64,000 nt of DNA from contig NZ_CP035928.1 of NCBI RefSeq assembly GCF_004214795.1, positions 2,232,001 to 2,296,000 on the forward strand, in the 5' to 3' direction. The notes below the pieces were generated by a model that ran no database searches, had not been told where the DNA came from, and saw nothing but the letters and a program-made list of their open reading frames with translations. Shown here piece after piece: positions 1 through 64,000 of this stretch (positions within the stretch are counted from its first letter, which is position 1; every line of letters starts with the position of its first letter). Source of the stretch: Malaciobacter pacificus (GTDB lineage: Bacteria > Campylobacterota > Campylobacteria > Campylobacterales > Arcobacteraceae). A program made the position numbers and the translations under genes.

Positions 1-163
1 AATCGAAAGATTATACTACACTCCATTATTCATTATGTCAAGAGCTGCTGGATGGGCTGCTCACGCATTTGAACAAAGAGCAAACAACAGAATTATCAGA
101 CCAAGTTCTGAGTACATTGGTGTAGAGCCAAGAGAATTTGTTGCTTTAGAAGATAGAAAGTAA
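1..163 (+). CDS. prpC: 2-methylcitrate synthase, C-terminal end (partial)
   Basis: Open frame entering from the left edge (first full codon at base 2) and ending at TAA 161-163. The 53 visible residues include MSRAAGWAAHAFEQR and end in VALEDRK, the typical C-terminus of citrate synthase-fold enzymes of the PrpC type. PrpC condenses propionyl-CoA with oxaloacetate to 2-methylcitrate in the cytoplasm. The call over ordinary citrate synthase rests on both the tail and the acnD-prpF genes that follow in the same direction. A 10-bp hairpin lies just after the stop. The N-terminal part and any prpB or prpR are outside the window. Confidence 0.85.
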   Translation, partial: IERLYYTPLFIMSRAAGWAAHAFEQRANNRIIRPSSEYIGVEPREFVALEDRK

Positions 164-188
164 TCTAAACTTATTAAAAAAGAATCTT

Positions 189-212
189 AAATAGTCTCTT
201 TTGAGACTGTTT
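189..212 (+). terminator. Hairpin between prpC and acnD
   Basis: AAATAGTCTC pairs with GAGACTGTTT (one T-G wobble) around a TTTT loop. No clear T tract follows. It may be an attenuator or an RNA-processing or stability element that sets acnD level relative to prpC, rather than a full terminator. Confidence 0.4.
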
Positions 213-319
213 GAGAATATATTAGCGCCACATTACAGTGGATAAATTCCAAACAAATTTTTTCACTGTTGGTAAACAAAATTAGGAAGCAACCTTAAAA
301 TTAAAAAACGGATATAAAT

Positions 320-2917
320 ATGACAAACGAAAAATATCTTAAAGACCTTGATGGTGTAGATGGTGTTAAGTATTATGATGTAAAATCAGCTGTAGAAGAT
401 ATTACTCCTGGTTCATTTGAAAAACTAAACTACACTTCAAGAGTTTTAGCAGAAAACTTAATTAGAAAATGTCCTAGTGAAGATTTAGAAGATTCATTAG
501 TTCAATTAATTGAAAAAAGAACAGACAAAGATTTCCCTTGGTTCCCATCAAGAGTTATTTGTCACGATATCTTAGGATTAACTGCATTTGTTGACCTTGC
601 AGGACTTAGAGAAGCAGTAGCTTCAAAAGGTGGAAACCCAGATAAAGTTAACCCAGTTGTTCCAACTCAATTAATCGTTGACCACTCATTAGCAGTAGAG
701 TGTGGTGGATTTGATCCAGATGCATTCCAAAAGAATAGAGATATCGAAGATAGAAGAAATGCAGATAGATTCCACTTTATTAACTGGACAAAAGAAGCAT
801 TTAATAACGTAGATGTTATTCCTCCAGGTAATGGTATTATGCACCAAATCAACTTAGAGAAAATGTCTCCAGTTGTTCACTTAAATGATGGTATCGCTTC
901 ACCAGATACTTTAGTAGGTACAGATTCACATACTCCTCACGTAGATGCACTTGGTGTAATCGCTGTTGGTGTTGGTGGATTAGAAGCTGAAAACGTAATG
1001 TTAGGAAATCCTTCATATATGAGAGTTCCTGAAATTATTGGTGTTGAAATTGTAGGTGAAAGAAAACCAGGAATTACTGCAACTGATATCGCACTTTCAA
1101 TGACTTCATTCTTAAGAGAAAACAATGTTATCTCTGCATACTTAGAGTTCTTTGGTGAAGGTATTAAGTACCTTAACTTAGGTGATAGAGCTACAATTGC
1201 AAATATGACTCCTGAATATGGAGCATCTGCAGGTATGTTCGCTATTGATGAACAAACTATTTCTTACTTAAGAGTAACAGGTAGAGAAGAGAAACAATGT
1301 CAATTAGTAGAAGCTTACGCAAAAGCTAATGGTTTATGGGCAGATCAATTTGAAAATGCAACTTATGCTAGAACAATTCAATTTGACTTATCTAAAGTAA
1401 CTAGATCTTTAGCAGGACCATCTAAACCTCACAAATTAGTTCCAACTTCTACTTTAAAAGAAGAAGGTATTGTAAAAGAGTGGACTCAAGAAGGTGATTT
1501 AATTCCAGATGGTGGTATCTTAATTGCTGCAATTACATCATGTACAAATACTTCAAACCCAAGAAACGTTATTGCTGCAGGACTTTTAGCTAAAAAAGCA
1601 AACGAGCTTGGATTAACTAGAAAACCATGGGTTAAGTCTTCATTAGCACCAGGTTCAAAAGTTATTGAAGTTTACTTAAAAGAAGCAGGATTATTACCTG
1701 AAATGGAAAAATTAGGATTCGGTGTAGTTGGTTTTGCATGTACTACTTGTAATGGTATGTCAGGTGCTTTAGATCCAAAAATCCAACAAGAAGTTATTGA
1801 TAGAGATATCTATTCTACTGCTGTATTATCAGGTAATAGAAACTTTGATGGTAGAATTCACCCATACGTAAAAGAAGCATTCTTAGCATCTCCTGCATTA
1901 GTTGTTGCTTATGCATTAGCTGGTACTGTTAGATTTGATATTGAAAATGACTCTTTAGGTAAAGATAAAGATGGTAATGACATTAAATTAGCTGATTTAT
2001 GGCCAAGTGATGCTGAGATTGATGCAATTGAAAAAGAGTTTGTTAGACCTGAAATGTATAATGCTATTTATGAGCCAATGTTTGCTAGAGATGGAATTAA
2101 AGGTGTTAAAGCTGAGCCATTCTACAAATGGAATCCAAACTCAACTTATATTCAAAAACCACCATACTGGGAAGATGAATATATGCAAATGCCAGCATTA
2201 AAAGGTATGAGACCATTAGGTGTATTCCCTGATAATATCACTACTGACCACTTATCACCATCAAATGCTATTTTACCTGATTCAGCTTCTGGTGAGTACT
2301 GTATCTCTAAAGGTCTTCCAATTCCTGACCTTAACTCTTATGCAACACACAGAGGGGATCATAATACTGCTTCAAGAGCAACATTAGCAAATCCAAAACT
2401 ATTTAACGAAATGGTTAAAGATGAAAATGGAAATGTTAAACAAGGTTCATTAACTAAGATTATGCCAGAAGGTACTGAATCTAGAATGTGGGAAGCTATT
2501 GAAACATACAACAATAGAAAACAACCACTTATTATCATCGCTGGTACTAACTATGGTCAAGGATCTTCTAGAGACTGGGCAGCTAAAGGTGTTAGACTTG
2601 CAGGTGTTGAAGTATTAATTGCTGAGTCAATTGAAAGAATTCACAGAACTAACTTAGTTGGAATGGGTGTATTACCATTACAATTCAAAGATGGTGAAAC
2701 TAGATTTACTTACGATATTGATGGTTCTGAAGTATTTGATATCGAAGGTGAAATCACTCCTAGATGTGACTTAACTGTTGTTATGACTAGAGCAAATGGT
2801 GAAGTTGTTAAATTCGATGTTTTATGTAGATTAGATACTTCTGCTGAAGTTGATGTTTACAAAAACGGTGGTATTTTACAAAAATTCGCTAAAGATGTTG
2901 TTGCATCAGGAAACTAA
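320..2917 (+). CDS. acnD: Fe-S-dependent 2-methylcitrate dehydratase AcnD
   Basis: 865-residue aconitase-superfamily protein that dehydrates 2-methylcitrate in the methylcitrate cycle; in known systems it works with PrpF, which is encoded next. Cluster cysteines are visible at C408 (ITSCTNTSNP) and C474/C477 (FACTTCNGMSG). The C-terminal swivel domain carries GTNYGQGSSRDWAAKG. Length agrees with AcnD; PrpD, the iron-free alternative, is unrelated and much shorter. The ATG follows a weak GGAT-type ribosome site. The gene uses many C-ending codons (TTC, AAC, CAC) compared with its neighbours, suggesting strong expression. AcnA-type aconitase is the main alternative, but prpC and prpF context favours AcnD. 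Confidence 0.93.
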   Translation: MTNEKYLKDLDGVDGVKYYDVKSAVEDITPGSFEKLNYTSRVLAENLIRKCPSEDLEDSLVQLIEKRTDKDFPWFPSRVICHDILGLTAFVDLAGLREAVASKGGNPDKVNPVVPTQLIVDHSLAVECGGFDPDAFQKNRDIEDRRNADRFHFINWTKEAFNNVDVIPPGNGIMHQINLEKMSPVVHLNDGIASPDTLVGTDSHTPHVDALGVIAVGVGGLEAENVMLGNPSYMRVPEIIGVEIVGERKPGITATDIALSMTSFLRENNVISAYLEFFGEGIKYLNLGDRATIANMTPEYGASAGMFAIDEQTISYLRVTGREEKQCQLVEAYAKANGLWADQFENATYARTIQFDLSKVTRSLAGPSKPHKLVPTSTLKEEGIVKEWTQEGDLIPDGGILIAAITSCTNTSNPRNVIAAGLLAKKANELGLTRKPWVKSSLAPGSKVIEVYLKEAGLLPEMEKLGFGVVGFACTTCNGMSGALDPKIQQEVIDRDIYSTAVLSGNRNFDGRIHPYVKEAFLASPALVVAYALAGTVRFDIENDSLGKDKDGNDIKLADLWPSDAEIDAIEKEFVRPEMYNAIYEPMFARDGIKGVKAEPFYKWNPNSTYIQKPPYWEDEYMQMPALKGMRPLGVFPDNITTDHLSPSNAILPDSASGEYCISKGLPIPDLNSYATHRGDHNTASRATLANPKLFNEMVKDENGNVKQGSLTKIMPEGTESRMWEAIETYNNRKQPLIIIAGTNYGQGSSRDWAAKGVRLAGVEVLIAESIERIHRTNLVGMGVLPLQFKDGETRFTYDIDGSEVFDIEGEITPRCDLTVVMTRANGEVVKFDVLCRLDTSAEVDVYKNGGILQKFAKDVVASGN

Positions 2918-3023
2918 TCCAAACTAACATCTTAAATTTTAAGGGCAAATGCCCTTAAAATATTTGTTAAAGAAATCAAAAGATTTTTTTAACGAATATT
3001 TATTTAAAACAAGGAGAAAACAC

Positions 3024-4202
3024 ATGGCTTATCAACCACAGTTTAAAGTTAAAGCTACATATATGAGAGGTGGTACTTCTAAAGGTACTTTCTTTAATAT
3101 TGCCGATTTACCAAAAGAGGCTCAAGAAAATCCAGCAAAAAGAGATAAATTACTTCAAAGAATTGTTGGTTCTCCTGATGTTTATAAAAAACAAATGGAT
3201 GGAATGGGGGGAGCTTCTTCATCTACTTCTAAAGCTATTTTAGTAGGAAAATCTAATGTTCCAAATCATGATGTAGATTACTACTTCTGTCAAGTTGCAA
3301 TTGACAAAGATTTTGTTGATATGAGTGGAAACTGTGGAAACCTAAGCTCAGCTGTTGGACCTTTTGCTATTCATGAAGGTTTAGTTGATAATGTTCCTGA
3401 AAATGGAGTTTGTTGTGTAAGAATTTGGCAAGCAAACATCAAAAAAACTATTCTTTGTTATGTAACAATGGAAAATGGGATGGTTAAAGAAATGGGTGAT
3501 TATGAAATTGATGGTGTTGCTTTCCCAGCTGAAGAAATTGTATTAGAGTTTGTTGAGCCAGTTGATCCAAGCGAAGAGTTGTTCCCAACAGGAAATCTTG
3601 TAGATGATTTAGAAGTTGAAGGAGTTGGAACTCTTAAAGCTACAATGATAACGGCTGGTATTCCAACTGTATTTGTAAATGCTGAAGAGATTGGATACAA
3701 AGGAACTGAGCTTCAAGGTGACATCAATTCTGATACAGAAGCATTAGAAAAATTTGAAAAAATCAGAATTGCAGGTGCTTTAAAAATGGGTGTTATGAAA
3801 GATGCAAGTGATGCATTAACTCAACAACACACACCAAAAATTGCATTTGTATCTCCTGCACAAGACTTTATAACATCTTCTGGTAAAGAAGTAAAAGCAA
3901 GTGAGATGGATTTACATGTAAGAGCATTATCTATGCAACAATTACACCACGCTATGATGGGAACTGCTTCTGTTGCTATTGGTGTTGCAGGTTCAATCCC
4001 AGGAACTTTAGTTAATCTTGCTGCTGGTGGTGGTGAGAGAGATACTGTAACATTTGGACATCCAAGTGGTGCTATTAAAGTAGGTGCTACTATTTCTAAA
4101 GATGGTGATAAATATGTGGTTGAAAAAGCTTCTATGAGTAGAAGTGCAAGAATTATCATGGATGGAAATGTACATGTTCCAGCTGGTACAATGGATATAT
4201 AA
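3024..4202 (+). CDS. prpF: 2-methylaconitate cis-trans isomerase PrpF
   Basis: 392 residues from ATG 3024, which has AAGGAG nine bases upstream; the frame is open from 2949, but the extra 25 residues look untranslated and that start has no good ribosome site. The protein begins YQPQFKVKATYMRGGTSKG, the PrpF signature, and has the duplicated diaminopimelate-epimerase-like fold of the family, with DMSGNCGNLSSAVGPFA and a C-terminal GHPSGAIKVG segment. In the AcnD pathway PrpF isomerises the 2-methylaconitate product so that it can be rehydrated to 2-methylisocitrate. It ends the prpC-acnD-prpF run and is followed by a strong hairpin. Confidence 0.93.
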   Translation: MAYQPQFKVKATYMRGGTSKGTFFNIADLPKEAQENPAKRDKLLQRIVGSPDVYKKQMDGMGGASSSTSKAILVGKSNVPNHDVDYYFCQVAIDKDFVDMSGNCGNLSSAVGPFAIHEGLVDNVPENGVCCVRIWQANIKKTILCYVTMENGMVKEMGDYEIDGVAFPAEEIVLEFVEPVDPSEELFPTGNLVDDLEVEGVGTLKATMITAGIPTVFVNAEEIGYKGTELQGDINSDTEALEKFEKIRIAGALKMGVMKDASDALTQQHTPKIAFVSPAQDFITSSGKEVKASEMDLHVRALSMQQLHHAMMGTASVAIGVAGSIPGTLVNLAAGGGERDTVTFGHPSGAIKVGATISKDGDKYVVEKASMSRSARIIMDGNVHVPAGTMDI

Positions 4203-4223
4203 TAATTAAATAATTATTTTACA

Positions 4224-4255
4224 TTAATTACCCTAATTAAATTTAGGGTAATTAA
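4224..4255 (+). terminator. Terminator-like hairpin after prpF
   Basis: Perfect 13-bp stem TTAATTACCCTAA / TTAGGGTAATTAA with a six-base loop, 21 bases after the prpF stop. Only a short pyrimidine tail follows, so it may also stabilise the mRNA 3' end. Confidence 0.6.
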
Positions 4256-4312
4256 ACCTTATATCAAATAAAATTAGATAACATAATGTAATTTTTTATT
4301 AAAGAGATTACA

Positions 4313-5200
4313 TTGATTAATACTGACTTTAACAATTATAAAATACTTCTATCACTAGTAGACTCAACTTCAAGAAAAATAGGAAAAGATTTCATTAAAA
4401 CAACAGCATTGGAGATAAAAAAAATATTTAATGCAAAAGAAATAACAATTACAAAAGATGACTTAAAAAAAACACAGAATATTTTTTCCACAACTTATAA
4501 TTTTAAAAAAACAAATGAATATTTATCTAAAATACCCATAGTAGATCAAAATAATAATACCATTGGAAATATTAATATTTTTAGCTTAAGTAAATTATCA
4601 ATAAAAAAAGATTTATTTGAAACTCTTATGATTTTTGCTAAAAGAATTGCAACTGAGATAAAAAGGATTCAATTAGAAAATGAAAATATAATTATTAGTA
4701 AACAATTAGAAAAGCTATCAATAACAGATGGGTTAACTACACTATATAATAGAAGATATTTTCAAAAAGTTTGTTCAGATATTTTTGAACAAATAAAAAA
4801 AGATAAAATCAAAGCAACACTTGCTTATATTGATATTGATAATTTTAAAACTATTAATGATACATTTGGACATAATGATGGAGATATTGTTTTAAAAAAA
4901 TTTGCAGCTATTTTACAAAATCATTCAAGAAAAGCAATTGATTATATTTTTAGACTAGGTGGTGAAGAGTTTTGTATTATTAGTTTAAATACACCTATAA
5001 ACTATTCATATGAATATCTTGCAAGAATTATGAATAAAACAATTGAAGAGTTTAATACAACAAAATATGGTGAAATCACATTAAGTATTGGATTAGTTGA
5101 ATTTGATAAAAAGTTTGAAAACTATTCTGATATTGTTAATCTAGCTGATAAAAAGATGTATAGAGCTAAAAAAGCAGGAAAAAATGCTATAGTAAAATAG
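4313..5200 (+). CDS. GGDEF-domain diguanylate cyclase
   Basis: 295-residue soluble protein. Residues 1-130 look like a small sensor (GAF-like, unassigned) with a helical linker; residues about 135-295 are a GGDEF domain with the active-site motif GGEEF at 216-220 and the usual DGLTTLYNRRYF entry. The five-residue-upstream inhibitory site RxxD reads KAID, so product feedback at the I-site is probably lost. It should make cyclic di-GMP from GTP. The first codon is TTG at 4313 with an AAAGAGA-like ribosome site; no ATG lies near. It stands alone after the prp genes and is convergent with the hydrolase gene. Confidence 0.88.
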   Translation: MINTDFNNYKILLSLVDSTSRKIGKDFIKTTALEIKKIFNAKEITITKDDLKKTQNIFSTTYNFKKTNEYLSKIPIVDQNNNTIGNINIFSLSKLSIKKDLFETLMIFAKRIATEIKRIQLENENIIISKQLEKLSITDGLTTLYNRRYFQKVCSDIFEQIKKDKIKATLAYIDIDNFKTINDTFGHNDGDIVLKKFAAILQNHSRKAIDYIFRLGGEEFCIISLNTPINYSYEYLARIMNKTIEEFNTTKYGEITLSIGLVEFDKKFENYSDIVNLADKKMYRAKKAGKNAIVK

Positions 5201-5208
5201 AAAAAATT

Positions 5209-5751
5209 CTATTTTACTAATGAAGAAATAGTTTTAAATACTGGATTTTTAGCATTTAATGTTAATTCAAATAAAATTGATTCATATGTTGTTGGTACAA
5301 CTCCTGCTTGAATTAATCTTTGAATTGCCATATCCGTATCACTTTGTTTTCTTGAAGTAACACAATCAGTTACTAAAACTGGTGTTAAACCTGCATCTAA
5401 TAAGTCAATACAAGTTTGTAAAACACAAACATGTGTCTCAATTCCAGCGACAATTACATATTTTTTTCCAGCATTTTTAATAGCATCCATTGTTGGTTCA
5501 TTTTTACAACAAGAAAAAGTAGTTTTTTCAAAATGTGGGTCTTCTTGAACTAACTCTTTTAACGATGGAATTGTTTCACCAATACCTTTTTTATATTGTT
5601 CATTAACTATAAATGGAACTTCTAAAACCTTTAAACCCTTTACTAAAGTTAGTAAATTCTTTTCAATTTGCTCATTATTTATAACATGAGGGAATAATCT
5701 CTCTTGTACATCAACTAAACAAAATAGTGTATCTTCAACATTAATTCTCAT
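5209..5751 (-). CDS. Isochorismatase-family cysteine hydrolase
   Basis: 180-residue alpha/beta hydrolase of the isochorismatase/nicotinamidase superfamily. The catalytic triad is visible: D14 (LVDVQE), K76 (FEKTTFS) and C109 (ETHVCVLQT), with the cis-peptide segment VAGIETHVC. It lacks a zinc-binding nicotinamidase pattern that I can recognise and is closer to the YcaC-type hydrolases of unknown substrate. It is the last gene of a minus-strand run after hemC (22-bp gap), so it is probably cotranscribed, although no link to haem synthesis is evident. Substrate unknown. Confidence 0.85.
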   Translation of the reverse strand: MRINVEDTLFCLVDVQERLFPHVINNEQIEKNLLTLVKGLKVLEVPFIVNEQYKKGIGETIPSLKELVQEDPHFEKTTFSCCKNEPTMDAIKNAGKKYVIVAGIETHVCVLQTCIDLLDAGLTPVLVTDCVTSRKQSDTDMAIQRLIQAGVVPTTYESILFELTLNAKNPVFKTISSLVK

Positions 5752-5773
5752 AAATCTCTCCTTATATATGAAT

Positions 5774-6712
5774 TTATTTAAAAGCTATTTCTTCTGCTCT
5801 TGCAAGTAACTCTTTTGCACCTTGGTCAATAAATACTTGTGCTAGATTTTGTCCAATATTTTCATAATTATCAATACTTGCAGTTATATCTTCACTAATA
5901 GTTTCACTACCATCAGGCATTCCTACAATTGCTTGAACTCTAATTGATTTATCATCAATAATAGTTGCTTTTACTCCAATTGGAACTTGACAACCACCTT
6001 CTAATGTTCTTACAAATGCTCTTTCAACTGTTGATTCAATTACAGCATTTTTGTCATTTAAGAAAGATAATAACTCAACTAACTGCGGATTATCTAAAGT
6101 CTCAATACCAAGTGTTGCTTGTCCCATAGAAGGAATCATAATATCAGTACTAATTGGTACGAAATATTTAACTTCATCCTCAATTTGAAGTTTTTGAACA
6201 CCAGTTGCAGCTAAAATAATTGCATCATACTCACCAGCTTTTAACTTAGCAATTCTTGTATTAATATTACCTCTTAAATCTTTTAATTCAATATCAGGTC
6301 TTTGAAGCATAATCTCAAGTCTTCTTCTTAAACTTGTAGTTCCAACCACTGCACCTTTTGGTAAATCTTCAAAAGATGAATACTTTTCACTTAAAAGTGC
6401 ATCTCTTGGGTCAAATCTTTTTGTAAGTGCTGCTAATACAAAGCCCTCTTCAAACTCAACTGGAACATCTTTTAAACTATGTACTGCAATATCTGCTTCT
6501 TTATTTAATAAAGCAATTTCAAGCTCTTTTGTAAATAGCCCTTTACCTCCAATTTTAGCCAATGGTACATCTAAAATCTTATCTGCTTTAGTTGAAAAAG
6601 TTTTTAATTCAACTTCCATATTTGGGTATTGTTCTTGAAGTCTTGCTTTTATATATTCACTTTGCCATAAGGCTAATTTACTCTGTCTTGTTGCAATTAC
6701 TAGTTTATCCAT
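5774..6712 (-). CDS. hemC: Hydroxymethylbilane synthase (porphobilinogen deaminase)
   Basis: 312 residues, the normal length. The enzyme polymerises four porphobilinogens to hydroxymethylbilane in haem synthesis. Diagnostic segments are ATRQSKLALWQSEYIK at the N-terminus, HSLKDVP, GTTSLRRR, DLRGNINTRIAKL and EGGCQVPIG, in which C241 attaches the dipyrromethane cofactor. The ATG has GAGGAAA just upstream. It follows the DsbA/DsbC-like gene by 12 bp, in the same direction, so the two are likely transcribed together. Confidence 0.97.
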   Translation of the reverse strand: MDKLVIATRQSKLALWQSEYIKARLQEQYPNMEVELKTFSTKADKILDVPLAKIGGKGLFTKELEIALLNKEADIAVHSLKDVPVEFEEGFVLAALTKRFDPRDALLSEKYSSFEDLPKGAVVGTTSLRRRLEIMLQRPDIELKDLRGNINTRIAKLKAGEYDAIILAATGVQKLQIEDEVKYFVPISTDIMIPSMGQATLGIETLDNPQLVELLSFLNDKNAVIESTVERAFVRTLEGGCQVPIGVKATIIDDKSIRVQAIVGMPDGSETISEDITASIDNYENIGQNLAQVFIDQGAKELLARAEEIAFK

Positions 6713-6724
6713 TTTTCCTCTTTT

Positions 6725-7558
6725 TTATTTATTTCCAAGTTCTAAAAATTTAACTTTCATAGTATCTTTTATACCATTTACAAAAATTGTAGGTGTTCCT
6801 TGAACCATAACATCCTCACCCATTTTCATATCATTTTTAATTAAGTCTTGAACCTTTTTATCTTGAATTTCACTCAATTTAATATCTGTTTTAAATTCAC
6901 TGTTAAACGCTTCTAAGATTTTCTTTTCATCCGTTGTTTTACTTGTGAAATATTTATCCCAATCAGCTTTATAAGTTTTTAACTCAACATCTTTCATTCC
7001 CTTATGCTTTGCTACATCCATTATTTTTGATAAAGGACCTGCTGCTGGGTGTAATCTTAATAATGGGAAATGATAGTAATATAAAGCAATTGAATCAGCA
7101 TTTTTATTTACATGATTAATTACATCTGGTATATAGTCCATACAAAATGGACATAGTGGGTCTGAGAATACAACAATTTTATCTTTGGCATTGTGATTAC
7201 CAGCAATTAACTTTGATTTATCATAATATTTAGAAGTTAAGTTTGGTGTAACTAAATCTTTTAAAGATTTACCATTTTTTGAATCAATTAAATCTAAAGC
7301 TATATATCTACCATCAGAAAAAACTATATCTTTTGCATTTACGTCTTTTTCTCCTACTTTAGCTTTAACATCTAAAATATAACCATTCCAACCCGAAATT
7401 GGTAACTCTTTTTTAGTATTAATTGTGATTTCTTCAACTTTTACATTAGGATTTTGAGAAATTCTATTTTTTTCAAATTCTATTACATTTTTATCATTTG
7501 CAACTAATGCTGTTGCAAGTAAAGTACTAAGAGTTAGTAACTTTGAAACTTTATTCAT
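6725..7558 (-). CDS. Periplasmic thiol-disulfide oxidoreductase, DsbA/DsbC-like
   Basis: 277 residues with a signal peptide (about residues 1-20, ending ATALVAND). Residues 30-110 form an N-terminal region of the kind found in DsbC/DsbG-like proteins, and residues about 125-277 a thioredoxin fold with the redox pair C136-P-F-C139 and the cis-proline loop GTPTIFVNG. It probably oxidises or isomerises disulfides in exported proteins. The long N-terminal part resembles the dimeric HP0231-type Dsb proteins of Campylobacterota, but I cannot decide between oxidase and isomerase from sequence. AAGGAA precedes the ATG. It lies between dnaX and hemC on the same strand. Confidence 0.82.
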   Translation of the reverse strand: MNKVSKLLTLSTLLATALVANDKNVIEFEKNRISQNPNVKVEEITINTKKELPISGWNGYILDVKAKVGEKDVNAKDIVFSDGRYIALDLIDSKNGKSLKDLVTPNLTSKYYDKSKLIAGNHNAKDKIVVFSDPLCPFCMDYIPDVINHVNKNADSIALYYYHFPLLRLHPAAGPLSKIMDVAKHKGMKDVELKTYKADWDKYFTSKTTDEKKILEAFNSEFKTDIKLSEIQDKKVQDLIKNDMKMGEDVMVQGTPTIFVNGIKDTMKVKFLELGNK

Positions 7559-7624
7559 ATTTATATTCCTTCTTTGAATTTAATCAATAGTTTATCGATT
7601 TTCAATTAATAAAAAGTTAATAAT

Positions 7625-9727
7625 TTAACTTCTTGTTTTAACTGTAATCTTTCTGACATCAAGTAACTCTTTAGCTTTGTCAAGCATTTTTGAATTTATA
7701 ATATCATTAAGCTCTAGTTCTCTTTGAGATAGAGTTGGATTAGAAGTTTTTTGCATATCAGCAACACAACCTGAACCAACTTCAATATCTTCAATCATAG
7801 AACCACTATCATTGGAATTATTTTCATCATAACTTTTATCTTTTGATGAATCATCAACTTTTAATTCAGTTTTTTTCTCTTCTAATACGGAGGGTTCTTC
7901 CTTTTTAAAGTCTAGTTCAATATCATGACCAAAAGTATCAAGTGCAAATGTTTTAATTACACCAAAATGTTTATATAAAAATTTTCTATCATCATCTTGG
8001 GCATATGAAATAATATTTAATTTTCTATTTTCAAAACCATTATATATAAAGTTTTTTTCAAAACACTCTCCAAGGGCAAAATCTCTATCATAAATCTTTG
8101 CAGTTAATTGCTCATATAACTCAAGTGAAGGATCATCTTCAAAACTTTCAAGTGCCACAACTTCAATTTCTTCATTATGATTTACTTTCACTTGTTGTTC
8201 CATTGGCTCTTGAACTAATTCATTTGAATTCACTTCAGCCTCTTTTTCTAGTTTCTCTTCTACTTTTTCTTCAAGTTTTGGCTCAATATTTTCTACTAAT
8301 TGTTCTACTGGCTTTTCTTGTGTTAATTTATCTTGTGTAGGTTCTTCATCAAAAGGTGTAGCATCAAATGGAGTTGAAAAGTCATTTCTTGGTTCTTCTT
8401 TTTGAGGAGCTTGTATTAATTGTTCCTCTTCAAAAGGATTAACAGTTTCAATTGCATCAACAACTCCTAAATCAATCACACTTTCAGCCATTGCTAAATC
8501 TGCCTCAGTTGGTTCTTCTATTTTTGTTTCATGCTCAATTGGAGCTTTAATTTCTTCTTTTACGAAAGGTGTTGGCTCAATCTCTTTTTGTACATTTGGA
8601 GTAGATTCTTGAACCGTAGGAGTTACACTTGGAGTAATAACTGTTGTAGTTTCTTTTACAGATATATTTTGTACTTGATTTATGATATCATCAATAGTTT
8701 TTATATTTGTTGCTTCAACAAGTTTCATTAATGTTAATAATAATACAAATCCACTATCAGAATTTATTGATAATAAATGTTTTGCATCACTTAAAACTCT
8801 AAAAAATCTATCAAATAGTAATAAATCAAATCTCGGGTCTTTACTTAGCATTTTATCTTTTAAGTAAATAGTCATTTCATCACAAATTTGAGAAACTTCA
8901 TAAACCTCTAACTCTTTTAAAATTGGATTGATATCACCTTTATTTAATACAACAGAGAAAATATTATCCATAACTGTAGGATCAATAAGTCCAAGCATAT
9001 CAACTACACTTGAAGTTGTAATTCTTGCTTTTGAGAAAATTATTGCTTGGTCTAATAATGTTAAAGTATCCCTTAAACTTCCTTGTCCTGTTCTTGCTAA
9101 TATTTCTAATGCATCTTTATCAAAATCAATATTCTCTTCATTTAATATATGAGATAAATGATGGATTACGTCATTTTGTGCAATTTTATTAAATCTAAAG
9201 TGTTGAGTTCTACTTAAAATCGTTGCTGGTAATTTTAATGGATCAGTTGTTGCTAAAATAAATTTAACAAATCCAGGAGGTTCTTCTAAAGTTTTTAATA
9301 AAGCATTAAAAGCTTGAGTAGTAAGCATATGAACTTCATCGATAATAAATACTTTAAATCTAGCACTACTTGGTTTATATTTTGTATGTTCAATTAAATC
9401 TTTAATATCATCAATACCTCTATTTGAAGCAGCATCCATTTCTATAATATCAAGGTGTCTATTTGAATTTGCACTAACACAATTATCACAAACCTCGCAA
9501 GGTTTTGAAGTAGGTCCATTTGTACATAAAAGTGCTTTCGCCATAATTCTAGCTGTACTTGTTTTACCACTTCCTCTAAGTCCACTAAAAAGGTAAGCAT
9601 GAGAAAGTCTACTTGAATCAAGAGCTAAGGATAAAGTTTGAGAAACCGTACTTTGACCTACCAAATCTTCAAACCTTTTTGGTCTATACTTTAAAGCTAA
9701 AACTCTTTTTTCAATTTGTTCACTCAT
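7625..9727 (-). CDS. dnaX: DNA polymerase III gamma/tau subunit
   Basis: 700-residue clamp-loader ATPase. Walker A is GLRGSGKT (49-56), four zinc-site cysteines are at C68, C77, C80 and C83, and the Walker B segment is FIIDEVHML, followed by the Sensor 1-like ATTDPLKLP. After about residue 370 a long acidic, low-complexity linker rich in E, P, Q and V runs to about residue 545, then a short folded C-terminal region contacts the polymerase in known tau subunits. The start overlaps the murI stop by four bases (ATGA), implying coupled translation. I see no convincing programmed frameshift signal for a separate gamma form. Confidence 0.95.
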   Translation of the reverse strand: MSEQIEKRVLALKYRPKRFEDLVGQSTVSQTLSLALDSSRLSHAYLFSGLRGSGKTSTARIMAKALLCTNGPTSKPCEVCDNCVSANSNRHLDIIEMDAASNRGIDDIKDLIEHTKYKPSSARFKVFIIDEVHMLTTQAFNALLKTLEEPPGFVKFILATTDPLKLPATILSRTQHFRFNKIAQNDVIHHLSHILNEENIDFDKDALEILARTGQGSLRDTLTLLDQAIIFSKARITTSSVVDMLGLIDPTVMDNIFSVVLNKGDINPILKELEVYEVSQICDEMTIYLKDKMLSKDPRFDLLLFDRFFRVLSDAKHLLSINSDSGFVLLLTLMKLVEATNIKTIDDIINQVQNISVKETTTVITPSVTPTVQESTPNVQKEIEPTPFVKEEIKAPIEHETKIEEPTEADLAMAESVIDLGVVDAIETVNPFEEEQLIQAPQKEEPRNDFSTPFDATPFDEEPTQDKLTQEKPVEQLVENIEPKLEEKVEEKLEKEAEVNSNELVQEPMEQQVKVNHNEEIEVVALESFEDDPSLELYEQLTAKIYDRDFALGECFEKNFIYNGFENRKLNIISYAQDDDRKFLYKHFGVIKTFALDTFGHDIELDFKKEEPSVLEEKKTELKVDDSSKDKSYDENNSNDSGSMIEDIEVGSGCVADMQKTSNPTLSQRELELNDIINSKMLDKAKELLDVRKITVKTRS

Positions 9728-10509
9728 ATCTCACACATCCTAATATTTATATTTTTACTATCTAAAATTTTTTCTACTAAATTTTTATGAATTTTTCCAG
9801 TATGACAAATGTCAATTATCAAATCACCACTATTTTGATGTTCCAATTTAGAACTAAGACTAAGAAGTCTATTTGCTATTGCTTGTCCTGTTTGTATCAA
9901 GTTTATTTCATCACCCATAATCTCTTTAATTACACTACTAACTAAAGGATAATGTGTACAACCTAACACTATAGTATCAACACCATTATCCTTCATGGGA
10001 CTAAGCCAATTATTCATCATATCATAAGTTTTTGTTGAAGATATTTCATCATTTTCAATTTGCTCAACTAAACCAATACAAGCGCACTCAAATAATTCAA
10101 CTTGTTTTATAGAAGATAATTCATTTACTAAAAGCTGATATTTATTTCCTTTTAAAGTTGCAGGAGTTGCTAGCACTCCTATTTTTGAAGTTTTAGTATT
10201 TAGTATTGCAGGTTTTATACCTGGTTCTGTTCCAATTATCAATATATCACTAAACTTTTCTCTTAGATGATTAATCGCTGCAGAAGTTGCCGTATTACAA
10301 GCAACAACTAAAGCATCAATATCATACTTGGAAATTAAATGTTGAGTTATTAAATCACATCTATTAAGTATTTGATTTACAGATTTTTCTCCATAAGGAG
10401 CAAATTCAGTATCTGCAATATAAAAAATCTCTGAACCTCGTAAAACTTCAGTTATTGCTTTAACAACAGTTAATCCACCAAGTCCAGAATCAAATACACC
10501 AACTTTCAA
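9724..10509 (-). CDS. murI: Glutamate racemase
   Basis: 261 residues. Makes D-glutamate for peptidoglycan. The two catalytic cysteines are C71 (VVACNTATSAA) and C184 (VLGCTHYPL), and the N-terminus VGVFDSGLGGLTV is typical. The start is TTG at 10509, chosen because the family N-terminus begins there and no upstream ATG is in frame nearby. It is coupled to dnaX by a 4-bp overlap. A TATAAT box lies 27 bp upstream and insertion sequence copy 1 begins 64 bp upstream, so the native upstream promoter region has been replaced. Confidence 0.95.
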   Translation of the reverse strand: MKVGVFDSGLGGLTVVKAITEVLRGSEIFYIADTEFAPYGEKSVNQILNRCDLITQHLISKYDIDALVVACNTATSAAINHLREKFSDILIIGTEPGIKPAILNTKTSKIGVLATPATLKGNKYQLLVNELSSIKQVELFECACIGLVEQIENDEISSTKTYDMMNNWLSPMKDNGVDTIVLGCTHYPLVSSVIKEIMGDEINLIQTGQAIANRLLSLSSKLEHQNSGDLIIDICHTGKIHKNLVEKILDSKNINIRMCEI

Positions 10510-10535
10510 CTTTAACCTTATGATAAATTTGCAAG

Positions 10536-10541
10536 ATTATA
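10536..10541 (-). promoter_or_regulatory. -10 box of the murI-dnaX promoter
   Basis: TATAAT on the minus strand within GATATAATCT, 27 bp before the murI TTG. No good -35 match; the -35 area (about 10559-10564) abuts the 8-bp target repeat of the insertion sequence. The promoter core therefore survived the insertion. Confidence 0.65.
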
Positions 10542-10565
10542 TCAAAAAAGAAATAACTAATTTGT

Positions 10566-10573
10566 TAAAATAA
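10566..10573. repeat. Target-site duplication, left, IS copy 1 (TAAAATAA)
   Basis: Eight bases directly outside the left end, repeated exactly at 12138-12145. Confidence 0.85.
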
Positions 10574-10587
10574 CTTAACTTTCGCAC
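10574..10587 (+). repeat. Left terminal inverted repeat, IS copy 1
   Basis: CTTAACTTTCGCAC, exact inverse of 12124-12137; similarity continues weakly for several more bases. Confidence 0.9.
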
Positions 10588-10742
10588 GTTAAATTGATTA
10601 AAATTGTAGCTAAATCTCCCTAAAACATTACTCCTTTAGTTAATAATCTTATCCTTGTTGACATAAAAATAATTTAGTTGTTTTTCTATGATATTTTTCT
10701 ATTTTGAACTCTCAATAAAGCCCTTAAATAGGCACTTTTAGC

Positions 10743-10748
10743 TATAAT
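10743..10748 (+). promoter_or_regulatory. -10 box of the transposase gene
   Basis: TATAAT 23 bp before the transposase ATG; AAAGGG acts as ribosome site. A TTGACA at 10658-10663 is too far upstream to be its -35. The same box is at 59363-59368 in copy 2. Confidence 0.55.
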
Positions 10749-10771
10749 ATCTATTATATTAAAGGGTAAGA

Positions 10772-12136
10772 ATGCAGATAGAATCCAAGATCATCGGTAT
10801 TATAAACGATAAGTTAAAAAATCCAATCTATGAAACATTACGTTTGTTAAATATGAAAACTATTTTAACCAAGAGCAATTTTTCTAAAAAAGAGGGAGTT
10901 GCTGTTCATATGGTTGTATTACATTTTGTATATATGCTGGTTATGAATAAAAAAATATCAACCTTTATGGATCAAAGTAATGATAGTTTCAAAAAAGATG
11001 TATATTATCGATTACTTTCCAATACTTCTTATAATTGGAGAAAACTATTATCTCTTAGTTCTTTAAAGATCTTATCACTACTTCATAAAGTGCAAGATTC
11101 AAAGCTAGTAAGAGTTCTTATACTTGATGATACTGTTGAAGATAAAGTTGGTAAAAATATAGAGGGAAGTTGTGACAACCTTTGGAGCAATAAAGCAAAG
11201 AGAAAAATCAGAGGTGTAAATGTTGTATCACTAAACTATAGTGATGGTTATTCAAATTTTATGTTGGACTTTGCAATTGCTATGAACAGTTATGCAAGGG
11301 TAAAGATAGAAGAGTTTACAAATATTATTGATCATCGAACCAATGCACATAAGCGAAGATTGGAAAGCTTAAAAGGGAAATCACAAATTGCTATAGAGAT
11401 GATTAAAAGAGCAGTAGCTAGTGGTATATATGCAGATTATCTGCTTGTAGATAGCTGGTATTCTAAACCTGTATTTATAGAAACTATGAATGAACTTGGA
11501 TTGCAAGTCATTTCAAGAATGGTAAACAATGACAGGATATGGAATTTTACAGGAGAGAAAAAGACCCTTGATGGCATCTATAACAAATTTAAAAAGCTTA
11601 AATCTATCAAGATGGGTCAATATGGCAAAAAGATAAAGTTTGAGTATTTTTCAACCATAGTTGAACATAAAAAAGCTGGTAAATTAAAAATTGTTTTTAT
11701 AAAAACAAAAGAGAATTTAATACCAATCGTATCAACCAATCTTATACTTAGTGATGAAGAGATTATAGATATTTATAAAAGACGATGGGATATAGAACAA
11801 GGGTATAAAGAACTTCGTGAACACTTTGGATTCGGAAAAGAAGAGAATCGAATCTATGAAGCTTTGATAGCCAGAATTACACTATCTTTTTTTACATACA
11901 ATGTTGTTAGCTATATAAATCGTATCAGCAATGAACCTAAAACAATTGGTGGATTGTTTAAAGATTTAGAATGTGAACTTCATACTCTAGCAATAGCTAT
12001 GCAAGCATTTTTAGCTATTTTAGATGAGATTGCAAAAATTGAAGAAGTTGTCAATAGAAATGAGGATTTTACAGCTATCATTGATCTATTAAGAGATGTG
12101 ACTGGAAAATTGCTTGGTTTTAGGTGCGAAAGTTAA
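10772..12136 (+). CDS. DDE transposase of IS copy 1
   Basis: 454 residues. The RNase H-like catalytic triad is best placed at D119 or D120 (LILDDTVEDK), D227 (LLVDSWYS) and E342 in IYKRRWDIEQGYKEL, where Y335-x2-R338-x3-E342 matches the YRE part of the IS4-family signature; the usual following K is R here. The N-terminal 100 residues are a helical DNA-binding region. The stop codon lies within the right inverted repeat, one base from the element end, so the last residues (RCES) are encoded by the repeat. Both copies encode the same intact protein, so the element is probably active. Confidence 0.93.
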   Translation: MQIESKIIGIINDKLKNPIYETLRLLNMKTILTKSNFSKKEGVAVHMVVLHFVYMLVMNKKISTFMDQSNDSFKKDVYYRLLSNTSYNWRKLLSLSSLKILSLLHKVQDSKLVRVLILDDTVEDKVGKNIEGSCDNLWSNKAKRKIRGVNVVSLNYSDGYSNFMLDFAIAMNSYARVKIEEFTNIIDHRTNAHKRRLESLKGKSQIAIEMIKRAVASGIYADYLLVDSWYSKPVFIETMNELGLQVISRMVNNDRIWNFTGEKKTLDGIYNKFKKLKSIKMGQYGKKIKFEYFSTIVEHKKAGKLKIVFIKTKENLIPIVSTNLILSDEEIIDIYKRRWDIEQGYKELREHFGFGKEENRIYEALIARITLSFFTYNVVSYINRISNEPKTIGGLFKDLECELHTLAIAMQAFLAILDEIAKIEEVVNRNEDFTAIIDLLRDVTGKLLGFRCES

Positions 12137-12137
12137 G
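12124..12137 (-). repeat. Right terminal inverted repeat, IS copy 1
   Basis: GTGCGAAAGTTAAG, inverse of the left end; overlaps the transposase stop codon. Confidence 0.9.
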
Positions 12138-12145
12138 TAAAATAA
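12138..12145. repeat. Target-site duplication, right, IS copy 1 (TAAAATAA)
   Basis: Exact repeat of 10566-10573. Confidence 0.85.
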
Positions 12146-12176
12146 AAAAAGGTGTTTGAAAATCAAACACCTTTTT
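12144..12176. terminator. Bidirectional terminator of rho and the transposase gene
   Basis: Nine-bp stem GGTGTTTGA / TCAAACACC with an AAA loop at 12151-12171, flanked by an A run on the left and TTTTT on the right, so it can end transcription from both sides. It predates the insertion as the rho terminator. Confidence 0.85.
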
Positions 12177-12177
12177 A

Positions 12178-13503
12178 CTATTCGTTCATTGAAGAGAAAA
12201 ACTCTTCATTATCTTTAGTCTTTTTCATTTTTGAATATAAGAATTTAAGCGCTTCAACTTCATCCATAGATGCAATTGCATTTCTTAAAATCCAAGTTTT
12301 TTGTAATATGTCAGGAGAAAGAAGTAACTCTTCTTTTCTTGTTCCAGATTTTGTAATATCAAGAGCTGGATAAACCCTTTTATTTGCTGCATCTCTAGAT
12401 AATACAACTTCACTATTACCTGTTCCTTTGAACTCTTCAAAGATAACTTCATCCATTTTTGAACCAGTTTCAATAAGTGCAGTTGAAATAATAGTTAAAG
12501 AACCACCCTCTTCTATATTTCTAGCAGCACCAAAGAATCTTTTTGGTTTATGTAATGCATTTGCATCAACCCCACCTGAAAGTACTTTTCCAGAACTTGG
12601 TGTTACAGTATTATATGCTCTTGCTAACCTTGTAATAGAATCTAGTAAAATAACTACATCTTTTTTCATTTCAACTAGTCTTTTTGCTTTTTCAATAACA
12701 ATCTCAGCAACTCTAACATGATTTTGTGCAGGTAAGTCAAAAGTAGAAGAGTAAACTTCACCTTTAACACTTCTTTGCATATCAGTTACCTCTTCAGGTC
12801 TTTCATCAATTAGTAATACCATTAAATGTACTTCAGGATGATTTTTAGTAATTCCATGAGCTAACTCTTTTAGTAATTCAGTTTTACCTGTCTTTGGAGG
12901 AGCAACTATAAGTCCCCTTTGACCTTTACCCATAGGAGCAAACAAATCAAGCATTCTACCTGTCATTCTATTTGAATCATACTCAAATGTAAATCTGTCT
13001 GCTGAATATAATGGAGTTAAGTTATCAAATAAAGGTCTATTTTTTGATTCTTTTACAGGTAAGTAATTAATTGCTTCTATTTTAAGTAATGCATTATATT
13101 TTTCACTATCTTTATTTGGAGGTCTTACTTGTCCTGTAACAATATCACCTGTTCTTAAAGCAAATTTTCTAATTTGAGTTGCAGATACATAAGAATCATT
13201 TGAAGTATCAGAGAAGTTTCCATCAATTGCTCTTAAAAAACCAAATCCACCCTCTTTTATTTCTAAAATTCCAGTAAAAAGAATAAATCCACCTGCATCA
13301 ATTTGATACTTTAAAATGTTAAACATTAAATCTTGTCTTTTTAGTTCTTGTGGATTTTCTACATCAAGTTCTTTTGCAATAACTAAAAGCTCTTCTAAAG
13401 GAAGTTCTCTTAATTGCTCAATTTTATATCCCTCAACAGGAATATGCGTTCTTGTTTTTTTTGTCGTTTTTTTGTTTTGAGTTTGAGTTTTTGACTCTTC
13501 CAT
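12178..13503 (-). CDS. rho: Transcription termination factor Rho
   Basis: 441 residues. RNA-dependent hexameric ATPase that ends transcription. A basic N-terminal tail rich in K and T (1-20) precedes the helical Rho N-domain (about 25-65), the cold-shock RNA-binding domain (about 70-150, GGFGFLR and [13 protein letters not shown]) and the ATPase core with Walker A APPKTGKT (201-208), [14 protein letters not shown] and [12 protein letters not shown]. The Q-loop region [21 protein letters not shown] is intact. Single-gene unit with its own hairpin terminator. Confidence 0.97.
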
Positions 13504-13617
13504 GAGTTTTTTTTACCTTTTGATTTTACATAAAGTTATGTAGTTTTTGTAGTTGTGTAGATATTTAAGTAATCGTGTAATTTTAGTGTTTATTTAAGTT
13601 TTTGTCAATAAAAAAAG

Positions 13618-13644
13618 AAAAGGCACCATAAAATGGTACCTTTT
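13618..13644 (-). terminator. Terminator of the ahpC-like peroxiredoxin gene
   Basis: On the minus strand AAAAGGTACCAT pairs with ATGGTGCCTTTT (one G-T pair) around a three-base loop, followed by a T-rich tract running toward rho. Confidence 0.8.
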
Positions 13645-13668
13645 AGAGAAGTTAATTAAAAATTAATA

Positions 13669-14265
13669 TTATAATTTACCTTCGTTTTTACCTAAGTACT
13701 CTGCAACACCTTCAGTTGATGGCTTCATACCTTCGTCACCTTTTGACCAACCTGCAGGACAAACTTCACCATGCTCATTAGTAAATAACATAGTATCTAC
13801 CATTCTAATCATTTCATCAATATTTCTTCCTAATGGTAAGTCATTGATAACTGCATGTCTAACAGTTCCGTCTGAATCTAATAAGAAAGAACCTCTTAAT
13901 GCAACTGAATCTCCAAATAATACGTCGAAATCTTTTGAAATTTGTTTTGAAAGGTCAGCTACTAATGGGTATTTAATTCTTCCAATTCCACCATTTTCAA
14001 CTGGAGTTTCTCTCCATGCAAAGTGTGAGAATTGAGAATCAACAGAAACACCAATTACAGAAACACCTCTTGATTCAAACTCTTCAATTCTTTTTGAGAA
14101 TGCAATGATTTCTGATGGACAAACGAATGTAAAGTCTAATGGGTAAAAGAATACAACTGCACCTTTTTCACCAATGTTTTCATATAAGTTAAAATTATCT
14201 ACAATTTGACCATCTGCTAATACAGCTGTTGCTGTAAAATCTGGAGCTTTTTTAGTTACTAACAT
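13669..14265 (-). CDS. ahpC: 2-Cys peroxiredoxin (AhpC/TSA)
   Basis: 198 residues from ATG 14265, which has AAGGA upstream; the open frame extends 21 codons further but that part has no ribosome site. Reduces peroxides and peroxynitrite. The peroxidatic cysteine is C49 (DFTFVCPSE) and the resolving one C169 (GEVCPAGW). The GGIG motif of over-oxidation-sensitive peroxiredoxins is present at 92-95, but the C-terminal YF motif reads YL, so it may be less easily inactivated. Divergent from fdxA, an arrangement I recall from C. jejuni, where ahpC is repressed by iron through PerR. Confidence 0.93.
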   Translation of the reverse strand: MLVTKKAPDFTATAVLADGQIVDNFNLYENIGEKGAVVFFYPLDFTFVCPSEIIAFSKRIEEFESRGVSVIGVSVDSQFSHFAWRETPVENGGIGRIKYPLVADLSKQISKDFDVLFGDSVALRGSFLLDSDGTVRHAVINDLPLGRNIDEMIRMVDTMLFTNEHGEVCPAGWSKGDEGMKPSTEGVAEYLGKNEGKL

Positions 14266-14341
14266 ATTTAAATCCTTTTTTAAAATTAATTTATTTGTGC
14301 TGAAATTATACATCAAAATAACTAACATTAAACTTGTAAAA

Positions 14342-14365
14342 AGCTTAAATTTTAAAATTTAAGCT
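14342..14365. promoter_or_regulatory. 24-bp perfect palindrome upstream of ahpC
   Basis: Each half is AGCTTAAATTTT; the whole 24 bases equal their own reverse complement. It lies 77-100 bp upstream of the ahpC start, within the divergent ahpC-fdxA region. Could be an operator or a cruciform or hairpin; function unknown. Confidence 0.5.
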
Positions 14366-14377
14366 AAATTTTATTAA

Positions 14378-14391
14378 ATAATAAAAATTAT
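14378..14391. promoter_or_regulatory. Possible PerR-like operator
   Basis: ATAAT-AAAA-ATTAT inverted repeat in the ahpC-fdxA gap. In DNA this AT-rich it may be chance. Confidence 0.2.
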
Positions 14392-14469
14392 CCTCTAGAC
14401 TTAGCTATTAGATAAAATTTTTATTATATATGTAACAAAAAAGATAAGATTTCACACCTTTTATATGCC

Positions 14470-14488
14470 CATAATGATAATCTTTTTA
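14470..14488. promoter_or_regulatory. Fur-box-like sequence upstream of fdxA
   Basis: CATAATGATAATCTTTTTA matches the classic 19-bp Fur consensus GATAATGATAATCATTATC at 15 positions, including 12 in a row. It lies 63-81 bp before the fdxA start and could act on fdxA, ahpC or both. Confidence 0.5.
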
Positions 14489-14550
14489 TTTTAAAGTTAA
14501 TTTTATATTTACTGTGATAAAGTTTTCTAAATTTTAAAAGGAGATTAACT

Positions 14551-14826
14551 ATGGCAGTTAAAATTACTGATATTTGTATTAGTTGTGACGCATGTTTAGA
14601 CGAGTGTCCAGTAGAAGCAATCGTTGATAATGATGAGAACCCAACTGGTGAGGATGTTTATTATGTATACGCTGATAAGTGTGTTGAGTGTGTAGGACAC
14701 AATGACGCTCCAGCATGTGCTGATGCATGTCCAACTGAGGGATGTATTCAATGGGATGAAGTTGGATCTGGATCTATTGAAAAAGAAGACAGAGGTGAGC
14801 CAAATACTCCTGTAGTTGAAGACTAA
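14551..14826 (+). CDS. fdxA: 2[4Fe-4S] ferredoxin FdxA
   Basis: 91-residue soluble electron carrier. Cysteines at 9, 12, 15 and 19 (CISCDACLDEC) and 44, 47, 56, 60 and 65 form two clusters; the longer C47-C56 spacing and acidic C-terminal extension mark the Allochromatium-type group with unusual redox potentials. AAGGAG precedes the ATG. Divergent from ahpC, as I recall for the iron-induced fdxA of C. jejuni that contributes to aerotolerance. Many C and G in third positions (GACGCATG, GAGTGTCC) suggest high expression. It has its own hairpin terminator. Confidence 0.92.
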   Translation: MAVKITDICISCDACLDECPVEAIVDNDENPTGEDVYYVYADKCVECVGHNDAPACADACPTEGCIQWDEVGSGSIEKEDRGEPNTPVVED

Positions 14827-14851
14827 TTTTTAGCTATATTATCAATTATCC

Positions 14852-14886
14852 AAAAGGCGAGTAGTTTTACTACTTGCCTTTTTTTA
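14852..14886 (+). terminator. fdxA terminator
   Basis: Stem AAAAGGCGAGTAG / CTACTTGCCTTTT (one G-T pair), five-base loop, then a run of T. Strong intrinsic terminator. Confidence 0.88.
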
Positions 14887-14896
14887 TTTTTTTAGA

Positions 14897-14902
14897 TATA
14901 AT
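14897..14902 (+). promoter_or_regulatory. -10 box of the ndk promoter
   Basis: TATAAT 35 bp before ndk, immediately after the fdxA terminator; likely drives ndk and the fatty-acid cluster behind it. Confidence 0.65.
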
Positions 14903-14937
14903 CCGCGACTTGAAAATTAAATTGAGGAATATATGTA

Positions 14938-15351
14938 ATGGAAAGAACATTATCAATCATCAAACCTGATGCAGTAGCTAAAAACGTTGTAGGAAAAATC
15001 TTAGATAGATTTGAATCAAATGGTTTAAGAATCGCAGCTACAAAAAAAGTACAATTAAGTAAAGCTGATGCAGAAGCATTTTACGCAGTTCACGCTGAAA
15101 GACCTTTCTTTGGTGAATTAGTAGAATTTATGATTTCTGGACCAGTTGTAGTTTCAGTTTTAGAAGGTGAAAATGCAATGGCAAAAAATAGAGATTTAAT
15201 GGGTGCTACTAATCCTAAAGAAGCAGCAGCTGGAACAATCAGAGCTGATTTCGCTGAATCTATTGATGCAAATGCAGTTCATGGTTCTGATTCTTTAGAG
15301 AATGCAGAAATTGAAATCAACTTCTTTTTCGCACAAAGAGAAATTTGCTAA
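14938..15351 (+). CDS. ndk: Nucleoside diphosphate kinase
   Basis: 137 residues, standard length. Transfers the gamma phosphate between NTPs and NDPs through phospho-histidine H115 in [19 protein letters not shown]. The N-terminal [14 protein letters not shown] and the Kpn-loop region are typical. GAGGA serves as ribosome site. First gene of a plus-strand run into the yceD-like, rpmF, plsX and fabH genes (26-bp gap to the next gene). Confidence 0.97.
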
Positions 15352-15377
15352 TTTTTTAAATTAGTTAGTTTTTATTT

Positions 15378-15755
15378 ATGAAAATAGAGTTTAGAAAAGT
15401 ACCATCAACTCCTAAAGAATTAGTAGTTGAAATCGATTCAGTAAAAATTGAAGGTACTTTTTGTAAAATATCGCAATCATTAGTGAAAATCGATGCTGAA
15501 TTAACTGGTAATACAGATATCGATTGCTGTAGATGTGGAAAGACTGAATTTATTGAAGTTGACGAGACACTGAATTTCTTGTTGAGTGATGGTATCTATA
15601 AGAATAATGAAAGTGAAGAGTTAGTAATAGAAATAGAAAATAGTTTAATTGACTTTAATGATATTATTGAAAGTGAATTAAACTCAATTAAAAGTGATTA
15701 CTTTATTTGTGAAGAGTGTTCACAAATAAATGATGACTTTGAAAAAGAATTTTAA
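15378..15755 (+). CDS. DUF177 / YceD-family protein
   Basis: 125-residue acidic protein. Two cysteine pairs, CCRCG near residue 53 and CEEC near residue 113, could bind zinc. Members of this family are nearly always encoded directly before rpmF, as here, and have been linked to 23S rRNA accumulation in other bacteria. Eleven bases separate it from rpmF. Function assignment comes from position and family resemblance; the sequence itself is weakly conserved. Confidence 0.8.
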
Positions 15756-15766
15756 GGAGAAATAAA

Positions 15767-15919
15767 ATGGCAGTACCTAAGAGAAGAGTATCTCATACTA
15801 GAGCAGCAAAAAGAAGAACTCACTACAAAATTACATTAAAAAGACCTGTAAAAGATAGTGATGGTTCTTGGAAAATGCCTCATATGGTTAACCCAAATAC
15901 TGGTGAATATAAGAGCTAA
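15767..15919 (+). CDS. rpmF: 50S ribosomal protein L32
   Basis: 50 residues, [20 protein letters not shown] at the N-terminus and ending [16 protein letters not shown] lies just upstream. The zinc-binding cysteines of some L32 proteins are absent, so this is the zinc-free form. The stop and the plsX start overlap by one base (TAATG), coupling ribosomal protein and phospholipid synthesis genes as in many bacteria. Confidence 0.97.
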
Positions 15920-16914
15920 TGTTAAGAATAGCTATTGATGCTATGGGTGGGGACTTTGGTCCTACTCCCATAATCGAAGGGCTTGTTGCAGCTCTTAAAA
16001 AAAACAATAACTTCACTGCAATTGCAGTAGGTGATAAACAACAGTTATTACCGTTAATTCCACAAAACTTTCTATCTAGAATTGAAATTGTTCATACTGA
16101 AGATGTAATTAGTATGAGTGACTCAGCAACTGATGCATTAAAAAGAAAAGAATCTACAATTTATAAAGCAATAGACTTAGTTAAAGAAGGAAATGCAGAT
16201 GCAGTAGTATCAGCAGGTCATTCAGGAGCTTCAATGTCTTTAGCTACACTTAGAATTGGTAGAATCAAAGGTGTTTCTAGACCTGCTATTGCAACACTTA
16301 TGCCAACTAGTGAAAATCAAAATACTTTAGTATTAGATGTTGGTGCAAATGTTGACAGTGATTCAAAAAACCTATTTGAATTTGCAGTTATGGGACAAAC
16401 TTATGCTCAATATGCACTACAGCAAGATGAACCAATTGTTGGTTTATTAAGTAATGGTGAAGAAGAGAGTAAAGGGAATGAAGTTACAAAAGAAGCATAT
16501 AAATTAATTTCTAGACTTCCAAATTTCGCAGGAAATGTTGAAGGTAGTGATATCTTTAAAGGAACAGTAGATGTAGTTGTATGTGATGGTTTTGTAGGTA
16601 ATATTTTACTTAAAACTGCAGAAGGTGTTGCAGATACTATTGGTAAAATTATCAAGAAAAACTTAAAAAGATCACTAATCTCTATTGCAGGTGCTGTATT
16701 AATGAGAAAAGTGTTCAAAAATTTAAAAGTAAGAGTTGATTACGCAGAGTACGGTGGAGCTCCATTATTAGGAGTAAAAGCACCAGTAATTATTGCACAT
16801 GGAAAATCGAATCCAAAAGCGATTCAAAATGCTATTTTCCAAGCAATAAATGCAGCTAGTTCAAATTTTGATACTATTATTGAAACAAGATTAGCCGAAC
16901 TAAGTAATAAATAA
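15919..16914 (+). CDS. plsX: Phosphate acyltransferase PlsX
   Basis: 331 residues. Converts acyl-ACP to acyl-phosphate, the donor for PlsY in phospholipid synthesis; peripheral membrane enzyme. Typical segments are [18 protein letters not shown] at the N-terminus, [18 protein letters not shown] and [17 protein letters not shown]. Start ATG overlaps the rpmF stop. fabH follows after 25 bp, the common rpmF-plsX-fabH order. Confidence 0.97.
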
Positions 16915-16939
16915 TTACTTTTGTTTTAAGGATTTTTAA

Positions 16940-17938
16940 ATGACATATGCAGCTTTTAGATCTATAGGAGCATATATTCCTCCTAAGATAATGACTAATG
17001 CAGATTTTGAAAAAATTATTGATACTAGTGATGAATGGATTACTAAAAGAACTGGTATTAAAGAAAGAAGAATTTCTGAAAAGAATGAAGCTCCTTCAGA
17101 TATGGGAGCAAAAGCAGCAGAGTTAGCAATACAAAGAGCTGGTATCAATAAAGAAGATATTGATTTAGTAATTTGTGCTACAGTAACTCCTGACTTTTTA
17201 TGTATGCCTTCTACAGCATGTGTAATTGCATCTAAATTAGGTTTACCTCCTGTTATGGCTTATGATATAAGTGCAGCTTGTACAGGTTTTGTTTATGCTA
17301 CATCAGTTGCTAAAGCATTTATTGAATCAGGAATGAAAAAAAATGTTTTAATTATTGGAGCAGAAAAATATACTTCAATTTTAGATTACACAGATAGAGG
17401 GACTTGTTTTATCTTTGGTGATGGAGCAGGAGCAGCAATTATTTCTGCAACTGAAAATAAAGACGAAGCAATTGTAGATGTAAATTGTTCAAGTGATGGA
17501 AACTATGATGATTTAATCAAAACTCCAGGTGGAGGAAGTTTAAATCCATGTTCACAAGAAGTACTTGATGCAAAAATGGCATGTATAAAAATGAAAGGAA
17601 ATGAGACTTTCAAGCTTGCTGTTAAAACTTTAACATCAGATGTTCAAGTTATGATGAAAAAACATAATCTTTCAAATGATGACATTGATCATTTTATTCC
17701 TCATCAAGCAAACTATAGAATTATAAAAGCTGTAGGTGATGCATTAGGAATGAATGAAGAGCAAACAGTAGTTACAGTTGATAAATATGGTAATACTTCA
17801 GCTGCTTCAATTCCTATGGCAATGAACTATGCATATGAGCAAGGTAAAATCAAAAAAGGTGATATGGTATTATTCGATGCCTTTGGTGGTGGACTAACTT
17901 GGGGTAGTGCACTATTTAAATTTTCACCAAATAACTAA
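16940..17938 (+). CDS. fabH: 3-oxoacyl-ACP synthase III
   Basis: 332 residues, condenses acetyl-CoA with malonyl-ACP to start fatty-acid synthesis. The catalytic triad is visible: C114 (SAACTGFVYA), His in HFIPHQANYRI and Asn in YGNTSAASIPMA. Glycine-rich C-terminal FGGGLTWGSAL is standard. Last gene of the ndk to fabH run; an 11-bp stem terminator follows. Confidence 0.97.
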   Translation: MTYAAFRSIGAYIPPKIMTNADFEKIIDTSDEWITKRTGIKERRISEKNEAPSDMGAKAAELAIQRAGINKEDIDLVICATVTPDFLCMPSTACVIASKLGLPPVMAYDISAACTGFVYATSVAKAFIESGMKKNVLIIGAEKYTSILDYTDRGTCFIFGDGAGAAIISATENKDEAIVDVNCSSDGNYDDLIKTPGGGSLNPCSQEVLDAKMACIKMKGNETFKLAVKTLTSDVQVMMKKHNLSNDDIDHFIPHQANYRIIKAVGDALGMNEEQTVVTVDKYGNTSAASIPMAMNYAYEQGKIKKGDMVLFDAFGGGLTWGSALFKFSPNN

Positions 17939-17940
17939 CA

Positions 17941-17964
17941 TTAAATAGGCATTTGCCTATTTAA
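17941..17964. terminator. Terminator between convergent fabH and SspB-like genes
   Basis: Perfect 11-bp stem TTAAATAGGCA / TGCCTATTTAA with a two-base loop, followed on the plus strand by CTCTTTTT. Can serve both genes. Confidence 0.75.
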
Positions 17965-17970
17965 CTCTTT

Positions 17971-18405
17971 TTAATTAAATTTCTTATTATTTGGATTGTT
18001 TTTAAATACATTCATAGAATTTGACTTTCTATTCTTATTAAATTTTTCTACTGTTGCAACAGGATTTAAAAACAGAATTGATTCATCTAAAATAACTTGA
18101 AAAACTGATTGTAGTGGAACTTTAACAATAGAACCAAAGTTTTCATTACCAAATCCTGCTTCAAATGTTATATACTCTTCATTTAATGCAATTGTTGAAT
18201 ATGTATAATTACTTAAAATAAATAATGGATATTTAGGAAGTTGAGTTTTAATCACATCAGGTAATTCAGGTTCAAATGTTATAGCATCAAAATTTCCAGT
18301 TATTGAAAACTCTTTATCATTTAATAATAAAAAATCCATAACCTCTTTTACTTGTTTAGAAACTAAATCTTTATAATCTTCATTTTCAATAATATCTTTA
18401 ATCAT
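17971..18405 (-). CDS. Conserved protein, SspB-like (candidate ClpXP adaptor)
   Basis: 144 residues. The middle, about 60-115, reads like the SspB fold by eye: FILSNYTYSTIALNEEYITF then EAGFGNENFG and VKVPLQSVFQVILDE line up with SspB segments of the type 'nl-L-ndev-F-arFgG----v-vPl-av--iya-E'. The last 25 residues are a polar, N- and K-rich disordered tail, as SspB has, but I see no clear ClpX-binding motif at its end. SspB delivers ssrA-tagged proteins to ClpXP. Alternative: an unrelated Campylobacterota-specific protein. Convergent with fabH. Confidence 0.5.
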   Translation of the reverse strand: MIKDIIENEDYKDLVSKQVKEVMDFLLLNDKEFSITGNFDAITFEPELPDVIKTQLPKYPLFILSNYTYSTIALNEEYITFEAGFGNENFGSIVKVPLQSVFQVILDESILFLNPVATVEKFNKNRKSNSMNVFKNNPNNKKFN

Positions 18406-18445
18406 AATTAATACCTATTTTAATTTTTTATTGATATTATATCGA

Positions 18446-19087
18446 ATGAAACGAACTATTATCCTTATTTTTTTATTTGCTTTCACATTAAATGCCTATG
18501 AATTTAAACTAAATAAAAAAGATATAAAATATATTAATAAGTCTGTAAAGAAGCCTTTTATAGTTAATAGGTTAAAAAAATATGAAGAACTAAAAATAAA
18601 AGTTAAAGACTATAACTTAATTCGAAAATTATCACATATAAATTCTTTTGTTAATAAAATATTACCAGCCTATGACTTAGCAGAAAACTCATCAATTGAT
18701 TATTGGGCAACACCTAAAGAGTTTTTAATTCAAGGCCATGGTGATTGTGAAGATTATGCAATAACAAAGTATTTTACACTTCTTGAACTAGGAATTCCAA
18801 AAGAAAAACTATATTTTGCTGTAGTTGATATAAAAGGTCAAAGAGATTCTCATATGGTACTTTTATACTTAGAAAATATAAAATCAACACCACTTGTATT
18901 AGATAATCTTAGCTTTAAAGTAATTCCCTTTACAAAAAGAAAAAAGTTAATTCCCAAGTTTGCATTCAATGAAATAGATTCTTATAGATTTAACCCTGAA
19001 GGTTTTACTAAAAAAGTTAGAATTAAATGGGGAAAAGAGAATAAATGGGAAAAACTTTTAAACAGAGTTTATGTTCTTAATGAATAA
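18446..19087 (+). CDS. Transglutaminase-like cysteine protease, LapG/BTLCP type
   Basis: 213 residues from ATG 18446; a TTG five codons earlier is possible but less likely. Signal peptide or anchor at 1-18 (IILIFLFAFTLNA). The catalytic triad of bacterial transglutaminase-like cysteine proteases is visible: C101 (GHGDCEDYA), H136 (DSHMVLL) and D153 (VLDNLS). LapG enzymes are periplasmic and cut large adhesins to release cells from surfaces under cyclic di-GMP control through LapD. Neither LapD nor a large adhesin is in this window, so substrate is unknown. Its last 19 bases overlap the convergent pabC-like gene. Confidence 0.8.
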   Translation: MKRTIILIFLFAFTLNAYEFKLNKKDIKYINKSVKKPFIVNRLKKYEELKIKVKDYNLIRKLSHINSFVNKILPAYDLAENSSIDYWATPKEFLIQGHGDCEDYAITKYFTLLELGIPKEKLYFAVVDIKGQRDSHMVLLYLENIKSTPLVLDNLSFKVIPFTKRKKLIPKFAFNEIDSYRFNPEGFTKKVRIKWGKENKWEKLLNRVYVLNE

Positions 19088-19638
19088 TTTTCTATTACAT
19101 CAAAATCAATCATTGCATTTAATAAAGCTATCTTTTCTGATTTTTTTAACATCTCAACTGTGATGTTTTTTTCTATTAAATTTTTTTCTTTAATCAACCT
19201 AGATTTTGTAGTACCTTCAAGTAAAGACTCTTTTGAAATATACCACTGATTTTCATAATACACAGCAATATTAGCTATTGAGGTATCAGTTACTACACCA
19301 TTTTTAACAATAATGATTTCATCACAATCTTCTTTTAATTCAAATAATTCATCCAAACAAGTTCTATTTAAATACTTACTAGAATAATCTATACAATCAT
19401 CATAAAGGATTTTAAAAGTCTCAATAACTCTTTTTTTATATGGATAAAAATCTACACTTAAAATACCTGATTCATCATAGATTAACTTACATCTTAAAAG
19501 TTCACTATTTGGAGGATAAATATACTCTTGTAAATTTAGATTTAATCCTATAGTTTTAGCTATTCTTCTTTCATGATACTCTAAATTAAAAATCTCAAAG
19601 TCTTCACATTTGATAGTTTCAAAATATTTTATACTCAT
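19069..19638 (-). CDS. pabC: Class IV PLP aminotransferase, PabC-like aminodeoxychorismate lyase
   Basis: 189 residues, shorter than most class IV enzymes (about 260-300). Segments VTDTSIANIAVY and LLEGTTKSRLI are the phosphate-binding and active-site loops of the family; the Schiff-base lysine is probably in SSKYLNR. Such enzymes release p-aminobenzoate and pyruvate from aminodeoxychorismate. Position two genes after pabB on the same strand supports a folate role. D-amino-acid or branched-chain aminotransferase are less likely alternatives. It overlaps the LapG-like gene tail to tail by 19 bp. Confidence 0.72.
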   Translation of the reverse strand: MSIKYFETIKCEDFEIFNLEYHERRIAKTIGLNLNLQEYIYPPNSELLRCKLIYDESGILSVDFYPYKKRVIETFKILYDDCIDYSSKYLNRTCLDELFELKEDCDEIIIVKNGVVTDTSIANIAVYYENQWYISKESLLEGTTKSRLIKEKNLIEKNITVEMLKKSEKIALLNAMIDFDVIENYSLRT

Positions 19639-19691
19639 TTTACTCTTTTTATTTTTTAAAGTATCATAACATAGGAAAGTTTATTTATTCA

Positions 19692-20720
19692 CTATTTTTT
19701 TGCAAAAACCTTTGCAACTTCATTTGCATATTGTAATTGAGTTGTTATTCCTACACAAGAACAGTTTATTTCTGAGAGAATATATTTATCATTTCCATTT
19801 TCATCATAATCTAATATATAATCCATTGTCCAAAGAAGAGGATAATTCTGTCCTGCTAAGTAAGGCTTTAAATCTTTTAATCCTTCTATAGTTAAAGTAA
19901 CTACATCTTTCCATTTTTCTTCATTTGGTGATTCATAGTTATATTTAGCTCCTGAAAATAAAGTAGCAGAAAAAGCCCCATCTTGTGGTTTTTTATGAAC
20001 AACAGAAATTGGTTTATCATTTACTAGTAAAACTCTAATTTCACCTTCACTAATTCTTTCTAAATATCTACAACCAACAAAACCTGTTTTTCCTTGAAAA
20101 TATTCAGCGTATTCATTATCTTCTTCAAAGTTTTTCTCAAATTTAGATATAAACTCATGAATATCATCATAATAGTATTTTTCATTATTAACAGCTTCAG
20201 TAGAGATAATTGAACCATCATCTTGCAATCTAACTAAATAAACACCCTCACCAGTTGAGCCATAATTTGTTTTTAAAACTCTAATTCCATACTTTTTTAA
20301 ATCATTGGGAAACTTTGAAGCAAAATCTGAAAATTGATGGTAAAAATATGACTCTCTATCTCCAAGTTTTGTATCTTTTAATTTTGCTAGTATATCTTTA
20401 AAATCAAGATTAATCATAACATCTGGATGAGTATGCACTTCAATATCACTATCACTAAGTGCTTTTAAAAACTGGAAATATTCATCTACTTGTTTTAAAT
20501 TCCCTGGATTAATTCTTGAAATGACAGCATGAGCATTTTTCTTTAAATACTCTAAAAGTTGATATTTTTTATTTGGTTTGAAAAAAACAATTTCTGTTTT
20601 AAAGTTTGTAGCATCGCAAATAGCATTTAATATAGGTTTAGTATCTGGCCTAAACCCATCAAAACCTTTATCACTTCCCTTTGAATACTCAATTATAAAT
20701 ATAGTATCTTTCTTATACAT
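19692..20720 (-). CDS. ATP-grasp-like protein, Cj0069 family
   Basis: 342 residues of unknown function, resembling the protein I recall as Cj0069 in C. jejuni. The layout fits an ATP-grasp enzyme: an N-terminal pre-ATP domain, KTNYGSTGEGVYLV near 150, EGEIRVLLVNDKPISVVHKK near 225, and a metal-site-like C-terminal ILSEINCSCVGIT near 320. Such folds ligate a carboxylate to an amine or thiol using ATP. It sits between pabB and the pabC-like gene, with gaps of 66 and 53 bp, so a link to folate or aminobenzoate chemistry is possible but unproved. Confidence 0.6.
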   Translation of the reverse strand: MYKKDTIFIIEYSKGSDKGFDGFRPDTKPILNAICDATNFKTEIVFFKPNKKYQLLEYLKKNAHAVISRINPGNLKQVDEYFQFLKALSDSDIEVHTHPDVMINLDFKDILAKLKDTKLGDRESYFYHQFSDFASKFPNDLKKYGIRVLKTNYGSTGEGVYLVRLQDDGSIISTEAVNNEKYYYDDIHEFISKFEKNFEEDNEYAEYFQGKTGFVGCRYLERISEGEIRVLLVNDKPISVVHKKPQDGAFSATLFSGAKYNYESPNEEKWKDVVTLTIEGLKDLKPYLAGQNYPLLWTMDYILDYDENGNDKYILSEINCSCVGITTQLQYANEVAKVFAKK

Positions 20721-20786
20721 TTTACACCTTTAAAAAATTAGTGTAAAACTTTATGTTATTTTAGTTACAAAAAAGTTACTTATTTT

Positions 20787-21752
20787 TTAAAAAGGTAAAT
20801 ATACTTTATCAATGAGTTCTTGATACTCTAGTGATGCATCACTATCGCATGTAATTCCACCGCCACTTTTATAGTATTTATTGCCATCTGTATCTTCTTG
20901 AATAAATCTGATCATAACAGCACTATCTAAATTAGTTCCATCAAATACTCCAAAAACACCTGTATAAAAATCTCTCTCAAATCCTTCTATATTTTCAAGT
21001 ATTTCAATAGTTTTTTTCTTTGGTGTTCCAGTTATTGAACCAGCTGGTAAAATAGAAGTTAATATATCCCCTATTTTTTCATTCCAATTTTCTTCTAAAT
21101 GAGCTGATATTTTAGAGCTAACTTGTAAAAGCTTTTTATTTCCAGCATTAATTTTCTCACAATATCTAAACTTATTTACTCTAACTTTAGAACCAACTAT
21201 TCCCAAATCATTTCTAAGTAAATCTACAACCATTGTATGTTCAGCCATCTCTTTTATATCACCTGAAATTTTAGCTGACGCATTTGGTAAGCTTGCATCA
21301 ATAGTGCCTTTCATGGGATAAGTGTAAATCTTGTTTTTCTTTATTTGAATAAATCTCTCTGGGCTAAAACATACAAAATTATCATTTTCATTTTGATATC
21401 TTAATTTAAATTTTGCATGTGTTTTTTCATATATTTCATCAAGTGAATATTTAGTTTTTATTTTTGTTTGACTTGTTAGATTTAATAAGTAACTATTTCC
21501 ATTTTTAATATGCTCTTGAATTACATCAAACTTCTTTTTATACTCTTCAAAAGAGATTGGAAATTTTTCAAGTTTTGATTTTTGGTTTGATTTTAAAGGT
21601 TCATGAAAATCAAGTTCATACTTTATATGTGAAGGAAGCTCACATAGTTTTTTTATATAAAACTTTGATAAATCATAGGATATCACAAATAAAAATGGCT
21701 CTTTGGCTGAGCCATAATTATTTAGGATCTCTTTTAAATTTTCTGTGTTCAA
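20787..21752 (-). CDS. pabB: Aminodeoxychorismate synthase component I, short form
   Basis: 321 residues, mostly the chorismate-binding catalytic domain; the N-terminal lobe of full-length PabB (about 450) is reduced. Key segments are NSYLLNLT, YPMKGTID, VVDLLRNDLG, AGSITGTPKKKTIEI and YTGVFGVFDG. It aminates chorismate to 4-amino-4-deoxychorismate; no glutaminase PabA is in this window. Start is TTG at 21752, one base after the pyrB stop, so translation is probably coupled. Anthranilate synthase is excluded mainly by the KGTID type motif and length. Confidence 0.85.
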   Translation of the reverse strand: MNTENLKEILNNYGSAKEPFLFVISYDLSKFYIKKLCELPSHIKYELDFHEPLKSNQKSKLEKFPISFEEYKKKFDVIQEHIKNGNSYLLNLTSQTKIKTKYSLDEIYEKTHAKFKLRYQNENDNFVCFSPERFIQIKKNKIYTYPMKGTIDASLPNASAKISGDIKEMAEHTMVVDLLRNDLGIVGSKVRVNKFRYCEKINAGNKKLLQVSSKISAHLEENWNEKIGDILTSILPAGSITGTPKKKTIEILENIEGFERDFYTGVFGVFDGTNLDSAVMIRFIQEDTDGNKYYKSGGGITCDSDASLEYQELIDKVYLPF

Positions 21753-21753
21753 A

Positions 21754-22632
21754 TTAACCTAATATTAGTTTTTTAAGAACTGCTGCTCTAATTGCAACAC
21801 CATTTGTTACTTGCTCTAATACTTTATTTCTAGGGTCTTTTAACATTTCATCAGAAATATCTACATTCCTATTTACTGGTCCTGGATGTAATAATAAAAT
21901 ATTTCTATCACCCATCACTTCACTTGTAATACAAAAATCTTTTGCATACTCATTTAAAGATTCAAAATATACTTGATTATGTCTTTCTAGCTGTGTTCTT
22001 AAACTCATAATTACATCAAGTTCATCAATTACATCATTTAAACTTGTATAAGTTGCAAAATCATCACCTTCGTATCTAAAACACTCAGGACTTACAAAAC
22101 ATACTTCCATCCCAAATCTAGGAAGTAATCTTCTATTTGAACCTGCTACTCTTGAAGTTCTAACATCACCTACAATTGCAACTTTCTTACCATCAGTTTG
22201 ACCTTCAAAATGATCATAAATAGTAAATAAATCAAGTAATGCTTGAGTTGGGTGGGCATGTTTACCATCACCTGCATTAATAATTGGACAATCTACAAAT
22301 CCAGTTAAAGTTTCAGGTAATCCACACTCAGAATGTCTAATAATAATTGCATCAGGTTTCATTGCATTAATATTTGCAACTGTATCGAAAATAGTTTCAC
22401 CCTTTGAAGTTGAAGATGTTCCAACATCAAGCGATACTACCTCAGCACCTAATCTTTTAGCTGCAATTTCAAATGAACTTCTAGTTCTTGTTGAATTTTC
22501 AAAAAACAAAGTTACTATAATTTTACCTTTTAAAATTTCATTTGGCTCAAATTTTAAATACTCTCTAGCGTCATCAAAAAGGCCTAAAATTTCCTCTTTA
22601 GAAAAGTCAGAAGTTCTAATCAAATGCTGCAT
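21754..22632 (-). CDS. pyrB: Aspartate carbamoyltransferase catalytic subunit
   Basis: 292 residues. Makes carbamoyl-aspartate in pyrimidine synthesis. The carbamoyl-phosphate site [13 protein letters not shown], the [14 protein letters not shown] loop and [12 protein letters not shown] and [10 protein letters not shown] segments are all present. First gene of a minus-strand run with pabB, the ATP-grasp gene and pabC. No pyrI regulatory gene is adjacent. Confidence 0.97.
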
Positions 22633-22693
22633 TTTTTTCCTTTAATTTTAGTTTTGATTTTAGCAAAAAGGAGTTTAAAAATTTAAATTTCTG

Positions 22694-22699
22694 TATAAT
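22694..22699 (+). promoter_or_regulatory. -10 box of the cti gene
   Basis: TATAAT 28 bp before the ATG. Confidence 0.6.
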
Positions 22700-22727
22700 A
22701 TATTTGATTATATTTTAGGATTTATTT

Positions 22728-25037
22728 ATGAAGTTACAAATACCCTTTTTTTTACTAATATTTTTATTTTTTACAAAAACTATTTTTGCAAATGAAAATG
22801 CTCAAATTTCTTATATCAAAGATATAAAACCTATCTTAGATAATAGATGTGTAACATGTCACTCTTGCTATAACTCACCTTGTCAATTAAAGCTTTCTTC
22901 ATTTGAAGGTTTAAAAAGAGGCGCAAACAAAGAATCTATTTATGAGAATAGATTAAAAGCCATTACTCCTAGTAGACTTTTTGTAGATGCTTTAAATGAA
23001 AAACAGTGGAGAGAGAAGAATTTCTATTCTGTTAGTGATACTCTAGAGGATTTACAAAGTTCAATTATGATTGAACTGTTAAAACAAAAACAAAATAATC
23101 CTTTAAATAAAGGAACCTATTCCCCTGAAACAGATGAATTATCTTGTATTCAAAATAAAAATGAGTTAAATGATTACTTAGAAGAAAAACCATATCATGG
23201 TATGCCTTACGGATTTCCAGTAATTTCACAAAAAGAGCATAATCTTTTGACTTCTTGGTTAAAACAAAAAGATTTAAATAGTGATGAAGAATTTGAAATA
23301 CTAAAAAATGAAAAGGATATGATAGAAAGATTTGAAAATTTTTTTAATAATTCAAATATTAAAAATCAAGTAAGTGCTAGATATATATATGAACATCTTT
23401 TTTTAGCACATATCTCTTTTGATAAAAACAGTAATAACTTCTTTGAATTAGTTAGAGCTAAAAATAAAACTGGTCCTGTACAAATAATAGCAACAAGATT
23501 TCCATATGATAAAATTGAAGATGATTTCTATTATAGATTTAGACTTATAAAATCAACAATCGTTCATAAAACCCATATGGTTTATGAAATGAATGATGAA
23601 AAACTTAAAAGATACAATGAACTTTTTATAAAACCTAAATGGATTGAAAAACCATATATGCCTCCATATGATTCAAGAATTTCTACAAATGCACTAAAAA
23701 CTTTTAAACAAATACCCTCAATTAGTAGATATCAATTTTTACTTGATGATATTCATTATGTAATTATGACTTATATTAGAGGTCCTGTTTGTAAAGGTCA
23801 AATTGCTCTAAATGTAATAAATGACCACTTTTGGGTTATGTTTATGGACCCAAAATATGACTTAGCTGTAAAAAATAAATACTATTTAGATGCAAATTTA
23901 CATAATTTATCTATTCCAAATAAATATGGAGATAATCCAAATCTAATAGAGACATTTTCAGTTGTTGAAAATTATGAGCAAGCTGTTGAATACTATAAAA
24001 GCAAAAATGCTATATATAATGCATACTACAAAAATGGAATTCCATTTGAAGCTATTTGGAAAGGCAATCAAAAAGAACAAAATGATGCAATACTAACTAT
24101 TTATAGACACTTTGATTCAGCATCAGTTCATAAAGGTGCATTGGGTGATATTCCAAGAACTCTTTGGCTTATTGATTTTCCACTATTAGAGAGACTTTAC
24201 TATTCTTTAGTTGCAGGATTTGATGTATTTGGAAGTACACAGCATCAATTTTTAGTGCGAAAACATATGGATAGACTAAGAATTGAGGGAGAAACTAATT
24301 TTTTAGAGTTTTTACCAAAAGAGAGTAGAAAAGAGTATTTTAACTCTTGGTATAAAGGATGGATTGCTAGATACTTCACTTATTATGTTCCATCTAAAAA
24401 CCAAACAAGTATTAATTATGAAACAACTAACTATAAAAAAGAATTTGTAAATAAAGTATTAAAATACACAAACACAGAATTAGACAAAATAAATTATATA
24501 AAAGAGGATTATCGGCCTTCAAATATATTAGAAAATTATGAAAATATAGATCAGATAAATGAAACATTAAAAATGTTAACTTTACCAAATAACTCAAAAC
24601 TAATTCAAAACTATACAAATGATAAATCCAATTTGGCATATATAAAAATTGAGTTAAATGACGGAAATTCACTTATTTACTCAATGGTAATAAATAGATG
24701 GCATGATAATGTAGCACTTATGTTTGACGAGGAGGGAAGATTAGATGCTAAAAAAGATAGAATCAATTTTATTAAAGGTTTTATAGGATCTTACCCTAAT
24801 ATTTTTGTAGTAGTAAAACAAAATGAATTAAGTGATTTTTTTAATTTAATTTATGATTATCAAGATACAAAAGAGCATAAGAAAAGACTACTAAAATATG
24901 CAATAAATAGAGCAAATCCAAAGTTTTGGGATGTTTATGATTGGTTTACAAATGAGTTTAAAAAGCAAGATAAACTAAAATTTGGACTGTTTGATTTAAA
25001 TAGATATTATGATAAAGCAATAAATGACTTAGATTAA
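22728..25037 (+). CDS. cti: Fatty acid cis/trans isomerase
   Basis: 769 residues, the usual Cti length. A signal peptide (1-21, FFTKTIFANE) exports it to the periplasm. A c-type haem motif CVTCH at 41-45 precedes the long catalytic region. Cti turns cis-unsaturated fatty acids of phospholipids into trans forms, stiffening the membrane under solvent, heat or osmotic stress; the haem is needed for catalysis. Other recognisable pieces are VCKGQIALNVINDHFWVMF and QHQFLVRKHMDRLRIEGE. Single-gene unit with its own TATAAT box. Confidence 0.92.
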   Translation: MKLQIPFFLLIFLFFTKTIFANENAQISYIKDIKPILDNRCVTCHSCYNSPCQLKLSSFEGLKRGANKESIYENRLKAITPSRLFVDALNEKQWREKNFYSVSDTLEDLQSSIMIELLKQKQNNPLNKGTYSPETDELSCIQNKNELNDYLEEKPYHGMPYGFPVISQKEHNLLTSWLKQKDLNSDEEFEILKNEKDMIERFENFFNNSNIKNQVSARYIYEHLFLAHISFDKNSNNFFELVRAKNKTGPVQIIATRFPYDKIEDDFYYRFRLIKSTIVHKTHMVYEMNDEKLKRYNELFIKPKWIEKPYMPPYDSRISTNALKTFKQIPSISRYQFLLDDIHYVIMTYIRGPVCKGQIALNVINDHFWVMFMDPKYDLAVKNKYYLDANLHNLSIPNKYGDNPNLIETFSVVENYEQAVEYYKSKNAIYNAYYKNGIPFEAIWKGNQKEQNDAILTIYRHFDSASVHKGALGDIPRTLWLIDFPLLERLYYSLVAGFDVFGSTQHQFLVRKHMDRLRIEGETNFLEFLPKESRKEYFNSWYKGWIARYFTYYVPSKNQTSINYETTNYKKEFVNKVLKYTNTELDKINYIKEDYRPSNILENYENIDQINETLKMLTLPNNSKLIQNYTNDKSNLAYIKIELNDGNSLIYSMVINRWHDNVALMFDEEGRLDAKKDRINFIKGFIGSYPNIFVVVKQNELSDFFNLIYDYQDTKEHKKRLLKYAINRANPKFWDVYDWFTNEFKKQDKLKFGLFDLNRYYDKAINDLD

Positions 25038-25050
25038 ATATATGATTAGA

Positions 25051-25056
25051 TATAAT
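25051..25056 (+). promoter_or_regulatory. -10 box of argD
   Basis: TATAAT 34 bp before the argD ATG, in AGATATAATC. Confidence 0.6.
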
Positions 25057-25090
25057 CATTCATAAATTTTAAAAACTTTTAGGAAAATAG

Positions 25091-26275
25091 ATGTTAGAGC
25101 AAATTGATAAAGATTATGTACTTCATACGTACGCAAGAAATTATGTGAATTTTAAAAAAGGTGTAAATGCAACACTTTTTGATGACCAAGACAAAGATTA
25201 TATAGACTTTACTTCTGGAATTGCAGTAGTTAGTGTAGGTCATGGAAATAAAAGAGTTGCAGATAAGATTTATGAGCAAGTTTCAAATATAACTCATATT
25301 TCAAATTTATATGCAATTGAACCACAAGCAATGCTAGCTAAAAAACTTGCTGAATTATCAGGTTATGATATTAGAACATTTTTCTCAAATAGTGGTGCTG
25401 AAGCAAATGAAGGTGCTATTAAAATTGCTAGAAAATATGGAGAGACTAAATTTAAAAACAAAAAATATAAAGTTTTAACTTTAGAAAACTCTTTTCATGG
25501 AAGAACTATTACAACTGTAAAAGCAACTGGTCAAGAATCAATGCATGCATCACATTTTTCTCCTTATCCAGATGGATTTAGTTATAAAAATGCAATTAAA
25601 GATTTATATAGCTCAATTGATGATGAAACAGTTGCCGTTATGATTGAACTTGTTCAAGGTGAAGGTGGAGTTCAACCATTTGATAAACAAGAAGTTCAAG
25701 AATTAGCTAAATTTTTAAAAGAAAAAGAGATTTTATTAATCATTGATGAAGTTCAAACAGGTGTTTATAGAACAGGTGAATTCTTAGCTTCAAATTTATA
25801 TGAAATTGAACCAGATATTATTACACTTGCAAAAGGTTTGGGTGGTGGTGTTCCTATTGGAGCAGTCCTAACTAAACATAAAGATATTTTTAGTCCAGGT
25901 GATCATGGTTCTACTTTTGGAGGTAACTATTTAGTAACAACTGCTGCACTTGAAGTTTTAAATATTCTTGAAGAGCATAAAGATGCAGGAACTTTAGATG
26001 AAACAATGATTTATTTTAATGATAAATTAAATGAAATATATAAAAATAATAGTGAGCTATTTACTCAAAATGTTGGTTTAGGATTAATCAAAGGACTTAG
26101 AGTAAAAGATGCTGATACACTAGCAGCAATAATAAAATCAGCATTTGAGTGTGGTGTCCTAGTTTTAAAAGCTGGGAAAAATACACTAAGACTTCTTCCT
26201 CCTCTAACTATTTCAAAAGAAGAGATGAATGAAGGATTTAAAAGGTTACAAAATGCACTTGACAAAATCAAGTAA
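25091..26275 (+). CDS. argD: Acetylornithine aminotransferase
   Basis: 394 residues, class III PLP aminotransferase of arginine synthesis (may also serve as succinyl-diaminopimelate aminotransferase). SNSGAEANEGAIKIARKY, the LIIDEVQTGVYRTG loop and the Schiff-base lysine K248 in TLAKGLGGGVPIGA are clear. Its 3' end overlaps the following TolC-family gene by 23 bp in another frame, so the pair is probably cotranscribed. Confidence 0.95.
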   Translation: MLEQIDKDYVLHTYARNYVNFKKGVNATLFDDQDKDYIDFTSGIAVVSVGHGNKRVADKIYEQVSNITHISNLYAIEPQAMLAKKLAELSGYDIRTFFSNSGAEANEGAIKIARKYGETKFKNKKYKVLTLENSFHGRTITTVKATGQESMHASHFSPYPDGFSYKNAIKDLYSSIDDETVAVMIELVQGEGGVQPFDKQEVQELAKFLKEKEILLIIDEVQTGVYRTGEFLASNLYEIEPDIITLAKGLGGGVPIGAVLTKHKDIFSPGDHGSTFGGNYLVTTAALEVLNILEEHKDAGTLDETMIYFNDKLNEIYKNNSELFTQNVGLGLIKGLRVKDADTLAAIIKSAFECGVLVLKAGKNTLRLLPPLTISKEEMNEGFKRLQNALDKIK

Positions 26276-27443
26276 AAAAACACTAGCTTTATTAACACTA
26301 TTTGGTTCAGTAAATCTTTTTGCTGAACCTATAATTTATGATGATTCAATTTTATCAGACCCAAGAAAAAAAATAATTGAGCTTTCTAATGAACAAATAA
26401 AAGAAGACAGTTCTAAACTAAAAAAAGATTGGATTAATCCAATAACATATCAATATAAAAAAAATCTTGGGGAAGAGTTTAATACTGACCAATCTATAAT
26501 TTCTATAAATCAACCTATTTTTCAAAGTGGTGGAATATATAAAGCAATTAAATATGCAGATTCTACTTATGATTATGCAAAACTTGAAATTGATCAGCAA
26601 AAAAAAGAGTTAATTAAAAATGCCGTTGAAATACTTTTTAATATCAAAAAAACAGATTTAAATATTCAAAAAGCTCAATTAACACTTCAAAATGCGAAAA
26701 TAGATGTTAATAGAAAAAAAGAGCAAGTACTAAATGGTTTTTTAGATGCTTCATACTTAGATAATGCACTTTTGACATTAAATACTACAAAACATACTCT
26801 TGTTGATTTAAAATATCAAAAAGAGAATTTAATAAATAACTTTAACTCAATTTCATCAAAAGAGTATATAAACTTTGAATTGCCAATTTTTAAAATGTTT
26901 TCAAAAGAAGAGTTTTTAAAGAATAATATTGAAATTAAAAAAGCAAAAGCAGACATAGAAAAAAAAGGTAATTATTCTTTTATGACTATGGCTAAATATC
27001 TACCAAGTGTAAATGCATACTATAATTATTCAAAATATCATGATACAGATAATCAAAATATAAAAGAAAATAGCGAAACTTACGGTTTAACAATTAATGT
27101 ACCACTTGATAGTAGAACTTTTAATGACATCCAAAGTAAAAAAATTGATTACTTAAAATCAAAATTAAGTTTAGAAACAACTATTACTGATGAAAAAAAC
27201 TTTTTCAAAACTAATTTACAAAAATTAGATATGATAGAAGAAAGAATAAAAATTACAAATGAAGATATAGAGGTTTATGACTCTATTTTATCAATTATAA
27301 AAGAAGAAAAAGAGGCTGAACTTAAAACGCAAAGTGATTTAGATACGCTACAAAACTCTGCAAAAATAAAGAAATTTGATAAAGAGATTTATCAAATAGA
27401 CAAACAACTAACACTACTTGAAATGTATGTAAAACTTCATTAA
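26253..27443 (+). CDS. TolC-family outer-membrane protein
   Basis: 396 residues from ATG 26253 (AAAGG upstream), overlapping argD. Signal peptide about 1-24 (LALLTLFGSVNLFAEP). The rest is almost all long coiled-coil helices with repeats such as QSIISINQPIFQSGG, the entry of an outer-membrane-efflux barrel strand, and the second-half equivalent YGLTINVPLDSRT. TolC-like proteins form trimeric channels for type I secretion or efflux. Shorter than typical TolC (about 450-490), and no pump or adaptor gene is adjacent. Its stop lies inside a terminator hairpin. Confidence 0.75.
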   Translation: MHLTKSSKKTLALLTLFGSVNLFAEPIIYDDSILSDPRKKIIELSNEQIKEDSSKLKKDWINPITYQYKKNLGEEFNTDQSIISINQPIFQSGGIYKAIKYADSTYDYAKLEIDQQKKELIKNAVEILFNIKKTDLNIQKAQLTLQNAKIDVNRKKEQVLNGFLDASYLDNALLTLNTTKHTLVDLKYQKENLINNFNSISSKEYINFELPIFKMFSKEEFLKNNIEIKKAKADIEKKGNYSFMTMAKYLPSVNAYYNYSKYHDTDNQNIKENSETYGLTINVPLDSRTFNDIQSKKIDYLKSKLSLETTITDEKNFFKTNLQKLDMIEERIKITNEDIEVYDSILSIIKEEKEAELKTQSDLDTLQNSAKIKKFDKEIYQIDKQLTLLEMYVKLH

Positions 27444-27461
27444 GAAGTTTTACATCATTTT
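27427..27461 (+). terminator. Terminator overlapping the TolC-family stop codon
   Basis: Perfect 12-bp stem ATGTAAAACTTC / GAAGTTTTACAT, loop ATTAA, then CATTTTTT. It also faces the convergent pyk end. Confidence 0.8.
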
Positions 27462-28904
27462 TTACTTAGCACTGAAATTTAAATAATACTCAATCTCTGA
27501 TGGAGTTAAAATTTTAATTGTATTTGTACTTCCAGGCATTCCAACTGGATAACCAACAGTTGCAATATATAATCCATTTTTATTTAATAGTGCTTTTTTA
27601 TCAAGCTCTTTTAACATCTTTTGAAACATTTTAGAAGCTTGAGACTCTTTAATAATTGCAATTGGTTCAACTCCCCAAATTGCATTTAGTCCATTTAGTA
27701 CTCTTTTTTTATGAGTAAAGGCTAAAATTGGAGTTTTGGGTCTATATCTTGACATCTTAAACGCAGATTTTCCTGAGCTTGTAAGAGCTAAAATCCCATC
27801 AGCCCCTAAATCATCTGCTAAACTTGTAACTGCTGATTGAATTTTATCAAACTCATCTAAATGCTCAAATCGTGTTTGTTTTCCGTAGTTATACATATCT
27901 TCAGTTTTTGCAATAATATTACTCATAGTTGTAACTACATTTATTGGGTCAACCCCTACTGCACTCTCTTCACTAAGCATAACGACATCAGTTCCATCTA
28001 ATACTGCATTAGCAACATCAGAAATTTCAGCTCTTGTTGCTCTTTCATTTTGTGTCATTGATAAAAGCATTTGAGTTGCAGTAATTACAGGCATTCCTAC
28101 GCTATTTGCTTTTTTGATTAACATTTTTTGAATTGTTGGAACATCATAATAAGGAACTTCAATTCCTAAATCACCTCTTGCAACCATAAGTCCATCACTT
28201 GATTCAATAATCTCATCAATATTTTCAACTGCATCGAATTTTTCGATCTTTGCAATTAATTTACCACTATAATCACCTAATAAATTTCTTGCTCTTTGCA
28301 TATCTTTTGCATTTTGCACAAATGAAATAGCAAAATAATCTACTTTATTTTCAACACCCCAAGCAATATCTTTTTCATCTTTTTTAGTAATTACATCAAT
28401 ATCAATTACAGTATTTGGAAAATTCACTCCTTTTTTAGATGATAAAATACCATGGTTTTCAATCTGTGCTTTAACCTCATCTTCTGTTTCAATTACTCTT
28501 GCTCTAATTGTTCCATCATATAAATAGATATATTCACCTACTTTTATTTTGTCTAAAATATCAGGATAATTAATAGATACTACATACTTTTTATCAGCTT
28601 CTTTGTATCCTACAATTTCATCTTTTAGAAATGTAATTATATCTCCTCTTAATAATTCAAAAGGTTCCTTTAAATCTCCAATTCTAACCTTTGGTCCTGA
28701 GATATCTTGTAATACTCCAACAGTTGTATTAAGATTCTTCATAGCAGTTCTAATATTATTTAATACTTTTAAGTGATCTTCATGACTACCATGTGAAAAG
28801 TTTAATCTAAACATATTTGCACCAGCTTTTATAAGTCCTTCAATTACTTCAACACTATGGCTTGCTGGCCCTAAAGTTGCTAATATTTTTGTTCTTTTTT
28901 CCAT
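27462..28904 (-). CDS. pyk: Pyruvate kinase
   Basis: 480 residues. Converts phosphoenolpyruvate to pyruvate with ATP formation. TKILATLGPASHS at the N-terminus, FRLNFSHGSHEDH, the active-site region KIEKFDAVENIDEII, MVARGDLGIEVP and TATQMLLSM are all present. The C-terminal allosteric domain is complete. AGGAGAAA precedes the ATG. Single-gene unit; its 3' end faces the TolC-family gene. Confidence 0.97.
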   Translation of the reverse strand: MEKRTKILATLGPASHSVEVIEGLIKAGANMFRLNFSHGSHEDHLKVLNNIRTAMKNLNTTVGVLQDISGPKVRIGDLKEPFELLRGDIITFLKDEIVGYKEADKKYVVSINYPDILDKIKVGEYIYLYDGTIRARVIETEDEVKAQIENHGILSSKKGVNFPNTVIDIDVITKKDEKDIAWGVENKVDYFAISFVQNAKDMQRARNLLGDYSGKLIAKIEKFDAVENIDEIIESSDGLMVARGDLGIEVPYYDVPTIQKMLIKKANSVGMPVITATQMLLSMTQNERATRAEISDVANAVLDGTDVVMLSEESAVGVDPINVVTTMSNIIAKTEDMYNYGKQTRFEHLDEFDKIQSAVTSLADDLGADGILALTSSGKSAFKMSRYRPKTPILAFTHKKRVLNGLNAIWGVEPIAIIKESQASKMFQKMLKELDKKALLNKNGLYIATVGYPVGMPGSTNTIKILTPSEIEYYLNFSAK

Positions 28905-29030
28905 AGTTTCTCCTTTTTAAATGGTAATAATTATATCACAAATCTATTACATAGTAGTTACTAAACCTGTACAACTTTTATTTCACAATTGTTATGTTAA
29001 AATAATTCATAAAATTTTTAAAGGATAAAA

Positions 29031-29756
29031 ATGAAATTATTCAATTATAAAACAGCCATTTCTTCAGTTGCAATTGCTGCAATGCTAACTGGATGTGCAG
29101 GAACTACGGGTAACCAAACTATTGATGATAACCAAAGAGCTATTATTGGGGCAACTGTTGGTGCTCTTGCTGGTGTAGTTTTAGGTAATAACATTGGTGG
29201 AGGAAGTAAAAGTAGAAATAAAGTGATTGGTGCAGTTGCAGGTGCAGCAATTGGTGGAGCAATTGGTTATAGTATGGATAAACAAGCAAAAGAAGTAGCT
29301 GATAGTTTAAATACTAATGTAAATAATAATCCAAATGCAGCACTTGACCCAAATGCAGATTTAATTGTTTCAAATACAGATACGTACGTAAAAATTATGT
29401 TTAGAGATGATATGATGTTTCAAACAAATTCAGCAACACCAACACCAAGTGCTCAAGCTAAAATTGCAAAAATTAATTCTGTTTTACAAAAATATCCAAA
29501 TACTTTAGTTCAAGTTGTAGGACATACAGATAATAGAGGAAGCCATTCATATAATGCAAATTTATCAGAACAAAGAGCATCAAATGTAGGAAATATAATC
29601 TACTCAAGTGGAGTTCAAAACCAAATCTTCTCAAAAGGGTGTTCTTTTGATAAACCAGTAGCTCCAAATAACAATGCAACAAATATGGCATTAAACAGAA
29701 GAGTTGAAGTATATTTATACCCTAATCAACAATCTGTAATTGATGTTTGTAAATAA
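29031..29756 (+). CDS. OmpA-family lipoprotein with glycine zipper
   Basis: 241 residues. Lipoprotein signal with lipobox LTGC (cysteine at residue 22). Residues 38-85 form a glycine-zipper membrane segment (GATVGALAGVVLG and GAVAGAAIGGAIGYSM). Residues about 125-240 are an OmpA C-terminal peptidoglycan-binding domain, with VVGHTDNRGSHSYNANLSEQRA and LNRRVEVYL. Similar to YiaD-type proteins that tether the outer membrane to the cell wall. Its stop codon lies within a 13-bp hairpin terminator. Confidence 0.92.
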   Translation: MKLFNYKTAISSVAIAAMLTGCAGTTGNQTIDDNQRAIIGATVGALAGVVLGNNIGGGSKSRNKVIGAVAGAAIGGAIGYSMDKQAKEVADSLNTNVNNNPNAALDPNADLIVSNTDTYVKIMFRDDMMFQTNSATPTPSAQAKIAKINSVLQKYPNTLVQVVGHTDNRGSHSYNANLSEQRASNVGNIIYSSGVQNQIFSKGCSFDKPVAPNNNATNMALNRRVEVYLYPNQQSVIDVCK

Positions 29757-29779
29757 ATAGATTTTTTCTATTTATTTAC
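29749..29779 (+). terminator. Terminator overlapping the OmpA lipoprotein stop
   Basis: Perfect 13-bp stem GTAAATAAATAGA / TCTATTTATTTAC with a TTTTT loop; the stop codon is in the left arm. Confidence 0.7.
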
Positions 29780-29802
29780 ATCACTTTTGATACAATCCAT
29801 TT

Positions 29803-30819
29803 ATGAAAAGATTTAATAAATATTTTAATGAATGGCTGTACGAAAGTGATGGCTACTACTCTAACTATAAACAAATAGGTAAAAATGGAGACTTCTTTAC
29901 ATCTGTTTCTACTTCATCATTTTTTGGTGGAGCAATTGCAAAAAAAATCATAAAAACTATAGAAGATGGCTTTTTACCAACAAACACAACTTTAGTTGAA
30001 GTTGGTGCTCACCATGGATATTTATTTGCAGATATTATTCAGTTTATTTATACTCTAAAACCACAACTTTTAGAAACACTAAACTTTGCAATAGTTGAAA
30101 GATATGAAAAACTACAAACACAACAAAAAAACTATTTAGAAGAGTCTTTTGGTGATATAATAAATTTAAAACACTACAATGATATAAATGAAGTAAAATT
30201 AGAAAATGCATTTGTAGTTGCAAATGAAATTTTTGATGCTTTTGATTGTGATTTAGTTTATACTAATAATAAAAATGAACTTCAAATTGCATTTGTTGAT
30301 AATCATAAAATAAAATTTGAAAAATGTGAAGATATAGAGATTATAAAACATTGTGAAAAGTACTCTATTACAAAAGGAGAGGTTGCACTTTCTTATAAAT
30401 CTTTTGTAGATACTTTATGTGAAAACATCAAAAAGTTCGAATTTCTAACTTTTGATTATGGTGATAGATACCCAAGAAATGATTTTAGCACAAGGGTTTA
30501 TGAAAAGCACAATGTCTATCCTATTTTTGAAGAAGACTTAGATTTAGAAAAATTATATAAAAAAAGTGATATAACTTATGATGTTCATTTTAATTATCTA
30601 AGTGATTGTTTCAAACAGACACAAAAAGAAAACATAGAAGTAAAATTTGACACTCAATTAAAAGCCTTAGTTGATTTTGGTATAATTGAACTTTTAGAGA
30701 TACTAAAAGCTAATGTTAGTGAAGATGTTTATTTAAAAGAGACTCAAAAGGTAAAAGTACTACTTGAACCAACTGGCATGGGTGATAGATTTAAAATATT
30801 AAATGTAAGAAAATATTAA
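29803..30819 (+). CDS. SAM-dependent methyltransferase, MidA/NDUFAF7 family (DUF185)
   Basis: 338 residues. The family core is visible: GDFFTSVSTSSFFGGAIA near 30-45, the SAM-binding TLVEVGAHHGYL near 63-75 and VVANEIFDAFDCD near 140. The eukaryotic member methylates an arginine of complex I; bacterial substrates are not settled. It is the first gene of a compact run with a ThiS-like carrier (11-bp gap) and yraN (no gap). Confidence 0.85.
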   Translation: MKRFNKYFNEWLYESDGYYSNYKQIGKNGDFFTSVSTSSFFGGAIAKKIIKTIEDGFLPTNTTLVEVGAHHGYLFADIIQFIYTLKPQLLETLNFAIVERYEKLQTQQKNYLEESFGDIINLKHYNDINEVKLENAFVVANEIFDAFDCDLVYTNNKNELQIAFVDNHKIKFEKCEDIEIIKHCEKYSITKGEVALSYKSFVDTLCENIKKFEFLTFDYGDRYPRNDFSTRVYEKHNVYPIFEEDLDLEKLYKKSDITYDVHFNYLSDCFKQTQKENIEVKFDTQLKALVDFGIIELLEILKANVSEDVYLKETQKVKVLLEPTGMGDRFKILNVRKY

Positions 30820-30830
30820 AAAGGAATATT

Positions 30831-31031
30831 GTGACAATAATTGTAAATGGTGAAACAAAAGATTTTAATGAAAATTCGACACTACAAAATATCATAACTG
30901 ATTTACAAATTGAAGATAAAGTAATGGCAGCTGCTGTTAATATGAATATTGTAAAAAAAGATGATTGGAATAATTTTACTCCAAAAGAAAATGATAAAAT
31001 TGAACTATTACAATTTGTTGGTGGTGGGTGA
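30831..31031 (+). CDS. thiS: ThiS-like sulfur-carrier protein
   Basis: 66-residue ubiquitin-fold protein, MTIIVNGETKDF at the start and ending in FVGGG, so the terminal GG needed for thiocarboxylate formation is present. GTG start with AAAGGAA upstream. ThiS normally donates sulfur for the thiamine thiazole and is encoded with thiG, thiH or thiF; here it stands between midA and yraN with none of these in the window. It may serve thiamine synthesis in trans or another sulfur-transfer reaction. Confidence 0.82.
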   Translation: MTIIVNGETKDFNENSTLQNIITDLQIEDKVMAAAVNMNIVKKDDWNNFTPKENDKIELLQFVGGG

Positions 31032-31367
31032 TTGAATACTAAACAAAAAGGTGATGAGGCTGAAAATAAAGCCATATCTTTTTTGGAAGATACTAGTTTT
31101 AAAATAATTGAACAAAACTACTACGCAAAAAAACTTGGAGAGATAGATATAATCGCAATAAAAGATAATATCTATCACTTCATTGAAGTAAAATCTGCAA
31201 GTGATTATGAAACTGCAATTAATAATATTACACACTCAAAACTCTCAAAAATCAAAAGAAGTTTAGACTACTATATTCAAACAAAAAAAATTACAAATGC
31301 TTATTGCATAGATGTAATTATTGTAATTGAAAATGATATAGAGTTCTTAGAGAATATAACTCTTTAA
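31032..31367 (+). CDS. yraN: UPF0102 / YraN-family putative endonuclease
   Basis: 111 residues with a restriction-endonuclease-like core: GDEAENKAISFLE, EQNYYAKKLGEIDIIAIKDN and FIEVKSA (the D and ExK active-site pattern). Starts with TTG immediately after the ThiS stop, so translation is probably coupled. Biological role of YraN proteins is unclear; a Holliday-junction-type nuclease has been suggested for the fold. Its last 21 bases overlap the convergent MFS transporter gene. Confidence 0.85.
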   Translation: MNTKQKGDEAENKAISFLEDTSFKIIEQNYYAKKLGEIDIIAIKDNIYHFIEVKSASDYETAINNITHSKLSKIKRSLDYYIQTKKITNAYCIDVIIVIENDIEFLENITL

Positions 31368-32525
31368 TCTTTTAGCAAATAATAAAGCAATAACTCCAAT
31401 AAAAACCATAAACGCAGTTAAGTATAAGGTATAGTCGTATGAACCAAACTTTTGTGTTAGATATACAGCATAAAGAGGTGCAGTAACTTGCCCTATTCCA
31501 TAAGCAGTGGTTAAAGCTCCCATTAATACAACAGGGTTTTTATATGCAATTTTTCCACCAAAATTCATAAAAAGTGCGACAAGTCCAACAAATGTCACAC
31601 CATATAAAATACCACTTAAAAGGCTTGCTATAAGTGAAGTGAATATTGTAGGAATAAGTATTCCAATAACTTGTAAGCTCATTGCAATAATTATAATATT
31701 TACACTTCCATATTTATGAGCTAACCTCATCCAAATAATTGATGAAGGAATTCCAGCTAATCCAACAGCAAGCCATGATAAAGCAGCATAATCTTCCATT
31801 CCTTCAATTGATTTTATAATTGTCGGTAAAAATGTTCCTTGAATTACAAAACCAATGCCTTCAGTGAAATATGCAAAAATTAGAAGTATTACAAAAGGAG
31901 TGAATAAAGAAGTATCAAATGGATGTTTTTCATTTTTTGTTTTAACATCTTTATCAAAAGATAAAATATATAAAGGATAAAAAGCTAATAAACTACCAAC
32001 TACACTTAAAACTATCCAAGAAGTTTGCCAATTAAAACTATCTAAGATATATCTACTTATTAAATCACTACTTGCTAAAGCTATTCCTATTCCCATAAAA
32101 TAAAGTCCCATAGCTTTTGTTTTATTTTCATAATTTAACTTAACCATTACAATAGCTGCACCAACAACAAGTAACATAGCACTTGCAAATCCAGCAATTA
32201 GTCTTGAAATAAGCCATATAGTTTCATTTGTAGTAATACCTAAAATAATTGTTGTTAAAATACAAAAAACAACACCAAATCTAAAAAGATTTACTTTTGT
32301 TTGAAAACTTTTTATAAAGATTGAAAAAATAGCTCCGCTTAAATATCCAACATAATTAATAGAAGCTAAAATCCCTGAAAACGTTAATGTTAATACTTGA
32401 TTATCTAACATATTAGGAAGTAGTGTTGTATATGCAAATCGAGCAATTCCAACCCCAATAAATAGTTTTATAATACCTGCTAATATAATATTAAAATTTG
32501 AATTTTTATCAAAAAAGTTATGCAT
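31347..32525 (-). CDS. MFS transporter, YbfB/YjiJ family
   Basis: 392 residues from ATG 32525, five bases after AGGA; an ATG at 32531 overlaps that ribosome site. About twelve membrane helices. The N-terminal GIARFAYTTLLPNML and the glycine-rich NYVGYLSGAIFS are typical of the YbfB/YjiJ group, whose substrates are unknown. Its end overlaps yraN tail to tail by 21 bp. The upstream 230-bp region contains a large inverted repeat. Confidence 0.85.
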   Translation of the reverse strand: MHNFFDKNSNFNIILAGIIKLFIGVGIARFAYTTLLPNMLDNQVLTLTFSGILASINYVGYLSGAIFSIFIKSFQTKVNLFRFGVVFCILTTIILGITTNETIWLISRLIAGFASAMLLVVGAAIVMVKLNYENKTKAMGLYFMGIGIALASSDLISRYILDSFNWQTSWIVLSVVGSLLAFYPLYILSFDKDVKTKNEKHPFDTSLFTPFVILLIFAYFTEGIGFVIQGTFLPTIIKSIEGMEDYAALSWLAVGLAGIPSSIIWMRLAHKYGSVNIIIIAMSLQVIGILIPTIFTSLIASLLSGILYGVTFVGLVALFMNFGGKIAYKNPVVLMGALTTAYGIGQVTAPLYAVYLTQKFGSYDYTLYLTAFMVFIGVIALLFAKRLKSYIL

Positions 32526-32593
32526 AAACATCCTATTTTTATCATATTATATTCTGTTTTCTGGATATTTATACTTAAAAATAGTAAAATAAG

Positions 32594-32631
32594 AGTAAGA
32601 GGTGAAGGTCGCAAAAAAAACACCTCTTACT
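32594..32631. other. 11-bp inverted repeat in a divergent intergenic region
   Basis: AGTAAGAGGTG (32594-32604) and CACCTCTTACT (32621-32631) are perfect complements around a 16-base loop with eight A. A second, weaker stem (AGAGGTT / AATCTCT) occurs 31 bases further on. No gene or tRNA fits. May be a regulator site, a small RNA or a leader structure. Confidence 0.45.
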
Positions 32632-32762
32632 ATTATCGACTTGTATATAAAATTAGTAGAGGTTAATTATAATCTCTCATAGTAGCAAAAGACTAGCAAT
32701 AATTGGAAATTACAAAATTTACCTCACATTTATTAAAAAATAGATACAATATGTAAATACTT

Positions 32763-33875
32763 ATGGAGATTTTTTTGTATTTAAAAGAACTTTCATCAAT
32801 TAAAAAATCCAATCGTTTCAGAACTAGAGATCTACATGACACAAATCTAATTGATCTTGCATCAAATGATTATTTAGGATTATCTGCAAATAAAAAAATT
32901 TTTGAAAATGCTTATAATAGGGTCTTAAAAGAGAAATATCATGGACCTAAAGCATCTATGCTTGTAAATGGATACTCAACTATTCATAAAATTTTTGAAG
33001 ATAGATTATGTGAAGTCAACAATTTTGAAGCAGCAATAACTGTTGGTTCAGGTTTTTTAGCAAATATATCTATGATTGAAGCATTAATCAGAAAAAATGA
33101 CACTCTTTTTATTGATGAAGAGTATCATGCAAGTGGAATACTAGCTACTAAACTTTTAAAATCTGAACAAGTTATTATTTTCAATCATAATGACTTTAAA
33201 GACTTAGAAGAAAAACTAAATAATAATTGTAGAAAAGGAAGAAATATAATTGCTATTGAAGGTGTATATTCTATGGGTGGTGATTTAGCACCTATTGAGA
33301 TATTTAAAATAGCAGAAAAAACAAACTCATTATTAATAGTTGATGAAGCTCATAGTTCTGGTGTTATTGGAGAAAACTTATTAGGTATTTTTGATTTATA
33401 TAAAATTACCCCAACAATAAACCATATAAAAATGGGAACATTAGGCAAAGCTTATGGTTCATATGGAGCATATATATTAGCTTCAAAAGAGATAATAGAT
33501 TTTTTAACAAATAGAGCTAAACCTATCATATATTCAACTGCACCATCACTTTTTGATACTGCACTTGGATTAGAATCATTAAACTTTATTCAAGAAAATA
33601 AAGAAGATTTAAAAAAGAGAATTGAAGAAAATTTAAAAGTTATTGATGAGGTATTAAATATTAAATCACAAAGTCTTATTATTCCAATAAAAATTGGAGA
33701 TAATAAAAAAGTTAAAGATATACAAACTATTTTAAAAGAGAATGGGTTTTTAGTTGGAGCAATTAGACAACCAACTGTAAAAGAAGCAATTATTAGACTT
33801 ATTGCAAAAATTGATGTGGATTTAGAAAATCTAAATAATGTATGTAAAATATTAAAAGAGTTAAATAAATGTTAA
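32763..33875 (+). CDS. bioF: 8-amino-7-oxononanoate synthase-like enzyme (BioF)
   Basis: 370 residues, alpha-oxoamine synthase family (PLP). NDYLGLSANKKI, KASMLVNGYSTIHKIFE, IDEEYHASG, VDEAHSSGVIG and the Schiff-base lysine K229 in MGTLGKAYGSYGA are all present. BioF joins pimeloyl thioester and alanine in biotin synthesis. Glycine C-acetyltransferase is a close relative, but length and the short C-terminus suit BioF. It overlaps the carbonic anhydrase gene by 7 bp. Confidence 0.85.
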   Translation: MEIFLYLKELSSIKKSNRFRTRDLHDTNLIDLASNDYLGLSANKKIFENAYNRVLKEKYHGPKASMLVNGYSTIHKIFEDRLCEVNNFEAAITVGSGFLANISMIEALIRKNDTLFIDEEYHASGILATKLLKSEQVIIFNHNDFKDLEEKLNNNCRKGRNIIAIEGVYSMGGDLAPIEIFKIAEKTNSLLIVDEAHSSGVIGENLLGIFDLYKITPTINHIKMGTLGKAYGSYGAYILASKEIIDFLTNRAKPIIYSTAPSLFDTALGLESLNFIQENKEDLKKRIEENLKVIDEVLNIKSQSLIIPIKIGDNKKVKDIQTILKENGFLVGAIRQPTVKEAIIRLIAKIDVDLENLNNVCKILKELNKC

Positions 33876-34510
33876 TAAATGATTTAATAAAAGGAAATAA
33901 AAAATTTAGAGAAGTAAGTTTTCCTAAATTTGAAGGTGATGTAAAAGATTTAGTTGAGAATGGTCAAAAACCTGAAATACTTTTTATTGGATGTTCAGAT
34001 AGTAGAGTTACACCTGATTTAATGCTTGATACAAAGCCAGGGGACATGTTTATATTAAGAAATGTTGGTAATTTTGTTCCACCTTATAATCTAGACAATG
34101 ATTATCATGGAACTTCAGCTGTTATTGAATATGCAGTAAATGTACTTGGAGTAAAACATATCATTGTTTGTGGTCATTCACACTGTGGAGCTTGTAAAAG
34201 TTTATATACAGACTTAAGTAATACTCCTGAACTTGCTCAAGTTAATAAATGGCTTGAACTAGGGAAAAGAGCAAAAGAGTATACACTTCTAGCAATTAGA
34301 GATAAATCTGATATGGAAAAATTATATAGAACAACAGAAAGAATCTCTATTGTTCATCAAATGGAAAACCTACTTACTTTTCCATATATTGAAAAAAAAG
34401 TTAAAAATGGTGAACTACAAATTCATGGTTGGTATTACAGAATTGAAGATGGTAATATTGAATATTATGATGGTGAAAAATGTTCATTTGAAACACTAAA
34501 GGAAGATTAG
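33869..34510 (+). CDS. Beta-class carbonic anhydrase
   Basis: 213 residues. Interconverts CO2 and bicarbonate. The zinc ligands are C42 in GCSDSR (C42-x-D44-x-R46) and H103/C106 in CGHSHCGAC. The NVGNFVPPYN loop is typical. Overlaps bioF by 7 bp and precedes a small membrane protein by two bases, so the four genes bioF to mqnE look like one unit. Bicarbonate supply for carboxylases is the likely role, useful in a microaerophile. Confidence 0.95.
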   Translation: MLINDLIKGNKKFREVSFPKFEGDVKDLVENGQKPEILFIGCSDSRVTPDLMLDTKPGDMFILRNVGNFVPPYNLDNDYHGTSAVIEYAVNVLGVKHIIVCGHSHCGACKSLYTDLSNTPELAQVNKWLELGKRAKEYTLLAIRDKSDMEKLYRTTERISIVHQMENLLTFPYIEKKVKNGELQIHGWYYRIEDGNIEYYDGEKCSFETLKED

Positions 34511-34512
34511 AT

Positions 34513-34830
34513 ATGAGTTATGAAGTTAGAAAATTACCTAAGAAAACTGTTATTATAATTGTTGTTATGTCATTTATTGCTATTATTTCATTTGTTTTTT
34601 TACAAACAATGAAAGAGCAAAAATTAAGTGAAATTATTGCTACTTTAGGTCATAAAAACGTAGAAAACATGGAAGTAATAAATAAATTAAGTGTAGAAGA
34701 TAAAGAAACAAGATATAAAAGTAAAGTTTTTAAAGTTAGATTTTTTGACAAAGATTTAAATAAAACATGTATAGGATTCATACATATTGGAAGAAATAAC
34801 CACTATACTAAAGATTTAGATTGTAAATAA
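34513..34830 (+). CDS. Small single-pass membrane protein, unknown function
   Basis: 105 residues: one hydrophobic helix at about 12-32 (TVIIIVVMSFIAIISFVFL), then a soluble domain with two cysteines (near 92 and 104) that could pair outside the membrane. The helix orientation (positive residues before it) places the C-terminal domain in the periplasm. I do not recognise the family. It lies 2 bp after the carbonic anhydrase gene and 12 bp before mqnE. Confidence 0.75.
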   Translation: MSYEVRKLPKKTVIIIVVMSFIAIISFVFLQTMKEQKLSEIIATLGHKNVENMEVINKLSVEDKETRYKSKVFKVRFFDKDLNKTCIGFIHIGRNNHYTKDLDCK

Positions 34831-34842
34831 GATAGGATAATT

Positions 34843-35904
34843 ATGAGTATAATAGAAAAACTAGAAAATAGTGAAAGATTAAATTATGAGGATGCAATTA
34901 AACTTTATGATTTAGACCTTTTCACTTTAGCACACTATGCAAACAAAATTAGAGAAGAAAGACACGGTAAAAAAACCTATTTTAATATAAATAGACACAT
35001 TAATCCAACAAACATATGTAAAGATGTTTGTCAATTTTGCGCCTATAGTGCAAGTAGAAAAAATCCACACCAATACACAATGAGCCATGAAGAGATTTTA
35101 GAAGTTGTAAAAAACTCTTCAAAAAATGATATAAAAGAGGTTCATATAGTATCAGCTCACAATCCAAATACAGGATTACAATGGTATATGGATGTGTTTA
35201 AAAAGATTAAAGAGAATTTCCCTTCTATTCATGTAAAAGCTTTAACAGCAGCTGAAATTCACTTCTTAAGTACAGAATATAATTTAACTTATCAAGAAAT
35301 TATTAATATGATGATTAGCCATGGAATTGATTCAATGCCAGGTGGAGGGGCTGAAATTTTTGATGAAAAAGTACGAAAAAAAATCTGTGGAGGAAAAGTT
35401 ACATCACAACAATGGCTAGAGATACATAAACTTTGGCATAAAGCAGGTAAACAAAGTAATGCAACTATGCTATTTGGACATGTTGAATCTCCTGAACATA
35501 GAATTGACCACATGATAAGACTTAGAGACCTACAAGATGAGACAGGTGGTTTTAATGCATTTATTCCATTAGTTTATCAAACTGAAAACAACTACTTAAA
35601 AGTAAAAGCACCCATTACTGGACAAGAAGTATTAAAAACATATGCAATTGCTAGAATTGTTTTAGATAATATTCCAAATATTAAAGCATACTGGGCAACT
35701 TCAACTGTTAAATTAGCTTTAATTGCTCAAGAGTTTGGTTCAAATGATGTTGATGGAACAATTGAAAAAGAGTCTATTCAAAGTGCAGCAGGGGCTGGAA
35801 GTGCAAAAGGTGTTGCATTAAAAGAGTTTGTTGATTTAATTAAAAGTGCTGGATTTACACCTGTTGAAAGAGATTCTGTTTATAATGAATTAAAAACTTG
35901 GTAA
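34843..35904 (+). CDS. mqnE: Aminofutalosine synthase MqnE
   Basis: 353-residue radical SAM enzyme. The cluster motif is C59-x3-C63-x2-C66 (ICKDVCQFCAYSAS); SMPGGGAEIFDEKVR and the ATMLFGHVES barrel segment match MqnE. It joins SAM to 3-[(1-carboxyvinyl)oxy]benzoate in the futalosine route to menaquinone, the usual route in Campylobacterota. MqnC, the closest relative, has a different SGGG context. Last gene of the bioF run. Confidence 0.9.
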   Translation: MSIIEKLENSERLNYEDAIKLYDLDLFTLAHYANKIREERHGKKTYFNINRHINPTNICKDVCQFCAYSASRKNPHQYTMSHEEILEVVKNSSKNDIKEVHIVSAHNPNTGLQWYMDVFKKIKENFPSIHVKALTAAEIHFLSTEYNLTYQEIINMMISHGIDSMPGGGAEIFDEKVRKKICGGKVTSQQWLEIHKLWHKAGKQSNATMLFGHVESPEHRIDHMIRLRDLQDETGGFNAFIPLVYQTENNYLKVKAPITGQEVLKTYAIARIVLDNIPNIKAYWATSTVKLALIAQEFGSNDVDGTIEKESIQSAAGAGSAKGVALKEFVDLIKSAGFTPVERDSVYNELKTW

Positions 35905-35928
35905 ATCAAGTTTTTAATTCTCTTAAAA

Positions 35929-37491
35929 TTACTTAGGTTGATTAAATACTAAATTAAACTCAACTTCTAATCCATTAATAGTTTTTATCATACTAATTGG
36001 ATACATAACATGAATTGAATATAACTCATTATTAAGCATATCCAATAAATTGTAAAAATCATTAGGTGTTTTAACTATCATATTAACTAGATAATAAAAC
36101 TTAGTTATATCACCATTATTACTAGATTTGAATTTTATAATCGTATCTTCTGGTAATAAAATTTTTAGTTGTTCTGTAACTCTTAATATTGGGAAAAATT
36201 CATCTTTTATATAACTTTGAGTATTTTGTTTATAATTAATATCTTTTAATTCTATTTTTTCTTTAGAACTAATAACTGCTTCGATATTAACTTTTTTTTC
36301 TTTACTTTCAATCTCTATTTGAGTATCTTCGTATAATTCATCTAAGTTAGGTTTTAATGATGTTATAAAAGTATCTGTTTTAAGCAATTTAGCTTTTAAT
36401 ACTAGTGAATCTTCATCAATTACAAATTCATTTAAAACTACATCATACGGTATTGAATCTAAAACTGATTTAACTCTTTTTGAAATTTTATCATTTAAGT
36501 TTATATGATCTGGTAACTTTATACTCTTATTTTTAACTGTAGCTTCTTTATTATTTTCAATATTTGTATTTTCAAAATTAGTGTAAAGTTTAAACACAGC
36601 AAAAAATGCTATTGCAAAAAATAGAACAATAAATATGTTTGTGTAATTAGTTCTTTTCTTTTTCTTTCTAGGTTTTACAAAACTTTTCTTTTGATGTTTA
36701 TCTTTTGAAAGTTCAAATACTTCTTCATCTATATTTATTGGATGATAATTAAGTTCTAAAAGTAACTCATCTTTCAAATTCTTAATTTGATCATCACTTA
36801 ACTGTTTTAATGTGTAAAGAATAGTAATTTTTTCAATAAAGTTATCTGATTTTTTCTCATAAAAAGCACTAAGTGTATTTTGAATAATTTGAGATAACTC
36901 TAAATAGTAAATTTCATCAAAAAGTTTTTGTCCTTCAATATCATCTTCATAAAAATGAGTTTTCTTTATTGATTCAAATGTTGGTAAATCTTCAATCTTA
37001 TGATATACAATAGAACCTTCATTATTTAAAATTAAAATAAAAGCTTTATTATTAAATAAAAACACAAGTATTTCATCTTTTGAAATATTTTGTTCTAAAT
37101 GTAAATTCATAATATGAAATGCAGAATAGATATAATCAATTCCAGTTTTTTCAAAAAAGTTTTTTGTCTCAAATAATGTTGTTTTTAAAACTGCAATATC
37201 AAATTGATCATTAAAACTTGCAATTTCACAATCTTTTAATTTTCCAGATTTCTCTTTTGGAACTAGTTTTGTTGTATCACTTATAAGTAAAGTTGAAATA
37301 TAAGTCTCATCAACTTGATTTTGAGAAGCATTTAGTTTTAATGCAATGTCTAAAGGTAAAATATCATCATTTACTAAAAATACTGAGTTGTTTGTTTCAA
37401 CGATATCATTTTCACTTAGTTTTTTATAATCTAATTTTAGTTGAGTATCGTATTTAATTGCATTAATATATAAAGACTCTTTTGCAAACAT
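35929..37491 (-). CDS. Bitopic inner-membrane protein, PilM/PilN- or GspL-like architecture
   Basis: 520 residues, not assigned to a named family. Residues 1-270 are soluble and look like a degenerate actin-like domain (alternating sheets, IYSAFHIMNLHL, LVFLFNNKAFILILNNEGSIVYHK). A basic stretch KPRKKKKRTNY leads into one membrane helix at about 284-303, followed by a 215-residue periplasmic domain with a coiled region and a PilN/PilO-like end (FYNLLDMLNNELYSIHVMYPISM). That plan resembles GspL or fused PilM-PilN in type II secretion and competence systems. It precedes nothing of that kind here; DUF374 and miaB are upstream on the same strand. Confidence 0.55.
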   Translation of the reverse strand: MFAKESLYINAIKYDTQLKLDYKKLSENDIVETNNSVFLVNDDILPLDIALKLNASQNQVDETYISTLLISDTTKLVPKEKSGKLKDCEIASFNDQFDIAVLKTTLFETKNFFEKTGIDYIYSAFHIMNLHLEQNISKDEILVFLFNNKAFILILNNEGSIVYHKIEDLPTFESIKKTHFYEDDIEGQKLFDEIYYLELSQIIQNTLSAFYEKKSDNFIEKITILYTLKQLSDDQIKNLKDELLLELNYHPINIDEEVFELSKDKHQKKSFVKPRKKKKRTNYTNIFIVLFFAIAFFAVFKLYTNFENTNIENNKEATVKNKSIKLPDHINLNDKISKRVKSVLDSIPYDVVLNEFVIDEDSLVLKAKLLKTDTFITSLKPNLDELYEDTQIEIESKEKKVNIEAVISSKEKIELKDINYKQNTQSYIKDEFFPILRVTEQLKILLPEDTIIKFKSSNNGDITKFYYLVNMIVKTPNDFYNLLDMLNNELYSIHVMYPISMIKTINGLEVEFNLVFNQPK

Positions 37492-37509
37492 ACCTATTTA
37501 TCCTATTTT

Positions 37510-38121
37510 TTATGGCATAGAATGAATTAACATTTTATCCTTGATAATTTTTTTTGCTTCTTCAATTTCAATACCTTTTATATCAAAAGGTTCACTAATA
37601 TAAAAATCTATTCTACCAAAAGGTTTTGGCAAAATAAACTTATCCCAAGAATTAAATTGCCAAAACTTTGTTGGCACCGCATTGAAACATACAACTTTAG
37701 CATCACTTTTTTGAGCTAAAGCTACAATTCCATCTGCAACAGAATATCTAGGACCTCTTGGACCATCAGGAGTTATAGCTAAATCATTTCCTGACTTTAA
37801 CTCTTTTAAAGCACTAATTAATACTTTAGCAGCACCTTTTGAAGATGAACCTCTAACTGCTCCTATTTTAAAATTTGAAACAAGTTTAGCAATAATTTCA
37901 CCATCTTTATTATGGCTAATCATCGCTTTTACAACTCCATTTTGTCTAAAATTAAAATAGTTATATGGCTGAGACATTAAATCCCCATGCCACATACAAA
38001 TAATAATAGGTTTACCATCATTTTTTGGATGATGATAAACTTTTTTATTAGTAGCATAAATTATTTTAACTAAATAATAAAGTAAATTTGGTAAAACATT
38101 TAATTTAAAATACCTAAGCAT
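37510..38121 (-). CDS. DUF374 lysophospholipid acyltransferase-family protein
   Basis: 203 residues with one N-terminal membrane-associated helix. The acyltransferase-like motifs are IICMWHGDLM near 42-50 and TPDGPRGPRY near 116-125, characteristic of DUF374. The family is thought to acylate a lipid or lipid A precursor, but the substrate is unproved. Its start shares one base with the miaB stop (TAATG), so it is coupled to miaB. Confidence 0.85.
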   Translation of the reverse strand: MLRYFKLNVLPNLLYYLVKIIYATNKKVYHHPKNDGKPIIICMWHGDLMSQPYNYFNFRQNGVVKAMISHNKDGEIIAKLVSNFKIGAVRGSSSKGAAKVLISALKELKSGNDLAITPDGPRGPRYSVADGIVALAQKSDAKVVCFNAVPTKFWQFNSWDKFILPKPFGRIDFYISEPFDIKGIEIEEAKKIIKDKMLIHSMP

Positions 38122-39431
38122 TATAAAACAACTTCACCTTTTAATGCTGTTCTAGTTACATCAGTAATTTTAACATCTACAAACTGACCAAGTAACTCAT
38201 CACTTCCCTTTGCAAAAACTTGTAAATAGTTATCTGTATAACCTGAAACCTCACCATTTGGTTTTAAACTTTCAACTAATACATTTACTGTACTACCAAT
38301 TAGTTTTGGCATAGACTCTTCTAAATATCTTTTATGTAACTCAATTAACTCAATTAATCTTGCACTTCCAATTTCATCAGGAATCTCTTTATCAGCTAAA
38401 TTTAAAGCTTCAGTACCAGGTCTTGGAGAATACTTGAAGTTAAATATCTGGTCAAATTTAACTTGATTTACAACATCTAAAGTATCTTCAAAATCCTCTT
38501 GTGTTTCCCCTGGGAATGCAACAATAATATCTGTTGTAATTCTAAGATTTGGAACAAGTTCTCTCATCTTAGCAGCTCTATTTAAAAACCACTCTTTTGT
38601 ATATCCTCTTTTCATAGCTCTTAAAACTTCAGTTGAACCACTTTGTAAAGGCATATGAATACATCTAGAGATTTTCTCATTTCTTGCAAACTCTTCGATA
38701 AACTCATCATCCATATGTAAAGGATGAGGAGATGTAAATCTAATTCTTTTTAGACCTTCAATTTTAGAAACATCTTGTAAAAGTTTTGTAAATGTATATT
38801 TTTCTCTTCCATCAGAAAATCTTCTACCATAAGAGTTTACATTTTGTCCTAAAAGCATAACTTCTACTGCACCTTGGTCAACTGATTTTTGAACCTGGTC
38901 AACAATCATTTCAGGTGGAATAGAAATCTCATCACCTCTAGTACTTGGAACAATACAGTATGTACATTTCTTATCACAACCAATAGAAATATTTACACTT
39001 GCTCTGTATTTATTTGTTTTTGCTGTTGCAAATTCGTAAGTTGACTCATCATTATCAATTGCAATTTCAACAGAACCTTTTACATCAACCACATCTTTGA
39101 TTTTTGATATATTTCTTGCACCTACAACAAAATCAACGTAAGGTGCTCTTTTAATAATATCTTTTCCAAGATGACTTGCTGTACATCCACAAACACCAAT
39201 TTTTGCACCCTCTTTTTTCTTTTTATTAAATTGACCAATTTCTGAAAAAAGTTTTTGAACTGGCTTTTCTCTTACTGAACATGTATTAATGATGATTAAA
39301 TCAGCATCTTCCATATTTTGGGTAGGAGTATAACCTTTATGTTTTTCAAGCTCTGCTTGAATATGCTGACTGTCAGTGTCATTCATCTGACAACCAAGTG
39401 TTTGAATAAATAGTTTTTTATTTGAACTCAT
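38121..39431 (-). CDS. miaB: tRNA-2-methylthio-N6-dimethylallyladenosine synthase
   Basis: 436 residues, bifunctional radical SAM methylthiotransferase acting on A37 of tRNAs. The N-terminal domain has three cysteines for an auxiliary cluster (TLGCQMNDTDS, INTCSVREKP, VCGCTASH); the radical SAM motif is CDKKCTYCIVPSTRG and a C-terminal TRAM domain ends the protein. It heads the minus-strand set with DUF374 and the PilM/N-like gene; the HP0268-like gene lies upstream. Confidence 0.97.
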   Translation of the reverse strand: MSSNKKLFIQTLGCQMNDTDSQHIQAELEKHKGYTPTQNMEDADLIIINTCSVREKPVQKLFSEIGQFNKKKKEGAKIGVCGCTASHLGKDIIKRAPYVDFVVGARNISKIKDVVDVKGSVEIAIDNDESTYEFATAKTNKYRASVNISIGCDKKCTYCIVPSTRGDEISIPPEMIVDQVQKSVDQGAVEVMLLGQNVNSYGRRFSDGREKYTFTKLLQDVSKIEGLKRIRFTSPHPLHMDDEFIEEFARNEKISRCIHMPLQSGSTEVLRAMKRGYTKEWFLNRAAKMRELVPNLRITTDIIVAFPGETQEDFEDTLDVVNQVKFDQIFNFKYSPRPGTEALNLADKEIPDEIGSARLIELIELHKRYLEESMPKLIGSTVNVLVESLKPNGEVSGYTDNYLQVFAKGSDELLGQFVDVKITDVTRTALKGEVVL

Positions 39432-39449
39432 ATCTCTCGCTTTTTAATA

Positions 39450-39692
39450 TTAAAGTGCATGAACCTCATACATATATTCATCATCAGCTAAACCATATTT
39501 AACTTCTCTAAAGTACACGTTGTACCCATCTTCTTCTAATGCATCAACTAATGCCATCATATCTTTATGAGAATTATCTCTGTCAAAATAGAAGATTTTA
39601 TCACCTAGCTCTTTTAACTCTTCTTTGATTTTATCTAATTGCACTTTTTTTGGTTTTTCGTTTAACTCATTTCTTGCAAATAATAATTCCAT
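39450..39692 (-). CDS. HP0268-family small nuclease
   Basis: 80 residues, MELLFARNELNEKP at the start and SHKDMMALVDALEEDGY in the middle; matches the Helicobacter pylori HP0268 pattern as I recall it (FYF-x4-N-HKDM, YELH end). HP0268 is described as a small metal-dependent nicking nuclease and is restricted to Campylobacterota. It is divergent from nusA and directly upstream of miaB, an order I also recall from C. jejuni. Confidence 0.82.
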   Translation of the reverse strand: MELLFARNELNEKPKKVQLDKIKEELKELGDKIFYFDRDNSHKDMMALVDALEEDGYNVYFREVKYGLADDEYMYEVHAL

Positions 39693-39774
39693 TCATAACG
39701 CCTTTGTTTTTTTAATAATTAGTCTAATATATTATCTAAAAATTACTTTTATTTGTATAAAAGGGATATTTGGA

Positions 39775-39780
39775 TATAAT
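39775..39780 (+). promoter_or_regulatory. -10 box of nusA
   Basis: TATAAT in GGATATAATATA, 63 bp before the nusA ATG. Confidence 0.55.
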
Positions 39781-39843
39781 ATATCTCTATATTACATTGA
39801 AATCACAAATAAACAATTCAATGTCAACAAACAAAGGTTATTA

Positions 39844-41019
39844 ATGGATAAGATTATAGATATATTAGATTCAATTGCATATGAAAAAGGTCTTCAAATA
39901 GAAGATGTTGAAAATGCACTAAAGGAAGCTTTAATTAAAACAGCACTAAAAATGGTGGATGATTCACTAGTTTTTGATGCAAATATCGATAGGGAAAATA
40001 AAAAATTAGAACTATTCCAAAAAATTGAAGTAGTTGAAGAGGATGATAAAAGATTATCAGGTGAAGAACTAGACAAGTATGAAAATGTAATTAATCCTGA
40101 AAACTTTATTACTCTAAGTGAAGCAAAAGAGATAGATCCTACTTTAGAAATTGGTGATTTTATGAACTATGATCTTGAGTTTGAAAATATGGGAAGAAAT
40201 GCTGCAACAATTCTTCATAATAATTTTGAATATAAAATTCAAAGGTTTATTGAAGAGAACCTTTTAGCAAAATATAAAAATAAAATTGGAAAAACTGTAG
40301 CGGGTACTGTTACAAGAATTGATAGGTCAGAAAATACATTTATTGAAATTGGTGAAATCAAAGGTATACTGCAGCGAAAAAGTAGAATCAAAGGTGAAAG
40401 CTTTAGAGTTGGTGATACTGTAAAAGCTGTAGTAAAAGGTGTAAATATTGATAAAACAAATGGTTTAATCATTGAAATATCTAGAACTTCTCCAAAATTT
40501 TTAGAAAACCTTTTAACACTTGAAGTACCTGAATTAAAAGATGAAAAAGTTTCTATTGAAGCAAGTGCAAGAATTCCAGGGACTAGAGCAAAGATTGCTT
40601 TAACTACAATTGATCCTCAAATTGATCCAATTGGTGCAGTTGTTGGAGTAAAGGGGGTTAGAATTTCTGCTGTTTCATCTCAATTAAATGGAGAAAATAT
40701 TGATTGTGTTGAATATTCATCTGTTCCAGAAATGTTTGTTGCAAGAGCATTATCTCCTGCGATTATCAACTCAGTTAAAATTGAACAAGCGCCTGAAGGA
40801 AACGAAAAAGGTAAAGCAATTGTTACAATTCCAAGTGATCAAAAATCAAAAGCAATTGGAAAAGCTGGTTTAAATATTAGATTAGCTTCAATGCTTACAA
40901 AATATGATATTGAATTAGTTGAAATTGAAGGAACAGCTCCAAGTGCAAACCCAATGACTAACAATACTCAAGAAGAAAAAACTACAGATACTGCATCACT
41001 TGAAGCACTATTTAAATAA
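39844..41019 (+). CDS. nusA: Transcription elongation/termination factor NusA
   Basis: 391 residues from ATG 39844 (AAAGG upstream). The frame is open from 39625, but those 73 codons run through the opposite-strand HP0268-like gene and the promoter. Domains in order: N-terminal RNA-polymerase-binding domain (1-125), S1 (about 130-200, GKTVAGTVTRIDRSENTFIEIG), KH1 and KH2 (about 220-370, IDPIGAVVGVKGVRI and KAIGKAGLNIRLAS). The acidic C-terminal repeats of E. coli NusA are absent, as usual outside gammaproteobacteria. cysS follows after 9 bp. Confidence 0.95.
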   Translation: MDKIIDILDSIAYEKGLQIEDVENALKEALIKTALKMVDDSLVFDANIDRENKKLELFQKIEVVEEDDKRLSGEELDKYENVINPENFITLSEAKEIDPTLEIGDFMNYDLEFENMGRNAATILHNNFEYKIQRFIEENLLAKYKNKIGKTVAGTVTRIDRSENTFIEIGEIKGILQRKSRIKGESFRVGDTVKAVVKGVNIDKTNGLIIEISRTSPKFLENLLTLEVPELKDEKVSIEASARIPGTRAKIALTTIDPQIDPIGAVVGVKGVRISAVSSQLNGENIDCVEYSSVPEMFVARALSPAIINSVKIEQAPEGNEKGKAIVTIPSDQKSKAIGKAGLNIRLASMLTKYDIELVEIEGTAPSANPMTNNTQEEKTTDTASLEALFK

Positions 41020-41028
41020 GAAGAGAAG

Positions 41029-42504
41029 ATGAGCAAATTACAATTTTTTGACTCAGTAAAAAAACAAAAGGTTCTATTTGAACCTTTAGTTGAAAATCAA
41101 GTAAAAGTATATGTTTGTGGTCCTACAGTTTATGATGATTCACACTTAGGTCATGCAAGAAGTGCTATTGCTTTTGATTTACTTCATAGAGTTTTAAAAG
41201 CTAATAATTATGAAGTTACTATGGTTAAAAATTTTACTGATATAGATGATAAGATAATTAATAAATTAGCTACCTTTAAATTTTCTAAGCCAGGATATAC
41301 AAAAGACAAGAAAATTTTAAAAAGAATGGATACTTTAAATTTACAAAACCCTAATATTCTTAAATTAACGCATAACTATATAAGAAAATATCGAAGAGAA
41401 ATGTCAGAACTTAATGTACTACCAAATACAAAAACACCAAAAGCATTAGACAATCTTGAAGCAATGAAAGACATGATTAATAACCTAATGTCTAAAGATA
41501 TTGCCTATAAAACAAGTGATGGCGTATATTTTGATACTTCAAAAGACTCTAATTATGGAGAAATTTCACACAAAGCAAGTGATGAAAACTCACAAGCTAG
41601 GATTGAAGTAAATAGTGAGAAAAGAAATCCATCTGATTTTGCACTATGGAAATATGCAAAAGAACAAGATGTAAGTTTTGAAGCTCCATTTGGTCTAGGT
41701 CGTCCTGGTTGGCATATTGAGTGTTCTGCTATGATTGATAAACATTTAGCATACAAAGATACTCCTTATCAAATTGATATTCATGGAGGAGGAGCTGATT
41801 TACAATTTCCACACCATGAAAATGAAGCAGCACAAACTAGATGTTCAGCTTCTAATCAAGAGTTGGCAAAATATTGGATTCACAATGGTTTTGTAACAAT
41901 TGATGGAGAAAAGATGAGTAAATCTTTAGGTAACTCATTTTTCTTAAAAGATATTTTAAAATCATACAGTGGTGAAGTTGTAAGATTTTATCTTTTAACA
42001 GCTCATTATAGAACTGATTTTAACTTCAATGAAGAAGACCTACTTTCATCTAAAAAAAGACTTGATAAACTTTACAGAGTTAAAAAAAGAGTTTATGGTG
42101 GTGGTAAAAGTGCAATTAATAAAGAGTTCAAAGATAATTTATTAGCTGCTTTAAATGATGATTTAAATAGTTCAAAAGCCCTTGCAGTTATTGATGAATT
42201 AATAAATAATGCAAATGATAAGCTTGATGCAAATCCTAAAGATAAAGCTTTCAAAAAAGAACTTGTAGCTAACCTAGAGTTCATTCAATATATTTTAGGA
42301 ATTGGAACAAATGATGCTTATGAATACTTCCAGTTTGGAATTGATGACTCAATGAAAATTCAAATTGAAGAACTAATTGAAAAAAGAAATGAAGCTAAAA
42401 AAGCTAAAGATTTTGAAACTGCAGATAAAGTTAGAGATGAACTAACAGCCCTTAATATATCAGTTATGGATACACCAAATGGTGTTGTTTGGGAAAAGAA
42501 ATAA
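41029..42504 (+). CDS. cysS: Cysteinyl-tRNA synthetase
   Basis: 491 residues. The HIGH-type motif is HLGHARS, KMSKS is present in GEKMSKSLGNSF, and zinc ligands include C30 (VYVCGPTVYDD) and the Cys of GWHIECSAM with the HHENE histidines. Compared with the E. coli enzyme there are about 24 extra residues at roughly 80-105 (region FKFSKPGYTKDKK), between NFTDIDDKII and the connective peptide. Encoded 9 bp after nusA and ended by a hairpin that contains its stop codon. Confidence 0.96.
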   Translation: MSKLQFFDSVKKQKVLFEPLVENQVKVYVCGPTVYDDSHLGHARSAIAFDLLHRVLKANNYEVTMVKNFTDIDDKIINKLATFKFSKPGYTKDKKILKRMDTLNLQNPNILKLTHNYIRKYRREMSELNVLPNTKTPKALDNLEAMKDMINNLMSKDIAYKTSDGVYFDTSKDSNYGEISHKASDENSQARIEVNSEKRNPSDFALWKYAKEQDVSFEAPFGLGRPGWHIECSAMIDKHLAYKDTPYQIDIHGGGADLQFPHHENEAAQTRCSASNQELAKYWIHNGFVTIDGEKMSKSLGNSFFLKDILKSYSGEVVRFYLLTAHYRTDFNFNEEDLLSSKKRLDKLYRVKKRVYGGGKSAINKEFKDNLLAALNDDLNSSKALAVIDELINNANDKLDANPKDKAFKKELVANLEFIQYILGIGTNDAYEYFQFGIDDSMKIQIEELIEKRNEAKKAKDFETADKVRDELTALNISVMDTPNGVVWEKK

Positions 42505-42530
42505 AGTCTATTTTTATTAGACTTTATTTT
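42500..42530 (+). terminator. nusA-cysS terminator
   Basis: Perfect 11-bp stem AATAAAGTCTA / TAGACTTTATT with a seven-base loop, then TTT; the cysS stop is in the left arm. Confidence 0.78.
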
Positions 42531-42582
42531 AAACTACTAATTAATTTTCTTTATTTATCATCTTAATATAATCTTTTTTTTA

Positions 42583-42588
42583 TATAAT
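42583..42588 (+). promoter_or_regulatory. -10 box of the BCCT transporter gene
   Basis: TATAAT 32 bp before the TTG start. Confidence 0.55.
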
Positions 42589-42620
42589 GAGTATAAAATC
42601 ATATAAATAAAGGATTATTA

Positions 42621-44600
42621 TTGACCAGTAAGTTAAATAAAACTGTTTTTCTGACCTCTTCGGCTTTAATTATACTCTTAGCATTATTTGCCTCAATTTT
42701 CCCCCAAGTTGCTGACACTTTTTTTAAAAATCTTCAAGCTGTTATTGTTGAAAATGGTAGTTGGTTTTATGTATTATCTGTTGCAATTATTTTAATAACT
42801 GTTGCCTTTCTAGCTTTTTCTAAATATGGAGATATTAAACTAGGACCCGATCATTCTACTTCTGATTATTCGAACCTTTCATGGTTTGCAATGTTGTTTT
42901 CAGCTGGAATGGGTATTGGTTTAATGTTTTTTGGTGTAGCAGAACCTGTTATGCACTTTTTAAGTCCACCTGTTGGTGAGGGGAATAGTGTTGAATCAGC
43001 TAGGGAAGCAATGAGAATTACATTCTTTCACTGGGGATTACATGCTTGGGCTATATATGCAATTGTAGCTATTATATTAGCTTTTTTTAGTTATCGTCAT
43101 AATCTTCCATTAACATTAAGATCTGCACTTTATCCAATAATAGGAGATAAAATTTATGGCCCAATTGGACATGCAGTTGATATTTTTGCAGTAATTGGTA
43201 CTCTTTTTGGTGTTGCAACATCTTTAGGTTATGGAGTTTTACAAGTAAATACAGGGCTTAATTATTTATGGGATGTTCCAGTTAATCCAACAACACAAGT
43301 TATACTTATACTTGTTATAACTGCACTTGCTACACTTTCTGTTACAACAGGTCTAGATAAAGGTATAAAAAGATTATCTGAGACAAATCTAATTCTTGCA
43401 GTAGGATTTATGCTATTTATTTTAATAGTTGGACCGACAGTATTTTTACTTCAAGCATATGTTCAAAATATTGGTTCTTATGCATCTAATATTTTAAGTA
43501 GTACTTTTAATCTATTTGCTTATGAAAAAACTGATTGGATTGGTGGTTGGACAATCCTTTATTGGGCATGGTGGATTTCTTGGTCACCTTTTGTTGGACT
43601 ATTTATTGCAAGAATTTCAAGGGGTAGAACTATTAGAGAATTTACACTTGGAGTATTATTAGTACCTACTGGATTTACACTAATGTGGATGACTTTTTTT
43701 GGAAATTCTGCAATTAATTTAATTTTGGCAGATGGAATTACTCAGCTTGGAACTACCGTATCAAATGATGTTACTGTTGCACTTTTTGCTTTTTTAGAAA
43801 ACTTCCCATTTAGTGGTGTCACTTCTGTTATTGCTACAATTATGGTTATTGTATTCTTTGTAACTTCTTCAGATTCAGGTTCTATGGTAATTGATATGCT
43901 TTGTTCAAACGGTAATGATAACACTCCAATTTGGCAAAGGGTTTATTGGGCAGCAGGAGAAGGTATTGTTGCTTCTATTTTAATACTTGCAGGAGGTTTA
44001 GCTGCACTTCAAACTATGACAATTGCCAGTGCCTTACCATTTAGTTTAGTTCTACTTGTTGCAACCTATGGACTTATTAAAGCTTTACGATTGGATATTG
44101 CAAAAAAAGAAAGCTTACAATACTCTACAACACTTGGATCTTCTACATCAAATCCTGAAGATTGGGATAAAAGATTAAACAATATTGTAAATTATCCCAC
44201 AAAGAAAAATGTTAGAAGATTCTTAGAAAAAGTTGCAAAACCTGCACTTGAAGATGTTGCAAATGTTTTAAGAAAAAATGAGTTTGATGTAGAAGTAACA
44301 TTAAATGATACACATGACAAGTTAACTTTAGTAGTTAATCTTGGAGAAGAATCAAACTTCGGTGAAAATAAAAACTTTTTATATCAAGTGAAAAATATCT
44401 CTAGAATTAAACCTGCATTTGTTTATGATGAAAAAAATGAAGAGGATAGATCAGAAGATGAGTTATATTATTGTGCAATTGTACATCTAATTGAGGGTGG
44501 ACAAGATTATGATATTATGGGTTGGAGTAAAGATGGAATTAGAAATGATGTAGTTGACCAATATGAAAAACATATGCACTACATGCATTTAATCAATTAA
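42621..44600 (+). CDS. BCCT-family betaine/choline/carnitine transporter
   Basis: 659 residues with about twelve membrane helices. The signature region reads WAWWISWSPFVGLFIARIS followed by RGRTIREF, and the glycine-rich FSAGMGIGLMFFGVAEP helix is present. A cytosolic C-terminal domain of about 150 residues follows, as in BetT-type osmoregulated transporters. Likely sodium- or proton-coupled uptake of glycine betaine or choline for osmotic protection, suggesting life in saline or variable water. Starts at TTG 42621 with AAAGGA upstream. No choline oxidation genes are adjacent. Confidence 0.93.
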   Translation: MTSKLNKTVFLTSSALIILLALFASIFPQVADTFFKNLQAVIVENGSWFYVLSVAIILITVAFLAFSKYGDIKLGPDHSTSDYSNLSWFAMLFSAGMGIGLMFFGVAEPVMHFLSPPVGEGNSVESAREAMRITFFHWGLHAWAIYAIVAIILAFFSYRHNLPLTLRSALYPIIGDKIYGPIGHAVDIFAVIGTLFGVATSLGYGVLQVNTGLNYLWDVPVNPTTQVILILVITALATLSVTTGLDKGIKRLSETNLILAVGFMLFILIVGPTVFLLQAYVQNIGSYASNILSSTFNLFAYEKTDWIGGWTILYWAWWISWSPFVGLFIARISRGRTIREFTLGVLLVPTGFTLMWMTFFGNSAINLILADGITQLGTTVSNDVTVALFAFLENFPFSGVTSVIATIMVIVFFVTSSDSGSMVIDMLCSNGNDNTPIWQRVYWAAGEGIVASILILAGGLAALQTMTIASALPFSLVLLVATYGLIKALRLDIAKKESLQYSTTLGSSTSNPEDWDKRLNNIVNYPTKKNVRRFLEKVAKPALEDVANVLRKNEFDVEVTLNDTHDKLTLVVNLGEESNFGENKNFLYQVKNISRIKPAFVYDEKNEEDRSEDELYYCAIVHLIEGGQDYDIMGWSKDGIRNDVVDQYEKHMHYMHLIN

Positions 44601-44602
44601 GT

Positions 44603-44631
44603 AAAAGAAGGTTTTTCTCCTTCTTTTATTT
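44603..44631 (+). terminator. Terminator after the BCCT gene
   Basis: Nine-bp stem AAAAGAAGG / CCTTCTTTT, seven-base loop, then ATTT; overlaps the stop of the convergent small ORF. Confidence 0.72.
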
Positions 44632-44817
44632 CATCTGCTCAATTAGTTTTGGCATCATAATTGCAATATCTTTAAAGTCATATTCAAAGCTTTTAACTAC
44701 TAAATCATACAATTTATTATCTCTATATTTTTTATGCCATTTCTCTTCTTTTGAAGCATAAACATTATAATACTCAAATCTAAGTTTCAGTGCCTCTTTT
44801 AATAACTCATTTTGCAT
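44626..44817 (-). CDS. Small hypothetical protein
   Basis: 63 residues, mostly charged helices (KEALKLRFEYYNVYASKEEKW), no cysteine and no membrane segment. AAAAAGAG lies upstream of the ATG. I do not recognise it. It fills the space between the BCCT and rpsR terminators on the strand of rpsR, and its stop lies in the BCCT hairpin. Length and composition are protein-like, but a chance frame is possible. Confidence 0.55.
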   Translation of the reverse strand: MQNELLKEALKLRFEYYNVYASKEEKWHKKYRDNKLYDLVVKSFEYDFKDIAIMMPKLIEQMK

Positions 44818-44838
44818 ATATACTCTTTTTTTGAAATA

Positions 44839-44870
44839 AAAAAAGGGAGAGCAATTGCCCTCCCTTTTGT
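44839..44870 (-). terminator. Terminator of the rpsF-ssb-rpsR operon
   Basis: Outer stem AAAAGGGAG / CTCCCTTTT around a GCAATTGC palindrome (one A-C mismatch between), with a T run on the minus strand. Confidence 0.85.
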
Positions 44871-44889
44871 AAAATAGTTAAACTATTAA

Positions 44890-45147
44890 TTACTTAGCGT
44901 ATGCTGCGTCAGTAACGTTTTTAGTATCAACAATATATGGAACTAAAGCCATGTGTCTAGCTCTTTTAATTGCTTGCTCTACCATTTCTTGAGATTTTTT
45001 AGAGTTACCAGTAAGTCTTCTTGGCATAATCTTACCTCTTTCACTCATAGAAATTTTTAATAAATCTACATTTTTGTAATCAATGAAATCAACTTTCATT
45101 TCAGTATATTTACAATATTTTTTTCCGTATTTTCTTCTTTCAGCCAT
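44890..45147 (-). CDS. rpsR: 30S ribosomal protein S18
   Basis: 85 residues. [22 protein letters not shown]-type core with [14 protein letters not shown] is standard S18. Third gene of rpsF-ssb-rpsR, 15 bp after ssb, and followed by a strong terminator. Confidence 0.97.
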
Positions 45148-45162
45148 TTTAATATCCTTTTC

Positions 45163-45675
45163 CTAGAACGGTATTTCGTCTTCGTCTATATCAATTTCAG
45201 GTATTCTTTGTTCAAAATTCTGCTTTGGAGCAGCTTGTTGATTACTCATACCACCATTGTTTGAAGGAGGCGTGTATTGGTTAGATGGTTGATTATACGA
45301 TCCAACTTGCGGATTATAACCTTGGTTGTCCCCACCCATTGCAGAATCACTTTTTGAATCTAACATTTTCATAGTATCAACTCTTAAAGAGTGTCTATTT
45401 CTATTTGATCCATCTTGTGCAGTCCATTGTTCAAATACAAGTCTTCCTTCTAATAAAACTTTAGAACCTTTTCTTAAGTATTGATTAGCAACTTCAGCAG
45501 ATCTACCAAAGATATTAAAATCTAAAAAACAAACTTCATCTTTTTGTTCACCAGTTGAAGTTTTAAATTTATAAGATGTAGCAATTGCAGATTTTGCAAC
45601 AGCACTACCAGATGGTAAATATCTTAATTCAATATCTCTAGTTAAATTTCCTACCATTATTACTTTATTATACAT
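45163..45675 (-). CDS. ssb: Single-stranded DNA-binding protein
   Basis: 170 residues. N-terminal OB fold (1-110; MYNKVIMVGNLTRDIELRYL), then a glycine-, asparagine- and glutamine-rich linker, then the acidic tail DIDEDEIPF that recruits repair and replication proteins. Lies between rpsF and rpsR, which keeps single-stranded DNA binding coupled to ribosome genes as in many bacteria. Confidence 0.97.
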   Translation of the reverse strand: MYNKVIMVGNLTRDIELRYLPSGSAVAKSAIATSYKFKTSTGEQKDEVCFLDFNIFGRSAEVANQYLRKGSKVLLEGRLVFEQWTAQDGSNRNRHSLRVDTMKMLDSKSDSAMGGDNQGYNPQVGSYNQPSNQYTPPSNNGGMSNQQAAPKQNFEQRIPEIDIDEDEIPF

Positions 45676-45699
45676 ATTTGGTTCCTATTCTACTTTGAA

Positions 45700-46053
45700 T
45701 TAGTTAGCTTTTTTAGCTGCCTCTTCGCTCATTTTTGTCCAAGCAGCAACTTCTTTTTTGCTCTCGTATTTAATGAAAATGAATCTTAAAGTATTTTCGT
45801 TGATTCTGTAATTTCTTTCGATTTCAGCAATTCCTGCTGGGTTACCTTTAAAGTATACTACAAAATAGTATCCTCTTTTACACTTTTCAATTTCGTATGC
45901 TAATTCTCTAGCACCCATATCATCAGTTGATGCAATTTCTCCACCATTTTTTTCAATGATTGCTTTGAAGTTCTCGATTTGTGCTACAGTCTCTTCTTCA
46001 GTTAATGTAGGCTTTAAAATAAACATTGTTTCGTAATGTTTTAATTTAGACAT
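45700..46053 (-). CDS. rpsF: 30S ribosomal protein S6
   Basis: 117 residues. [17 protein letters not shown] and the [20 protein letters not shown] strand-helix are standard S6. First gene of the rpsF-ssb-rpsR operon; AAGGAG precedes the ATG. The short GC-rich leader (TTTTCGCCGG, about 46067-46076) is unusual for this genome and may hold an S6/S18 control element, though I cannot model it. Confidence 0.97.
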
Positions 46054-46132
46054 TAAATCTCCTTATAGTTTTCGCCGGTATTTCTTTACATTCCTAATAT
46101 CAGCAAGGATGTTTTTTGTAAAGTTTTGGATT

Positions 46133-47113
46133 TTATCTAAATAAAACTGTGAATTTTCTTAGACTTGCTTGAAGGTATAAACTTTGCTTATCGATTTTTG
46201 AAGTTTTAAAATCTAACTCAATCTGCAATAAATAGTTAAAAATCTCTTGAAAAACTTCAGGTTTGATATTTATAGCCAACTTTGATTTCTTTTCCCAAAT
46301 ATTTTTAGGAGGAATAAAGCCTAATATTTCTTTAGGGTTTGGTTGTCCTATAGCTCTTGCATATGCACTAATCATAAAAAGCTGTTGAACAAAAGATGTA
46401 ATTTGATTTAATAAAAAAATCTCATTCATTCCCTCTTCTAATAATGAGGCTAAATCATTACTAATATCTTTTCCAGCAATTAAATCATGTAAAAAATCTT
46501 CAAAATTAACAGCACCTATCCCAAAGCAATGAGTATTGATTATATTTGAAGTGATTTTTTCATCAAATATCGCAAGTTTATTTAGATCGTTAACACATAA
46601 TGATAAATCATTTTTATGCATAAAATATAGATGATTTAAAGCAGACAATTCATAATTTATATTTAAACTTTTAGCTTCATTTTCAAGTAATCTTACTGCT
46701 TCAGTATCAAAAGGTTTAAAAAATCTAACACAAACAGAGTTTGTTTTATCAGAAAAACTTTTCTCCATAGCTTTAAAATCACTATCTCCCATACATGAAA
46801 AAATAACTGTACTATCACTGTTTGTATTACAAGCTTGAATTAGTTCATCTACCTCTTTTTTAGGTATTTTTTTATCACATTTAATTACTAAAATATTGTT
46901 TGATGAAAAAAGTGATGATTGAAGAAGTTTATCTTTTGCGTATTTAAAATTATAATCATCAAAATAGAGTTTCTCACACTCATCAATACTACCATGACTC
47001 TTAGCCACCATTAATGAATAGTGTTCTATTAAATAATTAGATTGTCCGTAAAACATATATGCACTATATTTTTTATTATTTTTAAAATGATTATCAAATT
47101 CGTTTTTATACAT
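46133..47113 (-). CDS. holA: DNA polymerase III delta subunit (HolA)
   Basis: 326 residues, a divergent clamp-loader subunit. N-terminal segment MFYGQSNYLIEHYSLMVAK and LLQSSLFSSNNILVIKCDKK correspond to the HolA domain that opens the sliding clamp; the C-terminal half is the helical collar (LLNQITSFVQQLFMISAYARAIG, SLYLQASLRKF). As expected for delta there is no Walker motif. Upstream of rpsF on the same strand. Confidence 0.82.
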   Translation of the reverse strand: MYKNEFDNHFKNNKKYSAYMFYGQSNYLIEHYSLMVAKSHGSIDECEKLYFDDYNFKYAKDKLLQSSLFSSNNILVIKCDKKIPKKEVDELIQACNTNSDSTVIFSCMGDSDFKAMEKSFSDKTNSVCVRFFKPFDTEAVRLLENEAKSLNINYELSALNHLYFMHKNDLSLCVNDLNKLAIFDEKITSNIINTHCFGIGAVNFEDFLHDLIAGKDISNDLASLLEEGMNEIFLLNQITSFVQQLFMISAYARAIGQPNPKEILGFIPPKNIWEKKSKLAINIKPEVFQEIFNYLLQIELDFKTSKIDKQSLYLQASLRKFTVLFR

Positions 47114-47175
47114 AAGTTATATCATATCCTAAGTTCTCTTTTAATACAATAGATTTTTATAAAAAAAGGTTTTTT

Positions 47176-47556
47176 ATGTATAAAATAATTCTTCCACTTT
47201 TAGGTTTTGAGTCTGTTGAAAGTGCTGATATTATCGAACAAGATGAGTATTTCTCAACACTTGTTTTAAATAATGAAGCTCAAATAAAAGTACATCTAGT
47301 AAATATAAATTATATCAATAAATTTCCATTAAGTTTTAAAATTGATGAAACTATTTTAGAAAAACTAAAAGTTTCAAAAAAAGAAGATTTTGAAATCTAT
47401 TTTTGTTTAGTAATTCAAAACCCTATTGAAGAATCAATTGTAAATCTAATTGCTCCTGTTTTAATAAATAAAAAAGATAAGCTTTTAGGACAACATGTAA
47501 TAAATGATAGAGTTATCAAATTATTTGCAACACTAAAAGAGACAACTACACTATAG
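47176..47556 (+). CDS. fliW: Flagellar assembly factor FliW
   Basis: 126 residues. The second half, IYFCLVIQNPIEESIVNLIAP-type sequence followed by VLINKKDKLLGQHV, is the FliW pattern (vtip-p--mtvNL-aPivin---r-g-Qvv). FliW binds and blocks the translational repressor CsrA and is itself sequestered by flagellin, tuning flagellin synthesis. Lies between the minus-strand holA and rnr genes; its end overlaps rnr by 11 bp. Confidence is moderate because the first half is divergent. Confidence 0.75.
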   Translation: MYKIILPLLGFESVESADIIEQDEYFSTLVLNNEAQIKVHLVNINYINKFPLSFKIDETILEKLKVSKKEDFEIYFCLVIQNPIEESIVNLIAPVLINKKDKLLGQHVINDRVIKLFATLKETTTL

Positions 47557-49393
47557 TTGCCACAATTTGTTTTGTTGCAATATCTGCAGATTTTATTTTT
47601 ACTTTCATTTTAGAAAATAGCTTTTGAGCTTTATAGTTATCTAAAGTCAATTTTAATCCAATCATATTTTCGACACAAACAGCTCTTCCTTTTTCTGTAT
47701 CAACAACTTTTACTTTAATATAGTTTCCAATATTATCTTTTGCCCATCTTGCATATTTTCTATCTTCAAAATCCCAAACAAGTTGGTCTACTTTTCTTTC
47801 ATTTGTAGAGATATGTTCACAAATGGCATCTATATCTTTTGGAGTCTGTTTTGTTTTTAAAATTCTATGTAACACTAAATCTGAATATCTTCTAATTGGA
47901 CTTGTAAAATGAGAATAAGATTTAAATCCTAAACCAAAGTGTCCTAAGTTTTTAGAACTATATTTTGCTTGAGTTTGAGATTGAATAATAAGTTCATCAA
48001 TCTCTTCTTCAAGTCCAGTATATTTTGCTTTTTGTTGTATATGAGTAATTGTTTCATGAACATTATTTTTTAGTTTTACACTAACACCTAATATATTTAC
48101 ATCATCAACCAATTTTGAAATAGCTTTTAATGATGGCTCTTCATGAATTCTATAAATTCCTACACTATTAACTTTTTTACTTGCTTCTATATTTGCTAAC
48201 AACATACACTCTTCAATTAATTGATGAGATGCAGTTGAAGTTTCAACTTCAATTGATTCAACTTTAAAATTTTTAAGTCTTAATCTGTTTTCTTGAGTTC
48301 TAAACTCATATCCTGTTTTTAATCTTTTAGCTCTATATGCTTTTGTAACTTCATAAAGTGGAAGTAAGTATTTAAATATCTCATTATCAATTGCACTTGT
48401 TTGGTCAAAATGGCCTTCAATAACTCTATCAATTCTTCCATAAGAGTATTTCTTGTGAGAGTTTATAATTGCTTCAAAAAGTTCACTTTTAATTACATCT
48501 TGTTTTTCTAAATCTAAATATATTTTAAAAACATAAGCATATCTATCAACTCCTTCTTTTAATGAACACATATCTTCACTTAGTTCATTTGGAAGCATAG
48601 GTAAAACTTTTGCAGGTAAATAAATAGAAGTTGATTTTTTAAAAGCTAATTTATCTAACTCACTGCCCTCTTTTACAAAATAAGAAACATCTGCAATTGC
48701 TACATACAATACTTTTTCATTTTGATCATAATAAATTGCATCATCGTGGTCTTTTGCACTATTTGGATCAATAGTACAAAAAGGAAGCTCTCTTAAATCA
48801 ACTCTTTTTTTAATATCATCCATTTTTGCATTTACTTCTAAAGGCTTGTCATGTCTAAAAGTCTCTTGATATAAATATAGTGAAATAAATTCATCAATTT
48901 TAGCATCACTTAAATTTCCAATATTTTTAACCAAATCAAATGACTTATTATCAATTAGTAAAACATCGCCCTCTTTATAATCTTTTGATTTTTTTGATTG
49001 AAGTAAAATATTCTCTTTTAAAGTATGAAAATTCCCATCTTTTACATAAACTAAAATATCATGACTCTTTCCATCTAAAACTTTTATAATCTTTGCTTTA
49101 GTTCTGCTTCTTGGATTAAAAACTCTTTTTGCTAGTACTAGATCACCATTATAAGCCCCATTTAAACTATCAAACTCAATCTTAATATTTTTGTGCTCAC
49201 TTACTAAATCTTCTAAAATTACTAAGTTTTTACCTACATTAACTATGGCAACTTTATATTTTGAATTTAATTCATAGGTATCTTCATTTTTTTGAATGAT
49301 TCCCTGATCTTCATATTTTTTAATTAATTTTAATTCTTCTTCATTAAAGTTTTGATTCTGTGATTGAAGTTTAGTAAATAGCTCTTTTAGCAA
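47546..49393 (-). CDS. rnr: Ribonuclease R (RNB-family exoribonuclease)
   Basis: 615 residues, shorter than the E. coli enzyme (about 810) at the N-terminus. Cold-shock-type domains in the first 190 residues, then the RNB catalytic domain with FCTIDPNSAKDHDDAIYYD (metal-binding aspartates) and FTSPIRRYSDLVLHRIL, then a C-terminal S1 domain. Degrades structured RNA 3' to 5'. Divergent from ilvC, as I recall for C. jejuni. Confidence 0.93.
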   Translation of the reverse strand: MLKELFTKLQSQNQNFNEEELKLIKKYEDQGIIQKNEDTYELNSKYKVAIVNVGKNLVILEDLVSEHKNIKIEFDSLNGAYNGDLVLAKRVFNPRSRTKAKIIKVLDGKSHDILVYVKDGNFHTLKENILLQSKKSKDYKEGDVLLIDNKSFDLVKNIGNLSDAKIDEFISLYLYQETFRHDKPLEVNAKMDDIKKRVDLRELPFCTIDPNSAKDHDDAIYYDQNEKVLYVAIADVSYFVKEGSELDKLAFKKSTSIYLPAKVLPMLPNELSEDMCSLKEGVDRYAYVFKIYLDLEKQDVIKSELFEAIINSHKKYSYGRIDRVIEGHFDQTSAIDNEIFKYLLPLYEVTKAYRAKRLKTGYEFRTQENRLRLKNFKVESIEVETSTASHQLIEECMLLANIEASKKVNSVGIYRIHEEPSLKAISKLVDDVNILGVSVKLKNNVHETITHIQQKAKYTGLEEEIDELIIQSQTQAKYSSKNLGHFGLGFKSYSHFTSPIRRYSDLVLHRILKTKQTPKDIDAICEHISTNERKVDQLVWDFEDRKYARWAKDNIGNYIKVKVVDTEKGRAVCVENMIGLKLTLDNYKAQKLFSKMKVKIKSADIATKQIVATIV

Positions 49394-49480
49394 AGTTTTT
49401 TCCTTTAGTATTAATAACCTAATCCTATCTAAAAAATCATACTATTTTTTTTAATTACCTAGAATTTAGATAGTTTTTTG

Positions 49481-50538
<1,058 letters not shown>

Positions 50539-50547
50539 TTTATATCA

Positions 50548-50572
50548 TTTAAGAGAGACTTCCTCTCTTAAA
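50548..50572 (+). terminator. Hairpin after ilvC
   Basis: Perfect 10-bp stem TTTAAGAGAG / CTCTCTTAAA with loop ACTTC; little T tract follows, so read-through into the next gene is likely. Confidence 0.55.
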
Positions 50573-50588
50573 TATAAAGCTACTTTAT

Positions 50589-51749
50589 ATGAGTAAAAAA
50601 AAACAAAAAACAAATAAAACTAAATCATCACAAATATCAAATAAAAAACTAGCTAAAGTATTTTTACTAATATTCTCATTCGCCATTTTATCAGTTGGTG
50701 TAAGTTATTTTATAATGCAAAAAGAGAATAGTATTAAAACTACAAAAACTTCAACAATTATAAAAAAAGAAGAACCTCTAAAAATAGAAAAATCCGATGA
50801 ACTTAAAGAGTTTGATGAAAAAAAACTTGATGAACACTTCGAAAATAAAAGACAAGAAGAGACTTATCATAGTAAATATGAAGAGATTACAGAAGAAGTA
50901 AAAAAAGATATCATTGAACATCATCCAAAAATAATAGATAAAAAAATTGAGAAGAAACAAGAAACTACAAAAATTAGTGAAGAAAAGAAAGTAGAAAAAA
51001 AAGTACAATCTACAAAAAAAATTGAAATTCAAGAAAAATATGATGAATCAAAAATAGTAACTCAAAGAGATAAATTTAAATTTGACCATAATGATAAACC
51101 AAAATTGGCAATTGTAATTGATGATGTTACAACAAGTGCTCAAAAAAGAAGAATTTTAGATGTTGGATACAAAGTGACTATGGCTTTTTTACCTCCAACT
51201 CCTGGGCACAAAAACTCTGCCTCAATAGCACAAGATTTACCTTTTTATATGATTCACTTTCCATTACAAGCTTCTAGTAAATTTAGTGGCCCTGAAATAA
51301 ATACTTTAACAATAAATGACTCTTATGAAACAATTGAAAAAAGAGTAGCGCAACTTAGAAAATGGTATCCAAAAGCTATTTATACAAATAATCATACAGG
51401 CTCAGTATTTACAGAAAATCATGAAGCAATGGATAAACTATTTAAAGCTTTAAAAAAGCATAACTTTATATTTGTTGATAGTAGAACAAGTGCTAACTCT
51501 GTTGTAAAAAAATATGCAAAAAAGTATAACATGCCATATATTGTAAGAAATACATTTCTAGATAATGAAAAAGATTTTCACTATATTCAAAATCAATTAA
51601 AAAAAGCAATTATAATTGCAAAAAAAAGAGGCTTTGCAATTGCAATTGGACACCCTTATAATATCACAACTGAAGTTTTAGCCAAATCAAAACATTTATT
51701 AAAAGATGTTGAACCTATTTATATAAACGAACTTCCTTATTTAAAATAG
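50589..51749 (+). CDS. Divergent polysaccharide deacetylase-family membrane protein
   Basis: 386 residues. A basic start (KKKQKTNKTKSSQ), one membrane helix at about 24-44, a lysine- and glutamate-rich coiled linker to about residue 160, then a periplasmic domain: LAIVIDDVTTSAQKRRIL, AFLPPTPGHKNS, FPLQASSKFSGP, FVDSRTSANSV and IGHPYNIT. This is the divergent polysaccharide deacetylase 2 family (PF04748 type), of unknown substrate, possibly peptidoglycan. Lies between ilvC and dprA as I recall for C. jejuni Cj0633. Confidence 0.85.
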   Translation: MSKKKQKTNKTKSSQISNKKLAKVFLLIFSFAILSVGVSYFIMQKENSIKTTKTSTIIKKEEPLKIEKSDELKEFDEKKLDEHFENKRQEETYHSKYEEITEEVKKDIIEHHPKIIDKKIEKKQETTKISEEKKVEKKVQSTKKIEIQEKYDESKIVTQRDKFKFDHNDKPKLAIVIDDVTTSAQKRRILDVGYKVTMAFLPPTPGHKNSASIAQDLPFYMIHFPLQASSKFSGPEINTLTINDSYETIEKRVAQLRKWYPKAIYTNNHTGSVFTENHEAMDKLFKALKKHNFIFVDSRTSANSVVKKYAKKYNMPYIVRNTFLDNEKDFHYIQNQLKKAIIIAKKRGFAIAIGHPYNITTEVLAKSKHLLKDVEPIYINELPYLK

Positions 51750-51755
51750 TTTAGA

Positions 51756-51761
51756 TATAAT
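51756..51761 (+). promoter_or_regulatory. -10 box of dprA
   Basis: TATAAT in TAGATATAATATT, 30 bp before the dprA ATG. Confidence 0.5.
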
Positions 51762-51791
51762 ATTTTAAATTATTAAATGGTTTAAAATATT

Positions 51792-52565
51792 ATGATTAGA
51801 AAATTAGAATTTCATATAAATGAATTAGAGAATATGAAAAAATATCCCAAAGATCTTTTTTATATTGGTAATTATAAACTTTTAGAAAAAAGAAAAATCT
51901 CAATAGTTGGAACTCGTCGTCCAAATTCCTATGCAAAAGAGTTTACACATAAATTATCATCAAAACTTTCCAATAGTGGTTTTTGTATTATTAGTGGAGC
52001 AGCACTAGGTGTTGATGCAATTGCACACAACGCAGCAGGCGCTGCTAATACAATTGCAGTTGTAGCTAATGGTCTTGATATTAGATATCCAAGTGTAAAT
52101 AAAAATCTTATTTCAAATATAGAAAGAGAGGGATTAATTTTATCTGCATATAAAGAAGGAGAAAAAGCTAGAAATTACACATTTGTTCTAAGAAATGAAA
52201 TTGTAGTTGCCCTTGGAGAAATACTTATAGTCACACAAGCAGATGAAAAATCTGGCACTTTAACTTCCATAGAATATGCTTTAAAAATGGGTAAAAAAGT
52301 TTATACAATTCCACATAGATTAAATGAAAGTATAGGTACTCAAAAACTAATCAAAGAAGGTCTGATTGAAGTTATTTATGATATAGATGAATTTATTGAA
52401 AGTTTAGGTGTTCAAATAAAACCTCAGATTTTAGATGAAGTTCTATTATATTGTGAGTCAAATCCAAGTTATGATGAAGCCTTTGCTAAATATTCAAATA
52501 AAATTTTTGAATATGAGCTAGAAGGGAAGATTAAAGTTGAAAATGGAAAAATATTTGTTATTTAA
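51792..52565 (+). CDS. dprA: DNA-processing protein DprA
   Basis: 257 residues. Loads RecA on incoming single-stranded DNA in natural transformation. The Rossmann core is clear: ISIVGTRRPNSYAKEF, SGAALGVDAIAHNAA and DEKSGTLTSIEYALKMGK. The N-terminal SAM-type domain of longer DprA is missing and the C-terminal winged-helix part is short, as usual in Campylobacterota. The gene ends one base before the convergent nhaA stop, with no terminator space between. Confidence 0.93.
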   Translation: MIRKLEFHINELENMKKYPKDLFYIGNYKLLEKRKISIVGTRRPNSYAKEFTHKLSSKLSNSGFCIISGAALGVDAIAHNAAGAANTIAVVANGLDIRYPSVNKNLISNIEREGLILSAYKEGEKARNYTFVLRNEIVVALGEILIVTQADEKSGTLTSIEYALKMGKKVYTIPHRLNESIGTQKLIKEGLIEVIYDIDEFIESLGVQIKPQILDEVLLYCESNPSYDEAFAKYSNKIFEYELEGKIKVENGKIFVI

Positions 52566-53753
52566 CTAAACATTACAAAATTTTTTTGACCTACTTCTTC
52601 TAAGAATTATATATCCTAAAACTCCAGATAATAAAGAACCAATTAAAATAGCTAATTTATCAGTATAAAAAAATAAACTTGAATCATTATAAGCTAAAGA
52701 ATCTATAAATAGACTCATTGTAAAACCAATACCAGTTAAAACTGAAATTCCATACATTTGACTCCAAGTGACACATTTAGGAAGCTTTGCAAATTTTAAT
52801 TTAATAGCAATGAATGCAAAACTAAAAACTCCAATTTGTTTACCTAAAAACAAGCCTAAAATTATTCCAAGAGATACAGGTTCAGTAATTTTATCTAAAG
52901 ACATCTCTCTTAAATCAATTCCGGCATTTACAAATGCAAAAACTGGCAAAATAAAAAATGCCACCCATTTATGAATAAAACCTTCTAATGTTTTTGCAGG
53001 TGATACTAGCTTTCTTTTTTCATTCATTGCGTTTAGAGGGATCATAAAAGCTAAGATTATTCCAGCAAGTGTTGCATGAACTCCTGACTTTAATACACAT
53101 ATCCACATAATTGCACCAACTAAAAGATATAAACCTAAAGATAACACTTGTAATCGATTCATAATATATAGTATAAAAATTGATGCACTTGCTAAAGATA
53201 TAGATATAAAAGATAAGTCATTTGTATAAAAAAGTGCGATAATAATAATTGCACCTAAATCATCAAAAATTGCTAACGCCATTAAAAATATTTTTAAGCT
53301 TGTTGGAACTCGTTTTCCAAGTAAAGATAAAATACCAAGGGCAAATGCAATATCAGTTGCAGTTGGTATTGCCCAACCTTTCATTGCAAACTCATCACCG
53401 CTATTAAAAAATATAAAAGTTAGTGCAGGAATTGCCATTCCTCCAACTGCAGCTATTAAAGGTAGTGATATTTTAGAAAAACTCGATAGATGGCCAAGTA
53501 TCAATTCACGCTTAATTTCTAAACCTACATGTAAGAAGAAAATAGCCATTAATCCATCATTTACCCAAAGAATTAAAGGTTTTGAAATTTCAAGAAGGCT
53601 ACCTACTTTAAACTCTATTTTTGTATGTAAAAAAGTATTATAAAATTCTGATAAGAATGTATTACTAAATATAAGAGCTAATAAAGTAACAAAAATTAAG
53701 ATTAAACCTGAGCTTGACTCATTTTTTAAAAACTTTCCAACTAAAATTTTCAT
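52566..53753 (-). CDS. nhaA: Na+/H+ antiporter NhaA
   Basis: 395 residues, about twelve membrane helices. The ion-binding aspartates are in LAIFDDLGAIIIIALFY, and the unwound helix region PTATDIAFALGILSLLG is typical. Exchanges internal sodium for protons, for pH and salt balance. Its basic end RRSRSKKF is cytosolic. Convergent with dprA, abutting it exactly. With the BCCT carrier it suggests a salty habitat. Confidence 0.95.
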   Translation of the reverse strand: MKILVGKFLKNESSSGLILIFVTLLALIFSNTFLSEFYNTFLHTKIEFKVGSLLEISKPLILWVNDGLMAIFFLHVGLEIKRELILGHLSSFSKISLPLIAAVGGMAIPALTFIFFNSGDEFAMKGWAIPTATDIAFALGILSLLGKRVPTSLKIFLMALAIFDDLGAIIIIALFYTNDLSFISISLASASIFILYIMNRLQVLSLGLYLLVGAIMWICVLKSGVHATLAGIILAFMIPLNAMNEKRKLVSPAKTLEGFIHKWVAFFILPVFAFVNAGIDLREMSLDKITEPVSLGIILGLFLGKQIGVFSFAFIAIKLKFAKLPKCVTWSQMYGISVLTGIGFTMSLFIDSLAYNDSSLFFYTDKLAILIGSLLSGVLGYIILRRSRSKKFCNV

Positions 53754-53821
53754 ATTAATACCTTTTGATATAAAGATATTTTAGTACAGAAAGCTTTATT
53801 TTTAATTAAAAAACTATTTAT

Positions 53822-55132
53822 TTAGTGTCTTAATTGATATGTAATATCTCCAGCACCTACACCTAAAAAAATTCCTGTATCGTAAGATTTAATAATTTTT
53901 TCATCTTTTATTAAATCAATTCTTCCCTTCGTTGAAGATATTCTATCTGCAAAAATTGGATTATATGCTGCAAATTCTTTTTCAAAATCTATTTCAAGTT
54001 TTTGCTCACCTGGAATTGTCCAAATAGGTAAAATAATAAGTTCATCACATCTTCTAAAACACTTTTTGAAACCCTCTAAATTATCATGTGTTCTTGAATA
54101 CTTATGAGGTTGCCATAAAACAATTCTATTATCTAAATTTGTTAAGTTATCATATAATTCAATTGATTTCATTGTAGCATCAATCTCCGTTGGGTGATGA
54201 GCATAATCATCAATTACAACAAATTTATCATTTGCTTGAACAATATCAAATCTCTTTTTAATACCTTTATATTTTAAAAGATTTTTTCTAATAGTCTCTA
54301 TATCAAGTTCATTTAATGCTGCAAGTATTGCAAGTGATGCATCAACAGCAATATGATAACCAAATCCCCATACTTCAAATGTACCTAAATCTTTTAAATC
54401 AAATCTTGTACAAGGCTCTTTATCTTTTAAAGTATATGATAAGTTTTTAATATCAACACTTGGATAAAGGAATGTTGCATTTTCAGTATCTATATTTAAT
54501 TTCTTAATATCTTTATCTTCACCATTCAATACTCTTTTTTTAGCAAGACCTATAAATCTTTCATATGATTCATAAAATTTATCATAGTCATATTGATAAT
54601 ATTCCATATGTTCTGGTTCAGCATTTGTAACAATTGCACAATAAGGGTTTGAAAGTAAAAAAGAAGCATCAGACTCATCTGCTTCAAAAGCAACTAAATC
54701 ATTAACATATCTAAAGTTTGAGCCAAAATCTTTTGAAATAGCCCCAATTAATGCACTACTTTGTAAGATTGAAGCTAAAATTGCTGTTGTTGTAGATTTA
54801 CCATGAGCTCCCGCTACACAATAATTTTTCTTGTCACCTAATACGATTGGTAAAGCCTCTTTTCTTGAAAGAGTTCTAATTTGTTTTAATCTAGCCTCAA
54901 TTAACTCTGGATTCTCATCTGTAACAGCAGCAGAATAGATAACTAAATCAAAATCCTCACTTATATTTTTAGCCTCTTGAGGACAAGATACTTTGATACC
55001 CTCAATTTCTAGCTCTTTTGTAATAGGTGAGCTTTTCATATCAGAACCACTAATACTATGACCATCATTATTTAAAAATCTTGCTAAGGCAGAAAGACCA
55101 ATTCCACCAATTCCTATAAAATGTACTTTCAA
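53822..55132 (-). CDS. murC: UDP-N-acetylmuramate-L-alanine ligase
   Basis: 436 residues. Adds L-alanine to UDP-MurNAc in peptidoglycan synthesis. N-terminal Rossmann IGGIGLSALARFLNNDGH, ATP-binding VAGAHGKSTTTAILA, FEADESDASFL and VIDDYAHHPTEI are all standard. Its ATG begins immediately before the stop of the acidic unknown gene (zero spacing), so translation is coupled. Confidence 0.97.
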   Translation of the reverse strand: MKVHFIGIGGIGLSALARFLNNDGHSISGSDMKSSPITKELEIEGIKVSCPQEAKNISEDFDLVIYSAAVTDENPELIEARLKQIRTLSRKEALPIVLGDKKNYCVAGAHGKSTTTAILASILQSSALIGAISKDFGSNFRYVNDLVAFEADESDASFLLSNPYCAIVTNAEPEHMEYYQYDYDKFYESYERFIGLAKKRVLNGEDKDIKKLNIDTENATFLYPSVDIKNLSYTLKDKEPCTRFDLKDLGTFEVWGFGYHIAVDASLAILAALNELDIETIRKNLLKYKGIKKRFDIVQANDKFVVIDDYAHHPTEIDATMKSIELYDNLTNLDNRIVLWQPHKYSRTHDNLEGFKKCFRRCDELIILPIWTIPGEQKLEIDFEKEFAAYNPIFADRISSTKGRIDLIKDEKIIKSYDTGIFLGVGAGDITYQLRH

Positions 55133-55717
55133 TTATTTTCCTAGTAAATGTTTTAAATTATCATATTCAGTTTTTAATGTATCCTCATTTGAAGCTAAAA
55201 ACTCATCAATATCAAAATTAAACTCAGTTATAAAATATCCATAAATTTCATCATCACCTGAAGCATCTAAGTTAACCTTAGAATCATAAAACTCATCTAA
55301 CTGAATATTTGAAGATAAAGTTATAAGTAAAACATTTAAAGATTTTTCTAATCTCTCATCTTCAATAATATTTGCTATAACAAATACTAACTCTTTTGCT
55401 CCTTCAAAATTTTCATAAGACCACTTCTCAATCGCATGCTCATATAAAGCTCTAATATAAAGTAAATTATCACCTTCAAGATTTAATTTTTCATCTTTAT
55501 TTACAATCTTTTCAACATTTTCAAATGCTGTTTTTAAAATAGCAGAGTAAAGTTCATTTATTTTCTCTTCTTCTAAATCTAAAATAAGCATTGAATCTAG
55601 TGTTTCATACATCAATCCAATATCACCTGCCTTAATTGAATTTTCTCTAGCTTCTTCTAAATATTTTAAAAAATCTGGGTTTGTTCTAGCTTGAAATAGG
55701 TCTTCACTTTCCATCAA
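55133..55717 (-). CDS. Acidic helical protein of unknown function, coupled to murC
   Basis: 194 residues, strongly acidic and apparently all helical, resembling a tetratricopeptide-type repeat protein without a clear repeat: NSIKAGDIGLMYETLDSML, YIRALYEHAIEKW and YENFEGAKELVFVIANII. No cysteine and no signal peptide. It overlaps the dapC-like gene by 14 bp and touches murC with no gap, so it is locked into the wall-precursor gene run. Family not recognised; a regulator or partner of MurC is only a guess. Confidence 0.8.
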   Translation of the reverse strand: MMESEDLFQARTNPDFLKYLEEARENSIKAGDIGLMYETLDSMLILDLEEEKINELYSAILKTAFENVEKIVNKDEKLNLEGDNLLYIRALYEHAIEKWSYENFEGAKELVFVIANIIEDERLEKSLNVLLITLSSNIQLDEFYDSKVNLDASGDDEIYGYFITEFNFDIDEFLASNEDTLKTEYDNLKHLLGK

Positions 55718-56837
55718 TAAAATCCTTTAATCTTTGTAATACTTCTTTTGTTTTTGTTTCATTTTCAACTAATGCAATTCTTACATATCCTTTTCCAATT
55801 CCATTTCTTCCTAAGAAACTTCCTGGCAATACCTTAATATGTTTTTCTTTGAATAGATTTTTAGTAAACTCTAACTCATCACCAACTTCTAACCAAATAT
55901 AAAAAGTTGCCTTTGGTGGTTCAATTCCTAAAATCTCACGAGCTAGTTCAAAGTTTTTTCTATAAATTTTTCTAAAACCTTCAACGTGAGCTTCATCATT
56001 CCAAGCAACAGTTGCAGCTTTTTGTAAAGGAACAGGTGAAGCACATCCAACATAAGTTCTATACTTCATATACTCTTTTAAAATATTTTCATCACCTGCA
56101 ATAATTCCACATCTAAGACCTGGGGCAGAACTTCTTTTTGAAATTGAGTTCATAACGATTACATTTTTAAACTCATTGTTTCCTACTTCAATAGAAGCTT
56201 CTAAAAGAGATGCTGGCTTATCTTTTTCATCAAAATATATTTCAGAGTAACACTCATCATTTACTAAAATAAAATCAAACTCAAGTGCCTTTTTAACCCA
56301 CTCACCAAGTTCTGACTTTGTCATCTCAGCAGAAGTTGGATTATTTGGATAGTTTAAAATCACTAAATCACATCTTTTTAACTCTTCATCACTTAAACTT
56401 GCTTTAAAGTCATTCTCTTTTACTAAGTCAATATGAATAACCTCAGCTCTTGAAGCAATTGCTGCACCTTCATAGATTTGATAAAATGGATTTGTATATG
56501 CCATAACTGGATTTTGTTTATCAAATAAGACAAACTGTGGAAAGTTAAATAATACTTCTCTTGTTCCAAATGTTGGAATTAATTGAGACATATTTAACTC
56601 GACTCCAAACCTAGTCTTAATAAAATTAATCATAGATTGTTTTAATTCAGGTTCACCTGCACTTGCTGGATATTTCTGTAATAAAGCAGTTGAGTTTTGT
56701 AACTCATCTTGAATAAACTTTGGTGTTTCAAATTTTGGTTCACCAATAGTTAATGCTGATAATGCGTAGTTTTCATTTGGAGTAATATCAGCTAATAGTT
56801 CATTTAATTTTTCAAATGGGTATTTTTCAAAATTCAT
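55704..56837 (-). CDS. dapC: Class I/II aminotransferase, DapC-like
   Basis: 377 residues, PLP fold type I. ALTIGEPKFETPKFI at the N-terminus, VILNYPNNPTSAEMTKSEL, DECYSEIYFDE and the Schiff-base lysine in MNSISKRSSAPGLRCG. Its place before murC resembles the H. pylori aminotransferase next to murC as I recall, and it is most like succinyldiaminopimelate aminotransferases of lysine and cell-wall synthesis. ArgD can also do this reaction, so the substrate is uncertain. Confidence 0.72.
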   Translation of the reverse strand: MNFEKYPFEKLNELLADITPNENYALSALTIGEPKFETPKFIQDELQNSTALLQKYPASAGEPELKQSMINFIKTRFGVELNMSQLIPTFGTREVLFNFPQFVLFDKQNPVMAYTNPFYQIYEGAAIASRAEVIHIDLVKENDFKASLSDEELKRCDLVILNYPNNPTSAEMTKSELGEWVKKALEFDFILVNDECYSEIYFDEKDKPASLLEASIEVGNNEFKNVIVMNSISKRSSAPGLRCGIIAGDENILKEYMKYRTYVGCASPVPLQKAATVAWNDEAHVEGFRKIYRKNFELAREILGIEPPKATFYIWLEVGDELEFTKNLFKEKHIKVLPGSFLGRNGIGKGYVRIALVENETKTKEVLQRLKDFIDGK

Positions 56838-56850
56838 TTAATTTTTTCCT

Positions 56851-58281
56851 TTAATCTTCTTGGGCAACTGGTACTAATAGTTGATTATATTTATTCATAT
56901 CAAATGAGATAAAATCACTATTTGTATATAAAAATTTAAAAGAGAATCTTTTATTAAACATCTCCTCTTTTAATGGTAGTACTTGTAACATATGTTTTTG
57001 TTTTTTTAATTCTCTAATAGGATTTTCATTACTTGAAATAATCTCTAACCTCTCATCAAAAATCTTTGATAAGTTTTCAAAGTGATTTAAAAGATTTGTT
57101 TTATCCTCTTCTTCACCAATAGGGTCTAAATCATAAACTTTAGTTTTTGTTTTAATTTGACTGGCAAAATCAAATACTACAGGAGAAATTTGTTCATAGG
57201 ATTTCGTATCATTTAGTACTACAACTGTACTTTTAACAGATTTTAATTTCTCTTTACCTATTTTAAAAACAGGAATTTTTAAAGCTAATACATTTTTTGC
57301 CATTTCTTTATCTTTAAACATTTTAGAAGTTAACATTATCATTCCAATATCATGTCTTCTAGCATCTTCTCTAATAATCTTACTAAAACCTTTATTTGCA
57401 TAATCTATTTGCAGGGTTATGGTAATAAAATATTTTAGTTCCTCTTTTATATAATTCATTATACCAACAGTTGTAGGTCTAGTAATTTTGACAATTAATT
57501 TTTGGTTTTTTAATTTTTGATTTAAAAATTTTGCTTCTTCAAGTGCTTTTTTTACACTCTTTTCATCTTCTAAATATAAATCTAAATACAAGTAAACATT
57601 ACTACCAAATGGCATAGGAAATTGACCTTGTGTTTTTCCAATAGCATTATAAACTTGCATTAAAACTTTTGGTTTTCCAATTACTAAAATTACATCATTT
57701 GGTTTTAAAACTAGTGATGGTTTTATAGTAATCATTTTTTGATTTCTATAAAGTCCAAATATTTTCCAATCTTTTTGTTCAATTGAACCAACGTATCTGT
57801 ATGCATATGAACTTCCAAATGGAACTCTAATTTCCATAATTTCACCCTGTTTTAAACCAATATTTTGAGCTACTACAGGAACATTTGGAAGTTTTTCTAC
57901 CATACCATTTGCTAAAACTTCAATACCTCTATAAATATTTACATGTGGGTCATTTACCTTGATTCCCCAATAATCAAGTACTGTCATTTGTAAATTTTGT
58001 TTATGTTCTCTAATAATTTTAATAACGTTTAACATCTCATCTTTAGAGTTAAGTGCCATTAAAACTTCAGTATGAATATTTTTATCTAGCACCATTGCTA
58101 GTTTAGATTTTGAAGTTGGGTCAAGTTTGTAAAAAGTAAAGTTTGAAGGCTTTTGTACAGGTAATATTAAATCACTCATGTAAATTACATCGTAATTATT
58201 ATCACCTGTATTAGCCTCCACAATTCTGTGCATAAGCTTCTTTGCAACAATTCCATCTAAAATAATTAATATCTTTTTCAT
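56851..58281 (-). CDS. COG3400 / TrkA-like regulatory protein
   Basis: 476 residues, cytosolic. Residues 1-120 are a degenerate Rossmann-type domain (KILIILDGIVAKKLMHRIVE); residues about 135-210 match an RCK_C domain (GEIMEIRVPFGSSYAYRYVG and LKPNDVILVIGKPKVL), as in TrkA. The second half is an unassigned alpha/beta region. Similar proteins are widespread in Campylobacterota, next to tgt as I recall for C. jejuni Cj1011. A gate or sensor for potassium transport is inferred; no channel gene is near. Confidence 0.75.
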   Translation of the reverse strand: MKKILIILDGIVAKKLMHRIVEANTGDNNYDVIYMSDLILPVQKPSNFTFYKLDPTSKSKLAMVLDKNIHTEVLMALNSKDEMLNVIKIIREHKQNLQMTVLDYWGIKVNDPHVNIYRGIEVLANGMVEKLPNVPVVAQNIGLKQGEIMEIRVPFGSSYAYRYVGSIEQKDWKIFGLYRNQKMITIKPSLVLKPNDVILVIGKPKVLMQVYNAIGKTQGQFPMPFGSNVYLYLDLYLEDEKSVKKALEEAKFLNQKLKNQKLIVKITRPTTVGIMNYIKEELKYFITITLQIDYANKGFSKIIREDARRHDIGMIMLTSKMFKDKEMAKNVLALKIPVFKIGKEKLKSVKSTVVVLNDTKSYEQISPVVFDFASQIKTKTKVYDLDPIGEEEDKTNLLNHFENLSKIFDERLEIISSNENPIRELKKQKHMLQVLPLKEEMFNKRFSFKFLYTNSDFISFDMNKYNQLLVPVAQED

Positions 58282-58326
58282 TAAGATATTATATCTTAAA
58301 AATATTAATTGTAGTTGTTAAAATAT

Positions 58327-59193
58327 CTATTTAAGCTCTTGCCCAATTAATTTATCAATAGTTGCTAAAGATAGTAAGTAATCATGAACATATTTTAAAT
58401 AATCAGCTTTTACATAAGCTTCAATATACTGTGTTTGAATAACATCTTCAGGGTCAATTGCTCCAATTTGATAACCTTTTATATTTAATTCTCTATTCTC
58501 TTTTGCTAACTTCTTACTTTTCTTTAAAGTTTGGATTTGTTTGAATCCAATTGATGCTTTAGTTAACTCATTTTTAATTTGAAGTGCAATTCCCTCTTTT
58601 AACATATCTTGAAGTAAATACATTCTTTTTTTATCTATCTTTTTTTCTTTAACTAGATTTGTTGTTCTAAATCCATCAAATAAAGGGATATCAACTGCAA
58701 AACCAACACTCCATTGATCTTCTTGATCCTTACTTAAGTAACCATATTTGTAAGAATTATATGTATGTGAAACTTCTCCCATAAGAGCGACAGTAGGATA
58801 ATGACCTGATTGAGCTTCTTTTATTTGTGCGTCTTTTATTTTAAGAGCTAAATCCATATTTCTAACATCAGTATTTGATTTATATGCCTCTTTAATTAGT
58901 TCACTTAAAGCATAATTTTGAGGTAAAATATCTTTATCTGTATAAACTGGTGTAATTTCACTATCCCATGATAATCCCATACTGTTTACAAGAGCTGATT
59001 TTACTAATTCTCTATTTTGTTCTAACTTTGCAACAATTGACTCAATTAAAGTTACTGTAATTTGAACTGATAAATAATCAGTTTTTTTAATATTTAAATT
59101 TAATCCACCCTCATAAAAATCTTTTGTTAGTTGTGAAATAAACTCCATTCTTTGAAATGTTGATTTTGCTAATCTATGAAGTTCATTTGTTAA
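58327..59193 (-). pseudogene. TolC-family outer-membrane protein, C-terminal part, cut by IS copy 2
   Basis: Second half of the split gene. The frame runs from the insertion site through ELHRLAKSTFQRMEFISQL to the stop at 58327; an internal ATG at 59148 is unlikely to be used. The helical TolC repeat elements continue (LSELIKEAYKSNTDVRNM, QIKEAQSGHYPTVALMGEV), ending in LATIDKLIGQELK. Joining it to 60758-61364, with one copy of the 7-bp target repeat, gives one 488-codon frame, so no other lesion is visible. TolC-like proteins form outer-membrane channels for efflux or secretion. Confidence 0.88.
59187..59193. repeat. Target-site duplication, left, IS copy 2 (TTGTTAA)
   Basis: Seven bases outside the left end, repeated exactly at 60758-60764. 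Confidence 0.88.
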
Positions 59194-59207
59194 CTTAACT
59201 TTCGCAC
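59194..59207 (+). repeat. Left terminal inverted repeat, IS copy 2
   Basis: CTTAACTTTCGCAC, exact inverse of 60744-60757. Confidence 0.9.
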
Positions 59208-59391
59208 GTTAAATTGATTAAAATTGTAGCTAAATCTCCCTAAAACATTACTCCTTTAGTTAATAATCTTATCCTTGTTGACATAAAAATAATTTAGTTG
59301 TTTTTCTATGATATTTTTCTATTTTGAACTCTCAATAAAGCCCTTAAATAGGCACTTTTAGCTATAATATCTATTATATTAAAGGGTAAGA

Positions 59392-60756
59392 ATGCAGATA
59401 GAATCCAAGATCATCGGTATTATAAACGATAAGTTAAAAAATCCAATCTATGAAACATTACGTTTGTTAAATATGAAAACTATTTTAACCAAGAGCAATT
59501 TTTCTAAAAAAGAGGGAGTTGCTGTTCATATGGTTGTATTACATTTTGTATATATGCTGGTTATGAATAAAAAAATATCAACCTTTATGGATCAAAGTAA
59601 TGATAGTTTCAAAAAAGATGTATATTATCGATTACTTTCCAATACTTCTTATAATTGGAGAAAACTATTATCTCTTAGTTCTTTAAAGATCTTATCACTA
59701 CTTCATAAAGTGCAAGATTCAAAGCTAGTAAGAGTTCTTATACTTGATGATACTGTTGAAGATAAAGTTGGTAAAAATATAGAGGGAAGTTGTGACAACC
59801 TTTGGAGCAATAAAGCAAAGAGAAAAATCAGAGGTGTAAATGTTGTATCACTAAACTATAGTGATGGTTATTCAAATTTTATGTTGGACTTTGCAATTGC
59901 TATGAACAGTTATGCAAGGGTAAAGATAGAAGAGTTTACAAATATTATTGATCATCGAACCAATGCACATAAGCGAAGATTGGAAAGCTTAAAAGGGAAA
60001 TCACAAATTGCTATAGAGATGATTAAAAGAGCAGTAGCTAGTGGTATATATGCAGATTATCTGCTTGTAGATAGCTGGTATTCTAAACCTGTATTTATAG
60101 AAACTATGAATGAACTTGGATTGCAAGTCATTTCAAGAATGGTAAACAATGACAGGATATGGAATTTTACAGGAGAGAAAAAGACCCTTGATGGCATCTA
60201 TAACAAATTTAAAAAGCTTAAATCTATCAAGATGGGTCAATATGGCAAAAAGATAAAGTTTGAGTATTTTTCAACCATAGTTGAACATAAAAAAGCTGGT
60301 AAATTAAAAATTGTTTTTATAAAAACAAAAGAGAATTTAATACCAATCGTATCAACCAATCTTATACTTAGTGATGAAGAGATTATAGATATTTATAAAA
60401 GACGATGGGATATAGAACAAGGGTATAAAGAACTTCGTGAACACTTTGGATTCGGAAAAGAAGAGAATCGAATCTATGAAGCTTTGATAGCCAGAATTAC
60501 ACTATCTTTTTTTACATACAATGTTGTTAGCTATATAAATCGTATCAGCAATGAACCTAAAACAATTGGTGGATTGTTTAAAGATTTAGAATGTGAACTT
60601 CATACTCTAGCAATAGCTATGCAAGCATTTTTAGCTATTTTAGATGAGATTGCAAAAATTGAAGAAGTTGTCAATAGAAATGAGGATTTTACAGCTATCA
60701 TTGATCTATTAAGAGATGTGACTGGAAAATTGCTTGGTTTTAGGTGCGAAAGTTAA
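59392..60756 (+). CDS. DDE transposase of IS copy 2
   Basis: 454 residues, translation identical to the copy 1 transposase, with D119/D120, D227 and E342 as the probable catalytic residues. Its TATAAT box is at 59363-59368. The stop codon TAA at 60754-60756 falls in the right inverted repeat. The gene is antisense to the interrupted TolC-family gene, so transposase transcripts reading past the right end would be antisense to the N-terminal fragment. Confidence 0.93.
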   Translation: MQIESKIIGIINDKLKNPIYETLRLLNMKTILTKSNFSKKEGVAVHMVVLHFVYMLVMNKKISTFMDQSNDSFKKDVYYRLLSNTSYNWRKLLSLSSLKILSLLHKVQDSKLVRVLILDDTVEDKVGKNIEGSCDNLWSNKAKRKIRGVNVVSLNYSDGYSNFMLDFAIAMNSYARVKIEEFTNIIDHRTNAHKRRLESLKGKSQIAIEMIKRAVASGIYADYLLVDSWYSKPVFIETMNELGLQVISRMVNNDRIWNFTGEKKTLDGIYNKFKKLKSIKMGQYGKKIKFEYFSTIVEHKKAGKLKIVFIKTKENLIPIVSTNLILSDEEIIDIYKRRWDIEQGYKELREHFGFGKEENRIYEALIARITLSFFTYNVVSYINRISNEPKTIGGLFKDLECELHTLAIAMQAFLAILDEIAKIEEVVNRNEDFTAIIDLLRDVTGKLLGFRCES

Positions 60757-60757
60757 G
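60744..60757 (-). repeat. Right terminal inverted repeat, IS copy 2
   Basis: GTGCGAAAGTTAAG; inverse of 59194-59207. Confidence 0.9.
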
Positions 60758-60764
60758 TTGTTAA
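60758..60764. repeat. Target-site duplication, right, IS copy 2 (TTGTTAA)
   Basis: Exact repeat of 59187-59193. The 7-bp value is confirmed by reading frame: deleting element plus 7 bp leaves 1467 bp, an exact multiple of three. Confidence 0.9.
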
Positions 60765-61364
60765 TACATATCCATAAAAATATTTTTTTACATCAAATAC
60801 TACATCTTCATTAGCTCTTGTAACTTTATTTGAATTTAACATTTTATTTAGTTTTGCTTGTTCAATTACAGATGATATTTTTCCACCAGTAAACAAAGGA
60901 TATAAAATACTTAAATTACCTCTAACTGTATCTCTACCATATGCTGTTGTATCAGTATCAATTGATAAAGTCTGGTTTTCAAAAGCTGAACTTGGTAAAG
61001 CTGAAATTACCCCTTGTGCTTGATCCAAAGTGTATAAACTACTAGTATATGGATTAATTGAAGTTAATAAATTTGCCATAGTTAGAGCTTTTACTGTATC
61101 TGCAGGTAAATTAATATCACCTCTTTGTTGATAAATTAAATCCTCTTTTTTTCTCTGTCCTACAACCATTGCATTTATAGCTGGATAATTTGCACTTAAA
61201 GCTTGTTCATATTGAACTTGAGCAATTTCTAGAGCAATTTTAGAAATTTTAGCTTGCTTATTATTCTCTAAAGCAATTTTTATAGCATCATTTAAAGTTA
61301 TTTTATTTTCACTTGCAAATAAAGAAACCGTTACTGTTAGAAATAATAATAATTTTTTCATCAT
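60758..61364 (-). pseudogene. TolC-family outer-membrane protein, N-terminal part, cut by IS copy 2
   Basis: First half of the split gene, about 202 residues, with a signal peptide (LLLFLTVTVSLFASE) and the typical TolC entry ITLNDAIKIALENNKQAKIS followed by SANYPAINAMVVGQRKKE. The frame stops a few bases inside the insertion sequence after YFYGYVLTT. Original product about 488 residues. It has its own promoter region divergent from tgt, so a truncated exported fragment could still be made. No pump or adaptor gene lies beside it; the second TolC-family gene at 26253 is a different protein. Confidence 0.88.
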
Positions 61365-61447
61365 AAAACCCTTGTGTGTATTGTGAAAGAATTATAACAT
61401 AAAACTTCTAGTGCTAAACTAATAACTTTTTATTACCTACTTTTAGA

Positions 61448-61453
61448 TATAAT
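61448..61453 (+). promoter_or_regulatory. -10 box of tgt
   Basis: TATAAT in TTAGATATAATCC, 33 bp before the tgt ATG. Confidence 0.65.
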
Positions 61454-61486
61454 CCTTTTTACTTAATAAAAAGGTTAAACTTTCAA

Positions 61487-62611
61487 ATGGAATTTAAATT
61501 AGACGCAACTTCAAATGGTGCAAGAGCATGTACAATTAAAACAGCTCATAGTACTATTACAACTCCTGTATTTATGCCAGTTGGCACACAAGCAACTGTA
61601 AAAGCACTTGATGCAAATGATATGCTAAGCATGGGAGCTAAAATAATCTTAGGAAATACTTACCACTTATATTTAAGACCCGGTAGCAAACTAATTAAAA
61701 AGTTTGGTGGACTTCATGGTTTTTCAAAGTTTCCAAACTCATTTTTAACTGATAGTGGAGGTTTTCAAGCATTTTCACTAAGTGACAATAGTAAACCTGA
61801 TGAAAATGGAATTATGTTTAAATCTCACATTGATGGGAGTAAGCACTACTTTACACCTCAAAGTGTTCTTGATACACAGTATGACTTAGGTAGTGATATT
61901 ATGATGATTTTAGATGATTTAGTAGCTTTACCAAATACTAGTGAGCGAATTCAAAAGTCAATTGAAAGAACTACAAAGTGGGCAAAAGAAGCAATTGAAT
62001 ATCATAAATCTCAACAAGAAAAAGGTATTGGAGTAAATCAAAATATCTTTGCAATTATCCAAGGTGGAACAGATAAAGAGTTTAGAAAGATGAGTGCTGA
62101 ACAATTATGTGCACTAGAAGATTATGATGGTTTTGCAATTGGTGGGCTAAGTGTTGGTGAACCAAACCAAGATATGTATGATACAGTTGAATGGACAACA
62201 CAATTTATGCCAAAAGACAAACCAAGATACTTAATGGGTGTTGGAACACCTGAAGACTTAATTGAAAATATTGAACGTGGTGTTGATATGTTTGATTGCG
62301 TAATGCCAACTAGAAATGCTAGAAATGGAACACTTTTTACAAGCTTTGGTAGGATGAATATCAAAGGTGCAAAATTTAAAGAGGATGAAAAACCAATTGA
62401 TGAAGAGTGTGATTGTTATACTTGTCAAAACTTCACAAGAGCATATTTAAATCATCTTTATAGAGCTGGTGAAATGACATATTATAGATTAGGTTCTATG
62501 CATAATATTCACTACTATTTAAATCTTATGAAACAAGCAAGAGAGGCAATACTTGCAGATAATTGGGTTGAGTTTAAAAAAGAGTTTTACGAAAAAAGAA
62601 GTCAAAAATAA
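61487..62611 (+). CDS. tgt: tRNA-guanine transglycosylase (queuine tRNA-ribosyltransferase)
   Basis: 374 residues. Exchanges G34 for preQ1 in tRNAs with GUN anticodons. [16 protein letters not shown], the active-site region [32 protein letters not shown] and the zinc ligands CDCYTC plus a histidine near 325 are all present. Single-gene unit divergent from the interrupted TolC-family gene and ended by a strong hairpin. Confidence 0.97.
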
Positions 62612-62635
62612 AAGGTAAAAACCTTTTATTTTTTC
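62604..62635. terminator. Bidirectional terminator between tgt and lpd
   Basis: Stem AAAAATAAAAGGT / ACCTTTTATTTTT (13 bp), loop AAAA, flanked by A-rich and T-rich tracts on both sides; overlaps the tgt stop and the end of lpd. Confidence 0.85.
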
Positions 62636-64000
62636 TTTACAGCTTTTGGATTTGGAAGGTCTGTAATACTTCCATGGAAAATCTCTGCACACATACCAAC
62701 TGATTCATGTAGTGTTGGGTGAGCGTGAATTGTTAATCCAATATCTTCTGCATCACAATCCATTTCAAGTGCTAGTGAAATCTCACCTAGTAATTCCCCT
62801 GCATTATCTCCAACAATAGCTCCACCAATTAACTGGTGAGTATCTTTATCAAAGATAAGTTTTGTCATACCTGCACCTGCAACATCAGCTGCTAATGCTC
62901 TACCTGAAGCTGCCCAAGGGAAAGTAGATACTTCATAATTAATACCTTTCTCTTTTGCTTCTATTTCACTTAAACCTGCAGTTGCAATTTCAGGGAATGT
63001 ATATGCAATTCCTGGAATTTGTTTAGGCTCAAAGAATACTTTATGACCTGCAATAACTTCAGCTGCCACATGTCCTTCATGAACTGCTTTATGAGCTAAC
63101 ATTGGTCCACCAATAATATCTCCAATTGCAAAGATATGAGGAACTTTTGTTCTCATTTGATTATCAACTGAGATAAATCCTTTTTCATCAACTTCAACAC
63201 CAGTATTTTCTAATCCAATTTTTAGTCCATTAGGAGTTCTGCCCATTGCTACTAAAACTGCATCATAAGTTTGAGGTTCTGGTGCATTATCACCTTTAAA
63301 CTCAACATAAATTCCATCTTCTTTTGGAATGATAGCTTGAGTTTGAGTTTTAAACATAAAGTTAAATCTTTTCTCATTTGCTTTAGTATAAACTTTTACA
63401 ATATCTTTATCAGTTCCAGTCATAACTTGAGGACCTCTAATTACAACATCAACTTCACTTCCTAATTTTTGGTAAACTGTACCCATTTCAAGTCCAATAA
63501 TACCACCACCCATAATAAGCATTTTTTTAGGAACTTCTTTTACTTCTAAAGCATTAGTTGAATCCCAAATTCTTGGATCTTCATGAGGGATAAATGACAT
63601 TTTAGAAGACTGAGAACCAGCAGCGATAATACAATTATCAAAAGAAACTTTTGTTTGTTTTCCATCTGCTCCATCAACTAATACTGATTTATCATCAATA
63701 AAGTTTGCAACACCTTGGATAACTTTTACATTTCTCATTTTAGCCATACCAGCTAATCCATCAGTAAGTTTTTTTACAACTCCTGATTTATAAGCTGCAA
63801 CTCCTGGTAAATCAATTTCTGGCTTAGCAAACTTGATACCTGCATGATTGATATGCTCTGCTTCTTCAATAACTTTTGCAACGTGTAAAAGTGCTTTTGA
63901 AGGAATACATCCAACATTTAGACAAACTCCACCTAAAGTTGGGTGTCGCTCAACTAGTACAGTATCTAGTCCTAAGTCAGCACATCTAAATGCAGCAGAA
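62626..64000 (-). CDS. lpdA: Dihydrolipoyl dehydrogenase (E3), N-terminus outside window
   Basis: The frame is open from the stop at 62626 to the right edge, giving about 457 visible residues; the ATG at 63747 is internal. The redox-active disulfide is in GGVCLNVGCIPSKALLH (near 63920). The NAD-binding GGGIIGLEMGTVYQKLGSEVDVV, FAIGDIIGGPMLAHKA and the catalytic His-Glu pair in TIHAHPTLHESVG are present. E3 reoxidises lipoyl groups of pyruvate or 2-oxoglutarate dehydrogenase or the glycine cleavage system; the partner genes lie outside, so which complex is unknown. Confidence 0.93.
   Translation of the reverse strand, partial: SAAFRCADLGLDTVLVERHPTLGGVCLNVGCIPSKALLHVAKVIEEAEHINHAGIKFAKPEIDLPGVAAYKSGVVKKLTDGLAGMAKMRNVKVIQGVANFIDDKSVLVDGADGKQTKVSFDNCIIAAGSQSSKMSFIPHEDPRIWDSTNALEVKEVPKKMLIMGGGIIGLEMGTVYQKLGSEVDVVIRGPQVMTGTDKDIVKVYTKANEKRFNFMFKTQTQAIIPKEDGIYVEFKGDNAPEPQTYDAVLVAMGRTPNGLKIGLENTGVEVDEKGFISVDNQMRTKVPHIFAIGDIIGGPMLAHKAVHEGHVAAEVIAGHKVFFEPKQIPGIAYTFPEIATAGLSEIEAKEKGINYEVSTFPWAASGRALAADVAGAGMTKLIFDKDTHQLIGGAIVGDNAGELLGEISLALEMDCDAEDIGLTIHAHPTLHESVGMCAEIFHGSITDLPNPKAVKKK

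Follow-up and report, generated by a model that had tools for sequence, protein, structure and literature searches.

In the genome of Malaciobacter pacificus, a gene of the Cj0069 family of ATP-grasp proteins lies between pabB and a likely pabC, which raises the question of whether the encoded ligase takes part in the folate pathway or is merely lodged among its genes. The locus was analysed in a window of 64,000 nucleotides. Our results make it likely that the protein is a stand-alone carboxylate-amine ligase of the GshB/RimK/LysX/DcsG type, carried as cargo in a permissive pabB-pabC slot and not serving as a step of folate synthesis.

The first-pass annotation had placed pabB, a Cj0069-like ATP-grasp protein and a class IV gene in a row on one strand after pyrB, and all of these open reading frames were present, on the minus strand. 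The upstream neighbour pyrB (21754..22632, minus strand) encodes aspartate carbamoyltransferase (NF002032/PRK00856, 346.2 bits; cut-off 263), and its stop is separated by 1 nt from the TTG start of pabB (20787..21752, minus strand). The product of pabB is a short aminodeoxychorismate synthase component I of the PRK07093 type (PRK07093/NF005486, 454.1 bits; cut-off 275), whose residues 3-321 covered positions 3-322 of the 323 in the profile, a near-full match without notable difference from that family. The earlier remark that much of the N-terminal lobe is missing holds against long PabB and TrpE proteins but not as a defect, since complete relatives have 312-323 amino acids; a truncated pabB was thus ruled out. 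PabA is indeed lacking in the window, which is ordinary, as one TrpG/PabA-type gene is located elsewhere in the genome (G000:C1:2160043-2160606, 241.8 bits).

The ligase gene (19692..20720, minus strand; 342 amino acids) follows pabB after a gap of 66 nt (20721..20786, minus strand), and the shared strand and short gap suggest that the two are probably co-transcribed. No promoter is claimed for this gap: its sole promoter-like match overlaps the ATG of the ligase, and the scanned region held 20 such matches, fewer than the 26.3 expected from shuffles. A further gap of 53 nt (19639..19691, minus strand), shorter than any hydrolase gene would need, leads to the gene of a short class IV PLP protein (19069..19638, minus strand). 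In this protein PF01063 exceeded its cut-off of 28.5 with 53.4 bits but covered no more than residues 102-177, corresponding to positions 132-215 of 223, and no NCBIfam family, the PabC equivalog model included, matched at E 0.001. Its shortness is the norm, with nearly all relatives having 186-202 amino acids; place and length of the gene are conserved among them, and the genome holds just one other class IV gene, at C1:154485. Gene order makes it likely that this is the pabC (aminodeoxychorismate lyase) of the block. The right edge, also conserved among relatives, is formed by a convergent gene for a LapG/BTLCP-like cysteine protease (18434..19087, plus strand; PF06035 55.8 bits; NF045674 120.1 bits, below the cut-off of 320), which runs 19 nt into the class IV gene.

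Family and predicted fold of the ligase

Membership in the Cj0069 family was indicated by NF033816, which scored 272.8 bits against a curated cut-off of 150 and aligned residues 7-338 with positions 2-328 of 334, and by the C-terminal domain PF20668 (DUF6815), matched at 117.5 bits (cut-off 28) over positions 1-105 of 105. The glycine-rich loop GSTGEG (residues 154-159; 20244..20261, minus strand) was invariant in the 23 aligned proteins and was found by motif search in 78 of 80 loci. The dN/dS values of the gene against three relatives were 0.065-0.098, with synonymous sites near saturation, and the gene evolves under purifying selection.

The AF2 model of the ligase had a pLDDT of 84.5 and a pTM of 0.82. 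Using VIA-align, it was matched to the D-cycloserine synthetase DcsG (6jil; Z 20.7, rmsd 3.4, 287 aligned residues), ArgX (3vpb; Z 20.5), GshB (1gsa; Z 19.4) and RimK (Z 18.2), with LysX/ArgX structures ranging from Z 18.9 to 20.5; ArgX was also matched by Foldseek (E 2.1e-12). PDB searches with the ligase sequence gave chance-level rows only and no credible relative. Residues R69, K108, K150, R229, E317 and N319 aligned with R86, K125, K160, R210, E281 and N283 of GshB, so that all five residues compared with the ATP/Mg site of its ATP-grasp core (K108, K150, R229, E317, N319) had a counterpart. Among them, Lys150 (20271..20273, minus strand) aligned with GshB Lys160, an ATP-binding lysine. 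Arg229 ends the motif EGEIR (residues 225-229; 20034..20048, minus strand), and Glu317 and Asn319 belong to EINCSCVG (residues 317-324; 19749..19772, minus strand), in which they are followed by the Cys-Ser-Cys of the family. D300 was aligned with GshB D273 by hhalign.

In predicted fold and in aligned catalytic residues, the protein corresponds to the amide-forming ligases of the GshB/RimK/LysX/DcsG type. In such a reaction, ATP would phosphorylate the carboxylate of the substrate to an acyl phosphate, with Mg2+ bound by Glu317, Asn319 and probably Asp300, and an amine would then attack the acyl phosphate to form an amide; the product would be either a small molecule resembling a peptide or a protein with a modified end.

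Distribution of the ligase and the pabB-pabC slot

The distribution was followed in 104 Arcobacteraceae genomes and in an order-wide sample of 298, which overlap. Carriers were defined by NF033816 above its cut-off, and matches of 18-22 bits as well as two partial matches (63.3 and 39.6 bits) were left out. The ligase did not accompany the pab genes across genomes: among the Arcobacteraceae it was found in 28 of 104 and absent from 76, whereas PabB exceeded its cut-off in 100. The order-wide sample contained 39 carriers, of which only nine, all Arcobacteraceae, had the ligase near pab genes. None of the 28 carriers outside this family showed a flanking pab gene (flanks of 1.5 to ~6 kb, some ended by a contig edge), and 73 of 80 named ligase loci were without one. 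A proportion of nine in 39 means that the family occurs mostly apart from these genes, which the first-pass annotation had named as an outcome that would refute a pab link.

Within Arcobacteraceae, linkage to pab is common (24 of 28 carriers). The ligase was the first gene behind pabB in 17, shared the slot with other genes in four (one inferred from a contig break), lay just past pabC in three and elsewhere in the remaining four. Among 19 chosen genomes lacking the ligase, pabB and pabC were adjacent in 15 (spacing between -26 and +28 nt) and in the other four were separated by different inserts, namely an isochorismatase with a response regulator, or a PTS operon. The pabB-pabC gap is thus a slot in Arcobacteraceae, apparently a permissive one, in which several unrelated cargo genes would have been gained and lost, and the ligase would lie there because of this permissiveness. 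Judged by this distribution, the ligase is dispensable for the folate pathway, in which it would have no role, and its linkage to pab may be useful within Arcobacteraceae alone. Of the two explanations first offered, local clustering agrees with the adjacency being confined to Arcobacteraceae, with the 76 genomes lacking the ligase and with the unrelated inserts; an aminobenzoate-modifying step is favoured by the adjacency alone.

The partner hydrolase and competing readings

Scanning of ten neighbour proteins revealed no constant partner of the ligase in Bacillales, Flavobacteria or Helicobacter; one of the ten was a hydrolase, and the rest were transporters, housekeeping genes and similar. 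An anti-phage role was rejected, as neither ligase nor hydrolase had a PADLOC match and no phage record matched the ligase at E 1e-5.

The hydrolase, a serine alpha/beta-hydrolase usually encoded convergently with the ligase, may act on the same compound as the ligase. It is possible, if rather doubtful, that the two genes form a small-molecule module in which an amide is made and unmade, or matured and recycled, that the pab site is where this module landed in Arcobacteraceae, and that the window genome, which has the ligase and lacks the hydrolase, keeps one half. Such a module is a narrower form of the cargo explanation and not opposed to it. The hydrolase was found in 16 of the 104 Arcobacteraceae genomes, all 16 among the 28 ligase carriers and none among the other 76 (Fisher p 1.1e-11, with kinship of the genomes ignored), and in 10 of 296 genomes of the overlapping order sample, again all carriers, although in two the ligase and hydrolase genes lay on separate contigs. 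Malaciobacter halophilus DSM 18005 is a strain with both genes in the slot. At 5 of 10 hydrolase loci, in MAGs of Sulfurovaceae and other Campylobacterota, the two genes also stand side by side with no pab genes around, and pairwise distances of the two proteins were correlated across 16 genomes (r 0.76, falling to a partial r of 0.48 when PabB was taken into account), a statistic that likewise ignores kinship. Residues Ser145, Asp196 and His235 of the hydrolase are invariant, and its fold is of the alpha/beta-hydrolase type, nearest to feruloyl esterases (Z 19.1). However, 12 of the 28 Arcobacteraceae carriers lack it, it is missing next to the ligase at all examined Campylobacter- or Helicobacter-type loci, G455 and G546, which are genomes of the same genus, have a divergent hydrolase (168-170 bits) without a ligase, and convergence need not imply co-regulation. 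The association was not significant when tested on independent pairs (5 usable).

Distant relatives of the ligase, a remote branch of the family on alpha- and betaproteobacterial plasmids, are located in chromate/SOD islands and within chromate-resistance operons, such as a chrB-chrA-SOD operon of Sphingobium. No chrA, chrB, SOD or DUF1259 gene was found at E 1e-4 around the window or among the loci first collected, whereas the same search with a plasmid ligase gave 203 records. We suggest, with low confidence, that an amide-forming small-molecule pathway, so far undescribed, is built around ligase and hydrolase, that it is patchy in Campylobacterota and includes the ligase of C. jejuni, and that the remote branch was recruited to chromate and superoxide defence on these plasmids, which would make this a family of stress-related amide ligases.

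A protein substrate, as in RimK or LysX, is improbable: these enzymes fit the model about as well as the small-molecule ligases do, but the RimK family model TIGR00768 scored 21.0 bits, under its cut-off of 143.4, and in a general reading of the gene maps no LysW-like carrier gene stood out next to the ligase. Archaea have RimK-type ligases by which glutamate is attached to pterins (MptN), and a pterin or p-aminobenzoate substrate is therefore imaginable; nevertheless, a modification of p-aminobenzoate or of a folate precursor by the ligase, for example the addition of an amino acid, which would make its position functional, is very unlikely, since the same-strand adjacency and closeness in Arcobacteraceae stand against the many genomes with PabB and no ligase, the loci without pab, the PTS and response-regulator genes in the same slot, and a separate FolC already present in the genome (261.7 bits).

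The cargo explanation removes a tempting lead to a new p-aminobenzoate-modifying enzyme and describes a gene-cargo slot within an otherwise tight pab operon. Better functional hints for the Cj0069 family are the conserved hydrolase partner and the remote plasmid branch in chromate-resistance operons.

Comparison with known ligases

In the literature passages on Cj0069 that we consulted, no enzyme activity is reported; the protein appears there as an antigen mention, an entry of a flagellar-secretion screen, and a row in an association table and in a proteomics table. Our search found no literature on DUF6815, the term "Cj0069 family", Cj0069 with chromate, or Arcobacter pabB with folate. The window ligase matches the Cj0069 family, to which Cj0069 of Campylobacter jejuni belongs, over the whole length and above the cut-off, and shares with it the motifs GSTGEG, EGEIR, HKKP and NCSCVG. 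The aligned Campylobacter- and Helicobacter-type proteins are 42-47% identical to it and form a separate clade, and pab linkage within the family is confined to Arcobacteraceae.

DcsG, LysX/ArgX and RimK are the best structural matches, yet they share only 12-16% identity with the ligase over the structural alignments. E. coli GshB has the same fold and the six aligned positions, but the identity is 17%, and the GshB equivalog model TIGR01380 gave 24.6 bits (residues 209-271) against a cut-off of 299. The GshB segment TRGNLAAGG corresponds to FSATLFSGA in the ligase, which differs further from GshB by its extra Cys-Ser-Cys.

The pab block and its neighbours

The window covers 2232001-2296000 of a source genome that is a single contig of 2.66 Mb; the closest named relatives and the gene order shared with them point to the Arcobacteraceae. 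As the first-pass annotation correctly observed, pabB, an ATP-grasp gene and a short class IV gene form a one-strand run after pyrB. The pabB gene (20787-21752, minus strand) scored 454.1 bits against PRK07093 PabB (cut-off 275), and the ATP-grasp (ligase) gene (19692-20720, minus strand) scored 272.8 bits against the Cj0069 family model NF033816 (cut-off 150), with a DUF6815 domain (PF20668) at 117.5 bits against a cut-off of 28 in the family scan. PabB had been described as lacking much of its N-terminal lobe; at 321 aa it is shorter than the long forms, but it fills the 323-position family model and its complete relatives have 312-323 aa. PabA indeed lies outside the window, but this is no oddity either, with one TrpG/PabA-type gene (241.8 bits) located roughly 71 kb before the left edge of the window and four further matches in the genome all under the cut-off.

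The short class IV PLP gene (19069-19638, minus strand) matched Aminotran_4 (53.4 bits, cut-off 28.5) over the C-terminal half of its product only, and the family scan found no NCBIfam model for it. Nearly all relatives of the protein have 186-202 aa. Since the genome has just one other class IV gene, this gene plausibly encodes the aminodeoxychorismate lyase (pabC), judging by its place in the gene order and not by any model match. Its end is overlapped by the 3' end of a LapG/BTLCP-like protease gene (18434-19087), which is kept beside pabC in most Arcobacteraceae gene maps. On the other side of the block, a fatty acid cis/trans isomerase gene (22728-25037; PF06934, 792 bits) adjoins pyrB and is variably present among relatives in the gene maps.

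Placement of the ligase gene

The position of the ligase among pab genes had been read either as local clustering, which proved right, or as a p-aminobenzoate-modifying step, which was unsupported. Among 104 Arcobacteraceae genomes, 28 exceeded the cut-off for NF033816 and 100 that for PabB. Gene maps and coordinates placed the ligase immediately behind pabB in 17 of the 28 carriers, between pabB and pabC with additional inserts in four (G252, G345, G360 and G337, the last inferred across a contig break), between pabC and lapG in three (G070, G316, G317), and elsewhere in four (G120, G243, G348 and G351; in G351 the distance was about 8 kb). In three of these last four, pabB and pabC were closed up (gaps of 39, 14 and -4 nt), and the fourth was cut by a contig end. 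Twenty more pabB regions were hand-picked, of which G243 was already counted; the other 19 were all ligase-less. The two genes were adjacent in 15 of them (gap -26 to +28 nt), and four held other inserts: an isochorismatase and a response regulator (G335, G344, G234) or a PTS-like set (G333, where pabC was not within reach). With such non-ligase inserts and closed-up pairs lacking the ligase, the pabB-pabC gap is thus a slot for unrelated cargo. Non-ligase cargo of the region, an isochorismatase-domain gene with a response regulator and a fructose-PTS-like operon, was seen at loci L121, L129, L140, L142, L144 and L152.

The family was found mostly apart from pab genes. In the order-wide sample, 39 of 298 genomes exceeded the NF033816 cut-off; nine of the 11 Arcobacteraceae carriers had the gene near pab, while no pabB or pabC match occurred in the fetched flanks of the 28 others (22 with flanks of several kb, some of which stopped at a contig end, and six with at most about 1.5 kb). 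The genome collection supplied 80 named loci; pabB or pabC was present at seven and not seen at 73, some of which were cut short.

Ligase presence required 12 changes on the PabB tree (56 rows). The window ligase clustered with those of G351, G260 and G360 (a starred grouping), whereas the window PabB was nearest to ligase-less genomes (support 91, not starred); this mismatch would fit either lateral gain or scattered loss. One genome, G406, carries two Cj0069-family genes separated by about 11 kb (C54:110359-111447 and 122636-123580; L258, L259), the second quite divergent (189 bits).

Hydrolase and chromate contexts

Two leads are worth following, a hydrolase partner and a chromate-linked branch. 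A protein of 254-277 aa is most often encoded convergent to the ligase; two members scanned gave no Pfam match at E 0.001, and a third gave weak S9 and PhoPQ matches. Its model (pLDDT 79.5) was an alpha/beta-hydrolase nearest to feruloyl esterases and lipases (Z 19.1), and Ser145, Asp196 and His235, invariant in 12 sequences, form a putative catalytic triad. The hydrolase (for example, L043:5479-6255) occurred in 16 of the 104 Arcobacteraceae genomes, all 16 carrying the ligase, and in none of the 76 ligase-less genomes (Fisher p 1.1e-11, kinship uncorrected); an independent-pairs test, with five pairs only, was not significant. An isochorismatase/response-regulator pair separated the two genes in five of the 16. 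In the order sample, 10 of 296 genomes had the hydrolase; all 10 also had the ligase, which in two of them lay on a different contig. Hydrolase and ligase were also neighbours, without pab genes, in Sulfurovaceae and other MAGs (five of 10 hydrolase loci). The phylum sample gave 11 of 397 and added three divergent hydrolases, two of these in ligase-less genomes. The divergent hydrolases without a ligase, together with the window ligase, in whose genome no hydrolase was found, count against the partnership, but the hydrolase is a better partner of the ligase than pab.

The window ligase as query retrieved 11 plasmid records (22-26% identity), and a plasmid member retrieved 29. In 12 plasmid stretches read (L263-L274), which come from alpha- and betaproteobacteria and include several near-copies of one element, chrA or chrB was present in 10, Fe-Mn SOD in nine and either in all 12. 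Such chromate/SOD resistance islands house this remote branch, with the order chrB-chrA-SOD-ligase in most Sphingomonadaceae stretches and a 4-nt overlap of chrA with the ligase gene in pTiKerr27. TnOtchr is described as a chrB-chrA-chrC-chrF element with two SODs, ChrC and the 17-kDa ChrF (PMC4779226); by that account, the plasmid ligase is a different protein from ChrF. No chr gene was found near the ligase in the window or in the non-plasmid loci fetched, and neither the Cys-Ser-Cys nor the HKKP motif is present in the plasmid branch; therefore nothing of the chromate context carries over to the window gene.

Fold and residues of the ligase

The window protein belongs to a known, uncharacterised, amide-ligase-like family; filing it as GshB or RimK was excluded by equivalog scores. 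Its dN/dS of 0.065-0.098 against three relatives argues for a functional enzyme. The AF2 model (pLDDT 84.5, pTM 0.82) matched DcsG best (Z 20.7, rmsd 3.4, 287 aligned), followed by ArgX (Z 20.5), GshB (19.4), LysX (18.9) and RimK (18.2), in agreement with Foldseek. After E-x-N, Cys-Ser-Cys was present in 75 of 80 loci and Asn-Ser-Cys in five. R86, K125, K160, R210, E281 and N283 of E. coli GshB, which bind ATP and Mg2+, aligned with R69, K108, K150, R229, E317 and N319 of the ligase; D273 corresponded to D300 by hhalign, although the multiple alignment placed D300 differently. The GshB sequence TRGNLAAGG is replaced by FSATLFSGA. From the fold, the aligned residues, this replacement and the Cys-Ser-Cys motif, the window protein likely performs ATP-dependent ligation, on a substrate that probably differs from that of the glutathione enzyme.
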